Source: Synechococcus sp. CO36386bin_29 (GTDB lineage: Bacteria > Cyanobacteriota > Cyanobacteriia > PCC-6307 > Cyanobiaceae). Taken from it: a stretch of DNA of 64,000 nucleotides. Where the stretch lies: NCBI GenBank assembly GCA_011523835.1, contig WTFZ01000051.1, positions 1-64,000 of the forward strand, written 5' to 3'. A program made the translations under genes and the position numbers. Below, piece after piece: positions 1 to 64,000 of the stretch; the stretch's first letter is position 1; each line of letters opens with the position of its first letter. The notes beneath the pieces were generated by a model. That model searched no databases and was not told the DNA's origin. It saw only the letters and a program-made list of their open reading frames with translations.

Positions 1-1195
1 CCAGCAATTCGCCCCCGATCATCTCCGCTGTGCGCACAAGCCAGTTGCTGATGAGAGCCTCGAGCTGGAGCAGGGCTCTGGGATCGTCAGCAGGAAGCAG
101 CTGTCCGTCCACAAGAACGGGTTGATCCTGCACCAACGCTGCAAGCATGGTCATGGGATCGGGAAGTTCCTCGTCGCTTCGAAACAGGTCGGTCCGCTCC
201 AGCAGCTCTTCCGCGACCGGTTGCATCGTTTCCCCCAGAGGCAAGCGCACATAGCTGCCAGCCACACAGCGCAAGGCTTGCTGGCGCACTTCCGGTTGCA
301 TGGCGTTCCAGCGCGATCTCAGATCCTGCTGACTCAACTGAGCTGAGGGGGCCTCCTGGCGCAGGCGCAGCAGCACAGCGTGCAGTTGTTTGAGAAGAGC
401 CAGGAGCAGATCGCGACGCCGCTCCGGAAGCAGTCCCTCGATGGCGAGCAATTGACCGGTGCTGTTGCCCAGCCCTCCGCATACGGCGGTTTGCAGTCGC
501 TCTTCAATGGTCTCCCAGACCGCTTCGCTATTGCGGTCCCTGAGGCTGAGACTGAGGGTTTCTCCCGGCTCCGAGAGGGCAACGGCGTCATCAAGTCCCA
601 CCTGGAGAGGCCCCCAGAGCCACAGCAGCAGATTGCGGGCACTGCGCAGTTCCCGTCGGCGACCCTCCAGCAGCAGGCGCAGAAGCGACTGGTCGGGTGG
701 AGGATTCAAGAGGGCTTCGATGACCTGCAGGTCGGCACTGATCTGCTGAAGACCGCTCAGCAACAACCAACTGGCCGCACCAACGGTCTGGCCTGGGCGA
801 TTAGTTGTCGATCCATGGGATTCGATGGTGAGCACCCGGCCCCCCTGCAGGAGGCGATGGATGGCGGAACGCAGACTCTCAAGATCTGGATCCTGAAGAA
901 TCCCCTCACAGTTCAGAGCGAGAAGTTCCTGGGGATCCCGGTTGAAATCCGCTGGCAGCAGAAGAAGGATTGGAGCAGGTGTCCAGCGCTGTTGCAGTTG
1001 GAGAATCTCACGATCGAGAAGGAGTGGCTGGCTGCGGCTCGGCAGGGACCAGATCACCAGATCGGGGTGACCTTTGAGAGCATTACGGCTGCGACGGATG
1101 CTGAGAGGTGGCTCACCGGTGGAGAGCTCGGCAGCGAGGCTTTCACCGAGGAGGTCGGGAGCGAATAGGAGAATCTCCCTGGCCTGAGGGTTCAC
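1..1195 (-). CDS. DUF3685 / Ycf55-like protein (3' end outside window)
   Basis: A long open frame on the minus strand begins at a GTG at 1195 (an in-frame TAG lies a few codons upstream) and stays open to the window edge, so the C-terminus is missing and the ORF track does not list it. The N-terminal 110 residues resemble a degenerate receiver domain (start NPQAREILLFAPDLLGESL, then a VIWSLPSR strand). After it comes a Leu-rich helical region of about 280 residues ending in an NWLVRTAEMIGGELL-like segment. This matches what is known of the cyanobacterial DUF3685 family, related to plastid Ycf55; its function is unknown. The family assignment is from memory of the pattern; the reading frame itself is secure. 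The plus-strand ORF at 380-1168 is its shadow. Confidence 0.75.
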   Translation of the reverse strand, partial: MNPQAREILLFAPDLLGESLAAELSTGEPPLSIRRSRNALKGHPDLVIWSLPSRSQPLLLDREILQLQQRWTPAPILLLLPADFNRDPQELLALNCEGILQDPDLESLRSAIHRLLQGGRVLTIESHGSTTNRPGQTVGAASWLLLSGLQQISADLQVIEALLNPPPDQSLLRLLLEGRRRELRSARNLLLWLWGPLQVGLDDAVALSEPGETLSLSLRDRNSEAVWETIEERLQTAVCGGLGNSTGQLLAIEGLLPERRRDLLLALLKQLHAVLLRLRQEAPSAQLSQQDLRSRWNAMQPEVRQQALRCVAGSYVRLPLGETMQPVAEELLERTDLFRSDEELPDPMTMLAALVQDQPVLVDGQLLPADDPRALLQLEALISNWLVRTAEMIGGELL

Positions 1196-1239
1196 GGTGC
1201 TCAGCTCGATTGCCTACGGGGTCAAGGTAACGGCCCTCT

Positions 1240-1707
1240 TCAGCTTCCTCCAGTGGGTTCTGCACGACGACCACTGATCTGCAGCGTGTAGGACTCGATT
1301 CGGTACCCGGTGCGCTGTTCAATCTCCTGCAGCAGGCCGAGGGGAAGTTCAACGTCGAGATCTTCAATAGCGCCACTGTCCAGGCACGTGATGTGGCTGT
1401 GGGGGTCGTTGCGGTAGCCATAGAGCCGACCACTGGCACGATCGAGACACTCGATCACCCCGGCGCTCTGAAGAGCTTCAAGATTCTGATAAACCGAGGT
1501 GTGGCCGATGCTCCGCCCCCTTTGATTCAGTTTTTCGAAGATGTCTCTCGCACTGAGATGGCTTCCTTCGCTCCAGAGCAAGTCCAGCACCATCCGTCGC
1601 TGACGGCTCAAGCGCATGCCAAGCGTTCGACATTGCTCGAACGCTTGTTGAAGGCTCCTGTGTCTGCCTCCGTCATCAATGAGGGGTGACACGAAGGCAG
1701 ACTCCAC
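1240..1707 (-). CDS. Fur-family transcriptional regulator (PerR/Zur-like)
   Basis: 155 residues, the normal size for a Fur-family repressor. An N-terminal winged helix (LSRQRRMVLDLLW, then SHLSARDIFEKL and the recognition helix HTSVYQNLEALQSAGVIE, roughly residues 35-90) is followed by a dimerisation/metal domain starting at NDPHSHITC. The usual CxxC structural zinc site is degenerate: the first Cys is present (HITCLDSG) but the second position is Ser, and no C-terminal CxxC is seen. Among the Fur, Zur and PerR types it looks most PerR-like, but the sensed signal cannot be read from sequence. An AT-rich stretch (aataatttcattttaag) just upstream, in the gap to hisA, is the likely promoter. It is transcribed toward the Ycf55-like gene. 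Confidence 0.88.
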   Translation of the reverse strand: MESAFVSPLIDDGGRHRSLQQAFEQCRTLGMRLSRQRRMVLDLLWSEGSHLSARDIFEKLNQRGRSIGHTSVYQNLEALQSAGVIECLDRASGRLYGYRNDPHSHITCLDSGAIEDLDVELPLGLLQEIEQRTGYRIESYTLQISGRRAEPTGGS

Positions 1708-1766
1708 TGCTGCAGTCGAAATAATTTCATTTTAAGTCCATGCTGTAAAGGGCGCATGGGATGGGA

Positions 1767-2537
1767 TCAGGCGAGATCCTGAAGCAGGTCCGACGGAAGG
1801 TCCTGAAGCCGTTCGCTGTGGAGAGCGCTGAGCGCTTCGCCCAGATCAATGCGTCCGTCGTAGAGCGCACGGCCGACGATGACGGCCTCCACCCCAAGGG
1901 GTTCCAACGCCAGCAAGGCGAGAAGATCGGCCATGCATCCCACACCACCGGAGGCAATCACGGGAACGGAACTGGCTTCAGCCATGTCCCGAAGGGCCTG
2001 GAGGTTCGGTCCCTCCAAGGTGCCGTCGGTGCTGATGTCGGTGCTGATGATGGCCGCGATGGCCGATGCGCTGAAGCGCTGAGCCAGCGCGGTGGCCTCC
2101 GTGTTGCTGTCCTCGAGCCATCCCTTGGTGGCCACCTTGCCGTGGCGAGCGTCGATGCCCACCACAACCCTTCCGGGATGGCGATCGGCCAGATCCACCA
2201 CCAGCTGGGGCTGCTCCAGCGCCACGGTGCCGAGGATCACCCTGTCGAGACCACAGGACAGCAAGGTGTCCGCCCGTTCCGCCGTGCGCACACCTCCACC
2301 GAGTTGCACGGGAATCGTGAGGGCGGACGTGATCGCACGGATGGCACTGTCGTTGGCTGGTTCCCCACTGCGGGCTCCATCAAGATCGACCAGATGCAGT
2401 CGCTCCGCACCCTGGTCCTGCCATTGCATGGCCTGGGCCACAGGGTCGTCATTGAAGCGTGTGACCTTGTCGTAATCACCTTGGTGAAGACGGACGCAGC
2501 TGCCCCCCAGCAGATCGATGGCGGGAATGATCTGCAT
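1767..2537 (-). CDS. hisA: HisA, phosphoribosylformimino-5-aminoimidazole carboxamide ribotide isomerase
   Basis: A (beta-alpha)8-barrel isomerase of histidine biosynthesis that converts ProFAR to PRFAR in the cytoplasm. The ORF track starts 18 codons upstream, but the family N-terminus is MQIIPAIDLLGGSCVRL, so the ATG at 2537 is chosen, giving 256 residues, the normal length. Visible signatures: the catalytic Asp in the PAIDL strand, LGGGVRT, VVGIDARHGKVATKGW, the second catalytic Asp in ISTDISTDGTLEGPN, and the C-terminal phosphate loop IASGGVG and VIVGRALYDG. It is divergent from the epimerase gene across an 80-base gap. No other his genes are adjacent, as is usual for dispersed cyanobacterial his genes. 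Confidence 0.96.
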   Translation of the reverse strand: MQIIPAIDLLGGSCVRLHQGDYDKVTRFNDDPVAQAMQWQDQGAERLHLVDLDGARSGEPANDSAIRAITSALTIPVQLGGGVRTAERADTLLSCGLDRVILGTVALEQPQLVVDLADRHPGRVVVGIDARHGKVATKGWLEDSNTEATALAQRFSASAIAAIISTDISTDGTLEGPNLQALRDMAEASSVPVIASGGVGCMADLLALLALEPLGVEAVIVGRALYDGRIDLGEALSALHSERLQDLPSDLLQDLA

Positions 2538-2616
2538 GGTCGACGTGGGGAACAACCCCCATCCTGCATGTCTGGGTTGAGCACGCTTCAATGGCTGCCG
2601 ATCCGCTGGACTGACT

Positions 2617-3540
2617 GTGCAAATCCTGTTGATGGGTGGGACCCGCTTCGTTGGGAAACCCCTCGTGAGCCGCCTTCTGCAACAGGGTCACCAGCTCACC
2701 CTGTTCACCCGTGGCCGGCAACCCCTGCCGGACGGAGTCGAGTCCTGTGTTGGTGATCGCCAGGACGACTCCGCCCTGGAGCAGCTACGGGGCCGCAGCT
2801 TCGAGGTGGTGATCGACAGCTCCGGTCGGACACTGGCTGATAGCCAAAAGGTGATTGAACGGACCGGAGCTCCCTCCCATCGTTTCCTCTATGTCAGCTC
2901 TGCCGGGGTTTACGCCGGCAGCGACACCTGGCCACTGGATGAGCAGAGCCCCCTGGATCCGCAGAGTCGTCATGCCGGCAAGGCTGAAACCGAAGCTTGG
3001 CTGATGCGTGAGGGGATTCCATTCACGAGTTTCAGGCCCACCTACATCGTTGGACCTGGTAATTACAACCCAGTAGAGCGTTGGTTCTTCGATCGCATCG
3101 TGAACGAGCGCCCGGTTCCGCTCCCTGGCGATGGAACCACGATCACCCAGGTTGGCCATGTGGAGGATCTGGCTGAGGCCATGGCCCGCAGTCTTGAGGT
3201 GGATGCCGCCTGCAACCGCATCTACAACTGTTCGTCGCATCGCGGAATCACTTTTCGAGGCCTGATTGCTGCAGCCGCCAAGGCCTGTGGCCGCGAGCTC
3301 GCTGACCTGGATCTGCGATCGTTCGATCCCAGTGGTCTGGATCCGAAAGCTCGCAAGGCGTTCCCCCTGCGTCTCAGTCACTTTCTGACCGATGTCTCCA
3401 GGGTTGAGCGCGAATTGGCCTGGATGCCCCGTTTTGATGCTGCTACGGCGATGGCGGACAGTTTTCAACGGGATTACCAGCTGAGCCCCACGCCCAATCC
3501 CGATTTCAGCGCTGACGAGGCACTGTTTTCCCAGGGTTGA
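2617..3540 (+). CDS. NAD-dependent epimerase/dehydratase, CSP41b-like
   Basis: 307-residue atypical short-chain dehydrogenase with a GTG start at 2617. The N-terminus MQILLMGGTRFVGKPLVSRL carries the Rossmann GGTxFxG nucleotide loop; YVSSAGVY and FRPTYIVGPGNYNP are the typical central and substrate-loop segments. The full catalytic YxxxK is not evident (the motif region reads HAGKAETEAWL), as in the cyanobacterial/plastid CSP41b branch, whose plastid members bind RNA and support ribosome or transcript stability. Whether this protein acts on a nucleotide sugar or on RNA cannot be decided from sequence. The 3' end overlaps that of pgsA on the opposite strand by 35 bases. Confidence 0.88.
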   Translation: MQILLMGGTRFVGKPLVSRLLQQGHQLTLFTRGRQPLPDGVESCVGDRQDDSALEQLRGRSFEVVIDSSGRTLADSQKVIERTGAPSHRFLYVSSAGVYAGSDTWPLDEQSPLDPQSRHAGKAETEAWLMREGIPFTSFRPTYIVGPGNYNPVERWFFDRIVNERPVPLPGDGTTITQVGHVEDLAEAMARSLEVDAACNRIYNCSSHRGITFRGLIAAAAKACGRELADLDLRSFDPSGLDPKARKAFPLRLSHFLTDVSRVERELAWMPRFDAATAMADSFQRDYQLSPTPNPDFSADEALFSQG

Positions 3541-4054
3541 TGTAAGCCAGCCCAGACCAGAGGGCCAGCCCAAGGGCTGGCCAATACAGGCTCCAGCCCA
3601 GCTGATGCAAGCCCACAACCACTGAACCGGCCCCCCAAGTTGGTGGCCAGATCAGTAGAAACAGGCTCAGGAACTGCAGGGTGGTTTTTGTTTTGCCAAG
3701 CCAGGATGCCGGAGCTCCGCTCTGACTTGCTGAGCGCCAACCGGAAATCAGTAGTTCCCTGGCCAGCAGTAGCCAGACCGACCAAAGGGGCAGCACCTGC
3801 TCGGTGGCCAACCAGATCAAGGGGGCACTGATCAGCAGTTTGTCCGCCAGGGGATCGAGCCTGGCTCCCCAGCTGCTGCCACCGTCAGCTTTGCGGGCCA
3901 TCCAGCCATCAGCCCAGTCGGTGAAGGCACCGAGGAGGAGCAGGATCCATGCCGTGGAGAACTGTTCGCAGGCAAGAGCCAGCAGCACGGGGGCTCCGAG
4001 AACGGCACGGAGGAGGGTGAGTCGATCCGCCCAGGATCGCCAGGGAGAGACCAA
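3506..4054 (-). CDS. pgsA: CDP-alcohol phosphatidyltransferase, probably phosphatidylglycerophosphate synthase
   Basis: 182-residue integral membrane enzyme, close to the usual PgsA length. The family signature D-x2-DG-x2-AR-x8-G-x3-D-x3-D is intact as DWADGWMARKADGG followed by WGARLDPLADK. Several hydrophobic segments follow (LLISAPLIWLATE, LQFLSLFLLIW, LGLALWSGLAYI). The expected reaction is CDP-diacylglycerol plus glycerol-3-phosphate to phosphatidylglycerophosphate, the route to phosphatidylglycerol of thylakoid membranes. Another alcohol acceptor is possible, but length and context fit PgsA. It is convergent with the epimerase gene and divergent from the CBS-domain gene. Confidence 0.85.
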   Translation of the reverse strand: MVSPWRSWADRLTLLRAVLGAPVLLALACEQFSTAWILLLLGAFTDWADGWMARKADGGSSWGARLDPLADKLLISAPLIWLATEQVLPLWSVWLLLARELLISGWRSASQSGAPASWLGKTKTTLQFLSLFLLIWPPTWGAGSVVVGLHQLGWSLYWPALGLALWSGLAYINPGKTVPRQR

Positions 4055-4085
4055 GGCTCAGAATGCGTGCAGTTGATCAGGTCCC

Positions 4086-4556
4086 ATGGTGCTCCAGCAG
4101 ACGGTCGGGGAGGTGATGTCCGCTCCGGTGCTGACCGTCACTCCAGATACGCCTCTGAAGGATGCCGTGACCCTGTTGAGCGATCACCACATCAGTGGCG
4201 TGCCCGTCGTCGGAGACGACGGCACGCTTGTGGGTGAACTCACCGAACAGAACCTGATGGTGCGGGAGAGCGGAGTGGATGCCGGGCCCTACGTGATGCT
4301 TCTCGACAGCGTGATCTACCTGCGCAATCCGCTCAACTGGGACAAGCAGGTTCACCAGGTTCTGGGTAACACGGTGGCTGATCTCATGAGTCGTGATAGC
4401 CATTCCTGTGCACAGTCCCTGGCTCTACCGAAGGCGGCGTCGATGCTCCACGAGAAAGGAACGCAGCGATTGATCGTGATCGATGACGAGCGCCGGCCCG
4501 TTGGCATGCTCACCCGCGGTGATGTGGTGAGAGCCTTGGCGTCCGCCCAGCCCTAG
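4086..4556 (+). CDS. CBS-pair domain protein
   Basis: 156 residues consisting of a tandem CBS pair and little else. The first CBS starts VGEVMSAPVLTVTPDTPLKDAV and runs through ISGVPVVGDDGTLVGELT. A linker helix region (PYVMLLDSVIYLRNP) leads to the second CBS, VADLMSRDSHSCAQSL through QRLIVIDDERRPVGMLTRGDVV. Stand-alone CBS pairs bind adenine nucleotides and regulate partner enzymes; the partner is unknown here. The insertion between repeats with the LLDS..YLRNP pattern is common in cyanobacterial and plastid stand-alone CBS proteins. It ends 4 bases into the convergent downstream gene. Confidence 0.92.
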   Translation: MVLQQTVGEVMSAPVLTVTPDTPLKDAVTLLSDHHISGVPVVGDDGTLVGELTEQNLMVRESGVDAGPYVMLLDSVIYLRNPLNWDKQVHQVLGNTVADLMSRDSHSCAQSLALPKAASMLHEKGTQRLIVIDDERRPVGMLTRGDVVRALASAQP

Positions 4557-5749
4557 CGCTTGGCCAGGGGCTGGATGCGGATGGCAATCGGCTTGATCAG
4601 CCTGAACTCCACCATGTCGCCAACCCTCAGGTCAGCGAACACGTCCTCTTCGAGTTCAGGACGGATATCGAGTTTGTGAATCTTTCCGAGTGGGCCGCGC
4701 AGAGTGACTTTGTGATCGGTGCGCGACAGCCGAACGACTTCTGCGGTTCCGGTTGCCATGGCGACCCGAGTCCCTGAGGGGAGTGGACCGAAGCCATCGC
4801 CGAGACGGCGGTCTTCCCGCTGGAAGCTGAGCGTGGTCTGGTTCGAGGGCCTGAGATCCACCACCAGACCCTGGAGAAGATCGATGGAGACCTGATCTCC
4901 AGGTTTGAGGCCCGCTGCTGTGGGATCGATGGCACTGGTGAGCAGGCTGGTGTGACCCTGGGCGCCCTTCACCTCGAGTACTTTCTGTCCCGGAATGATT
5001 CTTTGAATCGTGGCCTGCAGCTGAGCCAGTTCGAAGGCTTCTAGCAGTTCGCTCTTGAGGGCCGCGCCGTCATCGATCACGGTGCTGACCATCGGCGCCT
5101 GACCGTTCACTCTGTAACTCTGGGCCGCGGCTTGCGACGCAGGAAGTTTGCGCACATCGATGGCCAGGGGCTGGATCAGCCGGAAGTTCACGGTGTCTCC
5201 AACCTTGAGGCGGTCGAAGGGATTCACTCCTGGTGTGGGAACCACATCGAGGTTGTTGATCCCGCCGAGAGGTCCCATCAAATCGATGGAGTTGTCCTTG
5301 GCATCAATGCGGATCACCCGGCCGGTCCCCGAAGCCAGGGCCACGCGCATTCCCTGTTTGAGCTTGCCCATGTCCATGGGCAGGATGATGTCTTCGCGGT
5401 TGAAGCTCAAATCTCTGCTGGAACTGGGTTCCAGCTCAACGACAAGGCCATCGAGGATGGAGAGGCTGACTTCATCCCCCGCCTTCAGACCTAGGGGCGC
5501 GAGATCCATGCCCACCGTCAGAATCTCTTTGTGACCATGAGGATCGATCACTTCGATCACTTTTTCTGCGGGCAGCGCCGTTGTGACCGTGGCCCGCATT
5601 TCTGTGACTTCAAACGCAGCCAGCTCTTCGGGTGAGAACCCCGCGTAGGCTCCGGGAGCGATCAAAGCCGTGAGTCCAAGGCTGGCACCAATCACACCCC
5701 GCAAGGGTCCGCAGCGGAGCAGAGATCGGAGAGCGGAAGTGGGGGACAC
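4553..5749 (-). CDS. Exported protein made of two tandem ~150-residue repeats, function unknown
   Basis: The track ORF (4553-5995) runs across the divergent L,D-transpeptidase start, so it is too long; I choose the GTG at 5749, which gives an N-terminal signal peptide (LRGVIGASLGLTALIAPGAYA) directly before GFSPEELAAFEV. ATG 5827 is the alternative. The mature protein is an internal duplication: repeat 1 has KAGDEVSLSILDGLVVELEP, LSFNREDIILP and VGDTVNFRLIQPLAIDV, and repeat 2 has KPGDQVSIDLLQGLVVDLRP, LSFQREDRRLG and VGDMVEFRLIKPIAIRI. Each repeat is rich in beta strands. It probably acts in the periplasm or at the envelope. No known family is recognised. Confidence 0.8.
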   Translation of the reverse strand: MSPTSALRSLLRCGPLRGVIGASLGLTALIAPGAYAGFSPEELAAFEVTEMRATVTTALPAEKVIEVIDPHGHKEILTVGMDLAPLGLKAGDEVSLSILDGLVVELEPSSSRDLSFNREDIILPMDMGKLKQGMRVALASGTGRVIRIDAKDNSIDLMGPLGGINNLDVVPTPGVNPFDRLKVGDTVNFRLIQPLAIDVRKLPASQAAAQSYRVNGQAPMVSTVIDDGAALKSELLEAFELAQLQATIQRIIPGQKVLEVKGAQGHTSLLTSAIDPTAAGLKPGDQVSIDLLQGLVVDLRPSNQTTLSFQREDRRLGDGFGPLPSGTRVAMATGTAEVVRLSRTDHKVTLRGPLGKIHKLDIRPELEEDVFADLRVGDMVEFRLIKPIAIRIQPLAKR

Positions 5750-5825
5750 GGAAGGCGGTGGTAAGTGGGGTGACGCTAGCCCGACCCGATCTGGGTCACA
5801 ATGACGCGCAAACGCGTGTTCCGTC

Positions 5826-6299
5826 ATGTCCATCCCTTCCTGGCGTATCGCCCTGCCGGCGGGATTGGCCCTGTTGTCGTTGGGATTGGCTCCGATGCAG
5901 GCTCGGGCGGAAAAAACCATTGAGATCAGTCTCAAGCAGAGGTATCTCACGCTTCTCGACAACGGCAAAGTCGTGGAGCGCTTCCCCGTTGCCATCGGGG
6001 CTCCGGAATCACCAACCCCCGCTGGCAGTTACGCGATCACACGCAAAGAAGAAGCTCCCGTCTATCACAAGGGCGGAAAGGTCATCGCACCCGGTCCTAA
6101 GAATCCGGTTGGCGTTCGCTACATGGCCTACTTCCAGATCGGATCCGGCGAATATGCGATTCACGGCACAGCCTGGCCGAGCTGGGTCAAGCTGAGGGCC
6201 GCCGTCAGCCTGGGATGCATCCGCATGCTTAACAAGGACGTTGTCACGCTTTTCAAGCAAGTGGATGTCGGCACTCCCGTCGTTGTTACCGCCAACTGA
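5826..6299 (+). CDS. L,D-transpeptidase (YkuD domain), exported
   Basis: 157 residues with a signal peptide (LPAGLALLSLGLAPMQARA, residues 9-28) and then one YkuD catalytic domain. The catalytic signature HGTxW...S-x-GCIRM is intact (YAIHGTAWPSW, then AAVSLGCIRM), with the Cys as nucleophile. Such enzymes make 3-3 peptidoglycan cross-links or attach molecules to peptidoglycan in the periplasm. There is no LysM domain, so this is a minimal form. The start is set by the signal peptide and by ATG 5826, which lies in a CATG palindrome shared with a possible divergent start. Confidence 0.92.
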   Translation: MSIPSWRIALPAGLALLSLGLAPMQARAEKTIEISLKQRYLTLLDNGKVVERFPVAIGAPESPTPAGSYAITRKEEAPVYHKGGKVIAPGPKNPVGVRYMAYFQIGSGEYAIHGTAWPSWVKLRAAVSLGCIRMLNKDVVTLFKQVDVGTPVVVTAN

Positions 6300-6316
6300 A
6301 CGTCAGCTATTCAGTC

Positions 6317-6598
6317 ATGTTCAAGCGTTTGTCTCCCTCCGTCTGTGTCGCGGCACTGGTTGCCTTTGCCACGTCGATGACCCTGGCCTCCCCGATGCGT
6401 GAAATGCCAGAGCAGAAATTTCTCGATCAGGTCGAAAGTCCCGGTCACGTTCTGATCACTGCCAAAGGTGTGGAGGCGGTGAATGCCGAAGCTCGGCGCC
6501 AAGGACTGCGTTTCCCTGCGATCGGCTACTGGTCGCCAGACAATGTGTGCTTCTCCAAGCCCCCACGCGGCGACTGCAACGCCATCTTCCGTCGCTGA
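6317..6598 (+). CDS. Small exported protein, function unknown
   Basis: 93 residues, 17 bases after the L,D-transpeptidase stop on the same strand, so probably co-transcribed with it. The N-terminus is a clear signal peptide (FKRLSPSVCVAALVAFATSMTLA). The mature part has two cysteines near the C-terminus (NVCFSKPPRGDCNAIF) that could form one disulfide. No family is recognised. The gene ends 3 bases before the stop of the convergent 6601-8016 gene. Confidence 0.7.
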   Translation: MFKRLSPSVCVAALVAFATSMTLASPMREMPEQKFLDQVESPGHVLITAKGVEAVNAEARRQGLRFPAIGYWSPDNVCFSKPPRGDCNAIFRR

Positions 6599-6600
6599 TC

Positions 6601-8016
6601 TCAGGGCAGAGGAGGGGGAAGAAACGGCGGGGGCGGTGCTCCGATCAACAGACGTTCGGGTTCGTCGGGCGGCTCCGGGTCGACAGCTTCAACGATTGGC
6701 TCCATGGGGGGGAGGATCACTTCCGATGGAGCCAGATCCGGAGGCAAGGTGGGCTCAAACGGAGGAAGTGCTGGGTCTTGCGGCACTGTGAGATCGTCTC
6801 CAGCGGGTTGTTCGAGCAGAACCAGCGGGTCGGCGGTGATCGGCGGCTCAGGGAGTGGAGCCCGATCCCGGAGTTCCGGACTGTCGGGTGATTCAGGGGT
6901 GTTGTCCCTGATCAACGGTTTTGGGGGCCAGATCATCCGGGCAATGGGTTCGACACCTTGCTCCATCACCCGGTTGAGTCCAGCGAGTGCCCTGTCGGCA
7001 AGACGTGTGCCAAACATCTGGACGCAGTCCAACGGACCTTTGCAGGATGCCTGAAACTGCAGTCGCTCAGACAGGTTGGCGGTCAGACCTCCCCGCAGCT
7101 GGTTCCGTCGCTCACTCAGGCGTAGGAGATAAGGGACGTGCACAAAACTTGTGGCTCCCCCGCTGATCCAGTTGGCATCTTCCTCAGTGAAACCCTTGAT
7201 TCCAGGGATGATCAAGCGGCTTTTCGAGGCATGGTCCGGCATGTAGGCCGCAACGAGTCCCCGCCGTCGCGCCAGTTCCTTGGTCTGCTCGAGGGTGAGG
7301 CCGTCCTTGCTCATCAGCATTTCCAACCGTCCATCACTGCGCAGCCCGTAGATCATCCGGATCCGCGGCAGGTAATACCGAATTCTCTGCCCCATGCTGA
7401 TGCTGTAAGCACCCTTGTAAGTCTCGGGAGGACGCTCGAGGTCGTTGTAAATGCTGTGCAGACCACCGACGAACATGTCGTAGGTCGACTCGCGTTCAGG
7501 GGTGAGTTCCCCGAAGCCGAAATCAACAAGTCCGTCGCTTCGGATCCCCACAAAGGCCCTTTGCCTGGCAGCGGTGCGGTTGCGACCACGCCAGATGCGT
7601 TGGCCGAATTTCAGATCCCCAAGGGGTACGGTGATTTCCTTCCCGGCGTTGTCGACATGTCTCTCGTACATCGGTCCGGAGACATAAGCCAGAGCAGATG
7701 AATCCTCATAGGCATCCTGTTCGCGATCCCATCCCTCGAGCAGCCCCAACCTCACTTTGCGCGGGTCGAAATCAAGGGCGTAGACCTCATCATCGGGTTC
7801 GTACCTGAAGGTCCCGAGCGCATCACCCTCGAGTTCCTGCTCTGTCGGGGGTTTGGCTTCAGGCTCTGGTGTTCCCGGTGCGAGCACCAGCAATCCTGCA
7901 AAGACGACGACTGGAAATCCCAGAACCAACCAGCGTTTGCGCAAGCCCGAACCTTTTCGTCGCCGTGGACGCTTCCGACGCCCCTGGCCGGTCGCGGGCG
8001 CAGGCTTCCTCTTCAC
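6601..8016 (-). CDS. Conserved membrane-anchored protein with Pro-rich C-terminus, function unknown
   Basis: The GTG at 8016 is chosen because it overlaps the stop of the upstream pdeM gene as GTGA; the track ORF starts 25 codons earlier, inside pdeM. The protein has a basic N-terminus (RRKRPRRRKGSGLRKR), one membrane segment (WLVLGFPVVVFAGLLVLAP), a globular region of about 300 residues (IWRGRNRTAARQRAFVGI, YDMFVGGLHSIYNDL, GLRSDGRLEMLMSKDG) and a C-terminal tail of about 90 residues that is very rich in Pro (PLPEPPITADP, FLPPPLP). The central part is reminiscent of proteins with a phosphodiester-glycosidase-like fold (a DGRLEM..SKDG pattern), but I cannot support that firmly. Confidence 0.8.
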   Translation of the reverse strand: MKRKPAPATGQGRRKRPRRRKGSGLRKRWLVLGFPVVVFAGLLVLAPGTPEPEAKPPTEQELEGDALGTFRYEPDDEVYALDFDPRKVRLGLLEGWDREQDAYEDSSALAYVSGPMYERHVDNAGKEITVPLGDLKFGQRIWRGRNRTAARQRAFVGIRSDGLVDFGFGELTPERESTYDMFVGGLHSIYNDLERPPETYKGAYSISMGQRIRYYLPRIRMIYGLRSDGRLEMLMSKDGLTLEQTKELARRRGLVAAYMPDHASKSRLIIPGIKGFTEEDANWISGGATSFVHVPYLLRLSERRNQLRGGLTANLSERLQFQASCKGPLDCVQMFGTRLADRALAGLNRVMEQGVEPIARMIWPPKPLIRDNTPESPDSPELRDRAPLPEPPITADPLVLLEQPAGDDLTVPQDPALPPFEPTLPPDLAPSEVILPPMEPIVEAVDPEPPDEPERLLIGAPPPPFLPPPLP

Positions 8017-8735
8017 CGGGCTTGGCGTCGCTGTTCTGGTTGGGGTTCGGGAATGAGCCACGGAACAATGGCGCCCTCGGCCACCAGCCATTTGCGGTAA
8101 CGGTGACCGCAGTCATGCCCTCCCGTCAACTCTCCGAAGGCAGGAATCAGCATTCGCTGCTCGTGATCGTCGTAGGCGAAACAGGGAAGCCGCAAGCGAT
8201 CGGAGCCTTGGCGAAGGGTTGCTGCAGGATGAATATGGCCGCAAAGATTGAGTAGATCGACAGCGGTTGGGCCGTTTTCCGGTTCGTGGCTTAACCAGAG
8301 ACCACCCAGACGGAATGAAGCCTGTCGGGGAAGCACTGCCAATCGAAGATCTCTGTCGTGGTTGCCTCCAACCAGGAGGACATCGGTCTTCAGACGTTCG
8401 GACAGAGTGTCGAGGTCATGCATCAACCGGGGAGTGAGTCCCTGTCGACCGTGGATCAGATCACCGAGGATGATCAGACGCCTTGGCCTGTAACGGGTGC
8501 AGATCCGTTCCAGCCGTTGCAACGTGCCTCGGTCTTCATCGCTCGGTAGAGGAATGCCGAAGGACTGAAACACCTCGGCTTTGCCGAGATGGAGATCCGC
8601 CACCAGAAGATCCTCGCTTGCTTGTCTCCAGATGCCCTTTTCCGGTAGGAGCACCAGCTGTTCTTCACGCCAACGCCAGCTGAACCCTCCCGCCGGGATC
8701 CCTGAATCCGCTTCTGTAGCGCTGATGGCAGCCAA
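8013..8735 (-). CDS. pdeM: Ligase-associated DNA repair endonuclease PdeM (metallophosphoesterase)
   Basis: 240-residue calcineurin-like phosphoesterase with all metal-site motifs: LLVADLHLGK (D-x-H), LIILGDLIHGR (GD), LLVGGNHDRD (GNHD) and LCGHIHPA (GHxH). The N-terminus SGIPAGGFSWRWREEQLVLLPEKGIW is the strand pair typical of PdeM-type enzymes, which belong to the ligase-associated DNA damage response gene set with a Lhr-like helicase, an ATP-dependent ligase and an MBL-fold exonuclease. Those three partners lie at 20-29 kb of this window instead of next door. The gene is coupled by a GTGA overlap to the downstream membrane-anchored protein. Confidence 0.85.
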   Translation of the reverse strand: MAAISATEADSGIPAGGFSWRWREEQLVLLPEKGIWRQASEDLLVADLHLGKAEVFQSFGIPLPSDEDRGTLQRLERICTRYRPRRLIILGDLIHGRQGLTPRLMHDLDTLSERLKTDVLLVGGNHDRDLRLAVLPRQASFRLGGLWLSHEPENGPTAVDLLNLCGHIHPAATLRQGSDRLRLPCFAYDDHEQRMLIPAFGELTGGHDCGHRYRKWLVAEGAIVPWLIPEPQPEQRRQAR

Positions 8736-8780
8736 TCAACCCCTCCATCAATCATTTTCATCCCATTCTGGATCGGTTGA

Positions 8781-8969
8781 ATGTCTCGCGCTTCCCAATC
8801 CCTTGCTCCTGCTGGTGAAACCTTGTATTGGCTGAAGAGGCGCCTTCTGTCTCTCGAGCGACAGGAGCGTTTTGAATGTGCCTACGCCCTGAGGATGGAG
8901 GTGGCGGAGTGGATTCTTGGTGCTGAAGATGGCAACCTCAGAGTTCCCCGCTTTATCGAGCCTCAATGA
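8781..8969 (+). CDS. Small protein, function unknown
   Basis: 62 residues in a non-overlapping window between divergent pdeM and the channel gene. The sequence is amphipathic and charged (YWLKRRLLSLERQERFECAYALRMEVAEWIL), predicting one long helix. It is coupled by an ATGA overlap to the tiny membrane protein that follows, and both lead into the GluR0-like channel, so the three are probably one transcript. No family is recognised; calling it real rests on its position and overlap structure. Confidence 0.6.
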   Translation: MSRASQSLAPAGETLYWLKRRLLSLERQERFECAYALRMEVAEWILGAEDGNLRVPRFIEPQ

Positions 8970-9049
8970 CACTCGCACTGCTGTTGGCTTTGCTCGGTTC
9001 GCTGGTTGCCATGGGCTTCATTGTGAAACGGCTTGAGAGCAATGGTTGA
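8966..9049 (+). CDS. Tiny single-span membrane protein (27 aa), too short for the ORF track
   Basis: Frame ATG 8966 to TGA 9049: MTLALLLALLGSLVAMGF, then IVKRLESNG. It is one hydrophobic helix with a positively charged C-terminal end, so it should sit in the membrane with the C-terminus in the cytoplasm. Its ATG overlaps the preceding stop as ATGA, and its stop is followed 11 bases later by the GTG start of the channel gene. This organisation argues for a translated small protein rather than chance. A role as an accessory to the channel is only inference. Confidence 0.55.
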   Translation: MTLALLLALLGSLVAMGFIVKRLESNG

Positions 9050-9060
9050 GGGGTGCGAGC

Positions 9061-10125
9061 GTGAAGGTTGCATTTCTTCTGGCGTGTTTCACAGCGCTTG
9101 CTGGTCCGACTGATGCTTTGGCTCAAACGCTCCGCGTTGGCGTCAGCGGTGCTCCTCCTTTCGTGATGAAGGAAGACGACGCCTTGCGCGGAATCAGTCT
9201 GCAGATCTGGGATCAAACGGCTGACAGTCTCAACCGGCCGTACGAGCTGGTTCCGTTCCCGACGACGGAGGCAAATCTCGATGCTGTGGTGAATGGTCAG
9301 GTGGATCTGGCTATTGGGCCGATCAGCATCACCCCGGATCGTCTGGCCAACCCAAAGATCGACTTCACCCAGCCTTATTTCCACGGCACTGAAGATCTGT
9401 TGCTGCCGTTACGAACACCCGGCTTGCTGGCTCGACTGCGCCCCTTTTTCGGTTGGGCTGCTTTGTCATCTGCTGGTGGATTGCTTCTTCTCCTCTTCCT
9501 GGTCGGGAATCTGATCTGGCTGGCTGAACGCCGTCGGAATGCTGACCAGTTCCCGCGTCAGTACCTGAAGGGCGTCGGTAACGGCATGTGGTTTGCCCTG
9601 GTGACTCTCACCACCGTTGGCTATGGCGATCGGGCTCCACTCTCCAAAACCGGTCGAGCCATTGCGGGGGTTTGGATGGTGATGTCGCTTCTGGCGCTCT
9701 CCTCCATTACCGCCGGTCTGGCCTCAGCCTTCACCGTTTCACTGACACGGCTGGACCCCGCGGGGATCCGCGACATCACAGATCTGCGTGGAAAGACCGT
9801 TGCTGTGGTGGATGGAACGACCAGCCAGACCTGGGCAAAGATCTATGGCGCCCGGGCTCTGACGGCTTCAACACTGAAGGAAGCCATCGATCTTCTCGGT
9901 ATGAGCAAGGTCGATGGCGTGATCTTCGATGGAGCGCCTCTGCGTTACTACCTCCAGCAGAACCCTGGAGCGCCTTACAAGATGGCTCCGTTCAGTCTGG
10001 CCAATCAGACCTATGGCTTCGTCCTTCCCATCGACAGTCCGATGCGAACGCCGATTGATGTGGTGCTGCTTGGCATGCAACGCAAAGGAGAGGTGAAACA
10101 GATCACAGATGACCTGTTGCAATGA
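9061..10125 (+). CDS. GluR0-like ligand-gated potassium channel
   Basis: GTG 9061 is preferred over TTG 9046 because it directly starts a signal peptide (VKVAFLLACFTALAGPTDALA). Domain order is that of prokaryotic glutamate-receptor channels: first half of a periplasmic solute-binding domain (LRVGVSGAPPFVMKE to VDLAIGPISITPDRL), a membrane helix (LSSAGGLLLLLFLVGNLIWL), a pore loop with a K+-channel selectivity filter (TLTTVGYGDRAP), a second membrane helix (AGVWMVMSLLALSSITAGLA), then the second binding half (LRGKTVAVVDGTTSQTW to PFSLANQTYGFVLPID). It should conduct K+ on binding an amino acid or related ligand from the periplasm. Ligand residues cannot be assigned by eye. Confidence 0.92.
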   Translation: MKVAFLLACFTALAGPTDALAQTLRVGVSGAPPFVMKEDDALRGISLQIWDQTADSLNRPYELVPFPTTEANLDAVVNGQVDLAIGPISITPDRLANPKIDFTQPYFHGTEDLLLPLRTPGLLARLRPFFGWAALSSAGGLLLLLFLVGNLIWLAERRRNADQFPRQYLKGVGNGMWFALVTLTTVGYGDRAPLSKTGRAIAGVWMVMSLLALSSITAGLASAFTVSLTRLDPAGIRDITDLRGKTVAVVDGTTSQTWAKIYGARALTASTLKEAIDLLGMSKVDGVIFDGAPLRYYLQQNPGAPYKMAPFSLANQTYGFVLPIDSPMRTPIDVVLLGMQRKGEVKQITDDLLQ

Positions 10126-10159
10126 TCTGATCGAAAAACTGATTGAAAAACGGTGGTTT

Positions 10160-10426
10160 TCAGCGCAGGGGACCGTGTCTGCGTAAACCATCTTCGATCA
10201 GAAACGTGGCCAGGCTGCTGCAACTGCGGCCCTCGGCCAGAGCCTGTTGCTTGAGCCGATTCATCACACCGGAGGGGAGCGTTACATTGACGCGTTCAGA
10301 ATCAGCGTTCTCGGCGACCTGAGCGGCAGTGATCTCCTCCTGATGGTCCGATTGAAGTTGCTCCTGCAGCTCTTGGAGCAGATTCTGCAAAAAAGACACG
10401 TTTGCGTACCTGATTAGTAACGTCAA
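10160..10426 (-). CDS. Ribbon-helix-helix (CopG/Arc-type) small DNA-binding protein
   Basis: Up to 88 residues. The C-terminal half is a ribbon-helix-helix domain (RVNVTLPSGVMNRLKQQALA, then RSCSSLATFLIEDGLRRHG), the fold of small repressors and antitoxins. The N-terminal part is a Gln/Glu-rich helix (FLQNLLQELQEQL). The start is uncertain: the track uses TTG 10426, but GTG 10399 gives a more compact protein and would leave the repeated CGTACC elements upstream of the gene. No toxin gene is adjacent, so a toxin-antitoxin role is not supported. It is divergent from the PPC-glutaredoxin gene. Confidence 0.7.
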   Translation of the reverse strand: MTLLIRYANVSFLQNLLQELQEQLQSDHQEEITAAQVAENADSERVNVTLPSGVMNRLKQQALAEGRSCSSLATFLIEDGLRRHGPLR

Positions 10427-10484
10427 CGTACCGTATTTTCAATATCGTCTGGGGGTATTCTGGCATCGCTTTCTTGTTGTCTGG

Positions 10485-11078
10485 ATGGAGACTCTGACCC
10501 TCAAGTTGAATCCCGGTCAGGATCTCCTCCAGTCCCTCCATCAACTCGCTGTCGAGCAACAGCTCAAAGGGTTCGTCCTGGGAGTTGTCGGCGACCTCTC
10601 AGAGGCCTGTTTTCAGTGCCCTGGTCAACCTCAGCCCACCAGGATGCAGGGCGTTCTGGAAGTGATCACCCTGAATGGCACCGTGTCACCTGATGGTGTT
10701 CATCTTCATCTGAGCCTGTCCGATGGAGCCTGTCAGGTCTGGGGTGGTCATCTTGAACCCGGAAGCACTGTCTTGAAGGGTGTGCAGCTCTTACTTGGGC
10801 TGAGTGGGCTTCCAGACCAGAATCCGTCACCCCAAGAGCGGATTGAACTGGCGGTTCTCCCCGGTTGTCCCTGGTGCCATCGCGCCCGACAGCTCCTGGA
10901 TCGTCAGAACATTCCTCACAACATTATTTCGGTCGACAGTGATCACGTCTTTGCAACCTGCTTTGAGCGCAGTGGTCTCCGCCTATTCCCGCAGATCTTC
11001 CTGAATGGTGACTATTTCGGTGATTACAGCGCACTCCTTCAGCTGCATCAGAATGGACAGATTGATGCTCTGCGATGA
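10485..11078 (+). CDS. PPC/PCC (DUF296) domain - glutaredoxin fusion protein
   Basis: 197 residues in two parts. Residues 1-110 look like a PPC/PCC domain (LKGFVLGVVGDLSEACFQCPG, LEVITLNGTVSPDGVHLHLS, WGGHLEPGSTVLKGVQLLL), a small beta domain that in plants accompanies AT-hooks. Residues 122-197 are a glutaredoxin-like thioredoxin fold with active site CPWC (LPGCPWCHRARQLLDRQNIP), a cis-Pro in LFPQIFLNGDYFGDYSAL, and a normal C-terminal helix. The fusion suggests redox control of, or redox chemistry linked to, the PPC domain. The stop overlaps the next gene's ATG. Confidence 0.85.
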   Translation: METLTLKLNPGQDLLQSLHQLAVEQQLKGFVLGVVGDLSEACFQCPGQPQPTRMQGVLEVITLNGTVSPDGVHLHLSLSDGACQVWGGHLEPGSTVLKGVQLLLGLSGLPDQNPSPQERIELAVLPGCPWCHRARQLLDRQNIPHNIISVDSDHVFATCFERSGLRLFPQIFLNGDYFGDYSALLQLHQNGQIDALR

Positions 11079-11287
11079 GTGAGTCCACAGACACTGGTCT
11101 CTGGTCGCAGAAACCATGGTGGTGTCAGCCTTGGTCCATCATTCTCACCGGCCTTGTTGTGGTTGTTGGCAGTTGGGTGCTGATGCACCGAATCTGGATC
11201 ACCGGTTCAGCGGCGCTTGCTGTGGCGAGCTGGTGGTTTCTCTTTCTCTTGATCGCACCAATTGCTTATCGCAATCAGTCGCGCTGA
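11075..11287 (+). CDS. Small two-span membrane protein, DUF6737-like
   Basis: 70 residues; ATG 11075 overlaps the preceding stop as ATGA, so it is co-translated with the PPC-glutaredoxin gene. The Trp-rich N-terminus (LWSQKPWWCQPWSIILTG) is followed by two hydrophobic segments (IILTGLVVVVGSWVLMHRIW and ALAVASWWFLFLLIAPIAY). The KPWWCQPWSI pattern resembles a small conserved cyanobacterial family (DUF6737, as I recall it). Function unknown. Confidence 0.75.
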   Translation: MSESTDTGLWSQKPWWCQPWSIILTGLVVVVGSWVLMHRIWITGSAALAVASWWFLFLLIAPIAYRNQSR

Positions 11288-11472
11288 GCAGCGCGAAAGC
11301 GCTGTTTTTCCTCCAGTAATTCAGCTTCCAACTGTTCGATCAGCTGCGTGACCAAAGCCTGAAATTCAGGCTGACATCCCCGAAATGCCGCTTTATGACG
11401 GATCGGTTCGTTGCGTGTGCGCAGATCGGTCAGCATCAGCTGAAGAGCATCGATTCTTGCGTTGCTGTTCAA
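11275..11472 (-). CDS. Small protein, function unknown
   Basis: Up to 65 residues from a TTG at 11472; an internal ATG at 11436 would give 53. It contains helical, charged sequence (LVTQLIEQLEAELLEEKQRF) and one Cys. Its 3' end overlaps the convergent membrane protein gene by 13 bases. No family recognised; support is limited to a clean open frame in space that no other gene explains. Confidence 0.5.
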   Translation of the reverse strand: MNSNARIDALQLMLTDLRTRNEPIRHKAAFRGCQPEFQALVTQLIEQLEAELLEEKQRFRAAQRD

Positions 11473-11513
11473 GATGTCAGTGCATGCGCGTGGCGAGGTT
11501 ATGACATCGAGAG

Positions 11514-12323
11514 TTAGGCCGGCAGCACCTGCCGGTAGCCGCCGCCTTCCACAACCTTCAATGGTGTGTCGTAAAGGTCTGACAGCACCTCATCACTCAG
11601 GACCTCTGCAGATGCACCATCGACAACGATATTGCCCCTGCGCATCCCCACCACGCGCGTGATTTCAGGGATGATTGCATCGATCTGGTGGGTGATCAGG
11701 ATCAGTGTGGTCCCCATTCGGCAGAGCTCTCGGAGTTGGTCCAGCAATCTGTGACGGGCCCGCAGGTCAAGAGCATTGGTCGGCTCATCGAGCACCAACA
11801 CCTGCGGCTGATGCACCATGGCCCTGGCAATCAGCACTCTGCGTTTCTGACCGTCGGACAGGCTTCCGAACCGACTGGCAGCCAGGTCTGACAGGCTGAA
11901 TTGCTTCAAAACATCAGCGGAATGTTGAATCTGCTGAGGCGTTGGCTGAAGTCCGCGTCTCAGACCGATGGCTCCGAAGAAGGCGGAGTGCATCAGTTCT
12001 CGGCAGGTCATCGCATCGGGGATGCGTTGCTGCAGCTCCGAATCCACCACTCCGAGATGCTCGCGCAAGGACCAGAGATTGATTCGTTCCTCGCCGAAAA
12101 GGCGCAGGTGGGACTGCGGTTGAACCACAGGATGAAGGCAGCGACTGATGAGCTTGACGAGCGTGCTTTTGCCGGCCCCGTTTGGCCCCAGAATCGCTGT
12201 GGACTCACCGAGCCAGAGACGCAGTGACAGATCCTGCACGATGCGATGACCTCCGGCCCAGGCTTCGATGCCCTGAAGGTCCAGCCATGGTGCGTTTCGA
12301 TGGCTTGCGTGCTGAAGGTGCAT
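11514..12323 (-). CDS. ABC transporter ATP-binding protein (lone ATPase)
   Basis: 269 residues, a single ABC ATPase domain. Walker A is GPNGAGKST, the signature is LSDGQKRR (variant of LSGGQ), Walker B is VLVLDEPTNALD, and the switch His is in ILITHQIDAI. It has the general shape of ATPases that work with separate permeases (similar layout in iron/manganese/zinc or ModF-like families), but no permease or binding protein is adjacent, so substrate is unknown. Divergent from the zinc-ribbon protein. Confidence 0.9.
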   Translation of the reverse strand: MHLQHASHRNAPWLDLQGIEAWAGGHRIVQDLSLRLWLGESTAILGPNGAGKSTLVKLISRCLHPVVQPQSHLRLFGEERINLWSLREHLGVVDSELQQRIPDAMTCRELMHSAFFGAIGLRRGLQPTPQQIQHSADVLKQFSLSDLAASRFGSLSDGQKRRVLIARAMVHQPQVLVLDEPTNALDLRARHRLLDQLRELCRMGTTLILITHQIDAIIPEITRVVGMRRGNIVVDGASAEVLSDEVLSDLYDTPLKVVEGGGYRQVLPA

Positions 12324-12358
12324 GGAGTGATTGTGGCTGCTGAGCCGATGCGATCCCG

Positions 12359-12574
12359 ATGACCAACCGCTGCAGCCGATGCGGTTCCACTAGTTTCCGT
12401 GCCGATCGGTCTCTCGGAGGTCGTCTTGTCTGCTCCCATTGCGGGACACCTGCTGGCCAACACGTGCGAAGCGCGCGCCGCACCTCGGTCGTCCCGCGAC
12501 GTAAAGGTGTCCGGGTCTGGGTGATTCTGGCCCTGATGGCACTTGTGCTCGTTTTGGTTGTTCAGTCGCTCTGA
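12359..12574 (+). CDS. Zinc-ribbon plus single membrane helix protein
   Basis: 71 residues. The N-terminus has a four-Cys zinc ribbon (NRCSRCGSTSFRADRSLGGR then LVCSHCGTPAG), then a basic linker (SARRTSVVPRRKGVR) and a C-terminal membrane span (VWVILALMALVLVLVVQSL). The arrangement places the zinc ribbon on the cytoplasmic face of the membrane. Function unknown; this domain layout is common in small cyanobacterial proteins. Its 3' end overlaps the convergent NUDIX gene by 13 bases. Confidence 0.8.
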   Translation: MTNRCSRCGSTSFRADRSLGGRLVCSHCGTPAGQHVRSARRTSVVPRRKGVRVWVILALMALVLVLVVQSL

Positions 12575-12987
12575 ATGTCCTGAAGTCTGCCGGTGAGCAG
12601 CTTCAGGGTTGGCGCCAGGGGACGGAGCTCATTGAGTCTGGGGCTCAGAATCTGTCCAGTTCGCAGCTCTGCAACGGAAGCAAGAACCATGTCCTGCCCT
12701 TCATTCAGTTCAAGCAGGTGAAGATCTCTCTGAAGCTCGCCCAGGAACACATGGGCAGTGCGTTCGGAGGTGCTGTGTCTCATCCACAGCCTCATCCCGG
12801 CGGGGCACCAACCTATTTCTTCGATCAGCTCCCTTTGAAGGGCCTGTTCAGCGGTCTCCCCTGATTCGAGGTGTCCTCCGAACAGGCCCCAACATCCAGG
12901 GGCAGCGATGCCATCAATGTCATCACGAAGCTGAAGCAACCAACGTCCCTGACGTCGGAGCATTGCAATGGAGACATCGAATGGCAT
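12562..12987 (-). CDS. NUDIX hydrolase
   Basis: 141 residues with a complete Nudix box: GGHLESGETAEQALQREL followed by IEEIGW (GX5EX7REUXEEXGU). The N-terminal strands (VSIAMLRRQGRWLLQLRDD, then APGCWGLFGG) and C-terminal helix are normal. It hydrolyses a nucleoside diphosphate linked to some moiety; the substrate cannot be read. It lies 8 bases after a small exported protein on the same strand reading away from it (12995-13243 is upstream), so the two may be co-transcribed. Confidence 0.9.
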   Translation of the reverse strand: MPFDVSIAMLRRQGRWLLQLRDDIDGIAAPGCWGLFGGHLESGETAEQALQRELIEEIGWCPAGMRLWMRHSTSERTAHVFLGELQRDLHLLELNEGQDMVLASVAELRTGQILSPRLNELRPLAPTLKLLTGRLQDIQSD

Positions 12988-12994
12988 CGGGTGC

Positions 12995-13243
12995 TCAGAA
13001 GATGCCGAGCTTCTTCTTCTTGCAATAACCGGCGCCGATGTTCATCCAGCCGGACAGGCAGGCTTTTCCGTTAGTGGGAGCCACTTCGTAGTAGATCGGC
13101 GACACGCAGGTTGTTCCCAGGGTGTTGACGTAACCCAGCGGACACTCCTCATAGCCGGGAGCCTTGGGGATCTCTTTCTGCGCCAGCGCTGACGCTGGAC
13201 TCAACAGGGGAGCGAGTGCCGCCAGCCAGATCAGCTTTTTCAT
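12995..13243 (-). CDS. Small exported Cys-rich protein with duplicated C-x2-G-[YW]-x7-C motif
   Basis: 82 residues. A signal peptide (KKLIWLAALAPLLSPASALA) precedes a 60-residue mature part with four Cys. These fall in two copies of a 13-residue element: CPLGYVNTLGTTC (residues 34-46) and CLSGWMNIGAGYC (62-74), i.e. C-x2-G-aromatic-x7-C. The C-terminus is basic (KKKKLGIF). The same element occurs in the exported protein at 17412-17945. Probably secreted or periplasmic with disulfides; function unknown. Confidence 0.75.
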   Translation of the reverse strand: MKKLIWLAALAPLLSPASALAQKEIPKAPGYEECPLGYVNTLGTTCVSPIYYEVAPTNGKACLSGWMNIGAGYCKKKKLGIF

Positions 13244-13377
13244 GAATTGGGCAGGGGTGAAAACGGGCTGAAATTAACAGGAAATTGATTTGCTCGGGGT
13301 CCAGATCACAGGCAATCATTGACGCAGGTGCCTTCAATCATGTGTTCAGGCTCTATCGGTGAATGTCAACGATGAGA

Positions 13378-13911
13378 TCAAATGTCTTCTGGTCGTAGAA
13401 AAGAATCAATGCTCATCTCTTGGCGGCGCAGAAGAGCGAAGGTCGTGCCTGCATTTCCCCTGCAGATGCGCAGGATGTCATCCAGAGCTGTGATTTCAAG
13501 CCAGGCGGGGAACGATTGATTCACCGTTTTCATCCAAGCCAAGCGGCCACCTCCTGGCACTTCAGGACCGACCCAGCCTCCCTTGCGGAAACGGACCGAA
13601 ACCCGGGTGGCCGTTTTGATCGATAGTTCTGCCTCAACAGTGATCGCCGCAAATCGTCCGAGTGGACCATTGAGTCTCAGCAGGTTCAGGCCTCGGCTGT
13701 GATCGGGATCCAAGATCTGTAAGTTGTCCAACCATGGCGCTTGCTTCAGCCAGGGTTGGCTTGCACTGCTCCAGCGCAATTCCCAGACACCGCTGAGTTG
13801 TTTGCTCTGCTGAAGGAGGTTCACGTCAGCCGCAGCTTCTGCCCCCTTGATCAAGTCCGGGATGGACGGGTCGTTGGGATGGTCTCTAAGGAGCTGAATC
13901 AGTTGGTCCAT
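13378..13911 (-). CDS. PAP/fibrillin (plastoglobulin-like) family protein
   Basis: 177 residues. A helical N-terminus is followed by the lipocalin-like PAP/fibrillin pattern: LSGVWELRWSSASQPWLKQA, RLNGPLGRFAAITVEAEL, RVSVRFRKGGW and a C-terminal ALDDILRICRGNAGTTFALL that matches the family end. Family members in plastids and cyanobacteria associate with lipid bodies or thylakoids and are linked to carotenoid/quinone lipid handling under stress. Its start is 4 bases from the stop of the DUF427 gene, suggesting one transcript. Confidence 0.85.
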   Translation of the reverse strand: MDQLIQLLRDHPNDPSIPDLIKGAEAAADVNLLQQSKQLSGVWELRWSSASQPWLKQAPWLDNLQILDPDHSRGLNLLRLNGPLGRFAAITVEAELSIKTATRVSVRFRKGGWVGPEVPGGGRLAWMKTVNQSFPAWLEITALDDILRICRGNAGTTFALLRRQEMSIDSFLRPEDI

Positions 13912-13915
13912 CGGA

Positions 13916-14386
13916 TCAGATCAGCTCCGGGTGCATTGGATCCCCCTTGAATGGTCCTTCAACGGCTGATGTGATCCAACCACCGTAAAAACCTCCTGGT
14001 TGGGGGATCACCGGTTCAGCATTGACCCAGCATCCCTGCATCAAACCCGGATACAGAGCAAACCATCCAGCGATGGCCTGAAACGATGGCGTGGGCGATG
14101 GATAACGCCAAACAGCACGATGAATCCTTCCCTGTGATGTCACCACATCGAAGTACTCCGCTACTCCTTTCCACTCGCAGAAACTTCGTCCCGCTGCGGG
14201 GGACAACAGCGCCATGGCCATCCCGGATGGCGGCAGGTAGTAGGTGGGAGGGTGATAGGTCTCCAGCACGCGTTGGCACCCTCTGCCATCGAAGAGAATC
14301 TCATCGCTGACCTTGATCAGCACGTGATCGTCGGTGGGTTCCAGTCGTGGTGGTCGGGGATAGTCGGCGACCCTTTCCGGTGCCAT
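13916..14386 (-). CDS. DUF427 domain protein
   Basis: 156 residues. The central region shows the DUF427 pattern: YPRPPRLEPTDDHVLIKVSDEILFD-type N-terminus, VLETYHPPTYYLPPSGMAMALL, FCEWKGVAEYFDV and a Trp/Pro-rich end (FYGGWITSAVEGPFKGDP). DUF427 proteins are small beta-tent fold proteins of unknown biochemical role. It is upstream of, and almost abuts, the fibrillin gene on the same strand, and is divergent from the lipase-like gene. Confidence 0.85.
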   Translation of the reverse strand: MAPERVADYPRPPRLEPTDDHVLIKVSDEILFDGRGCQRVLETYHPPTYYLPPSGMAMALLSPAAGRSFCEWKGVAEYFDVVTSQGRIHRAVWRYPSPTPSFQAIAGWFALYPGLMQGCWVNAEPVIPQPGGFYGGWITSAVEGPFKGDPMHPELI

Positions 14387-14436
14387 GGCGTCGTCATCGT
14401 TTGATCTGATGATGGCGCTGTCTCAGCTGCACCGGA

Positions 14437-15141
14437 GTGATGCGATCTGTCGACCCCCACCAGCCGGTGGTGATCCTTGGTGGATTTCTCATCACTGAGG
14501 AGGCCTATCAGCCGATGGCCGAAGCCCTGCGGCTCTCGGGGGTGGAGCACGTGGTCGTAGTTCCGGTCAGCCGCTTCGACTGGTTGCTCACCAGCTGGGG
14601 ATTCGGCTGGCGACGTGTTCTGGATCGTGTCGCTGCCGCTGTTGATGCGTTGCAGCCCCTCTCGGAAAGTGGTCAGGTCACGTTGGTGGGCCACAGCTCA
14701 GGCGGTGTGATGTTGCGCCTTTATCTCAGTGACGAGCTGTTCCAGGCACGCCGCTATGGCGGTTCAGAACGTTGCAACAGACTGGTCACTCTGGGGAGTC
14801 CTCATCAGGCCATCCGAGCGACACCCCTGCGCGCCATGGTGGATCGCCGCTTCCCCGGGTGCCATCACACCGGCGTGGATTACGTAGCAGTCGCCGGCGC
14901 GTTGGATCTCAGTGATTCGACAGCATCAGCGTTCAGTCGACGCAGTGCTTCCGGCAGTTACAAGAGCATCGTCGGGGATGCTGCAGTGGCAGGGGATGGC
15001 CTCGTGCCGGTCAGTTCAGCTCTATTGAAGGATGCGCGTCCTCTCGTGCTGAACACCACCGCCCATGGTGGTCTGTTCGGTACGTGCTGGTACGGAAGTC
15101 CTGAGCGCGTTCAGTCCTGGTGGAGGTTTGTTCTGGGTTGA
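14437..15141 (+). CDS. Alpha/beta hydrolase, lipase-like
   Basis: 234 residues. An N-terminal oxyanion strand (PVVILGGFLITEEAYQPM), the nucleophile elbow VTLVGHSSGGVMLRLYL (G-x-S-x-G with Ser) and a late His (LNTTAHGGLFGTCWYGSPE) are visible, with Asp in GDGLVPVSS. LVTLGSPHQA is typical of triacylglycerol-lipase-like or PGAP1-like hydrolases. No signal peptide is seen, so it acts in the cytoplasm or at the membrane face. Lipid is a likely substrate by family; not proven. Confidence 0.87.
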   Translation: MMRSVDPHQPVVILGGFLITEEAYQPMAEALRLSGVEHVVVVPVSRFDWLLTSWGFGWRRVLDRVAAAVDALQPLSESGQVTLVGHSSGGVMLRLYLSDELFQARRYGGSERCNRLVTLGSPHQAIRATPLRAMVDRRFPGCHHTGVDYVAVAGALDLSDSTASAFSRRSASGSYKSIVGDAAVAGDGLVPVSSALLKDARPLVLNTTAHGGLFGTCWYGSPERVQSWWRFVLG

Positions 15142-15148
15142 CGTTGCA

Positions 15149-15754
15149 TCAGATCACTGCTTCCGGCCTTGGCTTCGGCAATCGGCCATCAATGCGCCAG
15201 TAACCGAACCAGTCAGGCTTCAGATCCGTCTCCGGTGGATTGGGAACTGACTGCAAGCTGATTCGCCATCCGCCGATGCCGTCGATCGGCAGACAGTCAT
15301 CGACGTCGCCCATGGTCTCGATCCCATGGAGATCATCCTTGTGCACCTGCAGGGATCCTTTCAACCAACGGGCTTTGGCCCGAGCCTTGGCGGCCTGCTG
15401 GGTTCTGGCCACCACCAGGCCGAATTGATGCTGTTCCTGAAGCGACTCACATTTGTAACCACCGAGATTGACGAACCAAAGCCGATCGATGGGTTGCGCA
15501 GTCCTTGAGGTGATGAGCTTGTCTGGCATCGCTGCTGCCGGCAGCGGCCGCACCGCAAAGCCATCCACATGAGTGATGGCTTTGTAGCTGTCGACATGCA
15601 GACCCTTCTGCAAGCCGAACCATTCGCGCTTCAGCGTTGGAATGGTGTCATCAATCGACGTTCCGACCACCCAGCGCACATCGTGGAGTTCCATATGACA
15701 CGTCGCCGTTCGACCGCCGAGCACCACGAGGAAGAGGGTCGCTTGAGTGCTCAT
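15149..15754 (-). CDS. DUF1543 domain protein
   Basis: 201 residues from ATG 15754, which overlaps the chrA stop as ATGA; the track start 11 codons earlier lies inside chrA. DUF1543 pattern is clear and duplicated: LFLVVLGGRTATCHMELHDV with RWVVG at the N-terminus and LWFVNLGGYKCESLQEQHQF in the second half. Function unknown. Translational coupling with chrA is evident. Confidence 0.87.
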   Translation of the reverse strand: MSTQATLFLVVLGGRTATCHMELHDVRWVVGTSIDDTIPTLKREWFGLQKGLHVDSYKAITHVDGFAVRPLPAAAMPDKLITSRTAQPIDRLWFVNLGGYKCESLQEQHQFGLVVARTQQAAKARAKARWLKGSLQVHKDDLHGIETMGDVDDCLPIDGIGGWRISLQSVPNPPETDLKPDWFGYWRIDGRLPKPRPEAVI

Positions 15755-16938
15755 GACGACAGGGTGAAGCCACCGACCAGGCCGCAAACCACAACAACCC
15801 GCCAGGCCGGTTGCTTCCAGCCCACCAGCAGCAGAAAGGCCACCATCGCCAGACTGAAATCGGCACTGTTCTTGATGCCAGCCAGCCAGACCGGCTGAAA
15901 CAGGGCTGCCAGCAGAACACCCACCACTGCAGCATTGATGCCTCTGAGAGCGCGTCGCATCGTTGCTCGCTTCCCGAGGACACTCCAGAACGGTAGGGCG
16001 CCTCCCACCAGCAGAAAGGCTGGAAGAAACAGAGCAAGCAGGGCAAGCAGGGCGCCGCCGATGCCCTGCAACCCGCCGCTCAGATCAAAGCCGAGGAAAC
16101 CGGCAAAGCTGAACATGGGACCGGGTACAGCCTGAGCTGCTCCATAGCCGGCCAGAAACTGATCAAGGCTGATCCACCCAGGGGGTACCAAAGATTGCTC
16201 GAGCAGGGGGAGCACGACGTGACCTCCGCCGAACACCAGCGATCCAGCCTGAAGAAATCCTGCCAGCTGCTGGATGGCCACCGGTCTGGCTTCTGCGGCA
16301 AGCCATGGCAGAGCTACAAGCATGCCGACCAACGCCACCAGAAGAAGAAGGGACACTCCTTTGTGCACGGGCACCTTGAGCCTTTCATGGCTCATGGAGT
16401 GATCGTCGGGGGGAGGCAACAGGGTGAGACCTGCGACCGCTCCGATCACCAGCGCCAGAAGCTGCACCCAGGCCAGAGGTACCAGCAGCACCAACACAGC
16501 TGCAAAAGCCATCAGGCTCGCTCGGCCCCGATCAGGTGCCAGCTTGCGCTGCATGCCAAGCACGGCCTGAGCTACCACGGCAACGGCCGCCACTTTCAGG
16601 CCCTGAAACCAACCTTCGGCCAACCAGTCCGGATTGGCAGAGACCACAGCTGAAGCCAACACCAGCAGAATCGCCGATGGAAATGTGAATCCAATCCAGG
16701 CCGCCACTGCTCCCGGCCAACCCGCACGCATCAGGCCAAGGCCCATCCCTACCTGGGAACTGACGGGACCTGGCAGAAACTGGCAGAGAGCCAAAAGGTC
16801 GGCATAGGCTGCGTCTGAGAGCCACTGCTCCCGTTGCACAAATCGTTCACGGAAATATCCGATGTGTGCGATCGGACCGCCGAATGACGAGCATCCGAGC
16901 ACCAGGAATTGACGGAATACATCGATCACGTCTGCCAT
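15751..16938 (-). CDS. chrA: Chromate transporter family protein (ChrA, long form)
   Basis: 395 residues from ATG 16938, where the family start DVFRQFLVLGCSSFGGPIAH lies; the upstream 79 codons of the track ORF are not part of the family. Two homologous halves are seen, each with the G-x-x-x-F-G-G-x-x-x/LPGP pattern: SFGGPIAHIGYF with LCQFLPGPVSSQVGMGLG, and SLVFGGGHVVLPLLE with AAQAVPGPMFSFAGFLG. About ten hydrophobic spans. Members exchange chromate or a related oxyanion across the inner membrane. It is coupled to DUF1543. Confidence 0.93.
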   Translation of the reverse strand: MADVIDVFRQFLVLGCSSFGGPIAHIGYFRERFVQREQWLSDAAYADLLALCQFLPGPVSSQVGMGLGLMRAGWPGAVAAWIGFTFPSAILLVLASAVVSANPDWLAEGWFQGLKVAAVAVVAQAVLGMQRKLAPDRGRASLMAFAAVLVLLVPLAWVQLLALVIGAVAGLTLLPPPDDHSMSHERLKVPVHKGVSLLLLVALVGMLVALPWLAAEARPVAIQQLAGFLQAGSLVFGGGHVVLPLLEQSLVPPGWISLDQFLAGYGAAQAVPGPMFSFAGFLGFDLSGGLQGIGGALLALLALFLPAFLLVGGALPFWSVLGKRATMRRALRGINAAVVGVLLAALFQPVWLAGIKNSADFSLAMVAFLLLVGWKQPAWRVVVVCGLVGGFTLSS

Positions 16939-16981
16939 GAACGACCCTTGATGTTTCACGTCCAGCGATGTGTTGTAAGGG

Positions 16982-17242
16982 TTACCTTCCGCAACCTCGC
17001 TGCCGAACGATGGCGTAGCCCTCCCACATCGATCGAAAAGCGTCATTCGCACCAGCTGGCGGATCTCCAGCCATACTGATGTAAATTCTGTCCCGCATTT
17101 GGTCTTTGTAAGACTGAGGCATGGTGGGATCCTTGAAAGCAGCGCAGGTTTTGTCTGCAACTGCGACAGGGTCAATGACTGGTTGAGCCATTACGGGTGT
17201 ACTCAAGGCGATGATGACTGCGGGGATTGCAGTGCGATTCAT
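16982..17242 (-). CDS. Small exported protein, function unknown
   Basis: 86 residues with a signal peptide (NRTAIPAVIIALSTPVMA) and a short mature region with two Cys (DKTCAAFKDPTMPQSYKDQM and QRGCGR). Low complexity is absent and the composition is protein-like. No family recognised. It is followed 43 bases later by chrA on the same strand. Confidence 0.65.
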   Translation of the reverse strand: MNRTAIPAVIIALSTPVMAQPVIDPVAVADKTCAAFKDPTMPQSYKDQMRDRIYISMAGDPPAGANDAFRSMWEGYAIVRQRGCGR

Positions 17243-17297
17243 TGATGACTGTCTGACTTGTCAACGATAGGAATCAAATGAGCCGCAAGACTCCATC

Positions 17298-17393
17298 GTG
17301 ACATCGATTAAAGCGCTGTGGTCCAAGGCTATCCAGATGGCTGTCGATCAATGGAAGAACGCCATTCGAAAAGCTCTGCTGCGTACAAATTAA
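17298..17393 (+). CDS. Possible 31-aa basic peptide, too short for the ORF track
   Basis: GTG 17298 to TAA 17393 encodes TSIKALWSKAIQMAVDQW, then KNAIRKALLRTN, an amphipathic, Lys/Arg-rich helix. It lies alone in a 169-base gap between two minus-strand exported-protein genes. A regular heptad of hydrophobics is the only support; no clear ribosome binding site is seen. It may be chance. Confidence 0.25.
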   Translation: MTSIKALWSKAIQMAVDQWKNAIRKALLRTN

Positions 17394-17411
17394 TCAAAAT
17401 CTAGATCCATT

Positions 17412-17945
17412 TTATTCATCGGAGTCCCAATCATCGTTGTTCATTGAGTCGGTTTTTGGAAGTCGATCATTCAGGCTGGTTGAGCTACAGCTTGATCGAC
17501 CACCAATGGAAGGTTCCCTATTTGGGCAATTCGGATTATTGACAGCACGCATGTATTGGTTACCCCACAACAATGTGGCACGACCGGTTAACAGGCCATA
17601 GCGCCGATTTGCGCCTTTGCAGGTATGCCCCTTCCCAGCCAATTGAGGCTCATTTTGACCAAAAATTCCTTGATATTGACAGACGATTGATCTGCATTGA
17701 CCTGCACCTGAATAGGCGTAACCAGCAGGACACGAATTTCCCATTTCGTTTTGCAGGCCAGGCCGGTTGGTTTGATCAACCTGCATGACTTTTTGTTGAC
17801 TTACGTCAGTGGTCATCGCCTTGACGCATCCAACGTAGTCCTTGGCTTCAAGACACATTGCATGGATCTTGGGGTCGACGCCCTGGGCCATGGCAGATGC
17901 ACCACTGAGGAAAAGTGCTGTGAGCGTGAGTAGAGATCGATGCAT
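17412..17945 (-). CDS. Exported Cys-rich protein, function unknown
   Basis: 177 residues from ATG 17945, chosen because it begins the signal peptide HRSLLTLTALFLSGASAMA; the track start 26 codons upstream adds unrelated sequence. The mature protein carries about nine Cys, including CPAGYAYSGAGQC (residues 72-84), the same C-x2-G-aromatic-x7-C element as in the protein at 12995-13243, and CLEAKDYVGC. The C-terminus is acidic (MNNDDWDSDE). Probably disulfide-rich and extracytoplasmic. It marks the left end of an AT-richer stretch. Confidence 0.72.
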   Translation of the reverse strand: MHRSLLTLTALFLSGASAMAQGVDPKIHAMCLEAKDYVGCVKAMTTDVSQQKVMQVDQTNRPGLQNEMGNSCPAGYAYSGAGQCRSIVCQYQGIFGQNEPQLAGKGHTCKGANRRYGLLTGRATLLWGNQYMRAVNNPNCPNREPSIGGRSSCSSTSLNDRLPKTDSMNNDDWDSDE

Positions 17946-18329
17946 GCAAGCTTTTTGGTAAAACGACTTGATGATTAAATTCGATGGCAATTGAAAGGCT
18001 TGACTGTCCTCTCGATATGTCAAAATATGATTGTAACATAATTGAGCTCTCTCAAATCAGCTTGATCCTGATGGCCCTGGGGACTGAAAGAAAAAACTCT
18101 ATTGATCAATGACAGCTGGCAATATTGACAAATAATGGCCATGAGTAAGTGTATGTATTGTCATCACTTCGCTCTGCATGTTTGTGATGTTTTAGCGCGA
18201 AGCAGTACCACTTAAGTATTGATATTGATCCTTGAACGCTCTGGCATTTCAGTTTTGCTTCGTTTCCATGGCACGGCCATGCAATTTGCTAGTTTTGTTG
18301 AAATATGCTCGACGGTTGTTCGATTATTA
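17946..18329. other. AT-rich intergenic region, 384 bases, no gene recognised
   Basis: Divergent gap between the exported Cys-rich protein (minus) and the acyltransferase (plus). It is AT-rich and must hold both promoters. A 26-codon frame (18135-18215) with a CMYC motif is present but unsupported. The track extends the acyltransferase ORF into this region up to 18219, but the family N-terminus starts at 18330. Confidence 0.5.
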
Positions 18330-19472
18330 ATGTCTCATCAACGTTTGCTTTATCTGGACCACATTAAAGCCTTCATGGTTGCTCTGGTTATTGCGCTCCA
18401 TGTTCCAATTGCCTTTTTTCCGACGGGCTGGAGTGGGGTCCGTATTCCCATTGAAGGAGTGGTGGGGGCAGGATTTATAGGATTCTTCAATTGGTATATC
18501 TATGCCATTAATTCTTTCATCATGCCAATGATGTTTTTAATTTCGGGTTATTTTGTTCCTCGATCAGTGCACAAGAAGGGAGTTGTGCAGTATTTGAAAG
18601 CTCGACTGATCCGCCTCGGTTTACCATTTATTTTTGGTTTATTCATTATTAATAATTTGTCGCTTTTGATCGGTAGGATCTCCCCTTCGAGTCCACTGGA
18701 GTTTTTGTCTCTGAGCGATATTCCATTCAACAGAATCGGTGTCTTGTGGTTTTTGATGGTTCTGCTCGTATTTGATTTGATCTATTGTGCTTGGGTGAAG
18801 TTGCGGGGTGATTGCAATGTCGTTGATATAGATAGTCCAGCGCCCACAATGCGTTCATGGGTAATCAGTGCTGTCGTTTTAGGATGCATTGAGGTGGTTA
18901 TGTCAATACAAACTGATCTCTGGGCTTTTTTACGCAGCACGCCTTTGAATGGACTGGGCTTTCAGGGAATGCATGTATTGACCTATGCATTTTTATTCTT
19001 TATTGGATGCAAAGCGTCGTTTCATCGCTGGTTTGAGCGGCTTGATCCGCATCTGGTCATAAAGTGGTTCCGATTGTCGATGTTTCTGCTTCTTAGCCAA
19101 TTCGGTGTTTCGATGGTGCTTCTGAATATGACGCTGACTTTCAATACCGACATTTTCAAAAACCCAGTATCACTTATTTTGTTTGGACAGTTTATTTATC
19201 CTGCGATCGCATGGGGAATCTTGTCGTATCTAATCATGTGGTTTCACAGACATGAAGGCTGCTTTGGGCAATGGTTGTCAGTTGCAGGATCGAACAGCTA
19301 CGGGGCCTATGTGATTCATCCAATGGTATTGGTGTTGGTTTTGATGGCGGTCGGTTTCATTGGACTCAATCCTTGGCTGACTGCACTCAATGCAATCGTG
19401 CTGACAACTCTTTTTTCGTTCGGTTTTGCAGGGCTACTTAGAAGGGTTCCTGTCGTAGCAAGGATCCTTTGA
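18330..19472 (+). CDS. Acyltransferase 3 family membrane protein
   Basis: 380 residues from ATG 18330, where the conserved start RLLYLDHIKAFMVALVIALH lies; the His and surrounding residues match the catalytic R-x10-H element of acyltransferase-3 proteins. About ten membrane segments follow (FIMPMMFLISGYFVPRSVHK is the typical MFFLISGY loop; SYGAYVIHPMVLVLVLM the conserved late SYxxYxxH element). These enzymes acetylate or succinylate exported glycans and lipids at the inner membrane. The gene is clearly AT-richer than its neighbours and stands alone, suggesting transfer or a variable locus. Confidence 0.88.
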   Translation: MSHQRLLYLDHIKAFMVALVIALHVPIAFFPTGWSGVRIPIEGVVGAGFIGFFNWYIYAINSFIMPMMFLISGYFVPRSVHKKGVVQYLKARLIRLGLPFIFGLFIINNLSLLIGRISPSSPLEFLSLSDIPFNRIGVLWFLMVLLVFDLIYCAWVKLRGDCNVVDIDSPAPTMRSWVISAVVLGCIEVVMSIQTDLWAFLRSTPLNGLGFQGMHVLTYAFLFFIGCKASFHRWFERLDPHLVIKWFRLSMFLLLSQFGVSMVLLNMTLTFNTDIFKNPVSLILFGQFIYPAIAWGILSYLIMWFHRHEGCFGQWLSVAGSNSYGAYVIHPMVLVLVLMAVGFIGLNPWLTALNAIVLTTLFSFGFAGLLRRVPVVARIL

Positions 19473-19563
19473 ATCGACAGATCTTTGCTGACTTTGTATT
19501 CATCTACACATAGTTCAAGAATTAAGCATCTTCGAATGCCATTCTTTTTTCAACGACTTCGTC

Positions 19564-19881
19564 TCAGTCTCGTTGTCGCCAATCATCCGGTTTGTCTTGG
19601 CTGAAGAAATCGGCAATGTCATCGGCTCCTCGAAAATTGTTGCGATGATTTCGTGGGTCGACAAAGCCGATGTCCATCTGATTCAAAAAATCATCAAAGT
19701 CACCGGGTTGCATAGTTGGTTTGGCGGCACTTCGCCTTGCCTTGCGCAGCATCTCTCCTGCTGAGCCATTGGCTTTAGCAAGTTTTGACACCCAAATCAT
19801 TTCCTCAAGTTCAACTTCAGCAGCTTTTGCTATTCGATTGCAAATTGACTCTAGCTTTAGTCGTTGTTTTGTGCTCAGCAT
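19564..19881 (-). CDS. Conserved-looking hypothetical protein
   Basis: 105 residues, helical and charged: MLSTKQRLKLESICNRIAKA, VELEEMIWVSKLAKANGSAG, RKARRSAAK, then an acidic/aromatic tail (DDFLNQMDIGFVDPRNHRN, DDIADFFSQDKPDDW). No family recognised. The codon pattern and absence of an overlapping better candidate support a real gene. Confidence 0.6.
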   Translation of the reverse strand: MLSTKQRLKLESICNRIAKAAEVELEEMIWVSKLAKANGSAGEMLRKARRSAAKPTMQPGDFDDFLNQMDIGFVDPRNHRNNFRGADDIADFFSQDKPDDWRQRD

Positions 19882-20184
19882 ACGACTTTGGTTATTACTA
19901 ACTAATCCTAGCGAGCCTTATTTCTTGTTCAGTAAATAATGATGCACTTTCGGTGAATACTGTTTTGTGTGCTTTTGGTGATCGCCTTTGTTTTTCGTCC
20001 CGAAATCCTTAAAATGAAGTGTTTTTGAGTGCACGCTCATAGTGCTGATAGCGTCTTTGCGGCACTTGTTTGATGCGGTAATCGCTCAGGCGATCTGTTG
20101 AAATGCAGGTTTTTGGGTCACTTGTCTTTCCTTTGACGATGGAAAACAGTCGAACAACAATGGTTTTGGCTGAGTGAATAGTTG
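19882..20184. other. Intergenic region, 303 bases, no gene recognised
   Basis: AT-rich gap between the hypothetical gene start and the helicase stop, both on the minus strand. I see no open frame of interest, no strong hairpin terminator and no RNA I can name. It should contain the promoter of the 19564-19881 gene. Confidence 0.4.
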
Positions 20185-22629
20185 CTACTGCTCTTGGTTC
20201 AGCGCTTCACGCATCATTCGCTCGACTCGTTCCTGCACGGATTCGTTGGTCATCCGGTTGTTCAAGCGTTCCACCAGTAGGGGAAAGGCAAGTGGCCCTG
20301 GACGCGGCGTGGGGCAATGCAGGGTGTCGCCATTGCGTATTCGTTGTAAAGCGGATCGCAGGCGAGGGAGCTCGAGCTGCTCCTGCATTACTTCGTCTCT
20401 AGCCTGCCGAAGCAGAAGGTTGTTGGGCTCGTGCTTGCTGAACACGTCCCAAAGAAGAGAACCGCTGATCTGCAGTTGGCCGGTGGATTTGTTCTGCCCA
20501 GGGAATCCCTGCACCAACAGGCCGGCCACCTGGGCAATGCTGCGAAACCGGCGTTTGCAGAGTTCCGAGAGGTTCAACGCCTGCTCGAGATCCCTCTCCA
20601 GCGCTGCGTCATCCAGCAGCTCATCGAGATGGTCCTCCAGAAGCTGGTCCATGGGGTACCCCCTGGGTGCCAGCAGTTCAAATCCGTAATCGTTCACTGA
20701 CACGGTGATCGTTCCCCGTTGCACCCGTGTCAGTCGCGTCGCCCAGAGAAAGCCGAGACCTTCATGCACGAACCGGCCTTCAAAGGGATAGGCGTAAAGA
20801 TGCATGCCCTCCCGCGTTCGGCACGTTTCAATCAGCAGCTGGTTGCTTTCCGGAAGAGTGGAGAGATCCATTTGCCGTGCAAAGAGAGGTTCAAGAGCCT
20901 TGAGTTCCGGGGTGTCGAGCTCTCCCCGCCCGGCTCGGGCGACCTCTTCTCGGAGATGATGGGTCAGTAGATCGGACAGCGACATCTGCCCGCCGGCCCA
21001 GGCGGGCACTGCGGTGCTCTTTTTGGTGGTGTTTTTCACATAAGCCGTCATTTCCCGCAGACGCACAAACTCCAGCTGGCGTCCGGCAAAGAAAAACACA
21101 TCCTTGGGTTTCAGCTGGCTGATGAAATTTTCTTCGACATGGCCGAGCACCGAACCGCGCACAAAGCGCACGCGGATTGATGGAGCGGAGGTGATCGTGC
21201 CGATGTTGAAGCGGTGCAGCCTGGCTATGGCGCTTTCACGAACCACAAAACGACCGTCGTCGGTAGCTTCCAATTTCCGGTAGCGGGGATACGCCCCGAG
21301 GCAATCGCCTCCTTTCTCGAGAAAGCGAAGGCACCACTGCCAATCGCTGTCGCTGAGTTGTCGGTAGCTGGCCGTGGTGCGAATTGCCTCCAAGGTTGAT
21401 TCAGGCTTGAAGCCAGGTCCGCAGGCGAGGGTCGTGAGGTGCTGCAACAGCACATCCAGGGGTGCCCGGGGCGGGCGTCGTTCCTCCACCAGACCGTCGT
21501 CCAGTCCGCGGCGTACGGCACTGAGTTCAAGTAGTTCCAGGGCGTTGGTCGGCATGAACAGCACTTTTGAGGTGCCTCCCGGAAGGTGGGCCGAGCGCCC
21601 GGCTCTCTGTAGCAGGCGGGCCAGATTCTTGGGAGAGCCGATCTGCACCACCTGTTCAACTGGCTGGAAATCAACTCCCAGATCCAGGGAGCTGGTGCAG
21701 ACGACCCAAAGCATGGTCCCAGATTTCACGGAGGCTTCAATCGCCTCGCGTTCGCTCCGATCCAAAGCGCTGTGATGGAGAGCCAGCAGTCCCTCCATCT
21801 CAGGGCAGGCATAGCGCAGGCACTGAAACCAGCGTTCCGCCTGGTTGCGGGTGTTGGTGAACAGCAGCGTGCTGGTGGTGGGAATCAAAGATCCCACCAG
21901 GTCTTCGTAGCGCCTGAGGCCGAGATGCCCTCCCCAGGGAAAGCCGTCAATGCTGTCAGGGAGGATGCTGCTCACGCTTAGTCCCCGCTTCGGGGCACCG
22001 GTGATCAGACAGGGTTCACAACGGCCTCCAAGGGCATGCCGTGCCGATTCCTCCAGATTGCCGATGGTGGCGCTGATCGCCCAGGTCTGTAGCCCGGGGC
22101 GTTGTTGTCGCAACCAACTGAGTGCCAGCTCTGCCTGAATCCCTCGCTTGCTGCCGATCAGTTCGTGCCATTCATCGAGGATGACAGTGTCGAGGGTCTG
22201 AAACAGGTGCTCGCAGTGGCGACCAGCCAGAAGCACGCAGAGCGACTCGGGCGTGGTGATCAGAATTTCCGGGGGCGATTTGATCTGGCGTGAGCGTTCA
22301 GCCGTTGGCGTGTCTCCATTGCGGATGGCGACCCTCAAAGGCCATTGCATGGCGGCAATCGGTTGTTGAATCGCCAGCGCGAGATCACGGCTCAGGGCGC
22401 GTAGGGGCGTGATGTAGAGCATCCGAACGCCCTTCTGCGCAGAGGGTGTCTGAAGCATGCGGGCGATTGAGCCCATCACGGCGGCATAGGTCTTGCCAGA
22501 CCCGGTGGGGACCTGGATTAGTCCACTTTGACCGTTCAGGTGAGCGTTCCAGGCCCTTCGCTGGAACGGCATGGGCGTCCAGCCTTGAAGCGCGAACCAG
22601 CTCTCAATGGGGATCAGGGAATCAGTCAG
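20185..22629 (-). CDS. Ligase-associated DEXH-box helicase (Lhr-Core type)
   Basis: Large superfamily 2 helicase: Walker A VPTGSGKTYAAVM, motif Ia YITPLRALSRDLALAI, DEWH box (TVILDEWHELIGS), SAT motif (WAISATIGNLEE), motif IV/V (LLFTNTRNQAERW, CTSSLDLGVDFQPVEQVVQI) and VI (RLLQRAGRSAHLPGG), then the winged-helix and Lhr-specific C-terminal regions. It belongs to the ligase-associated DNA repair set; partners are at 8, 26 and 28 kb. The first ATG (22572, 795 aa) cuts off the conserved SWFALQGWTPMPFQ start; the frame stays open upstream without ATG/GTG/TTG to CTG 22629, which overlaps the DUF350 stop as CTGA. I take that as the likely start. Confidence 0.9.
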   Translation of the reverse strand: MTDSLIPIESWFALQGWTPMPFQRRAWNAHLNGQSGLIQVPTGSGKTYAAVMGSIARMLQTPSAQKGVRMLYITPLRALSRDLALAIQQPIAAMQWPLRVAIRNGDTPTAERSRQIKSPPEILITTPESLCVLLAGRHCEHLFQTLDTVILDEWHELIGSKRGIQAELALSWLRQQRPGLQTWAISATIGNLEESARHALGGRCEPCLITGAPKRGLSVSSILPDSIDGFPWGGHLGLRRYEDLVGSLIPTTSTLLFTNTRNQAERWFQCLRYACPEMEGLLALHHSALDRSEREAIEASVKSGTMLWVVCTSSLDLGVDFQPVEQVVQIGSPKNLARLLQRAGRSAHLPGGTSKVLFMPTNALELLELSAVRRGLDDGLVEERRPPRAPLDVLLQHLTTLACGPGFKPESTLEAIRTTASYRQLSDSDWQWCLRFLEKGGDCLGAYPRYRKLEATDDGRFVVRESAIARLHRFNIGTITSAPSIRVRFVRGSVLGHVEENFISQLKPKDVFFFAGRQLEFVRLREMTAYVKNTTKKSTAVPAWAGGQMSLSDLLTHHLREEVARAGRGELDTPELKALEPLFARQMDLSTLPESNQLLIETCRTREGMHLYAYPFEGRFVHEGLGFLWATRLTRVQRGTITVSVNDYGFELLAPRGYPMDQLLEDHLDELLDDAALERDLEQALNLSELCKRRFRSIAQVAGLLVQGFPGQNKSTGQLQISGSLLWDVFSKHEPNNLLLRQARDEVMQEQLELPRLRSALQRIRNGDTLHCPTPRPGPLAFPLLVERLNNRMTNESVQERVERMMREALNQEQ

Positions 22630-22835
22630 ATCAGAATCACGGTGACGACAACAGCAGTCACGGCCAGAACAACAGCTGCGACAACGATGCCCGCAGCAAC
22701 GTTCCCTTTACGAATTTCGCCTCGGTAATCAAGAGGCGTCAAGCGGTCAAACAACCAGACCCCTCCAGCAATCAGCAACACCCCAGCAACAGTCCACAGC
22801 AGACTGAGCATGAGCTGGGCGATCGGTCCCTGCAT
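22626..22835 (-). CDS. DUF350 family small membrane protein
   Basis: 69 residues with two membrane spans: LMLSLLWTVAGVLLIAGGVWLF, then the conserved loop DRLTPLDYRGEIRKGNVAAG, and GIVVAAVVLAVTAVVVTVIL. The spacing and the D..TP...ei..GN.A.gi pattern fit DUF350 (half of the four-span E. coli YjfL type). DUF350 genes recur beside spermidine-synthase-like and DUF4178 genes; here those follow divergently at 24-26 kb. Its stop overlaps the likely helicase start, so the helicase may be translated by coupling to this gene. Confidence 0.85.
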   Translation of the reverse strand: MQGPIAQLMLSLLWTVAGVLLIAGGVWLFDRLTPLDYRGEIRKGNVAAGIVVAAVVLAVTAVVVTVILI

Positions 22836-22893
22836 CGGTCGTGGAGAGAGGGGTGTCGGAGTAACTTAATGCGACGCAGTCTGTCTGAAATCC

Positions 22894-23883
22894 ATGCAGC
22901 AGACAGTGACGCATCGTTCGTCAGAGGTTTCTCAGTTAAAGGCACCAGATGCATCGCTAACTTGCTGGCCCTTACTGGTTCTGATCATTCCGATCGGTCT
23001 CTTCGTGGCTTCTTTTTTCGATCGGAGCTCCACAGTCACGAAGCTGACGATGCCACTCACCAGTGCTGGACAGCCAGTGGTGTCTAAACCGTTTCAGCTT
23101 CCAAGCGTTAATGATCGTGTTTCGATCTCGACGGAATTTTCCGTTCCTCGGGACAGGGTTGTTTTTCTGTCTACAGAGTTGATTGATCATCAGGGAGTCG
23201 TTCAACTGCACTACGACAAGGAGGGTATTGCTCCCTCTAGTAATTCAGAATTTCTCGCGTTTCGGCCCAGTAAAGCCGGACTTTATCGATTACGTTATGA
23301 GGCTTATCTGCCCAGGGATCTGCAGGGACAGCCCGCGAATCTTAATGCGCCTGTTGTTGTCAAAAGTGTGATCACCAATGATCCCTTTGATGCTGGAATG
23401 CTCTTCAGCGGCTTCCTGGCGTCGTTCATCGTTAGTTTTTTGTATCTTTCACGGGTTTATTTCCGTGGAACACTCCAAGCGTCAGGATGGTGTAACAGTG
23501 AAGCCGAAGCGAGGCGCCTGACCCGTGGAGAGTACAGAAGCGGGCTGCTTAGAGTTCGCTTGATGGCAAGGTTTGAATTTTCAAGCCAGCTTTATTCACC
23601 GGAATTCCAGGCGGCAAAACTGGAGATTCTGAACGGATCAGGGCGCTTAGTTTTTCAAGGAATTGTTCCCTGTCGTGTCACACGGGATGATGAAGATTCA
23701 GATGTTTTCACTTTGCGTGCTGAACCACAGCTTTTCCATCTCGTGCAAGACAGTTATTTGCGGTTCGAAATGAGTCTTCCGACAATCCTCACTGATCGCA
23801 ATCCTGAGAGTGTCTGCATTCAGACCTGCGATGAGATTGTTCTTCCCTGGATGAAGAGCGTACGTGCCAGGTTGAATCCATGA
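22894..23883 (+). CDS. Two-span membrane protein of a DUF350/DUF4178 locus, function unknown
   Basis: 329 residues. An N-terminal membrane segment (WPLLVLIIPIGLFVASFF) is followed by an extracytoplasmic beta-rich region (FQLPSVNDRVSISTEFSVPR, YRLRYEAYLPRDLQGQPA), a second span (GMLFSGFLASFIVSFLYL) and a C-terminal cytoplasmic part of about 130 residues (MARFEFSSQLYSPEFQAAKL, DVFTLRAEPQLFHLVQDSY). No family recognised. It heads an operon of four genes with 1-16 base overlaps including the spermidine-synthase-like protein and DUF4178, so it is likely part of that membrane system. Confidence 0.8.
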   Translation: MQQTVTHRSSEVSQLKAPDASLTCWPLLVLIIPIGLFVASFFDRSSTVTKLTMPLTSAGQPVVSKPFQLPSVNDRVSISTEFSVPRDRVVFLSTELIDHQGVVQLHYDKEGIAPSSNSEFLAFRPSKAGLYRLRYEAYLPRDLQGQPANLNAPVVVKSVITNDPFDAGMLFSGFLASFIVSFLYLSRVYFRGTLQASGWCNSEAEARRLTRGEYRSGLLRVRLMARFEFSSQLYSPEFQAAKLEILNGSGRLVFQGIVPCRVTRDDEDSDVFTLRAEPQLFHLVQDSYLRFEMSLPTILTDRNPESVCIQTCDEIVLPWMKSVRARLNP

Positions 23884-24155
23884 TCAAGCATCTTTTGCTG
23901 GCACTGAATGGAGGAATCGCTTTGCTGGCCATCTGTGCAGCGCTGACCAACGACAGCTCACCACAGCTGGGTTCAGGCTTGTTGCCATCGATCGACGGTG
24001 AGTATCGCGGTGCTTTTGTCGGTGGGCGCTGGGTCAACCGCAGCTCCCGGTTGGAAACGAACCGACTTCTCTATTACGGAGGCCATAGCGGTTCGTCTTA
24101 TGGCGGTGGCTATGGCGGCGGTGGCTATGGCGGTGGTGGATGGAGCGGCAAGTAA
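23880..24155 (+). CDS. Small membrane/exported protein with Gly-Tyr-rich C-terminal repeats
   Basis: 91 residues; ATG 23880 overlaps the preceding stop as ATGA. An N-terminal hydrophobic segment (HLLLALNGGIALLAICAAL) works as a signal or anchor, a middle part (YRGAFVGGRWVNRSSRLETN) follows, and the last 25 residues are GGGYGGGGYGGGG-type repeats, encoded by direct repeats of a GGCGGTGGCTAT unit. The final 16 bases overlap the start of the next gene. Glycine-rich tails of this kind occur on proteins of the TPM or DUF350 neighbourhoods; function unknown. Confidence 0.75.
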   Translation: MIKHLLLALNGGIALLAICAALTNDSSPQLGSGLLPSIDGEYRGAFVGGRWVNRSSRLETNRLLYYGGHSGSSYGGGYGGGGYGGGGWSGK

Positions 24156-25729
24156 CCGCTGCTGATCTCAGTCCCGTTCAGGTTCGGGTCCTGCTGGTCA
24201 CAGCCATGGTGTCCTCTGCGGCGGGTCTGACCCTGGAGCTGCTTCTGGTTGCCCAGGCCAGCTACCTGATGGGTGATGCAACCCTCGCCACCGGCGTGGT
24301 TGTCGGCACGTTTCTGGCGTCCATGGGAGTGGGCGCCTGGTTGACCGAATTCATCGGTTTGAAGGGGCAACCACTGGTGCGATTGCTAAGGGCCCTGATG
24401 CTTGTGGAGATCAGCCTCTTCCCGATCTGCCTGCTGGGTCCACTGGCTCTGTTCTGGCTGTTCTCGATCAATGCGCCGCTCTGGTTGGCGACCGTTCTGC
24501 TCACTGTGCTGGTTGGGGTTCTCGGCGGCATGGAGCTACCGCTGATCACACGCATGCTCGAAACCCAGGATCAGTTGCGTCGTGCTCTTGCCAGGGTCCT
24601 GGCTCTTGATTACTTCGGCTCTCTCATCGGCGCACTTGCCTTTCCTCTGGTCTTGCTGCCCTGGTTGGGCCTGCTTCCAACAGCTTCAGTCCTGGCGATT
24701 GTTCCCGTTGGATGCAGTCTGTCGCTGGCTCTGGTTTTCCCGAGCCTGCGTCGGTGGCGCAAACCCCTACTGGCACTGTTCCCCATGGCCACGGTGGCAG
24801 GTGTGCTGATCGCACCTATGGGCGATCGCATCGAGGATCGTTTTTATGGAGCTCGTGTAATTGAGAGGAAGCAGTCGCGGTTTCAACGCATCGTGATGAC
24901 CCGCAGAGGGGCCGATCTTCGGCTTTTTCTCGATGGAGATTTGCAGTTTTCAAGTCTCGATGAATACCGCTATCACGAAGCGTTGGTGCATCCAGCGATG
25001 GCATTGCACCCTGCACCGAGACGCATCCTTCTGATGGGCGCCGGTGATGGTCTGGCCTTGAGGGAAGTTCTGCGTTGGCCTGACGTCGAAACCGTTGATG
25101 TGGTGGAACTTGATCCAGAGGTCATCAAGCTTGCCCGCCGCCAGCCCTTGCTGCGTCGACTCAATGCCGACAGCCTGAGAGATCCAAGGGTTCAGCTTCA
25201 TTTTGGTGATGCCTATGCCCATCTGCGAAGCCATCACAGTCGTTACGACGTTGTGATTGCCGACTTTCCTGATCCGGATACGTTGCCTGTCGCTCGCCTC
25301 TACAGCATTGGTTTCTACCGAATCTTGCGTCAGCGGCTCAATCCGGAGGCAGTCGTGATCACGCAAGCCAGTACGCCCTTTCTTGCACCCCGTGTTCTTG
25401 CTTCGATTGAAGCCGGACTGCGCGGTGTTGGGTTTCATACGCGTCCTTACTCTGTGGCCATACCCAGTTTTGGTCCCTGGGGATTTGTGATCGCCCGGGA
25501 GAATCCATGGACCAATCTCTTCCGAACGATTCCGTTTTCAACCCGCTGGTTGGATGCAGATCAGCTCTCGGCACTGTTCATTTTCTCTCGTGATTTAAGG
25601 CCGGACGCGTCGGAGTCAGTTCAGGCCAATCGAATGACTCGTCCGATTCTGCTTGACTATCTGCGGGACGATCGTCGGCGCCGGTTGCAACAATCCAGTC
25701 CAGTAACTCCTCCGTTTACAAGCTTCTGA
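24140..25729 (+). CDS. Membrane spermidine-synthase-like aminopropyltransferase
   Basis: 529 residues. The first 230 form about seven membrane spans (VTAMVSSAAGLTLELLLVAQ, VVVGTFLASMGVGAWLTEFI, ATVLLTVLVGVLGGMELPLI). The C-terminal half is a spermidine-synthase fold: Q-x-I-V entry (KQSRFQRIVM), FLDGDLQFSSLDEYRYHEAL, the dcAdoMet/SAM loop ILLMGAGDGLALREVL, VVELDPEVIKLAR, DAYAHLR and the catalytic-region Asp in VIADFPDPDTLP. This is the integral-membrane branch of the polyamine synthase family, whose product is not settled. It follows the Gly-rich gene and overlaps the DUF4178 start. Confidence 0.92.
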   Translation: MERQVTAADLSPVQVRVLLVTAMVSSAAGLTLELLLVAQASYLMGDATLATGVVVGTFLASMGVGAWLTEFIGLKGQPLVRLLRALMLVEISLFPICLLGPLALFWLFSINAPLWLATVLLTVLVGVLGGMELPLITRMLETQDQLRRALARVLALDYFGSLIGALAFPLVLLPWLGLLPTASVLAIVPVGCSLSLALVFPSLRRWRKPLLALFPMATVAGVLIAPMGDRIEDRFYGARVIERKQSRFQRIVMTRRGADLRLFLDGDLQFSSLDEYRYHEALVHPAMALHPAPRRILLMGAGDGLALREVLRWPDVETVDVVELDPEVIKLARRQPLLRRLNADSLRDPRVQLHFGDAYAHLRSHHSRYDVVIADFPDPDTLPVARLYSIGFYRILRQRLNPEAVVITQASTPFLAPRVLASIEAGLRGVGFHTRPYSVAIPSFGPWGFVIARENPWTNLFRTIPFSTRWLDADQLSALFIFSRDLRPDASESVQANRMTRPILLDYLRDDRRRRLQQSSPVTPPFTSF

Positions 25730-26334
25730 TGGCGTTTTTGATTTTTCTCTTCGTCGTAATTGCCTTCGTACTCTGGTTGTTGTCTCGCCACAGTATGGGT
25801 CGACGGCATCGGCCTCGGTCTGGTGGTTTGCCCGAACAGCGCACCTTGTTCAATCTTCAGGTGGGCGATGTTGTTCAACATGATTCGCGTGATTGGATTG
25901 TTGAAAACACGCTCGTTTTTGACCAGGGAAACTTCCAGTGGCAGGAGTATTACCTGAGGGATGGTGATGAGGGCGTCTGGCTTGTCGTTGTTGATGACGA
26001 TCGGATCGAACTCTCTTGGATGCACGAAGTCCCCCCGGGAGATGTACCCGTTTTGCCCCCCTTGCAAAATGAGCTTGTTTACAAGGGAATTCGTTATCGA
26101 CTTGTCGAAAATGGTTTTGCCAACTATCGCAAAACATCGCTCGGCAGTCAGCAAGAAGGTCCCTGTCGTTTTTACGACTATGTTGCACCTGTTGATCGTG
26201 TTCTCAGCGTCGAGATTTACTCTGCGACCGGATCTCGAGCCGATGACGGTGAGCTCGAATTGTGCGTCGGAGTTCGCATCACTCCGGAATCCCTCACCTT
26301 GCTTCCAGGAGATGGACGCAATGTCTACCGCTGA
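25729..26334 (+). CDS. DUF4178 domain protein
   Basis: 201 residues with an N-terminal membrane anchor (FLIFLFVVIAFVLWLLS), a basic linker and one DUF4178 domain: FNLQVGDVVQHDSRDWIVEN, WQEYYLRDGDEGVWLVVVDD, ELSWMHEV and a second half beginning LVYKGIRYRLVENGFANY. DUF4178 is regularly found with DUF350 and spermidine-synthase-like membrane proteins, as here; the biochemical role is unknown. The start overlaps the previous stop by one base (TGATG), and the end overlaps the convergent ligase gene by 10 bases. Confidence 0.87.
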   Translation: MAFLIFLFVVIAFVLWLLSRHSMGRRHRPRSGGLPEQRTLFNLQVGDVVQHDSRDWIVENTLVFDQGNFQWQEYYLRDGDEGVWLVVVDDDRIELSWMHEVPPGDVPVLPPLQNELVYKGIRYRLVENGFANYRKTSLGSQQEGPCRFYDYVAPVDRVLSVEIYSATGSRADDGELELCVGVRITPESLTLLPGDGRNVYR

Positions 26335-28028
26335 GGTGAATGATCTTCGTCGCACAAGATCATTGCGTCGGTAATCGCGTTGGCACTTTCAGCCGAACGG
26401 TCCTGGCGCCATCGCAGGATTCTGGGAAATCGAACTGCCAGTCCACATTTATGTCTTTTGGATGGCTGAATTCCTTCGAAACCGATTTCAAACACCAGCT
26501 CCGGGTGCACAGCGCGGGTGGGTCCGAATCGCTCCCGCGTGTTTGAACGAATCCAGCGATCGAGTTCGAGAATCTCCCGGTCGTTCAGGCCGGAGTAAGC
26601 CTTGGCAAAGGTCACGAGTTGATGGTGTTCAGGATCTGACGATCGACGGTCCCACAGTGCAAAGGTGTAATCCGTGAACAGATTGGCCCGGCGTCCACGT
26701 CCCGCCTGCGCGTAGATCAATACCGCATCCAGGGTCATGGGATCTCGCTTGTGTTTCCACCAGGGACCGCGTTTGCGCCCACTCAAGTAGGGGGACTGCA
26801 TCTGTTTCAGCATCAGTCCTTCAGCACCCTCCTGGACGGCCTGATGCCGGAGAGTGTCAAGGGTCTCCCATGCGCTCAGTCTCGCCCCGGCGCTGATGCG
26901 CAGCTGTCCTGCGGATCGTGGCGTGATCATGGGGGAGAGGAGTTCGTTCATCGCGTTCAACCGCTCTTCAAGCGTTCTGCTGCGACGATCCTGTCCTTGG
27001 CTTTCCAGCAGGTCATACGCCACGAAGCAGATCGGGCACTCCTCGCGCAGTTTGCGGCTCACACTCTTGCGTCCCAAACGACGCTGGAGATCACTGAAGG
27101 GCTGGGGCCGATTCGCATCAACTCTCCAGCAGATCACTTCGCCATCGAGAACAGTGTCATCCGGAAGGGAATCCGCCATCTCGATCAGTTCAGGAAACTG
27201 TTCATTGATCAGTTCCTCCCCACGACTCCAGAGATATGTTCCGGATTCGCGCTTGATCAGCTGACCCCGGATCCCATCCCATTTGTGTTCCACCCACCAG
27301 TCCTGGGCTGGAGTGTCCCGAAGGGTGTCGCTCTGAAGGGGGCTGGCCAGAAAGAAGGGATAGGGGACCGGTCCACGATTGACCCGCTCCGCTGCAGGTG
27401 CTGCCGTCAGTCCTTCAAACCAGCACTGCGACGGCTCCTGGGGTGCCATCAACCGTTCCAGGACTAAAGCCTCCTCGAGCGCAAACCCCTTGGCGATCGC
27501 TTTGACCACCAGACCTCTGGCAACTCCGATGCGGAAGCCTCCGGTAAGCAGCTTGTTGAACAGAAAATGGCGCTCGTCGGGAAGGGTGCTCCAGATCGTG
27601 AGCAGAGCGGCGCTCTGGAGCTGGGGTTCAAGTGCAGCCAGCGCTGGTAGCAGTTGTTCCATCCACCAATGCAGTGGTGGATGGGTCTCAATTGTGCTGA
27701 TCCATTGCTTCAGCGTGGGATCAACCGACTGTGGCGGGATCGCCCCCTTGAGCTGCGGCCAAAGCAGGGCCAGCGTTTCAGCGGAATCACCGACATGACT
27801 CTGGCAATCCTCGAAGAGCCAGTCGGGGATGGCGTCGCAGGCCTGAAGAACGTCCCGAAGTCGGCGACCGGTCATCAATCGCCTTCGCTTTTCGCCCATG
27901 AGCAGCAACGTGCTCCAGGCGTTGTCGTGGGCGTCGCCGGCGTGCAGATGCTCGGCGATCAGGTCAACCTTGCGCGTCGTGCCTGTGGATTGATCCAGGC
28001 TGTCAATCAACGTGGCAAAGGTCTCCAT
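26325..28028 (-). CDS. ATP-dependent DNA ligase of the ligase-associated repair set
   Basis: 567 residues: N-terminal DNA-binding domain (residues 1-200; LLMGEKRRRLMTGRRLRDVL, FLFNKLLTGGFRIGVARGLV), nucleotidyltransferase domain with motif I EHKWDGIRGQLIKR (Lys nucleophile), motif III FVAYDLLE, motif IV EGLMLKQ, motif V WWKHKRDPMTLDAVLIYAQ, and C-terminal OB domain ending in RFPRILRWRQDRS. This is the bacterial ligase type that co-occurs with the Lhr-like helicase, PdeM and MBL-fold exonuclease. It lies in the same direction as the exonuclease, separated by one small exported-protein gene. Confidence 0.93.
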   Translation of the reverse strand: METFATLIDSLDQSTGTTRKVDLIAEHLHAGDAHDNAWSTLLLMGEKRRRLMTGRRLRDVLQACDAIPDWLFEDCQSHVGDSAETLALLWPQLKGAIPPQSVDPTLKQWISTIETHPPLHWWMEQLLPALAALEPQLQSAALLTIWSTLPDERHFLFNKLLTGGFRIGVARGLVVKAIAKGFALEEALVLERLMAPQEPSQCWFEGLTAAPAAERVNRGPVPYPFFLASPLQSDTLRDTPAQDWWVEHKWDGIRGQLIKRESGTYLWSRGEELINEQFPELIEMADSLPDDTVLDGEVICWRVDANRPQPFSDLQRRLGRKSVSRKLREECPICFVAYDLLESQGQDRRSRTLEERLNAMNELLSPMITPRSAGQLRISAGARLSAWETLDTLRHQAVQEGAEGLMLKQMQSPYLSGRKRGPWWKHKRDPMTLDAVLIYAQAGRGRRANLFTDYTFALWDRRSSDPEHHQLVTFAKAYSGLNDREILELDRWIRSNTRERFGPTRAVHPELVFEIGFEGIQPSKRHKCGLAVRFPRILRWRQDRSAESANAITDAMILCDEDHSPQR

Positions 28029-28054
28029 AACCGTGCGGAAAGCCTGCGAGCCGC

Positions 28055-28411
28055 TCAGTAACTCCAGCGATTGAGGTTGCTGTTCTCAGGTCCAGTCACC
28101 TGCACATTGCATCCCTGCATCGACGAAGCAGCACGGTTGAAGTCCGACACGTAGGACTTCACATAGCTCCGATCGGCAAAGCGCTCGAGAGCCTGCTGGA
28201 CCTCCGCGAGCGCTTCTCCGATCTGATCTCTGCTGAGCACACCTTCATTCAGGCCCGTGCAGATGTCCGTCGCTGCGGACTTGCCTTGAGCGGGGAACAC
28301 GACACTGTTGATCTGTTCAATCGTGACGGTCGCAGTCTGAGCCGCCACCGGTGAACCCAGGACAACCAGAGTGGTACCAGCCTCCACCAGAGCAAGACGT
28401 CTTCGCAGCAT
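28055..28411 (-). CDS. Small exported protein, function unknown
   Basis: 118 residues from ATG 28411 (LRRRLALVEAGTTLVVLGSP, a signal peptide ending AAQ); the track start 22 codons earlier lies inside the exonuclease gene. The mature part has two Cys (TDICTGLNEGVLSRDQIGEA, MQGCNVQVTG) and a central helix (EALAEVQQALERFADRSYVK). No family recognised. It sits between the exonuclease and ligase genes and may share their transcript, though an exported product makes a repair role unlikely. Confidence 0.72.
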   Translation of the reverse strand: MLRRRLALVEAGTTLVVLGSPVAAQTATVTIEQINSVVFPAQGKSAATDICTGLNEGVLSRDQIGEALAEVQQALERFADRSYVKSYVSDFNRAASSMQGCNVQVTGPENSNLNRWSY

Positions 28412-28439
28412 CGTGATGAAACGGTGCCTCGACCTTAGG

Positions 28440-29417
28440 TCAGCTGAGCTGATCAAGGGGGCGTGCATCGAGCCCATGGCGCTCCCTCAGAAACCTCGAC
28501 AGCACATCGTTCTGGCCATGGGTCACGTAGATCGTTGAGGCTCCGGATTCGAGAACCGTGCGGATCAATCCCTGCCAGTCGGCATGGTCACTGAGCACGA
28601 AGCCACGTTCGTAGCCGCGGCGCCGTCGAGCACCTCGAACAGCCATCCAGCCCGAGGCGAAGGCTGTCTGCGGGGAACGGAACCGGCGCATCCAGGCGGA
28701 GCGATGGGCCGATGGTGGAGCCAGGATCAAGCGTCCGGCAAGGGGGTCCTTGCTCGAAATGGTGCTCACCGGCCTGCTAGGCGTCATGGGGACTCCGGCT
28801 GCTCGGTAGCTGCGGGTCACGGTTTCCACGGCACCGTGAAGCAGCACTTCGTCTTCAACGCCGATGGCATGCAGCTCCGCCATCAACCGTTGGGCCTTGC
28901 CGAAGGAGTAGCAGAACAGCAGCGAGGGATGCTCCTGATCACCTTTCCACCACGCTCGGATCTGTTCAGCAACACGTTCCCCCGGCTCCCAGGAGTAGAT
29001 CGGCAATCCGAAGGTGGCCTCGGTGATCAACACATCGCAAGGCACCACTTCAAACGGTTCACAGCTCGGATCGGCACAGCGTTTGTAATCACCGGTCACC
29101 ACCCACACCTCGCCTTCAACACACAGTCGGATCTGGGCAGAGCCGAGCACATGCCCGGCGCTGTGAAACGACACGCAGGCCTGGTTGAGCCAGAACTGCT
29201 GGCCGTAAGGCATCGCATGGAGTGTGATCTCACGTCCCAGCCGCTGTCTCAGCACGCCTTCCGAGGATTCAACTGCCCAGTATTCGTCGCACCCCGGTCT
29301 GGCGTGATCAGCGTGGGCATGCGTAATCAGTGCACGCCTGACAGGTCTGGAGGGATCGATCCAGGCATCCGCAGCTCGGCAATAGAGACCGCTGTCGGTG
29401 TGTTCAAGTAGCGGCAT
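28440..29417 (-). CDS. Ligase-associated DNA damage response exonuclease (MBL / beta-CASP fold)
   Basis: 325 residues from ATG 29417 (MPLLEHTDSGLYC), the family-like start; track start is 6 codons earlier. Metal-site motifs: ALITHAHADHARPG (HxHxDH), SAGHVLGSAQIRL (His), VVTGDYKR (Asp) and a late FVLSDHADW plus VYVTHGQ-like IYVTHGQND. This matches SNM1/Pso2-like nucleases of the ligase-associated set (DNA exonuclease). The stop/start region overlaps nadA by a few bases on the longer start. Partners: ligase 26-28 kb, helicase 20-22 kb, PdeM 8 kb. Confidence 0.9.
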   Translation of the reverse strand: MPLLEHTDSGLYCRAADAWIDPSRPVRRALITHAHADHARPGCDEYWAVESSEGVLRQRLGREITLHAMPYGQQFWLNQACVSFHSAGHVLGSAQIRLCVEGEVWVVTGDYKRCADPSCEPFEVVPCDVLITEATFGLPIYSWEPGERVAEQIRAWWKGDQEHPSLLFCYSFGKAQRLMAELHAIGVEDEVLLHGAVETVTRSYRAAGVPMTPSRPVSTISSKDPLAGRLILAPPSAHRSAWMRRFRSPQTAFASGWMAVRGARRRRGYERGFVLSDHADWQGLIRTVLESGASTIYVTHGQNDVLSRFLRERHGLDARPLDQLS

Positions 29418-29431
29418 CCCCAGGCACGAGT

Positions 29432-30364
29432 TCAACGACTCATCGCGAGCATGCGGCGGATCGGTGCTTCCGCTTCGGAACGGAGGGATTCTTCCATCGC
29501 AATCTGCGGCGAGAGGGTTTCAAGACAATCGCGGAGTTTGTCCAGGGTGTTCAGGCGCATGTAGGGGCAGGCATTGCAGCTGCAGCCATCGAGGCCCGGC
29601 ACATCAATCAGGGTTTTGTCTGGAACCCGCTGCTTCATCTGATGGAGTATCCCGGGTTCCGTCAACACAATGAACGTGTCAGAAGAACTTGATTGGCTGT
29701 AATTGAGCAGTCTGCTGGTGGAGCCGATGAAATCGGCCAGATCCAGGAGATTCTCTTGACATTCCGGGTGGGCGATCACTTCAGCCTGGGGATTTTCAAG
29801 CTTCAGGCGCAACACCGCCTCCTCACTGAAGGTTTCATGCACGATGCAACGCCCAGGCCAAAGGGTGAGCTCTCGGCCGCTCTGGCGCTGCACCCAGCGG
29901 CCAAGATTCTGATCTGGAGCAAACAGAATCGGCCGGTCGGCCGGCAGCTGATTGACCAGGTCCACAGCATTGCTGCTGGTGCAGATCAGATCGCTCTGTG
30001 CTTTCACCGCCGCGGTGCAATTGATGTAACTCACCACCAGGTGATCCGGATGTTCAGCGCGGAATCGGGCGAATTCATCGGCTGGACAGTCATCCGCCAG
30101 GGAACATCCCGCGTCGAGGTCGGGCAGCACCACCGTTTTCTCAGGGCTGAGGATTTTTGCGGTTTCAGCCATGAAATGAACGCCGCAGAACACGATCACA
30201 TCAGCGTCGGTGCTGGCCGCTTTGCGTGAGAGCTCGAGGGAATCGCCGATGAAATCTGCGATGTCCTGGATGGCAGGCTCCTGGTAGTAGTGCGCAAGGA
30301 TCACAGCGTTGCGTTCCTTGCGGAGTCGATTGATCGCCGCAACAAGGGCGGTGTCAGCGCTCAT
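29432..30364 (-). CDS. nadA: Quinolinate synthase NadA
   Basis: 310 residues, normal length. Condenses iminoaspartate with dihydroxyacetone phosphate to quinolinate in NAD synthesis. Signatures: [39 protein letters not shown], the three 4Fe-4S Cys candidates in [16 protein letters not shown] and [13 protein letters not shown], and ATP-independent sugar-phosphate site [15 protein letters not shown]. The three-fold repeated fold is apparent. Transcribed toward the exonuclease; divergent from the metallophosphoesterase. Confidence 0.97.
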
Positions 30365-30407
30365 CGGAGCCTTCTGGGGCAGGATGGACTCAGCCTAGGC
30401 AGTTGCT

Positions 30408-31268
30408 CTGACGACGCTCCGTCTTGCCATTGCCGGAGATCTGCACGGTGACTGGGGAGACCGGGATGCTGAGCTTGTGCAGCAACTCGGCGCTGATGCC
30501 CTGCTGTTTGTCGGTGATCTCAGCGATGGCGATCTGCGTCTTGTCAAACGGATCACCCAGTTGACCTGCCCTGTGGCCGTCATTCTCGGCAACCATGACA
30601 GGGGGAAAGACCGCAGCGGTGATCGTCTCCAGCAGCAGTTGAAGCTGTTGGGCTCTCTCGATTGTTCGTGGTCGCTCCGTTCCTGGACCGTTCCAGCTGT
30701 GGGTGTCGTTGGTGCCCGTCCTTGCAGTGCTGGAGGAGGGTTTTACCTCTCTCAGGCAGTTCAGTCCGTGTTCGGTCCGGTGACAGAAGAAGAATCTGCG
30801 CGTCGCATTGTTGAGGCCGCTCGCCGTGTTCCCGACGATTGGCCGCTGGTGGTGCTGGCCCATTGCGGGCCCACCGGTTTGGGGTCCGATGCCTCCAGTC
30901 CCTGCGGCCGTGATTGGAAACAGCCTGCGATTGATTGGGGTGATCGAGATCTTGCGCTGGCTTTGGATCGAATGAAGGATGCGCGGCGTGCCGATCTCGT
31001 GGTGTTTGGGCACATGCATCACCACTTGCGCGGGGGGCAGGGCGAACGCATCACCTTTCACCGTGACCGCGGCGGCACGCTGTATGTCAATGCTGCCTGT
31101 GTTCCACGCACGGGCGTTGATGCATCGGGGTTCCCCCTTCATCACTTCACCTGGGTTGAATTCGATGGCACCGTGCCAACCCTGGTGAGCCATCGGTGGT
31201 ACCGGCCGAAGGGCGACCTCGCCTATGAGCAGACGCTTCACCGCCTCGCCGCTCCGGGACCCATTTGA
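30408..31268 (+). CDS. Cyanobacterial metallophosphoesterase (TIGR04168-like), CTG start inferred
   Basis: Calcineurin-like phosphoesterase: GDLHGDW (first metal motif), LLFVGDLSDGD, VILGNHDRGK and VVFGHMHHHLRGG. The ORF track starts at GTG 30477, which would remove the metal-binding GDLHGDW segment. Reading upstream in frame gives TTLRLAIAGDLHGDWGDRDA with no ATG, GTG or TTG before an in-frame TAG; CTG 30408 is the best candidate start (ATT codons are alternatives). The product is about 286 aa. Substrate unknown; family members are conserved in cyanobacteria and plants. It overlaps the next ATG (TGATG). Confidence 0.85.
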   Translation: MTTLRLAIAGDLHGDWGDRDAELVQQLGADALLFVGDLSDGDLRLVKRITQLTCPVAVILGNHDRGKDRSGDRLQQQLKLLGSLDCSWSLRSWTVPAVGVVGARPCSAGGGFYLSQAVQSVFGPVTEEESARRIVEAARRVPDDWPLVVLAHCGPTGLGSDASSPCGRDWKQPAIDWGDRDLALALDRMKDARRADLVVFGHMHHHLRGGQGERITFHRDRGGTLYVNAACVPRTGVDASGFPLHHFTWVEFDGTVPTLVSHRWYRPKGDLAYEQTLHRLAAPGPI

Positions 31269-32362
31269 TGCTGATCTATGTCTGCATTAGCAGTCATGGC
31301 TTCGGCCATGCCGCCCGTCAGGCCGCGATGTTGAGGGAGCTGCACGCACTGCGTCCCGACTGGACTCTGGTGATCAGCACGCTGGTGGATCGACGCTTCC
31401 TTGATCTCGTTTTCAAGGATTTACCCGTCGTGCTGCGTCCTGTTCAGTGGGATGTGGGGATGCTGCAGGCCGACGCTCTCGGTTCTGACCCGGCCGCCAC
31501 CCTGGTGGCATTGCAGGATCTAGAGGACGCCCTTCCCCAGCGGCTGGATCAGGAAGTGGCCTGGATTCGCAGGCAGGAGTCGCCAGTGCTTGTTGTCGGC
31601 GACATTCCACCTGTGGCAGCTGAACTCGCAGAGCGGCTGCAAGCTCCCCTGGTCTGGATGGGGAATTTCGGCTGGGACGACATCTACGAACCCCTGGGAG
31701 CTGCCTTTGAGGTCTGGGTTTCAAGGGCGCGGGTGTGTTACGAGCAAGGGTCTCTGCTGTTGCGTTGTCCGTTCTCCCTGGCGATGAACTGGAATCTTCA
31801 GGAGATCATTTTGAACCTGGTCGCTGCTGAGCCCAGGTCCATCCCCGTCCATCTGAAGGATGCATTACAGCAGGATCCCTCTGCGAAGGTGCTGGTGGGA
31901 TTTGGAGGGCTGGGTCTTGGCCTCGACCCTGGGTTGTTTGCTCGCTGGCCTCACCATCGCTTCCTGCTCAACAGTCCGCGGAATCCTGATCTCAGGGAGA
32001 ATCTTGCGTTGATCAGCAATGTGACCCTGCTTCCTGACGATGTGCGTCCACTGGACGTCATGCCTTATTGCAGTCGCCATCTCGGAAAACCGGGTTTCAG
32101 CAGTTTCTGTGAGGCCATGGCGGCGGATCTTGGCCTGCATGTCGTGGAACGACAGGGATTTGCTGAGGCCGACGCCTTGATGCAGGGGCTAAGACAGCAC
32201 GGATCCCACCGCATTCTCCGGCGTGAGGATCTTGAATCAGGCCGATGGGCGTTGGATCAATCCCTGCAGCGCCCCACGCAAGGCAAGCTCGGTGTCACAG
32301 GAGCTCTGCAGGCGGCCAATGCCGTGGTCAACGTCGCGATGGATTCACTTCAGCAGGTCTGA
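31268..32362 (+). CDS. Glycosyltransferase-like protein (GT-B / MurG-like fold)
   Basis: 364 residues from ATG 31268 (overlapping the previous stop TGA by one base; the track uses a TTG one codon earlier). The N-terminus LIYVCISSHGFGHAARQAAM has the G-x-G-H-x-x-R element of MurG/UGT-like GT-B proteins, and the second half has a nucleotide-binding-like glycine loop (VLVGFGGLGLGLDPG) and the acceptor-end LGKPGFSSFCEAMAADLGLH typical of the GKPG...E motif. The donor and acceptor are unknown. Co-transcribed with the metallophosphoesterase. Confidence 0.8.
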   Translation: MLIYVCISSHGFGHAARQAAMLRELHALRPDWTLVISTLVDRRFLDLVFKDLPVVLRPVQWDVGMLQADALGSDPAATLVALQDLEDALPQRLDQEVAWIRRQESPVLVVGDIPPVAAELAERLQAPLVWMGNFGWDDIYEPLGAAFEVWVSRARVCYEQGSLLLRCPFSLAMNWNLQEIILNLVAAEPRSIPVHLKDALQQDPSAKVLVGFGGLGLGLDPGLFARWPHHRFLLNSPRNPDLRENLALISNVTLLPDDVRPLDVMPYCSRHLGKPGFSSFCEAMAADLGLHVVERQGFAEADALMQGLRQHGSHRILRREDLESGRWALDQSLQRPTQGKLGVTGALQAANAVVNVAMDSLQQV

Positions 32363-32586
32363 TCATTTCCATTGGCCTGGCTTATGTCGTCCTCGATCGC
32401 TGGCCTGATCTGGCCCTGACCCTGGCAAGAGGAGCTGGCTCGACGCTGGACGATTTTCGGTGTGTCACAGGGGCTCTCTTGGGCCTGACCTCTGTTCGAC
32501 ACAGTCTGTGCGTGTTGTTTTCAACGTTGGAGTTCTAAGTCTCGCCTTAAGCGATTCATAACTTCCTGTTCCGCGACTGCATTTGT

Positions 32587-33330
32587 ATGACTTCACTTGC
32601 TTGTTCTTTCTGTCGAATTCTTCCGGCGGTCGCTGCAAGTGTGGTCCCCCTTGTCTCCCTGTCTGCACCTGCTGAGGCTGTTCTTCCACCGGTAGGGAAT
32701 GATCGTTCTCGTCTTGTGATGCTTCCTGAGGAAGCCCAGATAACTGCTCTGCCCTACATCATTACGCCAGAGCGTCGGGCGATGCTCAACACCATCCGCT
32801 TTGCCGAAGGAACCTGGAAAGGAGGTCTAGATCTTGGTTATCGGGTGATGTTCGGTGGTGGCCTGATGCAATCGATGGACCGCCATCCCAATCGAGTGAT
32901 TTATTCCTCTCGTTACGCCAGCGCAGCAGCGGGTGCCTATCAATTCATGCCCTTCACCTGGGATCTGGTGAAGCGCAGTCTCGGTGTTCGCGGCTTCGGC
33001 CCCGAAGTGCAGGATCAGGGTGCTCTGTTTCTGATTCAACGCCGTAAGGCCTTGGGCCTCACCGATCAAGGTGTCATGACCCCACTCCTGGCCGCGAAAT
33101 TGGCACCTGAATGGGCATCTTTTCCGACATTGCGTGGGCGCAGCTATTACGGACAGCCTGTCAAACGTTTCACCAACCTCAAGGGCTTTTACAACCTGAA
33201 CCTGGCTCAATTGCGCCAGATTCGTGATGAAAAAAGAGCTTCTCTTTCGAACGAAACGCCTGAAGCTGTTTCAGATCTGCCCAAGGCTCCTGTTTGCACA
33301 GGCCCCACTATTCTTTGTGGGATGCCCTGA
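32587..33330 (+). CDS. Exported lysozyme-like protein (lambda endolysin / GH104 type)
   Basis: 247 residues with a signal peptide-like N-terminus (ILPAVAASVVPLVSLSAPAEA). The catalytic domain resembles phage lambda endolysin R: LNTIRFAEGTWKGGLDLGYR (catalytic Glu), VMFGGGLMQSMDRHPNRVIY, SAAAGAYQFMPFTWDLVKRS, DQGALFLIQRRKALGL and YYGQPVKRF (GAGQYG-like region). It should cleave glycan strands as a lytic transglycosylase, in the periplasm. The C-terminal 30 residues carry two Cys (PVCTGPTILCGMP). The gene stands alone, without holin or phage genes, so it is probably a domesticated wall enzyme. Confidence 0.87.
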   Translation: MTSLACSFCRILPAVAASVVPLVSLSAPAEAVLPPVGNDRSRLVMLPEEAQITALPYIITPERRAMLNTIRFAEGTWKGGLDLGYRVMFGGGLMQSMDRHPNRVIYSSRYASAAAGAYQFMPFTWDLVKRSLGVRGFGPEVQDQGALFLIQRRKALGLTDQGVMTPLLAAKLAPEWASFPTLRGRSYYGQPVKRFTNLKGFYNLNLAQLRQIRDEKRASLSNETPEAVSDLPKAPVCTGPTILCGMP

Positions 33331-33345
33331 GGAACAACCTCAGGG
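33325..33345 (+). terminator. Putative bidirectional terminator hairpin
   Basis: Perfect inverted repeat CCCTGAGG-AACAA-CCTCAGGG overlapping the stop of the lysozyme-like gene and preceding the stop of convergent psb32. Short T-run downstream on the plus strand (ACTTTTG). Seen directly; function inferred. Confidence 0.55.
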
Positions 33346-33361
33346 ACCCACTTTTGATCGA

Positions 33362-34171
33362 CTACTCGTTTGACTCGCTCAAGCGACGCCCAACTGTCGC
33401 TTGCGCAATCAAATAGGCGCCAATGGCCCCTCCGATGAATCCCATGCCGTTGCGAATCAGCGGCAGGAGTTCGCTGGTACGTGTCACAACGGGAGCAATC
33501 CCGAACACACCAAACAGCATGATCCAAAGAGGAGACAGAAGCAGTAACCAAGCCCAAGCGACGCGCTCCCCCTCCTTGCGTGGATAGGCAGCAAAGCCTG
33601 CAATCAACCCGCCAAGCACAGAAGTGCTGAGGGTCCAGAGCCATTGCTCGGTGGGCAGACCTGGAACCACCTGGCAACCGCCGCGATCCAGACAGAGCTC
33701 CACCGCATCAATCGCAGCAAGCAGTGCGCCATCCTCTCCATGGTCGCGCACGTAATACTGATTGCCGTAGCGGGTCTGCAATTCGACCCACCAGGTGCGG
33801 GGCATCAGCGCGAAGAACGCATCGCCCACGTTGAAATTGAGGAGGTTGCCTCCCCGAGGGTCTCCCACCATCAGCAAGCTGCGCTCATCGAGTCCCCAGA
33901 AGTCCTTCACGGCCAGCCCGGGAGTGCGTTCGTACTGGGTCAGCACTCTGATCTTCCAGCCGCTGCGTTGTTCGAAGGCATCCAAAGACACTTCAAGAGA
34001 CTGCAGCTCCTTCGTACTGAAAACCCTGGCCAGATCAATCACGGGGGTTGGGTGATCCGGAAGCAGTTCAGGGTTGTCGCTGGCCTGGACGGGGGATGCC
34101 AGCAGTAGCAACAGAGGCAGGCTCAGGAGTGCCGCCCAGCGACAGAGTGTTCGGCGGAAGCCCATGATCAT
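33362..34171 (-). CDS. psb32: TPM-domain photosystem II repair protein, Psb32-like
   Basis: 269 residues. Signal peptide (CRWAALLSLPLLLLLASPVQA), then a TPM domain (TPVIDLARVFSTKELQSLEV, WKIRVLTQYERTPGLAVKDF, ERSLLMVGDPRGGNLLNFNV), and C-terminal membrane spans (TLSTSVLGGLIAGFAAY, WAWLLLLSPLWIMLFGVFGI, GMGFIGGAIGAYLIAQ). This layout matches cyanobacterial Psb32/plant TLP18.3, which protect and help repair photosystem II in the thylakoid lumen. Convergent with the lysozyme-like gene. Confidence 0.87.
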   Translation of the reverse strand: MIMGFRRTLCRWAALLSLPLLLLLASPVQASDNPELLPDHPTPVIDLARVFSTKELQSLEVSLDAFEQRSGWKIRVLTQYERTPGLAVKDFWGLDERSLLMVGDPRGGNLLNFNVGDAFFALMPRTWWVELQTRYGNQYYVRDHGEDGALLAAIDAVELCLDRGGCQVVPGLPTEQWLWTLSTSVLGGLIAGFAAYPRKEGERVAWAWLLLLSPLWIMLFGVFGIAPVVTRTSELLPLIRNGMGFIGGAIGAYLIAQATVGRRLSESNE

Positions 34172-34200
34172 CTACATCTGCCCGCCATTCTCACCAACTG

Positions 34201-35433
34201 ATGGTCTCGGATGTGTGCTGCCCAGCCTGGTTGCTGGATCGACTTCGACAAAACGGTGGAGAGGTTCCCTTCTCTCAGTTCATGCAATGGGCTTTGCACG
34301 ACCCAGACCATGGAGCCTATGGATCAGGTCATCTTGCGGTCGGTCCTCAAGGCGACTTCGCAACATCACCATCGCTTGGGGAGGATTTCGCCGACCTGCT
34401 TGTTGATCAGCTGCTGGACTGGCTCGGAGCCTTGGCCAGGCTCTTCCCTGGAGAACGATTGTCTTTGGTGGACGTGGGACCCGGTGAAGGCACGCTCACG
34501 GCTCAGCTCATCTCCTTGCTGCGTCGCAAGGCACCGGCTTGGGTCGATTCTCTGGACTGTGTTCTTGTGGAGTGCAATCCAGGCATGGAATTGCGGCAGA
34601 AGCGGCGTATTGGCGCTTGCCCTCCGATTCCCTGTCGCTGGACGTCACTTGAAGACCTGAAGCGCAATCCGTTGATTGGTGTTGTGGTGGCCCATGAGCT
34701 GCTGGATGCTCTCGCTGTTGAGCGGCTGGTGCTCAGAACAGGGCGCATGCAGCGTCAGATGGTCCGACTCCGGGACAGGAGTTCTTCAGCACAGATCCAC
34801 CTGGCTGAAGCGACGTTTGATGGAGAGCTGAGGACACAGTTTCAGAGTGAATGTGAACGCGCAGGGATGGTGATTCCACCCAACGGCGCAGAGGATGGCT
34901 GGACCACGGAATGGCATGCGTGCGTCGCCCCTTGGATGCGGGACGCCGCTGCAGCTGTGAAACAGGGAGTGCTGCTGGTGGTGGACTACGCGCTGGAGGC
35001 TGATCGCTATTACTCCTGCCAGCGCAGCGATGGAACCTTGCTGGCTTATCAAGAACAGATTGCGACCAATGAGGTCCTTCGCAATGCCGGCACTCAGGAC
35101 ATCACGGCCCATCTCTGTGTGGAAGGTGTGGTGGCTTCTGCTGAGATGAACGGCTGGAGATTTGAAGGACAACGCCGTCAAGGTGAGGCACTTCTCGCCC
35201 TCGGATTAGCTGATCGTTTCAGTGCACTTCAGTCGCTTCCCGCTGATCAACTCGGAGAAGCTTTGCGGCGCCGAGAAACCCTTTTGCGGTTGGTGGATCC
35301 TTCCTGTCTCGGTGATCTGCGTTGGATGGTGTTCCACCGCCAAAACTGCCATCAGGAGGATTTCCCAGAGCAATGCAGCCGTTTGCTCCGGGATCCGCCA
35401 GCGGTCAGTGCTGGTTCGTCAGACACTGCCTGA
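34201..35433 (+). CDS. MidA/NDUFAF7-type SAM-dependent methyltransferase
   Basis: 410 residues. Family features: the N-terminal [20 protein letters not shown] (F...M...LY.P..GYY), [20 protein letters not shown], the SAM loop [47 protein letters not shown] (x-NE-x-x-DA variant: HELLDAL) and [15 protein letters not shown]. In mitochondria this family methylates an Arg in complex I; in cyanobacteria a role with NDH-1 is inferred only. 29-base tail overlap with convergent aroB. Confidence 0.9.
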
Positions 35434-36508
35434 CGTCACCATCACTGATCTGATCACTGATCAGTACTGATCCGATGGCATTCGGCATGACAAAGCGCAA
35501 TTGACCGTGGCGGACCTTCTTGTCGGATCGGAGGGTGTCGAGAACCCTGTCGATCGACAGGGATGGCCACTCTGTAGGAAGCCCGGCCTTACGGATCAGC
35601 GCTAACTGACGTTGCTGATCGGTCTCCGTCCAGAGGCCCTTGATCACAGCCAGATGACCGACAGCCGCCATGCCGATGGCAACGGCCTCCCCATGCAGCC
35701 AAGTGCCGTACCCCGTGAGTGTCTCCACGACATGACCGAAGGTATGGCCGTAGTTGAGAATCGCCCGGCGACCTCCTTCACGTTCATCGGCGGCGACCAC
35801 AGTGGCTTTGGCCTGAGCGGATCTCTCGAGAATGGTCTGGAGCAACTCCGCCTTCATAAGGCCAGGGTCGCTGAGATCCTCAGCCTGTTCCAGACGTTCA
35901 AACAACTCAGGATCGCCGATCACTCCATATTTGATAACTTCCGCCATACCGGCACGGAACTCCCTGGCTGGGAGTGTTCGCAATGTGAGCGGATCGATCA
36001 TCACCAGTGATGGTTGATGAAACGCCCCAATCAGGTTTTTTCCATAGGGATGATTGACGCCGGTTTTGCCTCCGATCGAGGCATCCACCATCGCCAGAAG
36101 AGTTGTGGGGACCTGAATCACCCGGATGCCTCGAAGCCAGCAGGCTGCAGCGAATCCGGTCATGTCCCCCACCACTCCGCCACCGAGGGCCAGCATCAGG
36201 GAGGTGCGTTCCAGGCCGTTTTGTTGGGCGGCGTCGAGAATGATCCGAAAAGTCTCAAGGGTTTTCTGCTCCTCGCCTGCATCGATCTCAAGGAGCACAG
36301 GTCTGAAACCTGCTGTTTCAAGACTGGTGAGGCATTGGTCGGCGTAGTGTTCGGCCACATCCGGGTTGCTCACCACAAGAACCCGTGTTCCCTCTCGCAC
36401 GGGTAACTCAGAGATGGATTCACCAACATCCGTGAGCTGTCCCGAACCAATGATCACGTCGTAGGGGTTGCGTTCGAGGGCAACACGGATCCTGGCCTGT
36501 GGTTCCAT
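35405..36508 (-). CDS. aroB: 3-dehydroquinate synthase
   Basis: 367 residues from ATG 36508 ([20 protein letters not shown]), the family start; the track ORF begins 44 codons earlier. Second step of the shikimate pathway, DAHP to 3-dehydroquinate, NAD- and Zn/Co-dependent. Motifs: [71 protein letters not shown], and metal ligands in the [11 protein letters not shown] and [10 protein letters not shown] segments. Divergent from the sugar permease gene with a 71-base gap. Confidence 0.96.
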
Positions 36509-36579
36509 TGCCGTCGTTGTCACTGTGGTCGTGGACACTGACCCTATCCTCAGCTCGAATCGTTTCGGGTTGGCTGGTG

Positions 36580-37470
36580 ATGAAATCCGAGGTTGATCGC
36601 AGCAGAACCCTTGCAGCTTGGGGCTTTCTGACTCCTGCACTCATCCTTCTTGGTTTGTCGGTGCTGATTCCAGCAGCAATGGCGCTGGTCATGAGCTTCA
36701 CCCAGACAGGGCTCGATGTCTCCGAACCCTTGCGTTTCATCGGTTTCGCCAATCTGCGTCGGTTGGCAGGTGATGCCATGTTCTACAAAGTTCTGGGAAC
36801 GACACTGCTGTATCTCTTCGGTGTCGTGCCGCCAATCGTTCTCGGTGCACTCAGCCTGGCTGTCCTCGTGAACCGAACGATCCCTGGAATTCATGTGGTC
36901 AGAGCCGCTTTTTATACACCTGTTCTCGTTTCGATTGTTGTTGCAGCAATTGCCTTTCGATGGCTTTATGCCGAAAACGGATTGATCAATGGCTGGCTCG
37001 GAGCTTTGATCGGTTCCGGTTTCCTCCCGATCGATTTCCTCTCCAACCCCCTGTTGGCACTCCCTTCGGTGATGTTGGTCACCCTCTGGAAAGGACTGGG
37101 CTACTACATGGTCATTTTCCTTGGCGGTCTTCAAGGCATTCCAGGTGAGCTGTACGAAGCGGCCGAACTCGATGGCAGTGAAGGATGGAGAAAGCATCTC
37201 GACATCACGCTGCCGTTGTTGCGCCCTTATCTCACTTTGGTGGCCGTGATCTCGGCAATTGCTGCCACAAAGGTGTTTGAAGAGGTGTTTTTGATGACCC
37301 AGGGTGGACCCGCTGATTCCACACGCACACTGGTTTACTACGTGTATGACCAGGCCTTTGCAGAGTTGGAAATCAGCTACGCCTGCACCGTTGGCCTGGC
37401 TCTTTTTCTGATTGTCCTGCTCCTCACAGCGGTGCGACTGGCCTTCAGTGATGAGCGATCTCTCATCTGA
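36580..37470 (+). CDS. Sugar ABC transporter permease (MalF/UgpA family)
   Basis: 296 residues from ATG 36580 (track start 27 codons earlier overlaps aroB). Six membrane spans: [20 protein letters not shown] near the N-terminus, [37 protein letters not shown], and a C-terminal [19 protein letters not shown]. The EAA loop for ATPase contact reads [20 protein letters not shown] with TLPLLRPYL. It is a single permease subunit with no ATPase, binding protein or second permease adjacent; partners must be elsewhere. Substrate unknown. Confidence 0.92.
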
Positions 37471-37543
37471 ACCATTCGTTTGAACCAATCTGCTGTCCGA
37501 TTTCGGCCTGGATGGCAAGCTTCAGGATGAGATAGGGGCTGAA

Positions 37544-38722
37544 ATGGGTAGCGCTGACGGCGCAATCGGAGTGATCGGTGGCGGACAGCTTGCTCTCATG
37601 TTGTCCGAAGCCGCTGCTTCTCGAGGCGTTGATGTGTGGGTTCAATCCACATCCGAAGCGGATTGTGCTGTTGCTGCATCCACACGATGGGTGCAAGCCT
37701 CACCCTCTGATCAGACCGCGACTCGCGAGCTGGCGCGTGATTGCTGTGGCATCACCTTTGAGAATGAGTGGGTGACGGTGGACGCCTTGATGCCTCTGGA
37801 ACGCCAGGGTGTGACCTTTGTTCCATCACTTGCCAGTCTCGTTCCTCTCGTCAATAAACTTTCACAGCGCAAGCTTCTCGACGATCTTTCCCTCCCCAGT
37901 CCTCGCTGGATCTGTCTGGCTGAGATCAACCCGGGATCGCCTGCCCTGCCGACTGGATGGACCTTCCCGGTGATGGCCAAGGCTGCGTCCGGTGGATACG
38001 ACGGCAAGGGCACGCAGATCCTCAAGGATCTCAATGATCTGGCTCATCTCATGCGAAATGTTCGCGCTCAGGAATGGTTGCTTGAGGCCTGGGTTCGATT
38101 CGATCGTGAACTGGCCCTCGTGGTGAGCCGCGATCGCCAGGGGCGCATCCGCCATCTTCCATTGGCGGAAACTCATCAGAATCACCAAATCTGCGATTGG
38201 GTTCTCGCTCCAGCTGAAGCGGACCCTTTGCTTGAAGCCACCGCTTACAACATCGCAGCATCCCTGTTGACACGCTTGGGATACGTGGGAGTGATGGCAC
38301 TGGAGTTCTTCTATGGCCCAGAAGGTCTTTTTGTGAACGAAATCGCTCCGCGCACCCATAACTCTGGTCACTTTTCTATCGAAGCCTGCTCCAGCAGCCA
38401 GTTTGATCAGCAGCTCTGTATCACGGCTGGGCTGCCTGTGCCCTCGACAGAGCTTGTGGTGGAAGGTGCGTTGATGGTCAACCTTCTTGGCTTGCATGAT
38501 GCAGCAGCAGCCGGAAGCGATGAAAACCTCAAGGATCGCCTGTCGAGGCTCCGATCGATCCCGAATGCGAATGTGCATTGGTATGGAAAGCAGGAACTTC
38601 CCGGTCGCAAAGTCGGCCATGTCACCGTCGTGTTGCAGGAGCCAAAAGCGGAGATACGACGACAGGCGGCGATGACAGTGCTGCAGCAGATTCGGGATGT
38701 GTGGCCGAATCCCCTAGATTGA
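37544..38722 (+). CDS. purK: 5-(carboxyamino)imidazole ribonucleotide synthase
   Basis: 392 residues. ATP-grasp enzyme of purine synthesis that makes N5-CAIR from AIR and bicarbonate. N-terminus IGVIGGGQLALMLSEAAASR, ATP-grasp core FPVMAKAASGGYDGKGTQIL, metal/ATP region YVGVMALEFFYGPEGLFVNE, IAPRTHNSGHFSIEACSSSQ, and C-terminal HWYGKQELPGRKVGHVTV. It is immediately followed by a 6S-like RNA, the same order known for other cyanobacteria. Confidence 0.97.
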   Translation: MGSADGAIGVIGGGQLALMLSEAAASRGVDVWVQSTSEADCAVAASTRWVQASPSDQTATRELARDCCGITFENEWVTVDALMPLERQGVTFVPSLASLVPLVNKLSQRKLLDDLSLPSPRWICLAEINPGSPALPTGWTFPVMAKAASGGYDGKGTQILKDLNDLAHLMRNVRAQEWLLEAWVRFDRELALVVSRDRQGRIRHLPLAETHQNHQICDWVLAPAEADPLLEATAYNIAASLLTRLGYVGVMALEFFYGPEGLFVNEIAPRTHNSGHFSIEACSSSQFDQQLCITAGLPVPSTELVVEGALMVNLLGLHDAAAAGSDENLKDRLSRLRSIPNANVHWYGKQELPGRKVGHVTVVLQEPKAEIRRQAAMTVLQQIRDVWPNPLD

Positions 38723-38725
38723 CTT

Positions 38726-38904
38726 TGAACTACCCCGTTGGTGACAGCCTTCTTCTAGTGCTCTGATCTGACTCTCTTTCGACTTGGGGCTGCTGTCGTG
38801 GTGGTGCCGTAGACCGGCCTTGTAGCCGGAAACGAATCCTCACTTTGTCGCCCCTTCTGGTAACTCCAGGTCGATCACTGGGGCTTGCACGGCTGGGTGG
38901 TTCA
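38726..38904 (+). ncRNA. ssaA: 6S RNA (6Sa, ssaA), downstream of purK
   Basis: The 189-base gap after purK can fold into one long interrupted hairpin. Its ends pair: TGAACTACCC (38726-38735) with GGGTGGTTCA (38895-38904), ten pairs with one G-U. An inner pair GGGGC/GCCCC and a near-terminal CCGGC-cttgta-GCCGG hairpin continue the rod. Length of about 180 nt and position directly after purK match the known cyanobacterial 6S RNA (described in PCC 6301; purK linkage known from several cyanobacteria). 6S RNA mimics an open promoter and binds RNA polymerase. Exact ends are not determined. Confidence 0.72.
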
Positions 38905-38911
38905 CCCTCTT

Positions 38912-39268
38912 TCAAGGACTCGACGAGAGAATTCGTTTCCTTAATTCCTCTCTGTCGAGCTTCGTCACCACAAAGACTTCCTGAGCTGTTGTGCCTCTGC
39001 GGGCCATCACCTTGTAGCCGCCGGTCACAGGCGTTGAAATGCGAAGTTGCAATCCAACGCAGCGCCCCTTCACGCGGGAGATCACACCTGGAGTGATGGT
39101 CTGAATGGCCGGATCTGTCACAAGCTCTCTGAGCCATGGGATCAGACCCTCCACGTAGGTGTTGTGCGTGATCACCAGGCGTCCCACGATCAGACCGTAA
39201 CAATGAAACAAGCTGGTCGAAGCTAGTGGATCTTGGCTACAGAGAAGACAGCGATGCTGTCCTTCCAT
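38912..39268 (-). CDS. DUF2103 family predicted metal-binding protein
   Basis: 118 residues. N-terminus has a Cys pair (HRCLLCSQDP), then the family core GRLVITHNTYVEGLIPWLRE, PAIQTITPGVISRVKG, LRISTPVTGGYKVMARRG and TAQEVFVVTKLDREEL. The pattern fits DUF2103, small proteins conserved in cyanobacteria and some archaea, annotated as predicted metal-binding without known function. Its 3' end abuts the 6S RNA on the opposite strand. Start ATG 39268 lies in a CATG shared with the divergent small ORF. Confidence 0.8.
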   Translation of the reverse strand: MEGQHRCLLCSQDPLASTSLFHCYGLIVGRLVITHNTYVEGLIPWLRELVTDPAIQTITPGVISRVKGRCVGLQLRISTPVTGGYKVMARRGTTAQEVFVVTKLDREELRKRILSSSP

Positions 39269-39494
39269 GCTTCGATCCGTTGACAGACTTCGTTGCGAAG
39301 TAACCGCTCCTCTGCGAGATCGCTGCGGTCCACAAGCCCGCGTCTTAACAGCGGAGCTGCATGGAGATGAAGTCAGGGGGCTCGCCTTCTGCCCTGGAAC
39401 AGTGATGCGTTACGTGCTGGTTGCCCAGAATCAAAAACTCAAGACCACGGAACTGCTGAAACTCACCCGAGCCAGTCGGCAACCAGCGGCCTGA
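39267..39494 (+). CDS. Small hypothetical protein
   Basis: 75 residues in a gap between the DUF2103 start and the convergent PucC-family gene. The sequence (CEVTAPLRDRCGPQARVLTA, VMRYVLVAQNQKLKTTELLK) is protein-like with an Arg/Lys-rich end. No family recognised. Its start ATG shares bases with the DUF2103 ATG on the other strand. Confidence 0.5.
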   Translation: MLRSVDRLRCEVTAPLRDRCGPQARVLTAELHGDEVRGLAFCPGTVMRYVLVAQNQKLKTTELLKLTRASRQPAA

Positions 39495-39501
39495 TGTTTG
39501 A

Positions 39502-40893
39502 TCAATCAAGTTCGTTGGTCAGCACGGAAGCCAGTGCCTGCTCGACCTTGCGCTGGAACAGATTGGTGTCGACCTTCAGCAGCATCATTCCAGCGATGAG
39601 AAGACCGATGGCTTGCACGATGAAGACGCCTGCATAGGCACTGAAACTGTTCTGAGAGCCACTGAACTGACCGAAGAAGCTGAGGAGCGCCCCACCTCCG
39701 ATGGTGGCGAGTCCCCGGGCGTAAGCCTGAGCAAGTCCCCAGACACCGATGAATGTTCCTGCCATCAAGGGGGAGGTCAGACCAAGCATGAGCGTGAGGC
39801 TGGCATTGGTGCTGATCCCCGCAGCCGTACCGAAGAAAAAGAGTGCTCCTCGGAACAGTGGTTCGGAGCTGATGCCTCCTGCCAAAACCATGAGCAGCAC
39901 GAAAATCGCCGACAGAAATCCACCCACCAGAGCTGTGCGTTGGGCACCGAGCCTGGGTACGAATAAAAACCCTGTCGTGGCAATCCCGAGCAATGTCCCG
40001 ACACCCCAGATGGCATTGAGTCTCGTGGTGGCACAGACATTCATGGCGAAGATCGCGCCTCCGTAGGGCTCAAGGACAGCCTCCTGAAGGAAAAGGGAGA
40101 AGGTGAAAAGCGACAGAACGACAAAGAAATAGCCCACCTGCGGAGAAGCTCTGAGGATTCTCCAGGCAGCTGGCAAAGAGATCTCCTGGTCACTGTGGTT
40201 GCCATGACCCTGCCCCATGCGGGTGGTGCTTCTGATGCGGGGCTCGACGCCGGTGATGGCGACCAGCACGAGGCCAAAGATCACGAAGGGTGCGATTGCG
40301 ATCAGACGTCCAACCCCCTCCATGACGTCAGTCAGTTCCTCGCTTGCGCAGGCGGATCCGAGAAAAGAGCTCAGGAGGATTGCGCCTGCCACGATTCCGA
40401 TCATCAGCATCGACCAGACGATGGAGACGAGAGCAGGTCGTTGCTTCTCAGTGCTGACATCAACCAACAGCGCGGCGAATGGCGTTGAACTGGCTGAAAT
40501 CGCCACGCCATACAGCAAAAAAACGACGGCCAGGATCAGACCACGTCCGATGACGGCTGCGCTGTCGTCGAGCATGGAGGCGGCAGCGATCCACAGCACC
40601 AGCTTTCCAGCGATCCAGGTAAGAGCACAGAACGCTGCGGCACCTCCCAAGATGAAGGGAGTTCGGCGAAGCCCATGCCATCGAGAGCGATCCGATTGTT
40701 GGCCAAACCAAACGCGTGTGAAGGCGACGAGCTGCTGGCAGCCGAGAGCGAGGGCTGTTAACGCTGCAGGAACAGCAAACTCTTCGATTAGGAGTCTGTT
40801 GAAGATCCCCAGGGTGAGTACGGACAGGGCTCCAAGACACGCTTGAAAGAGTCCCAGGCGAATGGCAAGGAGAAAAAAACGTGCCGAACCCAC
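39502..40893 (-). CDS. PucC/BCH2 family major-facilitator membrane protein
   Basis: 463 residues, about twelve membrane spans (LGLFQACLGALSVLTLGIFN, RTPFILGGAAAFCALTW, IAISASSTPFAALLVDVSTE as VAISASSTPFAALLVDVSTE, YFFVVLSLFTFSLFLQEAVL, LMLGLTSPLMAGTFIGVWGL). The LTLGIFNRLLIEEFAVPA start and LLVDVSTEKQRPA loop are typical of the PucC/BCH2 family, whose members assist assembly of pigment-binding light-harvesting complexes or carry pigments. The exact partner in this organism is unknown. Confidence 0.9.
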   Translation of the reverse strand: MGSARFFLLAIRLGLFQACLGALSVLTLGIFNRLLIEEFAVPAALTALALGCQQLVAFTRVWFGQQSDRSRWHGLRRTPFILGGAAAFCALTWIAGKLVLWIAAASMLDDSAAVIGRGLILAVVFLLYGVAISASSTPFAALLVDVSTEKQRPALVSIVWSMLMIGIVAGAILLSSFLGSACASEELTDVMEGVGRLIAIAPFVIFGLVLVAITGVEPRIRSTTRMGQGHGNHSDQEISLPAAWRILRASPQVGYFFVVLSLFTFSLFLQEAVLEPYGGAIFAMNVCATTRLNAIWGVGTLLGIATTGFLFVPRLGAQRTALVGGFLSAIFVLLMVLAGGISSEPLFRGALFFFGTAAGISTNASLTLMLGLTSPLMAGTFIGVWGLAQAYARGLATIGGGALLSFFGQFSGSQNSFSAYAGVFIVQAIGLLIAGMMLLKVDTNLFQRKVEQALASVLTNELD

Positions 40894-40928
40894 GTGGATG
40901 AAGGATTGATCGGTGAACCCTACGATCG

Positions 40929-41225
40929 CTAACAGCGTTCAATGGGTGCCATGGTCAGGCCATCACCACCCAGCTGCTGGTGGTAGAGCTCCGCTGGTTC
41001 AAGAGGACCACACCAAACCTCGGCGGCTCCCTCACCATCGATTCGATGCGCCAGATTCCAGGCTTGATCAGTGTTCATTCCAGGAATAGTCCTGCAGAGA
41101 CACTCAACCACGTGCTCAAAAGTGTTGACGTCATCGTTGAGGACAATCACCCGTGCTTGGGGGTAGCGCAGGGATTGCCGTTGCTTGTCGAGGACTGCAG
41201 AGGTGCCCGGTGATGACGAAGTCAT
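40929..41225 (-). CDS. clpS: ATP-dependent Clp protease adaptor ClpS
   Basis: 98 residues. ClpS core: YPQARVIVLNDDVNTFEHVV (N-degron pocket residues ND..T..HV), ECLCRTIPGMNTDQAWNLAH, IDGEGAAEVWCGPLEPAELY and HQQLGGDGLTMAPIE. Delivers N-degron substrates to ClpAP/ClpCP. Cyanobacteria often carry two ClpS forms; which one this is cannot be decided. Divergent from petN across 70 bases. Confidence 0.95.
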   Translation of the reverse strand: MTSSSPGTSAVLDKQRQSLRYPQARVIVLNDDVNTFEHVVECLCRTIPGMNTDQAWNLAHRIDGEGAAEVWCGPLEPAELYHQQLGGDGLTMAPIERC

Positions 41226-41295
41226 GAGAGCTCGTGAACAACTGACCTGATTCGCCCAACACCTTAGGTAAAGTCAGCGGAGCTTTGATCCCGAC

Positions 41296-41397
41296 ATGCT
41301 GTTCACCCTAGGCTGGGCTTCCCTCGCAGCTGTTTTCAGCTTCTCGATCGCCATGGTGGTGTGGGGACGCAATGGTGACGGCACCTTGAATTTCTGA
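41296..41397 (+). CDS. petN: Cytochrome b6f complex subunit VIII (PetN), missed by the ORF track
   Basis: ATG 41296 to TGA 41397 encodes 33 residues: [20 protein letters not shown], then [12 protein letters not shown]. This is the single-span PetN subunit of the cytochrome b6f complex, with the conserved GWA...[12 protein letters not shown] pattern and normal length. It is too short for the track. A small membrane-protein frame starts 1 base after its stop. Confidence 0.95.
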
Positions 41398-41398
41398 G

Positions 41399-41551
41399 GT
41401 GCTTGCAACGGTTCCCTCTCAACTGCTGAATCAAGGTTTGGCAGTGACAGCCACTGCTCTTCTTGTTTTTGTTAGTGGCGGAGTGATTTATTTGTCTACC
41501 ATTGAGTGGAGAGATCGTCGTCGTCGGCGTTCATCACGTGGTAACGACTGA
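41399..41551 (+). CDS. Small single-span membrane protein after petN, missed by the ORF track
   Basis: GTG 41399 to TGA 41551 encodes 50 residues. A hydrophobic segment (GLAVTATALLVFVSGGVIYL) is followed by STIEWRDRRRRRSSRGND, a strongly basic cytoplasmic tail. It starts 1 base after the petN stop and its end overlaps the likely GTG start (41538) of the next gene, so the three genes are probably one transcript. No family name known to me; context with petN hints at a thylakoid protein, which is inference. Confidence 0.65.
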   Translation: MLATVPSQLLNQGLAVTATALLVFVSGGVIYLSTIEWRDRRRRRSSRGND

Positions 41552-42944
41552 GTTCCCTTTCTTCTTTCAACGGACAATTCGTCTGGGTCTCAAGTTTCCT
41601 GCCACATCACTCGGGATTCTTCTCCTCATTCTTGGGTCATTGATTGGCTTGAGAATCACGTCAACCCGCAACTTCGATCAGCGTGAGGGACTGGTTCGTT
41701 CCCTCGCCGAATTGGCTGATGGGTTCATTCTGATTCAGAGTTTCCAGGGTGATCCGCGCCGTCCTGTTCCTTCGCTCTGGAATGCGCGTCTCGGAGTCAA
41801 ACCCGCCAGTGAACTCTGGAGACGCCAAGAAGGGATGCTCTGGTGGCAGGCATGGTCTCTGGACGGTGAGGCGTATTTAATCGTTCCTGCGCATCAGATT
41901 TCTGAAGAAGCACAATCCCCCTACAGCCAGCGCTACGGAAACCTGGTAGTGCTCGGCACGGATCAACTGCATCGTGAGCAGCTTTCGCAACGCATCAAGG
42001 CAGAGAGTTCACAAGCCGGATTACTCATTGAAGGTGGTTTGTTTGCGTCGTGCCTTCAATCCCTTGTAAAGGAACCCAGTGTCTATTGGACTGCCGATGC
42101 ACTGGCCTCTATTAGTGGATCCCTCGCTCCGTTGCTTCAGCAAGGGCGTGAAGGGTGCATGCAATTACGCCTCCAGGGACGCTCTCTTCAATGGAATGGA
42201 GTGATTTCACAGCGTCCTCTTCGTAGCAATCCTGCCAAAGCGGACCTGACTGCTTGGACAACTGCTTCCGTTGAAGTGGCTCCAGTCGATCGATCCACCC
42301 TGTTACACGTGGAGGGAACTGCTCTGCGTTTGATCCTTGGAACCCTGTTGAGTCGTCAGATCATCCAGGTTCCTCTGGAGCAGAACTACGGCATCAGCAA
42401 GGTGTTGAGATCGCAGATCAGCACATCACCGTTTTCCCTGCGACTGATCGCCAGGCCCGAAGGGTTCTATCGGGCTGGTCTTCAGCTGCAGATTCCAGTC
42501 TCCAGTGATCGAACGTCATGGTTCAAGGTTTTGTCGGCCGTCAGTGACAAGTTGAAGAGTCGTGGATACGTTTCTCCTCCTCCCTCAGCAGATCAACCGG
42601 TTCAGAACCAGGCACTCTGGTTCAAAGAGGATGATCCAAAGAAAACGATCGTTGGTGGTTGGCGTTGGCTCGACGTGAAGGACTACTCACTGCTGAGCAT
42701 TGGATTCGGAATTGAACCGCATGGCACCGGGTTCATCCGTCATCTCAGCGATGCCGGAGGCGAGTCCCTGGTTGTCGAGGCTGATCCATCCACCCTGACG
42801 TCGATGAACCTTCTGAGTGGACGCTGGCCCAGACCGATGACCAAGGCTTCAACAATGACCTTTCACGTCAGAGCTCTGGAAACTCAACGACCATCCAAGG
42901 ATCTCTGGAGGATGCAGGGGCAGCTCACGCTGCCTCAGTCTTGA
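41538..42944 (+). CDS. Cyanobacterial membrane-anchored protein, function unknown (DUF3352-like shape)
   Basis: About 468 residues from GTG 41538; the track start TTG 41502 lies deeper in the small upstream ORF. One N-terminal span (ATSLGILLLILGSLIGLRIT) precedes a long extracytoplasmic region (LVRSLAELADGFILIQSFQG, LDGEAYLIVPAHQISEEAQS, VYWTADALASISGSLAPLLQ, TLLHVEGTALRLILGTLL, SLLSIGFGIEPHGTGFIRHL). The pattern resembles large cyanobacterial lumenal/periplasmic proteins of the DUF3352 kind, but I am not certain. The 3' end overlaps the convergent thf1 by 10 bases. Confidence 0.78.
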   Translation: MVTTEFPFFFQRTIRLGLKFPATSLGILLLILGSLIGLRITSTRNFDQREGLVRSLAELADGFILIQSFQGDPRRPVPSLWNARLGVKPASELWRRQEGMLWWQAWSLDGEAYLIVPAHQISEEAQSPYSQRYGNLVVLGTDQLHREQLSQRIKAESSQAGLLIEGGLFASCLQSLVKEPSVYWTADALASISGSLAPLLQQGREGCMQLRLQGRSLQWNGVISQRPLRSNPAKADLTAWTTASVEVAPVDRSTLLHVEGTALRLILGTLLSRQIIQVPLEQNYGISKVLRSQISTSPFSLRLIARPEGFYRAGLQLQIPVSSDRTSWFKVLSAVSDKLKSRGYVSPPPSADQPVQNQALWFKEDDPKKTIVGGWRWLDVKDYSLLSIGFGIEPHGTGFIRHLSDAGGESLVVEADPSTLTSMNLLSGRWPRPMTKASTMTFHVRALETQRPSKDLWRMQGQLTLPQS

Positions 42945-43618
42945 GTCTGAGTTGTCTCAGAGGCCTGTCGCTCACGTTTGCGCCGCTCTGCTGCGAGGGT
43001 CTCTTCCATCAATTCGACCGCCTGGGCCATTTTTTCAAGGTTGTTTCTGTACAAACTGAGGTCCTTTTCAAGGCGAGTCCGGGACAGTCCGATCTGTTCA
43101 CCGATGCTGTGGGCTGTCTTGCAGAGATCTTCAGGATCCTGTGATTCAACGCCTTGGGCGGAAGAGAGAAGCGAGAACAGACCGACGGCCATCAGCCGTG
43201 AATAGTGGAATTGCTCACCTGCAACGCTGGCTAGACCGGAGGCCAGGGGTTCAGGTGCTCCATCACCCTTGGCCTGCAACCAAGCCTGCACTTCTTCGAC
43301 GCTGTGGCCCGAGACCGCCTGCTCCGATCCCTTAGCGAGAGATTGCAGCTCCACAGGATTGAATCCGTTGCAGCTGCATAACGCATCAAACAACTCAGAC
43401 AGGTGCTTGGTGGGTTGATACCCCTTGGTGAAGGCCGTGAAGACCTGCTGGAGGCCGACAGCGAACAGTGCATTCGAGGTGAAATGGGTCTGATGGCTCA
43501 GCAGATGCAATTCCACCAGCAACTCATCGGCAGTGCGTCGGTACAGCGATGGAATCACGTACGGAAAAGCGGCATGAAAAGCTCTTTTGCTGTCCGCGAT
43601 CGTCCGAAGCCCTGTCAA
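42935..43618 (-). CDS. thf1: Thf1/Psb29 thylakoid formation protein
   Basis: 227 residues, normal length. Family signatures: [20 protein letters not shown] and [18 protein letters not shown] at the N-terminus, [40 protein letters not shown], and a C-terminal coiled coil ([20 protein letters not shown]). In cyanobacteria Psb29/Thf1 binds FtsH complexes and is needed for photosystem II repair; ftsH and clpP lie within 3 kb here. Divergent from clpP. Confidence 0.95.
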
Positions 43619-43698
43619 GGTTCTCTGCAGCTAAATCAAGGCATGACCATAGCGCTGCCGATGCCGCCGTTAGGATCCATCCAGTGTGCAGGAGCAGC

Positions 43699-44289
43699 AT
43701 GATCCCCATCGTGATCGAGGAATCCGGACGCGGGGAAAGGGCCTTTGACATCTATTCCCGTTTGCTGAGGGAACGGATTATTTTTCTGGGTGAGGCTGTC
43801 ACAAGCGAATCGGCGAATCGTATCGTTGCTCAGCTTTTATTTTTGGAAGCTGAGGATCCTGAGAAAGATATTTTCCTCTACATCAATTCTCCGGGTGGAT
43901 CCGTCTATGACGGTCTTGGTATTTTCGATACGATGCAGCACATCAAGCCTGATGTTCAAACGGTCTGCGTCGGCCTTGCTGCAAGCATGGGTGCATTTCT
44001 GCTTTGTGCAGGTACAAAAGGAAAACGAAGCAGCCTGAGACACTCCCGAATCATGATTCACCAGCCCCTGGGTGGCGCCCGTGGGCAGGCGAGTGACATC
44101 AGAATTCAGGCTGATGAAATCCTCTTTCTGAAAAATCGTCTGAATCAGGAATTGTCCGAAAGGACATCACAACCGCTGAGCAAAATTCAGGAAGACACCG
44201 ATCGCGACTTCTTCATGTCACCCAATGAAGCAGTCGATTACGGGTTAATTGACAGTGTGATTGACAAACGCCCGGTTCATTCTGTCTAA
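43699..44289 (+). CDS. clpP: ATP-dependent Clp protease proteolytic subunit
   Basis: 196 residues from ATG 43699, preceded by GGAG; the first 50 track codons overlap thf1 antisense and are not coding. Catalytic triad visible: Ser in [12 protein letters not shown], His in [10 protein letters not shown], Asp in [31 protein letters not shown] and [20 protein letters not shown] are standard. Cyanobacteria have several ClpP/ClpR paralogues; the intact triad makes this an active ClpP. A strong hairpin terminator follows 6 bases after the stop. Confidence 0.96.
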
Positions 44290-44295
44290 AGAAAA

Positions 44296-44329
44296 ACGAC
44301 TCTGTCAACTTTATTGTTGACAGAGTCGT
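44296..44329 (-). terminator. Strong 14-bp hairpin terminator between clpP and convergent gene
   Basis: Perfect inverted repeat ACGACTCTGTCAAC-tttatt-GTTGACAGAGTCGT. On the minus strand it is followed by TTTTTC, a classic intrinsic terminator for the 44344-44604 gene; on the plus strand it lies right after clpP and can terminate it too, without a clear U-run. Confidence 0.85.
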
Positions 44330-44343
44330 CACTACGGTTGAAA

Positions 44344-44604
44344 TCACTCGATTGAAAGATTTTTCTTGCTTGCACGAAGATCATTCCAAAGGGCTTTGAT
44401 CTCAGCGTAAGCTTCGTTTTGACCGACTTTGCCATTGGCTTGAAGACCAACGATCAGGCCAACACGATCAGCGAACTGTTCGAGATTTTGGTGAAAAGCC
44501 AGACGTTCGGGAGACCAATCATCTCCTCGATAACTGCTGAAGTTTTCCAGTGGAGAATGAGTACCTTCTCCAAGATCCATGAGTTCCCTATAAAAGGAAA
44601 TCAT
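44344..44604 (-). CDS. Small conserved cyanobacterial protein (DUF7219-like)
   Basis: 86 residues, cytoplasmic, helical: SYRGDDWSPERLAFHQNLEQ, FADRVGLIVGLQANGKVGQN, EAYAEIKALWNDLRASKKNL. The Y-x-G...P..L.FN.NLQ.FA.RV pattern matches a small cyanobacterial family I recall as DUF7219. Function unknown. It starts 19 bases after the ftsH stop region on the same strand; a strong terminator closes it. Confidence 0.75.
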   Translation of the reverse strand: MISFYRELMDLGEGTHSPLENFSSYRGDDWSPERLAFHQNLEQFADRVGLIVGLQANGKVGQNEAYAEIKALWNDLRASKKNLSIE

Positions 44605-44623
44605 GGATCCTGTGAATTAAGCT

Positions 44624-46537
44624 TTAGTTAAGCACTGGTGAGAAACGCTCCTTCTCGGGGATATCTGTCACTTTGGCAACGATTTCTCTGAATTCATCAC
44701 CGTCGAGTGTCTCTTTCTCAATCAACAATTCAACCAATTCATCCATAACTTCTCTCTGGGAGCCAACAAGCTCAAGTGTTTCCTGATAGCACTGCATCAC
44801 AATGCTACGTACTTGATCATCGACCTGCTTGGAAATGGCTTCAGAAACATCGCTTCTTGTCATCAAATCGCGTCCAAGAAAAACTTCCTGACTGCCACCT
44901 TCCAATGACATCGGACCCAGGTTACTCATGCCAAAACGGGTCACCATCTGACGGGCCATTGACGCAACTTGTTGGATATCTCCACCCGCACCGGTTGTGA
45001 CCTCTGAGTGTCCGAAGACCACATCCTCCGCGGCGCGACCTCCTAGAGCTCCCATAATCCGAGCCTTGAGCTGAGAACGGGACACGAGCATCTGCTCTTC
45101 ATCCGGTGAGAACCAGGTCAGGCCCTGAGCTTGTCCCCTGGGGATCAAGGTGACTTTCTGAACTGGATCATGGTCTTTCACCAGTGTGCCGACAAGGGCA
45201 TGACCCACCTCGTGATAAGCGATCAGGCGCTTGCTTCGGCCATCGGTCAGAGGTTGACCCTCCATACCGGCGATGATTCTGTCGACAGCATCGTCGATCT
45301 CGGAAAGACTGATGGTCTCCTTGCGACGACGTGCCGTCAGGATGGCTGCTTCGTTGAGAAGATTGGCCAGATCAGCACCCGTGAATCCAGGGGTGCGTCT
45401 GGCAATGCTGTCGAGTGAAAGCTCAGGATCCAGTTTCTTGTTTCTGGAATGCACCTCCAGAATGGATAGACGGCCCTTGATATCCGGGGCATCAACAGTG
45501 ACCTGACGATCGAAACGCCCTGGGCGCATCAGCGCTGAATCGAGAACGTCGGGCCGATTGGTCGCAGCGATGATGATGATGCCGCTGTTGCCCTCGAAAC
45601 CATCCATTTCGGTGAGCAGCTGGTTAAGTGTCTGCTCACGTTCATCATTTCCGCCACCGATCCCTGCACCTCTCTGACGACCGACCGCATCGATTTCATC
45701 GATGAAGATCAGGCAAGGACTGTTCTCTTTCGCACGCTTGAAGAGATCTCGAACTCTGCTCGCACCCACTCCAACAAACATCTCCACAAACTCCGAACCG
45801 GAGAGTGAGAAGAAGGGAACACCGGCTTCTCCAGCAATCGCCTTAGCCAACAGTGTCTTACCGGTACCTGGAGGACCTACAAGAAGAACACCTTTGGGGA
45901 TTTGAGCGCCGACAGACGTGAACTTCTCAGGCTGCTTCAGGAATGTCACCACCTCCTGGAGGTCCTGCTTGGCTTCATTCACTCCGGCGACATCATCAAA
46001 CATCACACCGGTTTCCGCTTCCATCGCGAAACGGGCCTTGGTTTTTCCGAACTGCATGGCCTGCCCTGGACCACCTGGCATGTTGTTGGACCGGCGGGCA
46101 AGAAAAATCAATGACCCGATCAACAGCAAGGGAAACAGAAGATTTCCGAGCAGTCCGAGCGCTGGTGGGGCAGTTTTCGGTGGGTGGATGTCGAAACTGA
46201 TCCCCTCGTCTTTGAGCGTATTGATGAGCTCGGGGGCTAGCCCAGGAAGATCAACTCTTAATCGCTGAACTCTGTTATCAAGATCTGGATCAACGGCTTC
46301 AACCACGGCATCCCGACCGCCGTCATAGATATCGACGGATGTGACGCGTCCGGCTGCGACGTAATCCAGGAACCGTCCGTAGCTCATGCGGGCGACCGCC
46401 GTGTTTCTCGGCGCGACCGTTGGGCCACCGGGCTTGAGACCGTTCAGACCACCGCTGCCAAGCACTTGCCAGGCCAGTACGAGAGCGATCGTGATGGGGA
46501 GACCCCAAAGAAGAATCTGTCGCCAGCGTTGGTTCAT
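44624..46537 (-). CDS. ftsH: ATP-dependent zinc metalloprotease FtsH
   Basis: 637 residues: N-terminal span ([19 protein letters not shown]), lumenal/periplasmic domain, second span ([20 protein letters not shown]), AAA+ domain with Walker [20 protein letters not shown], Walker [18 protein letters not shown] and second region of homology ([20 protein letters not shown]), then the zinc protease site [11 protein letters not shown] and a late Asp region. Full length with intact motifs. Cyanobacterial FtsH complexes degrade damaged D1 in photosystem II repair; nearby thf1 fits. Which of the four paralogues is not decided. Confidence 0.97.
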
Positions 46538-46600
46538 GGATCTCGTAACAATCCGTCGATCGTAAGAGCAACAGGTGTTGAACTGCAGACGCAGAGCTCA

Positions 46601-47830
46601 CTAAAGGCTGCGCAATGCCGTGATCGGATCCAGTCGTGCGGCCCGTCTGGCTGGCACAACACCGAAAAATAAACCGATCGACCCTGATAACCCCACAGTG
46701 ACAAGAACTGTGGACACACCAATAGCGGCCGGAAGAGGCGTCAGGGCAGCGACCAGTGCAATCGCCCCATAACCTGCAGCTGTGCCGATCACTCCACCAA
46801 GGCTGGCCAGAACAAGAGATTCGATCAGAAACTGACGCAGAACATCGGAACTCCTTGCTCCCAGTGCCTTTCTCAATCCGATTTCCTCGGTTCGTTCGCT
46901 GACGGACACCAGCATGATGTTCATGATTCCGATCCCACCCACAAGCAGCGAAACACCACCGATGGCACCCAGCATGAGTGTGAGACCTCCCGTGATGGTG
47001 CCGACAATGGTCAGGGCATCCTTCTGAGATCGCACCGCGAAGTCATCACTGCGAAGAATTTTGTGACGCTGGCGGAGAAGATTGGAAATCTGAAACTTCG
47101 CTGCGCTGGTGCTCTGTTCTGAAATGGCTTCCGCACTGATGAAGCTCAGGCTGACGCCATAGGTGGGATCACGACCGGTCAGACGGCTCACCATCGCGGA
47201 AATCGGGATGTAAGCGTTTTCGTCCTGGTTGGATCCGAAAACAGCACCCTTCGGGGCCATCACGCCGACCACCGTGAAGCTCTGATCACGGATCCGCAGG
47301 CTCTGGCCAATGGAGTTGCCATTCGGGAAGAGCTTGTTGCGCAGATCAGGACCGATGACAACAACGGTGCGTGCCGCTTTGACGTCCTGATTCGTAATAA
47401 AACGTCCTCTAGAGATTTCAAAACTTCTCACCGGTAGGAATTCCGGTGTGACCCCAAAGATTGCGGCGGTATTGCTCCTGGCTCCAGCCTGCACCACTTC
47501 GTTGGCGTTGATCTGTGGTGCCACCCGCTTCACGCTCGGAACCTGTTCCTCAATCGCTTCGGCATCTTCCAGAACAAGCGTTTTCGGAAACGCCACACCC
47601 TGACGGCGGGTGTCATTGTTGCCAGGCACAACGAAGAGCACATTGGCCCCAAGGGTGCTGAGTTGACTCTCCGCCAGGTTTTGAGCACCGCGTCCCACCC
47701 CCACAAGGGTGATCACGGACGCGTTGCCGATCACGATGCCAAGCATTGTGAGCACGCTGCGAAGACGATTGGCTCTCAGCGTGGTGAGAGCCATCCCGAC
47801 GGTTTCGGCGATGGGCAGGTTGCTCGCCAT
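46601..47830 (-). CDS. MacB/FtsX-type ABC transporter permease
   Basis: 409 residues with the MacB layout: N-terminal span (LRSVLTMLGIVIGNASVITL), a periplasmic domain of about 220 residues (LGANVLFVVPGNNDTRRQGV, FITNQDVKAARTVVVIGPDL), then three C-terminal spans with the FtsX pattern (GGVSLLVGGIGIMNIMLVSV, SERTEEIGLRKALGARSSDV, LASLGGVIGTAAGYGAIALV). Such permeases act in mechanotransmission or efflux with an ATPase; no ATPase is adjacent. Lies 15 bases after pyk on the same strand, so possibly co-transcribed. Confidence 0.93.
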   Translation of the reverse strand: MASNLPIAETVGMALTTLRANRLRSVLTMLGIVIGNASVITLVGVGRGAQNLAESQLSTLGANVLFVVPGNNDTRRQGVAFPKTLVLEDAEAIEEQVPSVKRVAPQINANEVVQAGARSNTAAIFGVTPEFLPVRSFEISRGRFITNQDVKAARTVVVIGPDLRNKLFPNGNSIGQSLRIRDQSFTVVGVMAPKGAVFGSNQDENAYIPISAMVSRLTGRDPTYGVSLSFISAEAISEQSTSAAKFQISNLLRQRHKILRSDDFAVRSQKDALTIVGTITGGLTLMLGAIGGVSLLVGGIGIMNIMLVSVSERTEEIGLRKALGARSSDVLRQFLIESLVLASLGGVIGTAAGYGAIALVAALTPLPAAIGVSTVLVTVGLSGSIGLFFGVVPARRAARLDPITALRSL

Positions 47831-47845
47831 TGATCTCTGCGTTCC

Positions 47846-49630
47846 TTAGAGCATCGTGTCGAGTTTCATCAACATGTTGCTGCCGGTACCGCGATGAACG
47901 GCACCTTCCTTGATGTGCAAGGTGACCACTTCGCCTTCCCGCAGATCTCGGGTTGCATTGGCGACGCCCGTGATTGCGTTGAGCCCGAGACGGCGTGCGA
48001 TCACAGCAGCGTGTGACTCCTCACCTCCACATTCGGTGATAATCGCGGCGGCCTCACGGAAGGCATCGAGGTAATCAGCATTGGTGTCACTGGCCACCAG
48101 GATCTCCCCGGGCTCCAATCGGGCGCAATCGCTGGAGGTGTGAGCGATGCGTACCTTGCCGCTGATCGATCCGCTGCCAATGCCGGTTCCTCGTCCCAGC
48201 ACGGCGCTGACAATCCCCACTTTGATCAGATCCGTGGATCCGCTCACCCCTGCGAGGGTTCCGGCGGTCTGAACGCAAAGGTCACCGTCCTTGAGGACTC
48301 CTATCTCCTGAGCAACACCCATGGCCAGGGTGAAAGTTGCTGTTGTGCTCTTCTGCGTTTCGATGAGCAATGGAGTGACTCCCCAGACCAATTGGAGCTT
48401 GCGTGCCACCGCGACTTCGGACGTGATCGCAAGGATCGGTGTGGATGGCCTGAATTTGCTCACGTTGTGCGCTGTGGCTCCACTCTTGGTGAGAGGGAGA
48501 ATTGCTGCTGCATTGAGCTGTCGAGCAATGCTGCTCACTGCTCCACTAATCGCATTGGGAATCGTGCTGGGCAGGTGGGTATCAATCGGACGCTGGGGAT
48601 AATCGCGTTCGATCCGACGAGCAATGGTGGCCATTGTTTCGACTGCTTCAACGGGGAAGTCCCCAACAGCAGTTTCGTTGGAGAGCATCACCGCGTCGGT
48701 TCCATCCAGGATCGCGTTCGCCACATCACTCACCTCGGCACGGGTCGGTCTCGGGCTCGATGCCATGGAGTCGAGCATCTGGGTCGCCGTGATGATCGGA
48801 ATTCCCAGGCTGTTGGCCTTGTGGATCAAATCCTTCTGAAGCAGAGGAACCTCTTCTGCAGGCATCTCAACACCGAGATCACCCCGGGCCACCATCACCC
48901 CATCGCACAGCGGCAGGATCGCGTCGATCTGGTCGATCGCTTCAAATTTCTCGATTTTTGCCACCACGGGAGTGGTGAAGCCGTGCTTGCGGATCAGTTC
49001 TCGGATCTCCTGCATATCCGAAGGATTGCGCACAAAGCTCAGAGCCACCCAGTCGACACCCTGTTGGAGACCAAAGGCGAGATCCTGACGGTCCTTCTGG
49101 GTGAGTGCGCGGACAGAGAGCTGCACATCAGGGAAATTGACTCCCTTGTTATTGGAGAGCACACCACCCACCGTGACCACGCAATGAAGGGTTTGATCAG
49201 CGATGTCGACCCTGTCGACTCGCATTTCAACCCGCCCGTCATCAAGAAGAATGCGGCTGCCTGCGGTGACCTCATCCGCAAGTTTGTCGTAGGTCACGGT
49301 GGCGACCGTTTGGTTGCAGCGCACTTCTTTCGAGGTGAGAGAGAAGTGATCACCTTTTGCAAGGGTGATGGGTCCTTCTTCAAAACGACCCAGCCGGATC
49401 TTCGGACCCTGAAGATCCTGAAGGATGCCGATATGCACTCCCATCTCATGGGCAACCTGACGGATGGTGGCCATCCGAGCGGCGTGCTCGCTGTGATCGC
49501 CGTGGGAGAAATTCAAACGGAATGTCGTGGCACCAGCCTGAATGAGCTCTCGGATGCGTTCCGAGCTTTCGGTTGCTGGGCCGATCGTGGCAACGATCTT
49601 GGTTCTACGGTTCAGATCGAGATCGGCCAT
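47846..49630 (-). CDS. pyk: Pyruvate kinase with extra C-terminal PEP-utilising-type domain
   Basis: 594 residues from ATG 49630 (ADLDLNRRTKIVATIGPATE). Glycolytic phosphoenolpyruvate to pyruvate step. Motifs: TFRLNFSHGDHSEHAARMAT, GPKIRLGRFEEGPI, VVAKIEKFEAIDQIDAILPL (catalytic Lys), GVMVARGDLGVEMPAEEVPL. Beyond the usual 470-480 residues there is an extra domain with GEILVASDTNADYLDAFREA and ITECGGEESHAAVIARRLGL, like the swivelling His domain of PEP-utilising enzymes; the His is present. This long form is known in cyanobacteria, Bacillus and plastids. Divergent from the MazG-like gene. Confidence 0.97.
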   Translation of the reverse strand: MADLDLNRRTKIVATIGPATESSERIRELIQAGATTFRLNFSHGDHSEHAARMATIRQVAHEMGVHIGILQDLQGPKIRLGRFEEGPITLAKGDHFSLTSKEVRCNQTVATVTYDKLADEVTAGSRILLDDGRVEMRVDRVDIADQTLHCVVTVGGVLSNNKGVNFPDVQLSVRALTQKDRQDLAFGLQQGVDWVALSFVRNPSDMQEIRELIRKHGFTTPVVAKIEKFEAIDQIDAILPLCDGVMVARGDLGVEMPAEEVPLLQKDLIHKANSLGIPIITATQMLDSMASSPRPTRAEVSDVANAILDGTDAVMLSNETAVGDFPVEAVETMATIARRIERDYPQRPIDTHLPSTIPNAISGAVSSIARQLNAAAILPLTKSGATAHNVSKFRPSTPILAITSEVAVARKLQLVWGVTPLLIETQKSTTATFTLAMGVAQEIGVLKDGDLCVQTAGTLAGVSGSTDLIKVGIVSAVLGRGTGIGSGSISGKVRIAHTSSDCARLEPGEILVASDTNADYLDAFREAAAIITECGGEESHAAVIARRLGLNAITGVANATRDLREGEVVTLHIKEGAVHRGTGSNMLMKLDTML

Positions 49631-49686
49631 CCTTGGCGCCACAAACAGTCGGAATCTACCGTCAAGCCCATTGATGCCTCAGCACC

Positions 49687-50016
49687 GTGCAACTCAGTGA
49701 CTATCAGAGGGATTCCAGAGCGACGGCTCGCTATCCAGACCTCGGCAGCAATCTCATCTATCCGACTCTGGGGCTCGCGGGGGAAGCGGGTGAAGTCGCT
49801 GAGAAAGTCAAGAAACTGATCCGTGACCACAATGGCCTGGTGGATGAAGCGTTCAAGCACGAACTCGCACTTGAACTGGGAGACGTGCTTTGGTATCTCG
49901 CTCAACTGGCCACGGAACTGGGAATGACCCTTGACGATGTGGGCCAGTTGAACCTTCAGAAACTCAACAGCCGCTCACAACGGGGAACCTTGCACGGTGA
50001 AGGAGACCATCGTTGA
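49687..50016 (+). CDS. MazG-like nucleotide pyrophosphohydrolase
   Basis: 109 residues from GTG 49687. MazG-type metal helices: LGLAGEAGEVAEKVKKLIRD (E-x2-E) and HELALELGDVLWYLAQLATE (E-x2-D), the EExxE12-28ExxD pattern of the all-alpha NTP pyrophosphohydrolases. It likely removes abnormal nucleotides (house-cleaning). The start is divergent from pyk across 56 bases. Confidence 0.9.
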   Translation: MQLSDYQRDSRATARYPDLGSNLIYPTLGLAGEAGEVAEKVKKLIRDHNGLVDEAFKHELALELGDVLWYLAQLATELGMTLDDVGQLNLQKLNSRSQRGTLHGEGDHR

Positions 50017-50021
50017 CAGGA

Positions 50022-50324
50022 TCAGCCGAAGCTTCCGAACCCGCCAGCGAATGAAAAGCTTGCTGAGATCAGCAGACGCTGCATGAGGCTGAGTGCGAAG
50101 AAAGCAAGAATCGCTGACAGGTCGAGACCGCCGAGTGGGGGAATCAAGCCACGAAAGGCATTCAGATAGGGGTCTGTGATCGAACTCACTGTGCTCAGAA
50201 CCGGATTGCTCCAATCGATGTTGGGGAACCAGCTCAGCAGCACACGCACGATCAGCACGAGTGAGTAGATCTGCAGGGTCTGAGCAAGCACCTGGAATGT
50301 GGTGGCCACCAACTCGAAAGCCAT
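50022..50324 (-). CDS. YggT family membrane protein
   Basis: 100 residues with two hydrophobic segments: TLQIYSLVLIVRVLLSWFPN and LDLSAILAFFALSLMQRLLI. The conserved YggT loop SSITDPYLNAFRGLIPPLGG is present, followed by a Gly/Phe-rich tail. Homologues (plastid CCB3/YlmG) act in membrane-protein or cytochrome assembly and in nucleoid/thylakoid organisation. Downstream of scpB by 24 bases, probably same transcript. Confidence 0.93.
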   Translation of the reverse strand: MAFELVATTFQVLAQTLQIYSLVLIVRVLLSWFPNIDWSNPVLSTVSSITDPYLNAFRGLIPPLGGLDLSAILAFFALSLMQRLLISASFSFAGGFGSFG

Positions 50325-50348
50325 GGAAGCGGATTGACTGAATGAACT

Positions 50349-50909
50349 CTATGCAGCCTGCGACTGTTCGGTGCCGCCGATTTCAGGAAGGACTGAAAAG
50401 GTTCGATGAAACTTCTCTGTGAGCGAGATCCAATACGACCGACCGTCACTCTGTCGTTTGCGTTCAATGAAATTCTGGTTGATCAGTTCCTTGATGTGGT
50501 CATAAGCACCAGAGCCACGCAGATCCACCAGGTCGGACTGCAGGATGCGCTTTTTCAAGGCGATTGTGGCCAGGGTTCTCAAGGCAGCTGTTGAAAGGTC
50601 AACGGGGAGGAGATCCCGAACGAGATCCCCCAACCCTGGTCGCAGTTGAAGGCTGTAACGGCCATTGCCATGGTTGATTTCAAGCGCAGTGTCTCTCTGG
50701 GCGTAACTTGCCACCAGGACAAGCAGACCCTGTTCCGCTTCGGATCGTGAAACTCCCGAGAGTTCGGCCAGTTCCTGGAGCGTGAGTGGACGGCCCTTCA
50801 GATAGAGAATCGCCTCAAGACGGGCCGGCAACGACAGGGACTGTTCCAATGGATGCCCATGACTCGGCACCAGTGGCAAGACGTCGTCACTCAAGTCCCC
50901 ATCTCTCAA
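50349..50909 (-). CDS. scpB: Segregation and condensation protein B
   Basis: 186 residues with two winged-helix halves: LPARLEAILYLKGRPLTLQE, LAELSGVSRSEAEQGLLVLV, then LSTAALRTLATIALKKRILQ, DLVDLRGSGAYDHIKELINQ and FIERKRQSDGRSYWISLTEK. Part of the SMC-ScpA-ScpB chromosome condensation complex; scpA is not adjacent. Typical length. Confidence 0.94.
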   Translation of the reverse strand: MRDGDLSDDVLPLVPSHGHPLEQSLSLPARLEAILYLKGRPLTLQELAELSGVSRSEAEQGLLVLVASYAQRDTALEINHGNGRYSLQLRPGLGDLVRDLLPVDLSTAALRTLATIALKKRILQSDLVDLRGSGAYDHIKELINQNFIERKRQSDGRSYWISLTEKFHRTFSVLPEIGGTEQSQAA

Positions 50910-50948
50910 GCTGATGATTCAAGGTAACGTCCACACGCTGGAGAGCCA

Positions 50949-52484
50949 TCACTCACCCAGGAAGATGCGATAGGCAGGATTGGAGGTTTCCTCCCAGCTG
51001 GCATAGCCAAGTTCTCTGAGAACTCCCTGCCAGTCCTTGAGTTCTTCTGGTCTCACAAGCACTCCGACAACGATTCGACCCACATCTGCTCCATGGTTTC
51101 GATAGTGGAAGATGCTGATGGACCAGTGCTCATGTAGAGCGCTGACAAAGCGCATCAGCGCCCCCGGGCGCTCAGGAAATTCAAAGCGATACAGCAATTC
51201 ATGCGGTTGCGGGGATCCTGTATCAGTGCGACTTGGCAGACGCCCTCCAACCATGTGGCGCAGATGGACCTTCGAGAGTTCATCGTCACTGAGATCGAGA
51301 CAGTCGTAGCCATAACTACGCAGGTAAGCGAGAAGATCCGATCGGTCCTGCAGATCGGCCACTTGGATACCCATGAAAATGTGGGCGCGTTCGCCAGCAC
51401 CCATGCGGTAACTGAATTCCGTCAGGCTGCGTTTCTCGAGAAGCCCACACAGTTTCCTAAGGCTTCCGGGCTCCTCGGGAATCTCCACAGCCAACATGGC
51501 CTCCCGTTCTTCACCCAGTTCAGCGCGCTCCGCAACGAAGCGAAGACGATCGAAGTTCATGTTGGCTCCGCAGGCAACGGCCACAAGCTCCTGACCATTC
51601 AGGCCACGCCGAGCGACATCTGCTTTCAGACCGGCGACAGCTAAAGCACCGGCCGGTTCGAGAATGGACCGGGTGTCTTCAAAGACATCCTTGATCGCCG
51701 CACAGATTTCATCCGTACTGACTGTGACGATGGAATCGACATAGCGCTGGACAAGCCGGAAGGTGTGCTCACCGACTTCGCGCACGGCCACACCATCAGC
51801 GAATAACCCGACCTGAGGAAGCCGTATGCGCTCCCCGGCTTCCAGTGAGAGGGTCATGGCAGCAGCATCGTGTGGTTCAACTCCGATGATCTGCACGTCG
51901 GGCCACAGACTTTTCACATAAGCGGCAATTCCACCGATCAGCCCTCCGCCACCGATGGCGACGTAAATGGCATACGGGGGACGGGGACTCTGGCGAAGGA
52001 CCTCCATCCCAACGGTCCCCTGTCCGGCGATCACATCCGGGTCGTCAAAGGGATGGATGAAGCAGAGGTTTTCGATTTCACTTCGTCGGCACGCCTCGGC
52101 ATAGGCCTCGTCGTAGGTCTCGCCATGAAGAAGAACCTCGCCCCCCAGTTGCTTCACAGCCTCGACTTTCACACTCGGGGTTGTGACTGGCATCACAATC
52201 ACCGCACGACAGTTGAGATGGGAAGCGCTGAGCGCGACTCCCTGCGCATGGTTGCCAGCACTGGAGGCGATCACCCCGCGACTCAACTCCTCCTGGGACA
52301 GCTGGGCCATGCGGTTATATGCCCCTCGCAGCTTGAACGAAAAAACAGGCTGTAGATCCTCTCGCTTGAGCCGGATGGTGTTGGAGAGCCGTCGACTGAG
52401 ATTCTTGGCTTCATCCAGGGGAGTTTCACGGGCGACGTCGTAGACCCGCGCACGAAGAATTCTCTGGAGATAGTCATCCATCAA
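50949..52484 (-). CDS. ilvA: Threonine ammonia-lyase, biosynthetic, with two ACT-like domains
   Basis: 511 residues (ATG 52484 or the next ATG 52481). PLP Lys in LQPVFSFKLRGAYNRMAQL, GVIASSAGNHAQGVALSASH, Gly-rich phosphate loop VAIGGGGLIGGIAAYVKSL, PLP ring Ser region near VAVACGANMNFDR. Two C-terminal regulatory ACT-like repeats: MLAVEIPEEPGSLRKLCGLL and YRFEFPERPGALMRFVSALH. First step of isoleucine synthesis with feedback control by Ile. Divergent from dxs across 74 bases. Confidence 0.97.
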   Translation of the reverse strand: MMDDYLQRILRARVYDVARETPLDEAKNLSRRLSNTIRLKREDLQPVFSFKLRGAYNRMAQLSQEELSRGVIASSAGNHAQGVALSASHLNCRAVIVMPVTTPSVKVEAVKQLGGEVLLHGETYDEAYAEACRRSEIENLCFIHPFDDPDVIAGQGTVGMEVLRQSPRPPYAIYVAIGGGGLIGGIAAYVKSLWPDVQIIGVEPHDAAAMTLSLEAGERIRLPQVGLFADGVAVREVGEHTFRLVQRYVDSIVTVSTDEICAAIKDVFEDTRSILEPAGALAVAGLKADVARRGLNGQELVAVACGANMNFDRLRFVAERAELGEEREAMLAVEIPEEPGSLRKLCGLLEKRSLTEFSYRMGAGERAHIFMGIQVADLQDRSDLLAYLRSYGYDCLDLSDDELSKVHLRHMVGGRLPSRTDTGSPQPHELLYRFEFPERPGALMRFVSALHEHWSISIFHYRNHGADVGRIVVGVLVRPEELKDWQGVLRELGYASWEETSNPAYRIFLGE

Positions 52485-52558
52485 CCCAGTCTGACAACCA
52501 GGTGTCTTTCGCGACTGGTGAGGAGGGCCCGTAGATTGCCTGAATCAGAAGCGGGCCC

Positions 52559-54502
52559 ATGCACCTGAGCGACTTAGCCCATCCCAATGAGCTGCATGGG
52601 CTCTCTGTTGCAGAGCTCCAGGACGTTGCGAAACAGATCAGAGAACGCCATCTCGAGGTTGTTTCCAACAGCGGCGGGCATCTCGGCCCTGGTCTGGGCG
52701 TTGTTGAACTGACCCTTGCCTTGTATCAAACCCTTGATCTGGACAAGGACCGGGTGGTTTGGGATGTCGGTCATCAGGCATATCCGCATAAGTTGATCAC
52801 TGGCAGATACGGCACCTTTGACTCCCTGCGTCAGCAGGGTGGCGTCGCCGGTTATCTCAAGCGCTGTGAAAGTGAATTCGATCATTTCGGCGCTGGTCAT
52901 GCCAGCACCTCCATCTCAGCTGCACTCGGGATGGCGATGGCCCGTGATCGGCAGGGACTTGACCACAAGTGCGTCGCAGTGATCGGTGATGGTGCACTGA
53001 CGGGCGGAATGGCCCTTGAAGCCATCAACCATGCCGGTCACATGCCCGACACACCGTTGCTGGTGGTGCTCAATGACAACGACATGTCGATCTCACCCCC
53101 TGTGGGTGCCTTGTCGAGCCACCTCAATCGCATGCGACTGAGTCCACCCCTGCAATTCCTCTCCGGAAGTGTGGAGGAAAGCATGCGTCATCTTCCGTTT
53201 ATGGGAGGCGATTTACCACCGGAGCTGAATCGCCTGAAAGAAAGCATGCGCCGACTAGCAGTGCCGAAGGTCGGCGCCGTGTTCGAAGAACTGGGATTCA
53301 CCTACATGGGCCCGGTCGACGGCCATGACATCGCGGAAATGACCCGTACGTTCCAGGCAGCGCACCGCATCGGCGGTCCAGTCCTTGTTCACGTGATCAC
53401 CACGAAAGGCAAGGGGTATCCCTACGCAGAGGCTGATCAGGTCGGATATCACGCCCAGTCGGCGTTTGACCTTGGGACAGGAAAAGCACGACCGAGCAAA
53501 ACACCTAAACCACCCAGTTACAGCAAGGTTTTCGGACAGACACTTGTGAAAATCTGCGAACAGGATTCCAAGGTGGTGGGCATTACTGCAGCGATGGCAA
53601 CCGGTACTGGCCTCGATCTGCTTCAAAAAGCTGTTCCAGATCAATATGTCGACGTCGGGATCGCAGAACAACACGCTGTCACCCTTGCTGCAGGCATGGC
53701 CTGTGATGGACTCAGACCGGTCGTTGCGATCTACAGCACTTTTCTGCAACGGGCGTTTGATCAAATGATCCATGATGTGGGCATACAGAACCTGCCTGTC
53801 ACGTTCGTGCTCGATCGGGCAGGAATCGTTGGTGCTGACGGCCCGACCCATCAAGGCCAGTACGACATCAGTTATTTGCGAGCTATTCCGAACTTCACAG
53901 TGATGGCTCCGAAAGACGAAGCTGAATTGCAACGCATGCTCGTCAGCAGCCTGCAGCATCCAGGACCCTGTGCCATCAGAATTCCCCGGGGACCAGGTGA
54001 AGGTGTACCCCTGATGGAGGAGGGTTGGGAGTCATTGCCGATCGGCCGCGGAGAGCTTCTCCGTGAAGGTGATGATCTTCTCATCGTTGCCTATGGAGCC
54101 ATGAACTCCAAGGCGATGGCAACCGCTGAACTCTTGGCGGCCAAGGGAGTGGAGAGCACCGTTGTGAATGCACGATTCCTGAGGCCCCTTGACGATGAGC
54201 TTCTGCATCCTCTGGCTCAACGCATCGGCAAGGTGGTCACGATTGAAGAGGGAACCTTGGCAGGAGGCTTCGGTTCTGCGGTGACAGAGTCGCTGATAGA
54301 CGCCGATCTCAAACCATCAATCCTTCGGTTGGGGATTCCAGATGTCCTCGTTGATCATGCGACTCCTCAGCAGAGCTTCGAGCAACTTGGCCTCACACCC
54401 TCACAGATGGCAGAGACGATCTTTTCTTTTTACAAGGGATCCAATCAAACAAATTCGGCTGCTTGGATCCAGCAGACGAATGTGGCGGTTCTTGAAAACT
54501 GA
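52559..54502 (+). CDS. dxs: 1-deoxy-D-xylulose-5-phosphate synthase
   Basis: 647 residues. First step of the MEP isoprenoid pathway (pyruvate plus glyceraldehyde-3-phosphate, thiamine-dependent). Motifs: [37 protein letters not shown]-binding [20 protein letters not shown] with a following [15 protein letters not shown], and the transketolase centre [21 protein letters not shown]-terminal transketolase domain intact ([20 protein letters not shown]). A hairpin follows the stop. Confidence 0.98.
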
Positions 54503-54504
54503 GG

Positions 54505-54532
54505 ACTCAGGAGGGCCATCACCCTCCTGAGT
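54505..54532 (+). terminator. Bidirectional terminator hairpin between dxs and psaK
   Basis: Perfect 11-bp inverted repeat ACTCAGGAGGG-ccatca-CCCTCCTGAGT just after the dxs stop and just before the psaK stop on the opposite strand. No strong T-run on the plus strand; TTTT follows on the minus side after a short spacer. Confidence 0.7.
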
Positions 54533-54543
54533 TCCGCGCTGCA

Positions 54544-54801
54544 TCAGAGAACGCCGCGGGTCGACAGACCGAGAATTGCACCCATACCGAGGATGTGGCC
54601 AAAGCTGGTGCATCCGAGCATTGCACCGTGACTCATTCCACCGAAGAAGGATGCACTGGGCATCTTTGCTCCTTCATTGGGATACTTGATTGTGGCCTTG
54701 CCGATCGCGATCGCAATCACGTTGCAGATGATCATCACCAGCGCGACCTTGGGTGACCAGGTCACGGTTGCAGGGGCGATAGCAAGAAGTGGCATGAACA
54801 T
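54544..54801 (-). CDS. psaK: Photosystem I reaction centre subunit PsaK
   Basis: 85 residues from ATG 54801 (MFMPLLAIAPATVTWSPKVA), typical PsaK length; the 35 upstream track codons are not PsaK. Two spans: WSPKVALVMIICNVIAIAIG and a C-terminal SHGAMLGCTSFGHILGMGAI. The loop GKATIKYPNEGAKMPSASFF with the Gly-x-Ala-x-hydrophobic pattern is typical. PsaK is a peripheral subunit of photosystem I on the thylakoid membrane, binding antenna chlorophylls. It lies downstream of DUF3593 on the same strand. Confidence 0.93.
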   Translation of the reverse strand: MFMPLLAIAPATVTWSPKVALVMIICNVIAIAIGKATIKYPNEGAKMPSASFFGGMSHGAMLGCTSFGHILGMGAILGLSTRGVL

Positions 54802-54868
54802 GCTTGAAGCAGGCGACGCCTCATCTTCAGTGTTCACGCAGCCTTCGGCGATGTCTCGTAAGAGATAT

Positions 54869-55159
54869 TCATCGCTGAGACACCTCAACTCGTAGGAGAC
54901 CGGCAACGATCAACGCGTTGCTGAGTGTGAGGAACGCTTCGGCGCCACCATGGAGTTGGTCGATGGCGACAAGCTCGGCATCGAAGCGAAGCCGAGCGAT
55001 GATCGCTGCAACGATGGTGACGCTCACAAACAGCAGTGTGAGCTGAAAACCGAGACGCGAGAGCCGATTGAACCACCCATTGGCCCCGAGTCTCCTGAGG
55101 AAGATGAGGTAAGGGAAAAGCGACAAGGCAAAAATGGGTGCTGGATCGAAGTTGTCCAT
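54869..55159 (-). CDS. DUF3593 family membrane protein
   Basis: 96 residues from ATG 55159 (MDNFDPAPIFALSLFPYLIF), overlapping the DUF2499 stop by one base (TGATG); the longer track start lies inside DUF2499. Three spans: ALSLFPYLIFLRRLGANG, RLGFQLTLLFVSVTIVAAII, and HGGAEAFLTLSNALIVAGLL. Pairing with DUF2499 is conserved across cyanobacteria and matched by nuclear genes of plastid proteins in plants. Function unknown. Confidence 0.9.
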   Translation of the reverse strand: MDNFDPAPIFALSLFPYLIFLRRLGANGWFNRLSRLGFQLTLLFVSVTIVAAIIARLRFDAELVAIDQLHGGAEAFLTLSNALIVAGLLRVEVSQR

Positions 55160-55479
55160 CACTGGTCCTGCATCGCGGGTGAGTTTGGAGGTGTTGCAAC
55201 CCCTTTGTGTGCAGCAACCAAGGCAAGACAGCAATTGCCGAGCAGAGTGGTAGACGCCTGAAGCGTGACCAACCATCGCAACGATTCAGCGTTGTCGTAG
55301 ATGTGCCAGGTGCATGCCGCCATTGCACTGATCAATGCTGGAACCATGGAGAGGCCGAACAGACTGATCCCGAAAACATGAGGACCGCTGCCACGGCGCT
55401 GAATCAGAGCAATCGCTGCAAGCCACTCAAAAACAGACGCCCAGTGGATCCACCAGGTACCAAATGACAGATCGTGCAT
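55159..55479 (-). CDS. DUF2499 (Ycf49-like) membrane protein
   Basis: 106 residues from ATG 55479, the family start HDLSFGTWWIHWASVFEWLA; the 72 codons upstream in the track run into the divergent csaB gene. Three spans (SVFEWLAAIALIQRR, FGISLFGLSMVPALISAMAA, TLQASTTLLGNCCLALVAAH), with the conserved CTWHIYDNAESLRWLVTLQA. It is the plastid Ycf49 family and is coupled to DUF3593. Function unknown. Confidence 0.9.
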   Translation of the reverse strand: MHDLSFGTWWIHWASVFEWLAAIALIQRRGSGPHVFGISLFGLSMVPALISAMAACTWHIYDNAESLRWLVTLQASTTLLGNCCLALVAAHKGVATPPNSPAMQDQ

Positions 55480-55539
55480 GACAAGTGATCGAATCAGTTC
55501 ACCGTAACGGCGCTTCGGGTTGATAATGATAAGAAGCGA

Positions 55540-56625
55540 ATGGTGACTGTGGCTCACTTCAGCAATAGCGGTCGTTTCAGGGTTCTCATATGCGGGTACT
55601 ACGGAGAACACAATCTTGGTGATGATGCCCTGCTTGCAGTTCTTCTGAATGAGTTGGAGAGCCCATGGATCCCTGTGATCACTGCAAGAGATCAACAGGC
55701 AGTGGCGTCGATGACACCGGGGCTTGAGACTGTGAATCGGCGATCTTTGCGATCAGTCTTACAAGCCTTGAAAGAGGTCGATGTGTTGGTGCTTGGTGGT
55801 GGGAGTCTTCTCCAGGATTCCACCAGTACACGAAGTTTGATTTACTACATTCTTCTGATCTGGAGAGCAAAATTATTGCAGAAACCTGTTGTCCTCTGGG
55901 GACAGGGGTTAGGTCCATTGAAGAGAAGATTGAGCAAGCTATTGGTCCGTTCAACATTACGAATCATCAGCTCTGTGACATGGAGAGATTCAGCCTCTTT
56001 GAACCAGTCGATGCAGTGGAAACTGGACATTCCGATGATGGTCGGCCCAGATCCTGTTTGGGGCCATCCTGCACCTGAATGGAAATCAGGGTCCTCTTTG
56101 ATTTTGTGTTGGAGACCGACACCTTTACTCAGCAATCTGGGATGGTTGCAACTGATTAATGCACTCTGTGAATTCAGCGAAATGCACGACTTTAAAGTCA
56201 TATGGCTTGCATTTCACGACCATCAGGATATCAATTTATTGGATGATTTAGAGCAACAGCGGATTGTCCCGCAAAAATTGATGAACCGCTCAACAACAAT
56301 CGCTGCGGAGTCGATTCCCAAGGTTCAGAATCTCTTCCGTGAATCAAGAATGGTGATTGCGATGCGCTTGCATGCACTGATCCTCGCTGCAATTGGTGGT
56401 GTACCGACAAGTGCATTGAGCTATGACCCAAAAGTCACTGCGGCAGCTGATCAAGCGAAGATCCTATGCACTGAGCTCAGCAATCAATTGTCAGAACAAC
56501 AGTTGGTAAAACAATGGAATGAAGCGATGAACAGTCGACTGAATGGAGAAAACATCAAACAACTAGCTGACTCTGCTCGTATACATAGTCAAGTTTTAAA
56601 CAACAGACTCAAGCAATTGCTATGA
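55540..56625 (+). CDS. csaB: Polysaccharide pyruvyl transferase CsaB
   Basis: 361 residues. N-terminal VLICGYYGEHNLGDDALLAV (GY-x-G-x-x-N-x-GD), DVLVLGGGSLLQDSTSTRSL, VLWGQGLGPLKRRLSKLLVR, WRDSASLNQSM, and the late SRMVIAMRLHALILAAIGGV with YDPKVTAAAD. These match CsaB-type GT-B enzymes that add ketal pyruvate to cell-wall or exopolysaccharide, needed for S-layer attachment in some bacteria. It is AT-richer toward its 3' end and borders two broken genes. Confidence 0.92.
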   Translation: MVTVAHFSNSGRFRVLICGYYGEHNLGDDALLAVLLNELESPWIPVITARDQQAVASMTPGLETVNRRSLRSVLQALKEVDVLVLGGGSLLQDSTSTRSLIYYILLIWRAKLLQKPVVLWGQGLGPLKRRLSKLLVRSTLRIISSVTWRDSASLNQSMQWKLDIPMMVGPDPVWGHPAPEWKSGSSLILCWRPTPLLSNLGWLQLINALCEFSEMHDFKVIWLAFHDHQDINLLDDLEQQRIVPQKLMNRSTTIAAESIPKVQNLFRESRMVIAMRLHALILAAIGGVPTSALSYDPKVTAAADQAKILCTELSNQLSEQQLVKQWNEAMNSRLNGENIKQLADSARIHSQVLNNRLKQLL

Positions 56626-56656
56626 TAATTTTAAAATAAATACTCGAAACAGATAT

Positions 56657-57691
56657 TCAACGAATTTGCGGTTTCTTGTGGATATCAAAGCTCATTCGTA
56701 GCACTTGACTGATCGTTAATCCAACTGGAATATCACCGCCAAAAGAAGTCCCAAGAATTTGACGATAAAGCTTAGTATCAACAAGGCGATAGGTTGTGGT
56801 TTTTAGGGGAATGTATTTTGCTTGTTTGACTAACTGTTCGATGTTCCTCATGTAATATTGCACAAAATTACGGAACGCATTATTCTTTCGCAAAGCACGA
56901 TCGTTGATATATAGAAAAAGAGGTCGAGAAAGTGGCAGATATAGCTCCTTTTGAACAGCAGAAATGGATGGAAAGATCGGAGAACCATCGTTATTCACAA
57001 TCCGAATCGCTTTCAACTTTTACTGATTATTCATAAAGTTAGCAAACCCAAAGTATCCTAATGAATTGATATTGTTGGCAATACAGTTAACAAATATATT
57101 GTCATCTTCGCTGGACTTGTAATCGGTTCTGGAGTTTACAGTCGAGTTATTAATAGCCTTATTGAAAATATCATAAGTGCCTGAATCTCTGCCAGTACCG
57201 CATAACTTGATGGGTGTGGATGGAAAATCAAGATTAACTTGGTTCCAGCGGGTAATTTTTCCCTGTGAATCCCTTGTCCATAGACGAGAAAGCTCCGACG
57301 GGGTTAATGAAGAAAGCCAACGATTGGACTTATTAGTAACAACAGTGATGGCATCAAAAGCAATTGGTAGTTCCATAAAGTTAATACCATTCTTTTGGCA
57401 TGCTTTGATCTCGGTGGAATTGATTGGACGCGATGCATTGGCAAGAGGGATTTTGTTTTGACAGAATTCTCTAAAGCCTGCTGATGAACCGATTGAACGA
57501 AGAGATATGGAGACATCTTTGCCTTGGTTAGTATTATTAAACTTTTGAATTGCTAACGACGTTATTGGATAAACAGTACTGGAACCAGCAATAGAAAGAT
57601 TTGCAGCTGATACCGCAGAAGCAAGAGTCGAGAGAACTACGAAAGGAGCGAGGAAAAAAGAAGGACTTAATCCAATTGCGCAATAAACCAA
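56657..57691 (-). pseudogene. PstS/SphX-like phosphate-binding protein, interrupted by an in-frame stop
   Basis: Two track ORFs (57020-57691 and 56657-57016) are one gene in one frame split by a single TAA at 57022-57020. Upstream part: signal peptide (PFVVLSTLASAVSA), LSIAGSSTVYPITSLAIQKF, ISLRSIGSSAGFREFC, PIAFDAITVVTNKSNRWL, LCGTGRDSGTYDIFNKAI and SLGYFGFANFMNNQ. Translation then meets the stop and continues as KLKAIRIVNNDGSPIFPSIS, the expected next segment of SphX/PstS. The start is probably TTG 57691. It would bind phosphate in the periplasm for the Pst system; here likely inactive unless the stop is read through or a sequencing error. AT-rich. Confidence 0.85.
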
Positions 57692-57752
57692 TATTGTTAT
57701 TCTGGATACAGAAAACTAGTTTTGGGTTAACATTTCACTAGGAATCATGATT

Positions 57753-58894
57753 TCAATGGCGACCTGAAAGATCCTGGAACCAGCCCCGCTTCCATGAAAA
57801 ACATGCTTGAAAGATAGCAATTAATGTCATTAGTAATAAACAATTCAAATAACCATATTTCCAATTTAATTCGGGCATATATTATTGAAATTCATACCAT
57901 AAATTCCAGCAATAAATGTTAATGGAGCAAAAATGGTACTCACAATGGTCAGGGTCTTGATAATCTGATTCATGACATTTCCAGTACTAGCCATATAGGC
58001 ATCATTAATGCTATTGAGTTGAAGCTGGATGCTGTCACCAATTTCAAGTAAAGTATTCACATGTTCGGCCATATCTTGAAGCCCTTCACGGGCATTTGGC
58101 CCCAGCAAACGCTGACTTTGTCTCAATAAAACAATCAACTCATTGCGTAATGGCCATAGTTGTCGACGGGCTACACGGTGGTTGAATCGTACTTGATACG
58201 CCTTACTGATAACAGATGGCTTCGGTTTCAAGAGTGCACGCTCTTCTAAATCATCAAGGAAGATGCTTATTGATTCAAGCATTGGTAAATGACTATCCAA
58301 AATGTCGTCAATGACGAAATGAAATAGATTGTCTAAATCAAGAACTTTGACATGGCTCCTTTTAACCTTAAGCCATGCTTCGAGATCATTGAAGGAGCGT
58401 TGTGGATTTTCCTGGATTGTAATTAACATACGATTTGTCAGTGCCAAATTATATTGAGTACTGATTAGATGAGTAGGATCTGAAGCAAGAGAGAATTCAT
58501 GAAGAACGGCAAATACTGACGTATTGGTTGAGCTGATTCGCGACTTTTGTGGAAAAGTCAGAAGGATATCAATCACACTTTGTTCTAGGGAGGCGAGCAG
58601 TAAGTACTGATGGAGCAAATCGATATTGCCTAAACCGCTGAATTGAAGCCACATCAACCTATCGGTTGACATTAAAGATTTGAAATCATCCAGATCATTC
58701 ATTTGAGATGCAATGACATTCCCATTATTAAATTGAAGAACTCTACAAGAGAATGGAGCTCTGCCTCCATGCAGAAATAAAGAAGTGGGGAGATTCCCAG
58801 GCCGCTCAGCTAGTCTGAGGGGTTAAGGGTTGCTGTCAGGAGAAAGGCGCTCGCCAGGTTTAAATAGAGAATGGTCAGGAAGAGAGTCAGACAT
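57753..58894 (-). pseudogene. CorA-like Mg2+/divalent cation transporter, disrupted twice
   Basis: The track shows only 57866-58702, but the frame extends in both directions. Upstream, ATG 58894 opens SDSLPDHSLFKPGERLSPD, hits TAA at 58825-58823 (codon 24) and continues in the same frame as LAERPGNLPTSLFLHGGRAP into MNDLDDF and RLMWLQFSGLGN, the CorA N-terminal domain. Near the C-terminus the CorA signature (FIAGIYGMNFNN) is followed by an extra AT (AATAATATATGCC), which shifts the frame; in the +frame the expected tail MPELNWKYGYLNCLLLMTLI and WKRGWFQDLSGRH runs to a stop at 57753. So one nonsense and one 2-base insertion inactivate it. Confidence 0.85.
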
Positions 58895-59109
58895 GGAATT
58901 AGCTAAATCAATTTATTATGAATCATCTATTAAACTTAAACTGATACCATGGATTTATTTAAGATATGCCTGCTTAGTGAATGTTTAAGCTAAGTTAGAG
59001 TCAATAAGCGATAGAATAAAGAAAGAGATCTTTTTTACTGATTTAGTCAGTGTAAATGGTTAAAGCTAAGGTGAGAATTCAGCATTTAGGATAATTTGAC
59101 AAGCAATTT

Positions 59110-60081
59110 CTATGGGATTCGTTTGCCGGTTTCACGATCAAAATAGAATGCTTTTTGTGGATCCCAGCGAACAAAAAGACGTTCCGGGCATTCAAATGAT
59201 GGATCCATGATCATTCGTAAATCTCCTTCGGATGATGCAAGATAAAGTAGCTGCGTATTTCCAAGCCATTCCCGTGAAAGAAGTCGACAAGGAAGCCCTG
59301 AATCATCGAATTTCAAGTCTTCAGGTCGTATTGCTTGAATCTGATTATCACTTGGCTTTAGACAATTGATTTGAGGTCTTCCTAAAAATTGAGCAACAAA
59401 AAGTGAATTCGGATTTTTGTATAGGTTGATCGGGGTATCGAGCTGAAGGATTTGACCATGGTTAATGATTGCAATCTTGTTGGCCATCGCCATGGCTTCG
59501 TGTTGATCATGGGTGACGTAGATCGTTGGTTTCTGTTGCTCGAGAACCAGACGTCTCAGTTCAGGACGAATGCCTTCTCGAAGTTGAGCATCGAGATTGC
59601 TCATCGGTTCATCGAGAAGATAAACCTCTGGATCGCGAATCAAGGCCCGTGCCAGAGCAACACGCTGGCGCTGACCTCCCGACAATTGAGCAGGACGATG
59701 GGAAGCTCGATCAGAGAGTTGTAAGAGATCGAGAACTCTTTGGATCCTGATCGATCGATCTTTGCACTGGACGTTGCGGATCTTTAATCCAAGTTCAAGA
59801 TTTTCAAAAACGGATAGATGAGGCAGTAACGCATAGCTCTGGAACACCATGCCAATGCTGCGTTCGGCGGGTGTGAGCTTTGTCACATCATGCCCCCCGA
59901 TCGCAATCGAACCTTCACTGACTGGATCGAGGCCTGCAATCAGGCGCAATGTCGTGCTTTTTCCGCATCCGCTAGGCCCGACAAGGGCCAAGCATTCATC
60001 GTTGCCAATCTGAAAGGCAAGATGTCTGACAATCCATTGGTTGCCGATGCAACGTCCTACGTTTTGGAGGTGAAGCGTCAT
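59110..60081 (-). CDS. ggtA: Glucosylglycerol ABC transporter ATP-binding protein
   Basis: 323 residues, MalK/UgpC-type ATPase: Walker A LALVGPSGCGKSTTLRLIAG, Q-loop GMVFQSYALLPHLSVFENL, signature QLSGGQRQRVALARALIRDP, Walker B EVYLLDEPMSNLDAQLR, H-loop IYVTHDQHEAMAMA, and a C-terminal TOBE-like regulatory domain (IQAIRPEDLKFDDSGLPCRL). Its ATG overlaps the ggtD stop by 4 bases. Assigned to the glucosylglycerol system because it completes the ggpS-ggtBCD operon. Confidence 0.9.
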   Translation of the reverse strand: MTLHLQNVGRCIGNQWIVRHLAFQIGNDECLALVGPSGCGKSTTLRLIAGLDPVSEGSIAIGGHDVTKLTPAERSIGMVFQSYALLPHLSVFENLELGLKIRNVQCKDRSIRIQRVLDLLQLSDRASHRPAQLSGGQRQRVALARALIRDPEVYLLDEPMSNLDAQLREGIRPELRRLVLEQQKPTIYVTHDQHEAMAMANKIAIINHGQILQLDTPINLYKNPNSLFVAQFLGRPQINCLKPSDNQIQAIRPEDLKFDDSGLPCRLLSREWLGNTQLLYLASSEGDLRMIMDPSFECPERLFVRWDPQKAFYFDRETGKRIP

Positions 60082-60893
60082 CCCTTGACGGCTCCACTGG
60101 TCAAACCTGAAACGATGGGCTTCTGAAATGCCATCACCAGCAGAATCAGGGGGATTGAACCGAGAACTGTAGCTGCTGCATAGGGTCCGTATGGCACTGA
60201 ATGAATGGAGGACCCCGCAATCCTCGCCATGGCTACCGGCAGGGTTAATTTGCTGGAGTCACTGATCCAAGTAAGGGCAATGGGGTATTCATTCCATGAA
60301 AATAGAAACACAAGAATGGATGTGCTAGCAATCGCTGGTGCAATCAATGGCAAAAGAATCCAACGGAATCTTTGCAGTAACGTTAAGCCTTCCACTCTGG
60401 CTGCATCTTCAAGCTCCGTGGGTAAGTCAGCGAAGGCATTGGTGAGAAGCAAAACAGCCAAGGGTTGCGACAAAGCGGCATAGGGAATGGAAAGGGCAAT
60501 CAAGCTGTTACCCAGTTGAAGAAACCTCGCAACTTCCAATAAGGCCAGAAAAAGTAACACATAAGGGAACAAGGCACATCCAATCAGCAATGCTTTGATC
60601 AATGTGGCTGTCCGCTGATTGAGTTTACTCAGGCTGTAACTGGCTGGTAGCGCCAGGATCAATGTCAGTAAAGTGGAGAGTACTCCTGCAAACAGACTGT
60701 TGAAGAGGTAGTTCAGAAATGGTGGGTCACTATTCAGCACACTTTGGTAGTGAGCCAATGTCCATCGTTGTGCGTGCTCGGCGAACGGCATCACCAAGGC
60801 TTGATCGGTGCAGAAGGATGTGTACAACTGCCAAACCAGTGGTGCCAGAGACCAGATGATGAGCAGAGGGATAATTGATCGATTCATTTTCAT
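60078..60893 (-). CDS. ggtD: Glucosylglycerol ABC transporter permease
   Basis: 271 residues, MalG-type permease with six spans (IIPLLIIWSLAPLVWQLYTS, LFAGVLSTLLTLILALPASY, ALLIGCALFPYVLLFLALLE, ILVFLFSWNEYPIALTWI, AAATVLGSIPLILLVMAF). EAA loop: DLPTELEDAARVEGLTLLQR with FRWILLPLIAP. Overlaps ggtC and ggtA by 4 bases on each side, showing strong translational coupling. Confidence 0.92.
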   Translation of the reverse strand: MKMNRSIIPLLIIWSLAPLVWQLYTSFCTDQALVMPFAEHAQRWTLAHYQSVLNSDPPFLNYLFNSLFAGVLSTLLTLILALPASYSLSKLNQRTATLIKALLIGCALFPYVLLFLALLEVARFLQLGNSLIALSIPYAALSQPLAVLLLTNAFADLPTELEDAARVEGLTLLQRFRWILLPLIAPAIASTSILVFLFSWNEYPIALTWISDSSKLTLPVAMARIAGSSIHSVPYGPYAAATVLGSIPLILLVMAFQKPIVSGLTSGAVKG

Positions 60894-61768
60894 GATGGTG
60901 CACCCACAACTGATCGGCGCCTTGCTGTTGCGATCACGACCCAGGCAATGGCCACCATCATCGTGAGAATGATGAAGCTGCCGATCATGATCGTTGCGCT
61001 GTACCCAAAATCAAGGAAACGCAGAGCATTCCAATAGGCATAAAGGGCGATGCTTTCGGTGCTGCTTGCCGGCCCACCTCCGGTCATCACCTGAATCAAA
61101 TCAAACACTCCGAAGGCCTGCGCCATACGAAACATCAATGCCAGTCCGAGATAGGGAAGCAGCAAGGGAAGCGTGATCTTTTTCAGGCAGGTCAAAGCCC
61201 CTGCACCCTCTAGCCGGGCAGCTTCATAAAGATCGGATGGAATGGTCTGGAGCCCTGCTAACAGAATCAGTGCAACGAAAGGGGTGGTTTTCCAGACATC
61301 GGCGTACACCGTGGTGAGCCAGGCCAGTGATGGTTCACCCAGGGCATTGAGTGAATGTCCAAAAACACTCTCAAAGAGTCGATTCACTGGGCCATAGGGC
61401 GTGTTGAAGATCCAGCGCCAACCCAACGCCATCACTGTTGTCGGGAGCGCCCAGGGAATCAGTGATGTGGTTCGGATCAAGGCCCGTCCTCGCTGTGGCT
61501 GGTTGAGCAACAACGCGATTGCCAACCCGAGCAGCAGTTCGAGCGTGACCGATGCCACAGCGAATCGAAGGGTCTGACCCAGGTCCTGCCAATAGCGAAG
61601 GTCATTGAGAAACCGGTTCCAGTTGGCACCGTCGTTGGGGATCGCCACCAAACCGGTCATGACCGAATCGGCGTGAAAACTCAACCACAGGTATCGAGCC
61701 AGAGGCAGTGCAAAGACACCTGCCATAAAGAGCATCGACGGCAAAAGCAGAAGCAGAAGCGTGGTCAT
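60890..61768 (-). CDS. ggtC: Glucosylglycerol ABC transporter permease
   Basis: 292 residues, MalF-type permease (LLLLLPSMLFMAGVFALPLA start, SLIPWALPTTVMALGWRWIF, PFVALILLAGLQTIPSDLYE). EAA loop: DLYEAARLEGAGALTCLKKI with TLPLLLPYLG. C-terminal GYSATIMIGSFIILTMMVAI. One-base overlap with ggtB and 4-base overlap with ggtD. Confidence 0.92.
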   Translation of the reverse strand: MTTLLLLLLPSMLFMAGVFALPLARYLWLSFHADSVMTGLVAIPNDGANWNRFLNDLRYWQDLGQTLRFAVASVTLELLLGLAIALLLNQPQRGRALIRTTSLIPWALPTTVMALGWRWIFNTPYGPVNRLFESVFGHSLNALGEPSLAWLTTVYADVWKTTPFVALILLAGLQTIPSDLYEAARLEGAGALTCLKKITLPLLLPYLGLALMFRMAQAFGVFDLIQVMTGGGPASSTESIALYAYWNALRFLDFGYSATIMIGSFIILTMMVAIAWVVIATARRRSVVGAPS

Positions 61769-63045
61769 CAGGGCGTGGCTCCTGCAGCAATGAGCACTTG
61801 TTCTGTGGTGTCCTGGGCTTGCTTCATGGCTGCTGGTGGAGGCGTCAAGCCGGTGAGGGTGCTGCTGAGATTTCGCTGCAGCACATCACTCATCTGGGCG
61901 TACAACGGCGTCTGCGGTCTGGGGCGCGCGTAGGGCAACGCTTCACCGATGGCGACCAAAGATGGGTAGGCGTTGGTGAGTTGCTCGTCTTTATATAAAG
62001 CAGCCTGCGTGGGTGTGTAACCAAAATTGGTGAACAGATAGCGCTGTGACTGTTCATTGGTCAGATATTTAATGGCCTCAATTGTGGATTGAGGATGGTG
62101 TGAACCCTGGAGAAGACTTAATCCCCAGCTGCCGATCGTGGCTGCGGGAGGTTGATTGGATTCAGCCACCATGGTGGTGATGCCAACCTTCCCTTTCACG
62201 GGGCTGTCATCCTTCTGCAATTCAGCCCAGGCATAGGGCCAGTTGCGCATGAAGGCTGAATTACCGGATTTGAAGCTCTGTAGAGATTCCGATTCGGAGT
62301 AATTGGTGACGGCTCTGGGGCTGATGCCTGTCGCGATCAGATCCTGCAACCATGTTGCAGCAGCAATGCCTGCAGGTCCATCGAGACCGATGGCACCGGA
62401 TTGGGGTTCATACCACTCTCCACCGAATCCATCAATCATTTCCAGAAACACACAGCTCAATCCTTCGTATTGACGCCCTTGCCACACATAGCCAAAAGGC
62501 ACTTGACCACTGTTTTGCAGCCTTGAGCTAATGGTTTCGAGTTGTTTCGGGGTGCGTGGTGGTTCATCCATCAGATCTGTGCGCCAATACAGCAAGCCGA
62601 GATCTGAGGTGAGCGGCCAGCGCTGAAGCGCACCTTCTGCATGGTTGCCTTCATTGGCTCCAGGGGCGAGAGAGGCGAAGTCCTGGTCAGTGAAGTAGGC
62701 ATCCAGTGGAGCCAGCCAACCAGCCTTGGCGTACTTCGCGACCCAGGTGACGTCCATCAAGAGCCCGTCAAAAGGGGTGTCTCCCAGCAACAAACTGCTG
62801 ATTGCGAGATCGGAGATGGATTCGGTTTCGAGTGGGCCACGGATGACATCCAAGTGAATGCGCCCCTTGTGTTCTTTGTTGAAAGAGCGAACGAGTTCAG
62901 CCGTGGCGTCGGCGAAGGGAGCCGGCATCAGGATTGAAACACTGTCTGTTTGACGTGCCAGGGTTGAAACACCGAGCACCGTTGAAGCAATGATGCTGAC
63001 AATCACCAGAATGAACCGGCTGCTCGTGCGCTTCATCCAATTCAT
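61768..63045 (-). CDS. ggtB: Glucosylglycerol ABC transporter substrate-binding protein
   Basis: 425 residues, periplasmic sugar-binding family 1. Signal segment (RFILVIVSIIASTVLGVSTL), then DSVSILMPAPFADATAELVR, WLAPLDAYFTDQDFASLAPG, WQGRQYEGLSCVFLEMIDGF, FMRNWPYAWAELQKDDSPVK and GSWGLSLLQGSHHPQSTIEA. No lipobox Cys is seen, so it may be a free periplasmic protein or N-terminally anchored. In Synechocystis the homologous Ggt system takes up glucosylglycerol, sucrose and trehalose. Starts 4 bases after ggpS. Confidence 0.9.
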   Translation of the reverse strand: MNWMKRTSSRFILVIVSIIASTVLGVSTLARQTDSVSILMPAPFADATAELVRSFNKEHKGRIHLDVIRGPLETESISDLAISSLLLGDTPFDGLLMDVTWVAKYAKAGWLAPLDAYFTDQDFASLAPGANEGNHAEGALQRWPLTSDLGLLYWRTDLMDEPPRTPKQLETISSRLQNSGQVPFGYVWQGRQYEGLSCVFLEMIDGFGGEWYEPQSGAIGLDGPAGIAAATWLQDLIATGISPRAVTNYSESESLQSFKSGNSAFMRNWPYAWAELQKDDSPVKGKVGITTMVAESNQPPAATIGSWGLSLLQGSHHPQSTIEAIKYLTNEQSQRYLFTNFGYTPTQAALYKDEQLTNAYPSLVAIGEALPYARPRPQTPLYAQMSDVLQRNLSSTLTGLTPPPAAMKQAQDTTEQVLIAAGATP

Positions 63046-63049
63046 CGCA

Positions 63050-64000
63050 TCAATCGGGTGTTTCCAATGAATTCATCTGTTCAGCAGCCCAATCAGACAC
63101 TGTGAATGTCTCCACTGCCAAACTCATGCGAGCCATCCTTTCCAGCTGTTCTGAGTTGGGCATGTCGATCGCGGTGTCGATGGCACTGTCCATCTGCTTA
63201 TGGGAGTTGGGATTGGTGAGAACAGCACCATCGAGAACCACTGAGGCACCAGTGAATTCCGACAAAACAAGCACACCATCTCGGCCTTTCCTCGTCGCTG
63301 CATATTCCTTGGCGACCAGATTGAGTCCATCTCTCAAGGGGGTGATCCAGCAGATGTCTGCCTGGGAGAACCAGGCCACCATCTCTTCATAGGGAATCCT
63401 GCGTGTTGAAAAACGAATCGGCACCCAGTCAATCTGGCTGAATCGTCCATTGATTCTTCCGATTGTCTCCTCGATTAACCGTTGGGTGTCCTCGTAGATT
63501 TTCATGCCTGATGCCGCAGCGACGCAGGCAAGCATCAACACAATTTTGCCGTGCAGTTCAGGCCTGCGTTCCAACAGCCGTTCGTAGGCCAACAACAGCT
63601 CTTCGTTGCCTTTTGTGTAGTCAACACGACTTGCTGAAAGAATGAGTTTACGACCTTTCTTGGTGTCTTCATTAATGCGTTCGCCAAGGTCGCAGACGTG
63701 AGAGTCTTTTGAAAGAGACTGGATCACATCGGGGGATGTGCCCACGGGCGATGAAAGTAATTTCACTTTTCGACCCCGGTAGTTCAACCATGGGGTTTCC
63801 GAAGGTTCCGTCAGTGCGGAGCCGCATCCCAGGAATCGCAGATTGACGGGTGTCTTGGGGCCTTTCTCAACACCGAGTAGGCAGTTCGCTGCTCGCGCAA
63901 AGTTCTCTGTGTACCGAGGGATGTGAAATCCCACGACATCACAACTGAGAAGACTTTCGACAATTTGTTTCCGCCAAGGCAAGATTGAAAAAACATCACT
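63050..64000 (-). CDS. ggpS: Glucosylglycerol-phosphate synthase (N-terminus outside window)
   Basis: The frame is open to the window edge (VFSILPWRKQIVESLL at the edge), so about the first third is missing. What is seen is a GT20 trehalose-phosphate-synthase-like enzyme: CDVVGFHIPRYTENFARAAN, VGTSPDVIQSLSKDSHVCDL, KLILSASRVDYTKGNEELLL (donor site), GRINGRFSQIDWVPIRFSTR, DGLNLVAKEYAATRKGRDGV and SEFTGASVVLDGAVLTNPNS. The GgpS branch uses ADP-glucose and glycerol-3-phosphate to make the osmolyte precursor. First gene of the ggpS-ggtBCDA operon. The phosphatase ggpP is not in the window. Confidence 0.92.
   Translation of the reverse strand, partial: SDVFSILPWRKQIVESLLSCDVVGFHIPRYTENFARAANCLLGVEKGPKTPVNLRFLGCGSALTEPSETPWLNYRGRKVKLLSSPVGTSPDVIQSLSKDSHVCDLGERINEDTKKGRKLILSASRVDYTKGNEELLLAYERLLERRPELHGKIVLMLACVAAASGMKIYEDTQRLIEETIGRINGRFSQIDWVPIRFSTRRIPYEEMVAWFSQADICWITPLRDGLNLVAKEYAATRKGRDGVLVLSEFTGASVVLDGAVLTNPNSHKQMDSAIDTAIDMPNSEQLERMARMSLAVETFTVSDWAAEQMNSLETPD

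Follow-up and report, generated by a model that had tools for sequence, protein, structure and literature searches.

Our analysis of a 64,000-nucleotide stretch of Synechococcus sp. DNA (hereafter referred to as the window) indicates that a ligase-associated DEXH helicase encoded on its minus strand initiates translation at a CTG codon (CTG 22629), a conclusion that is well supported by comparison with related genomes. This codon overlaps the stop codon of a gene for a DUF350 membrane protein, and we consider it highly probable that fMet-tRNA initiates the helicase there, on the DUF350 stop, and likely that this occurs by re-initiation after translation of DUF350. Why CUG is nearly absent as a bacterial start codon is regarded as an open question (PMC11497404), and only two of 61,358 AUG starts were found to have switched to CUG (Belinky et al.; PMC5622118). 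If the lineage keeps a whole set of CTG-initiated genes, as further cases below suggest, CUG would function there as a start codon and be retained in different species and genera.

The helicase gene and its CTG codon

The helicase scores 1071.8 bits against the NCBIfam equivalog model TIGR04121 (curated cut-off 850), its residues 8-809 covering positions 3-802 of the 804-position profile, and it contains the Pfam domains DEAD, Helicase_C, WH_Lhr and DEAD_assoc. Score and full profile coverage make it a member of this family. Since the match starts at residue 8, and hence 12 residues before the first in-frame ATG (ATG 22572, residue 20), most of the segment PIESWFALQGWTP belongs to the family while lying 5' of that ATG; sequence similarity to Lhr helicases of solved structure (5v9x, 7lhl) sets in at residue 10. 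The protein shares the domain architecture of Lhr-Core/TIGR04121 helicases and, in most relatives, the adjacent ATP-dependent DNA ligase. In the window this ligase gene is found 3.7 kb upstream on the same strand; unlike in the usual ligase-TIGR04121 pair, the two genes are separated by a DUF350/Spermine_synth cassette that also supplies the overlapping stop codon (Table 1).

On the minus strand, the junction reads ...GTG ATT CTG ATC TGA CTG ATT...; TGA 22628-22626 terminates DUF350, and the helicase frame continues from CTG 22629 as CTG ACT GAT TCC CTG ATC CCC ATT GAG AGC TGG TTC ... CCC ATG CCG. This frame is open from position 22707 (residue -25) onward, and from the preceding in-frame stop to ATG 22572 it contains no ATG, GTG or TTG. 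The near-cognate codons in this interval are CTG1, CTG5, ATC6, ATT8, an ACG at residue 18 and a distant AGG. A scan for promoters and terminators detected nothing.

We examined 31 genomes of the genus set, including the window's own, and found the helicase in 27 of them as a single copy each. Seven carry CTG at residue 1 (G000, which is the window, G004, G006, G009, G010 [Synechococcus WH7803], G022 and G026), and the N-terminus is conserved in all seven as well. In the six that possess DUF350, the CTG overlaps its TGA; the conservation of these six codons is thus partly that of the stop with which they share TG. A TTG, ATG or GTG start would arise through a single synonymous change of the final DUF350 codon (ATC to ATT or ATA; GTC to GTA, GTG or GTT), and such a change is present in none of the genomes, a finding to be read with the caveat that the third base is invariant anyway in five of the 16 I/V codons of the DUF350 gene. 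Two genomes, G004 and G022, have CTT in place of ATG at residue 20. Their next canonical codons are TTG37 and GTG51, respectively, the latter past the Walker A motif TGSGKT, and both positions fall within the conserved helicase core. The helicase therefore has the properties of a CUG-initiated gene: no usable canonical start, and conserved coding sequence 5' of all canonical codons.

The pattern of substitutions points to the same codon. Among the seven genomes, the ratio of non-synonymous to synonymous polymorphism (pN/pS) for residues 2-19 is 0.33 in the helicase frame, against 2.3 and 1.9 in the two shifted frames; it amounts to 0.22 for residues 9-19 and to 0.16 for residues 20-200. Over approximately 18 codons 5' of the CTG, the DUF350 frame gives a ratio of 0.17 and the helicase frame one of 5.5. 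The selectively protected frame switches at CTGA. Residues 2-8 taken alone are less conserved, so that pN/pS by itself cannot tell whether translation starts at CTG1 or a few codons further downstream. This distinction is provided by Leu5 and Pro7, which most of the family conserves, even where an ATG lies upstream; coding must hence begin before them.

An earlier note on this DNA had proposed that CTG 22629 overlaps the DUF350 stop as CTGA, that no ATG, GTG or TTG lies in frame 5' of ATG 22572, and that the conserved N-terminus of the helicase is encoded upstream of this ATG. All three proposals are borne out by the minus-strand reading and the family match, and the junction, whose conservation among related helicases the note had left to be checked, proved to be conserved, with CTG in seven of seven genomes of the group and CTGA on the DUF350 stop in six.

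Table 1. Positions of the helicase gene, its neighbors and further genes with proposed CTG starts. Coordinates without a prefix refer to the window.
Feature	Position	Strand	Remarks
Ligase-associated DEXH helicase (TIGR04121, Lhr-Core type)	20185..22629	-	814 aa from CTG 22629; profile matches
Proposed helicase CTG start codon (residue 1)	22627..22629	-	CTGA overlap with DUF350 stop; kept in 7/7 genomes; coding-frame switch point
First in-frame ATG of the helicase (residue 20)	22570..22572	-	rejected as start; CTT in G004 and G022
DUF350 membrane-protein gene	22626..22835	-	69 aa; PF03994, 48.3 bits; stop TGA 22628-22626
Rest of inserted cassette	22894..26334	+	four ORFs: 22894-23883, 23880-24155, 24140-25729 (Spermine_synth), 25729-26334
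ATP-dependent DNA ligase	26325..28028	-	usual upstream partner of the helicase
Metallophosphoesterase TIGR04168	30408..31268	+	probably also CTG-initiated (CTG 30408), as the second such gene in the window
hisH of WH7803	L092:7705-8361		trxA-hisH CTGA overlap
recR	L146:1690-2289 (WH7803), L155-L179		start CTG AGC GGC or close variant, 25/25 genomes

Overlap with the upstream stop codon and the mode of initiation

To place the junction in the context of the family, we inspected by hand 30 orthologues that have, no more than 120 nt upstream, the end of an ORF of 290 codons or more on the same strand (mostly the DNA ligase). In 27 of them, the helicase frame has an ATG, GTG or TTG that forms an NTGA with the stop of this ORF; the exceptions are L005, L032 (which has TGATG) and L054. 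The start of the helicase shifts together with the upstream stop across the orthologues, and we regard CTGA as the fourth member of the ATGA/GTGA/TTGA series at this junction. In the orthologues L009-L052, the ligase-helicase junction drifts by tens of codons with the 4-nt overlap retained, and the N-terminal tails of the helicases consequently vary in length between clades.

Termination-reinitiation pairs of the NTGA type (-4 nt; ATGA, GTGA), as described in PMC10666635, have the same four-base stop/start overlap on one strand, which is present as CTGA in six of our genomes. The start codon is CTG in all seven, and in the portion of that source on which we draw, CTG does not appear among the -4 overlaps; the helicase junction is therefore a CTG variant and not a plain member of this class. 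Canonical pairs occur in the DNA that we sampled (23 ATGA, 11 GTGA and 8 TTGA, with four of these 42 inside the window), in keeping with the many ATGA and GTGA overlaps to which the earlier note had likened the helicase junction. A crude count of all NTGA pairs was discarded as evidence for CTG starts: 30 of 72 pairs were CTGA, and since nearly all of these have a canonical start close by (CTGATG and the like), CTGA alone is no evidence.

The upstream partner of the helicase in most relatives is the ligase, which adjoins it in the genomes that lack DUF350, including G009 and a clade with GTG starts. DUF350 orthologues lie directly 5' of the helicase in G004, G006, G010, G022 and G026. In the helicase tree, the GTG clade (G001, G002, G011, G016, G017 and G025) falls within the CTG genomes with a support of 99/92, and the shortest path from the window leads to G009. 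The GTG clade starts at a GTGA on the ligase stop, 17 codons upstream of the old CTG position, and this CTG has become CCG or CAA in four of its six genomes, whereas it is kept in all seven genomes without an upstream canonical start. The simplest reading of this distribution would be a single insertion of the DUF350 cassette between ligase and helicase, followed by its loss in G009 and in the GTG clade; the insertion would probably have turned an ancestral NTGA overlap with the ligase stop into the CTGA overlap with the DUF350 stop. G009 keeps the same CTG behind the ligase gene and a 13-codon mini-ORF (MIDDVAVGRVVLI; L005:1463-1503), whose ATG overlaps the ligase TGA (ATGA) and whose TGA overlaps the CTG (CTGA). 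This mini-ORF may hold the terminating ribosome at the CTG, or it could have arisen by chance. Since G009 lacks DUF350 and the ligase is the partner in most relatives, DUF350 looks like an inserted, exchangeable neighbor that happens to supply a terminating ribosome. Cyanobium-like genomes possess a separate DUF350-helicase neighborhood with a TTG or GTG start, perhaps of independent origin.

How would a ribosome come to use this codon? A ribosome terminating at the DUF350 TGA would shift back and re-initiate on the overlapping CTG, an event that would spare the helicase gene a Shine-Dalgarno site. We infer this likely coupling to DUF350 translation from the geometry of the junction, from the lack of any Shine-Dalgarno match above 4 nt in front of the CTG, and from what PMC10666635 reports on such gene pairs: in H. 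volcanii, -4 overlaps far outnumber every other configuration, re-initiation drops steeply with distance in both H. volcanii and E. coli, and the last 15 nt of the upstream gene are enough for termination-reinitiation. Re-initiation at non-canonical codons has also been described in a eukaryotic system (PMC4648390), which we do not take as support. It is possible, though less likely, that the 30S subunit instead binds the CTG de novo and that the overlap reflects mere compact packing of the genes. Such binding would account for the conserved CTG starts of recR, hrpB and a phosphoesterase gene, which have no gene stop in an overlap and for which coupling is thus unnecessary in this lineage, and for the retention of the helicase CTG in G009; against it stand the lack of a Shine-Dalgarno match exceeding 4 nt and the way in which the helicase start tracks the upstream stop as NTGA through the family. 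Of the earlier note's view that the helicase arises by stop-start re-initiation on a non-AUG codon, the CTG start is thus strongly supported by its conservation, by the frame switch, by the lack of a canonical alternative in G004 and G022 and by the family-wide NTGA geometry, and re-initiation fits this geometry. Its further suggestion, a functional link between helicase synthesis and the membrane-protein gene, would be no more than a possibility; the closest relative, G009, keeps the CTG with no DUF350 upstream.

The efficiency reported for CUG is low. It attains 0.86% of AUG expression in E. coli (PMC11497404), and neither E. coli nor tobacco chloroplasts produced GUS from a CUG start (PMC9845219). 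According to one proposal, U33 of the initiator tRNA pairs with an adenine that follows the start codon (PMC9841429), and such pairing may aid initiation at the helicase CTG; an A follows seven of the eight CTG starts that we examined, including three in which no gene stop forces it. The anticodon stem-loop of the initiator tRNA has the standard sequence in all eight genomes tested; hence, no change of the tRNA in this region explains the use of CUG, and nothing suggests relaxed start selection. The presumed reading by the initiator tRNA, here with a standard stem-loop, is the same as for the rare annotated CUG starts of other bacteria (PMC11497404; PMC9845219). A weak CTG codon might serve to keep a DNA-repair helicase scarce.

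Other possible starts of the helicase

A start at another nearby near-cognate codon (CTG5, ATC6 or ATT/ATC8) is improbable. CTG5, ATC6 and ATT8 do occur in the window, within the less conserved part of the N-terminal tail. However, CTG5 is CTT in G004 and G022, where CTG1 is the sole near-cognate from residue -19 to residue 7, and the only near-cognate codon common to all seven genomes 5' of the conserved residue 5 is the CTG. The family-wide conservation of Leu5 and Pro7 noted above puts the beginning of coding earlier than any of these codons, and four distant cyanobacteria (L060, L062, L069 and L071) have an ATG exactly at the position of CTG1.

We consider it very improbable that the helicase starts at ATG 22572 and that the 19 codons upstream of it remain untranslated. 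In five of the seven genomes, no canonical codon precedes this ATG, and a protein initiated there would retain the Q-motif glutamine (residue 23). Yet G004 and G022, with CTT at this position, would have no canonical codon until residue 37 or 51, and residues 2-19 evolve as protein, fit the family model and, from residue 10 onward, align with Lhr structures. In much of the family, Met or Leu at residue 20 is an internal position of the motif W-x-P-[LM]-P-F-Q. A DUF350-helicase fusion made by -1 frameshifting before the DUF350 stop is hardly credible, even with the helicase frame open for 25-38 codons upstream in several genomes, given that no obvious slippery heptamer precedes this stop, that the helicase frame 5' of the CTG is unconstrained and that G009 has no DUF350. 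Initiation at CTG 22629 is accordingly the reading that we retain.

Conserved CTG starts elsewhere in the lineage

We searched for further CTG starts with a codon-usage scan of forty 20-kb stretches of the WH7803 genome (800 kb of 2.37 Mb) and of the window, from which candidates were chosen by eye; a first codon-score list was dominated by antisense ORFs and was replaced by a second one. At least five CTG genes were found among approximately 700 scored ORFs, or about 0.7%, a rough lower bound that pertains to about one third of WH7803; the reported share of CUG among bacterial start codons is 0.024% (PMC11497404). In comparison with the rare CUG starts annotated elsewhere, those described here are conserved across species and recur in one lineage, with at least five genes in 800 kb. 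Our search of open-licence literature yielded no report of CTG starts in marine Synechococcus.

The scan turned up further genes whose conserved coding sequence extends 5' of all canonical codons. Among the CTG starts that we found, that of recR is the most widely conserved: all 25 genomes compared, drawn from five genera, carry it, and several of them have no canonical codon among the first 25; the stretch from the upstream stop to the CTG varies freely. In five genomes, hisH overlaps the trxA stop as CTGA; in four of these, no further canonical codon occurs before the ATG inside the IDYGMGN motif. The gene for a ThiO-like oxidase has a CTG start in 21 of 24 genomes, hrpB in four, and a lipoprotein gene in five, with CTGA three codons further on in six more. 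In the phosphoesterase TIGR04168, CTG is found in most relatives, seven of which have no other start 5' of the catalytic motif; the GDLHGDW motif is located 5' of every canonical start, and pN/pS is 0.09 over the 18 codons 5' of the first canonical codon. Counted from the CTG, the family-model matches begin at residue 10 in HisH, residue 4 in RecR and residue 5 in HrpB. A comparative pN/pS test agrees for the phosphoesterase, the helicase, recR, the ThiO-like oxidase and hisH, with the reservation that part of the comparison stretches had been selected for the presence of these genes.

Taken as a group, these cases make it fairly likely that marine Synechococcus and its near relatives keep a set of CTG-initiated genes comprising about 0.5-1% of their genes, roughly half of them overlapping an upstream gene as CTGA; the helicase, hisH, recR, the ThiO-like oxidase, the lipoprotein, the phosphoesterase and hrpB would belong to it. 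Such a conserved class is of greater interest than the helicase itself. Genes such as recR and hisH would represent natural contexts in which CUG must work, and relatives with ATG, GTG or TTG at the same junction provide built-in controls. Start searches limited to ATG, GTG and TTG would miss the class and report truncated or wrong N-termini for its members.

Conserved stretches 5' of the first canonical codon were also seen at 34168 and 2581 in the window, on the minus strands of L146 and L092, and in L154 and L151; we did not count them, since they may be due to an overlapping frame or to a canonical start close by. In another ORF of the window (6028-4553, minus strand), the first ATG is preceded by 11 codons that show protein-like evolution, with 17 synonymous changes against one non-synonymous change and a pN/pS of 0.03 in four relatives, and an in-frame TAA is followed directly by CTG in all five genomes.
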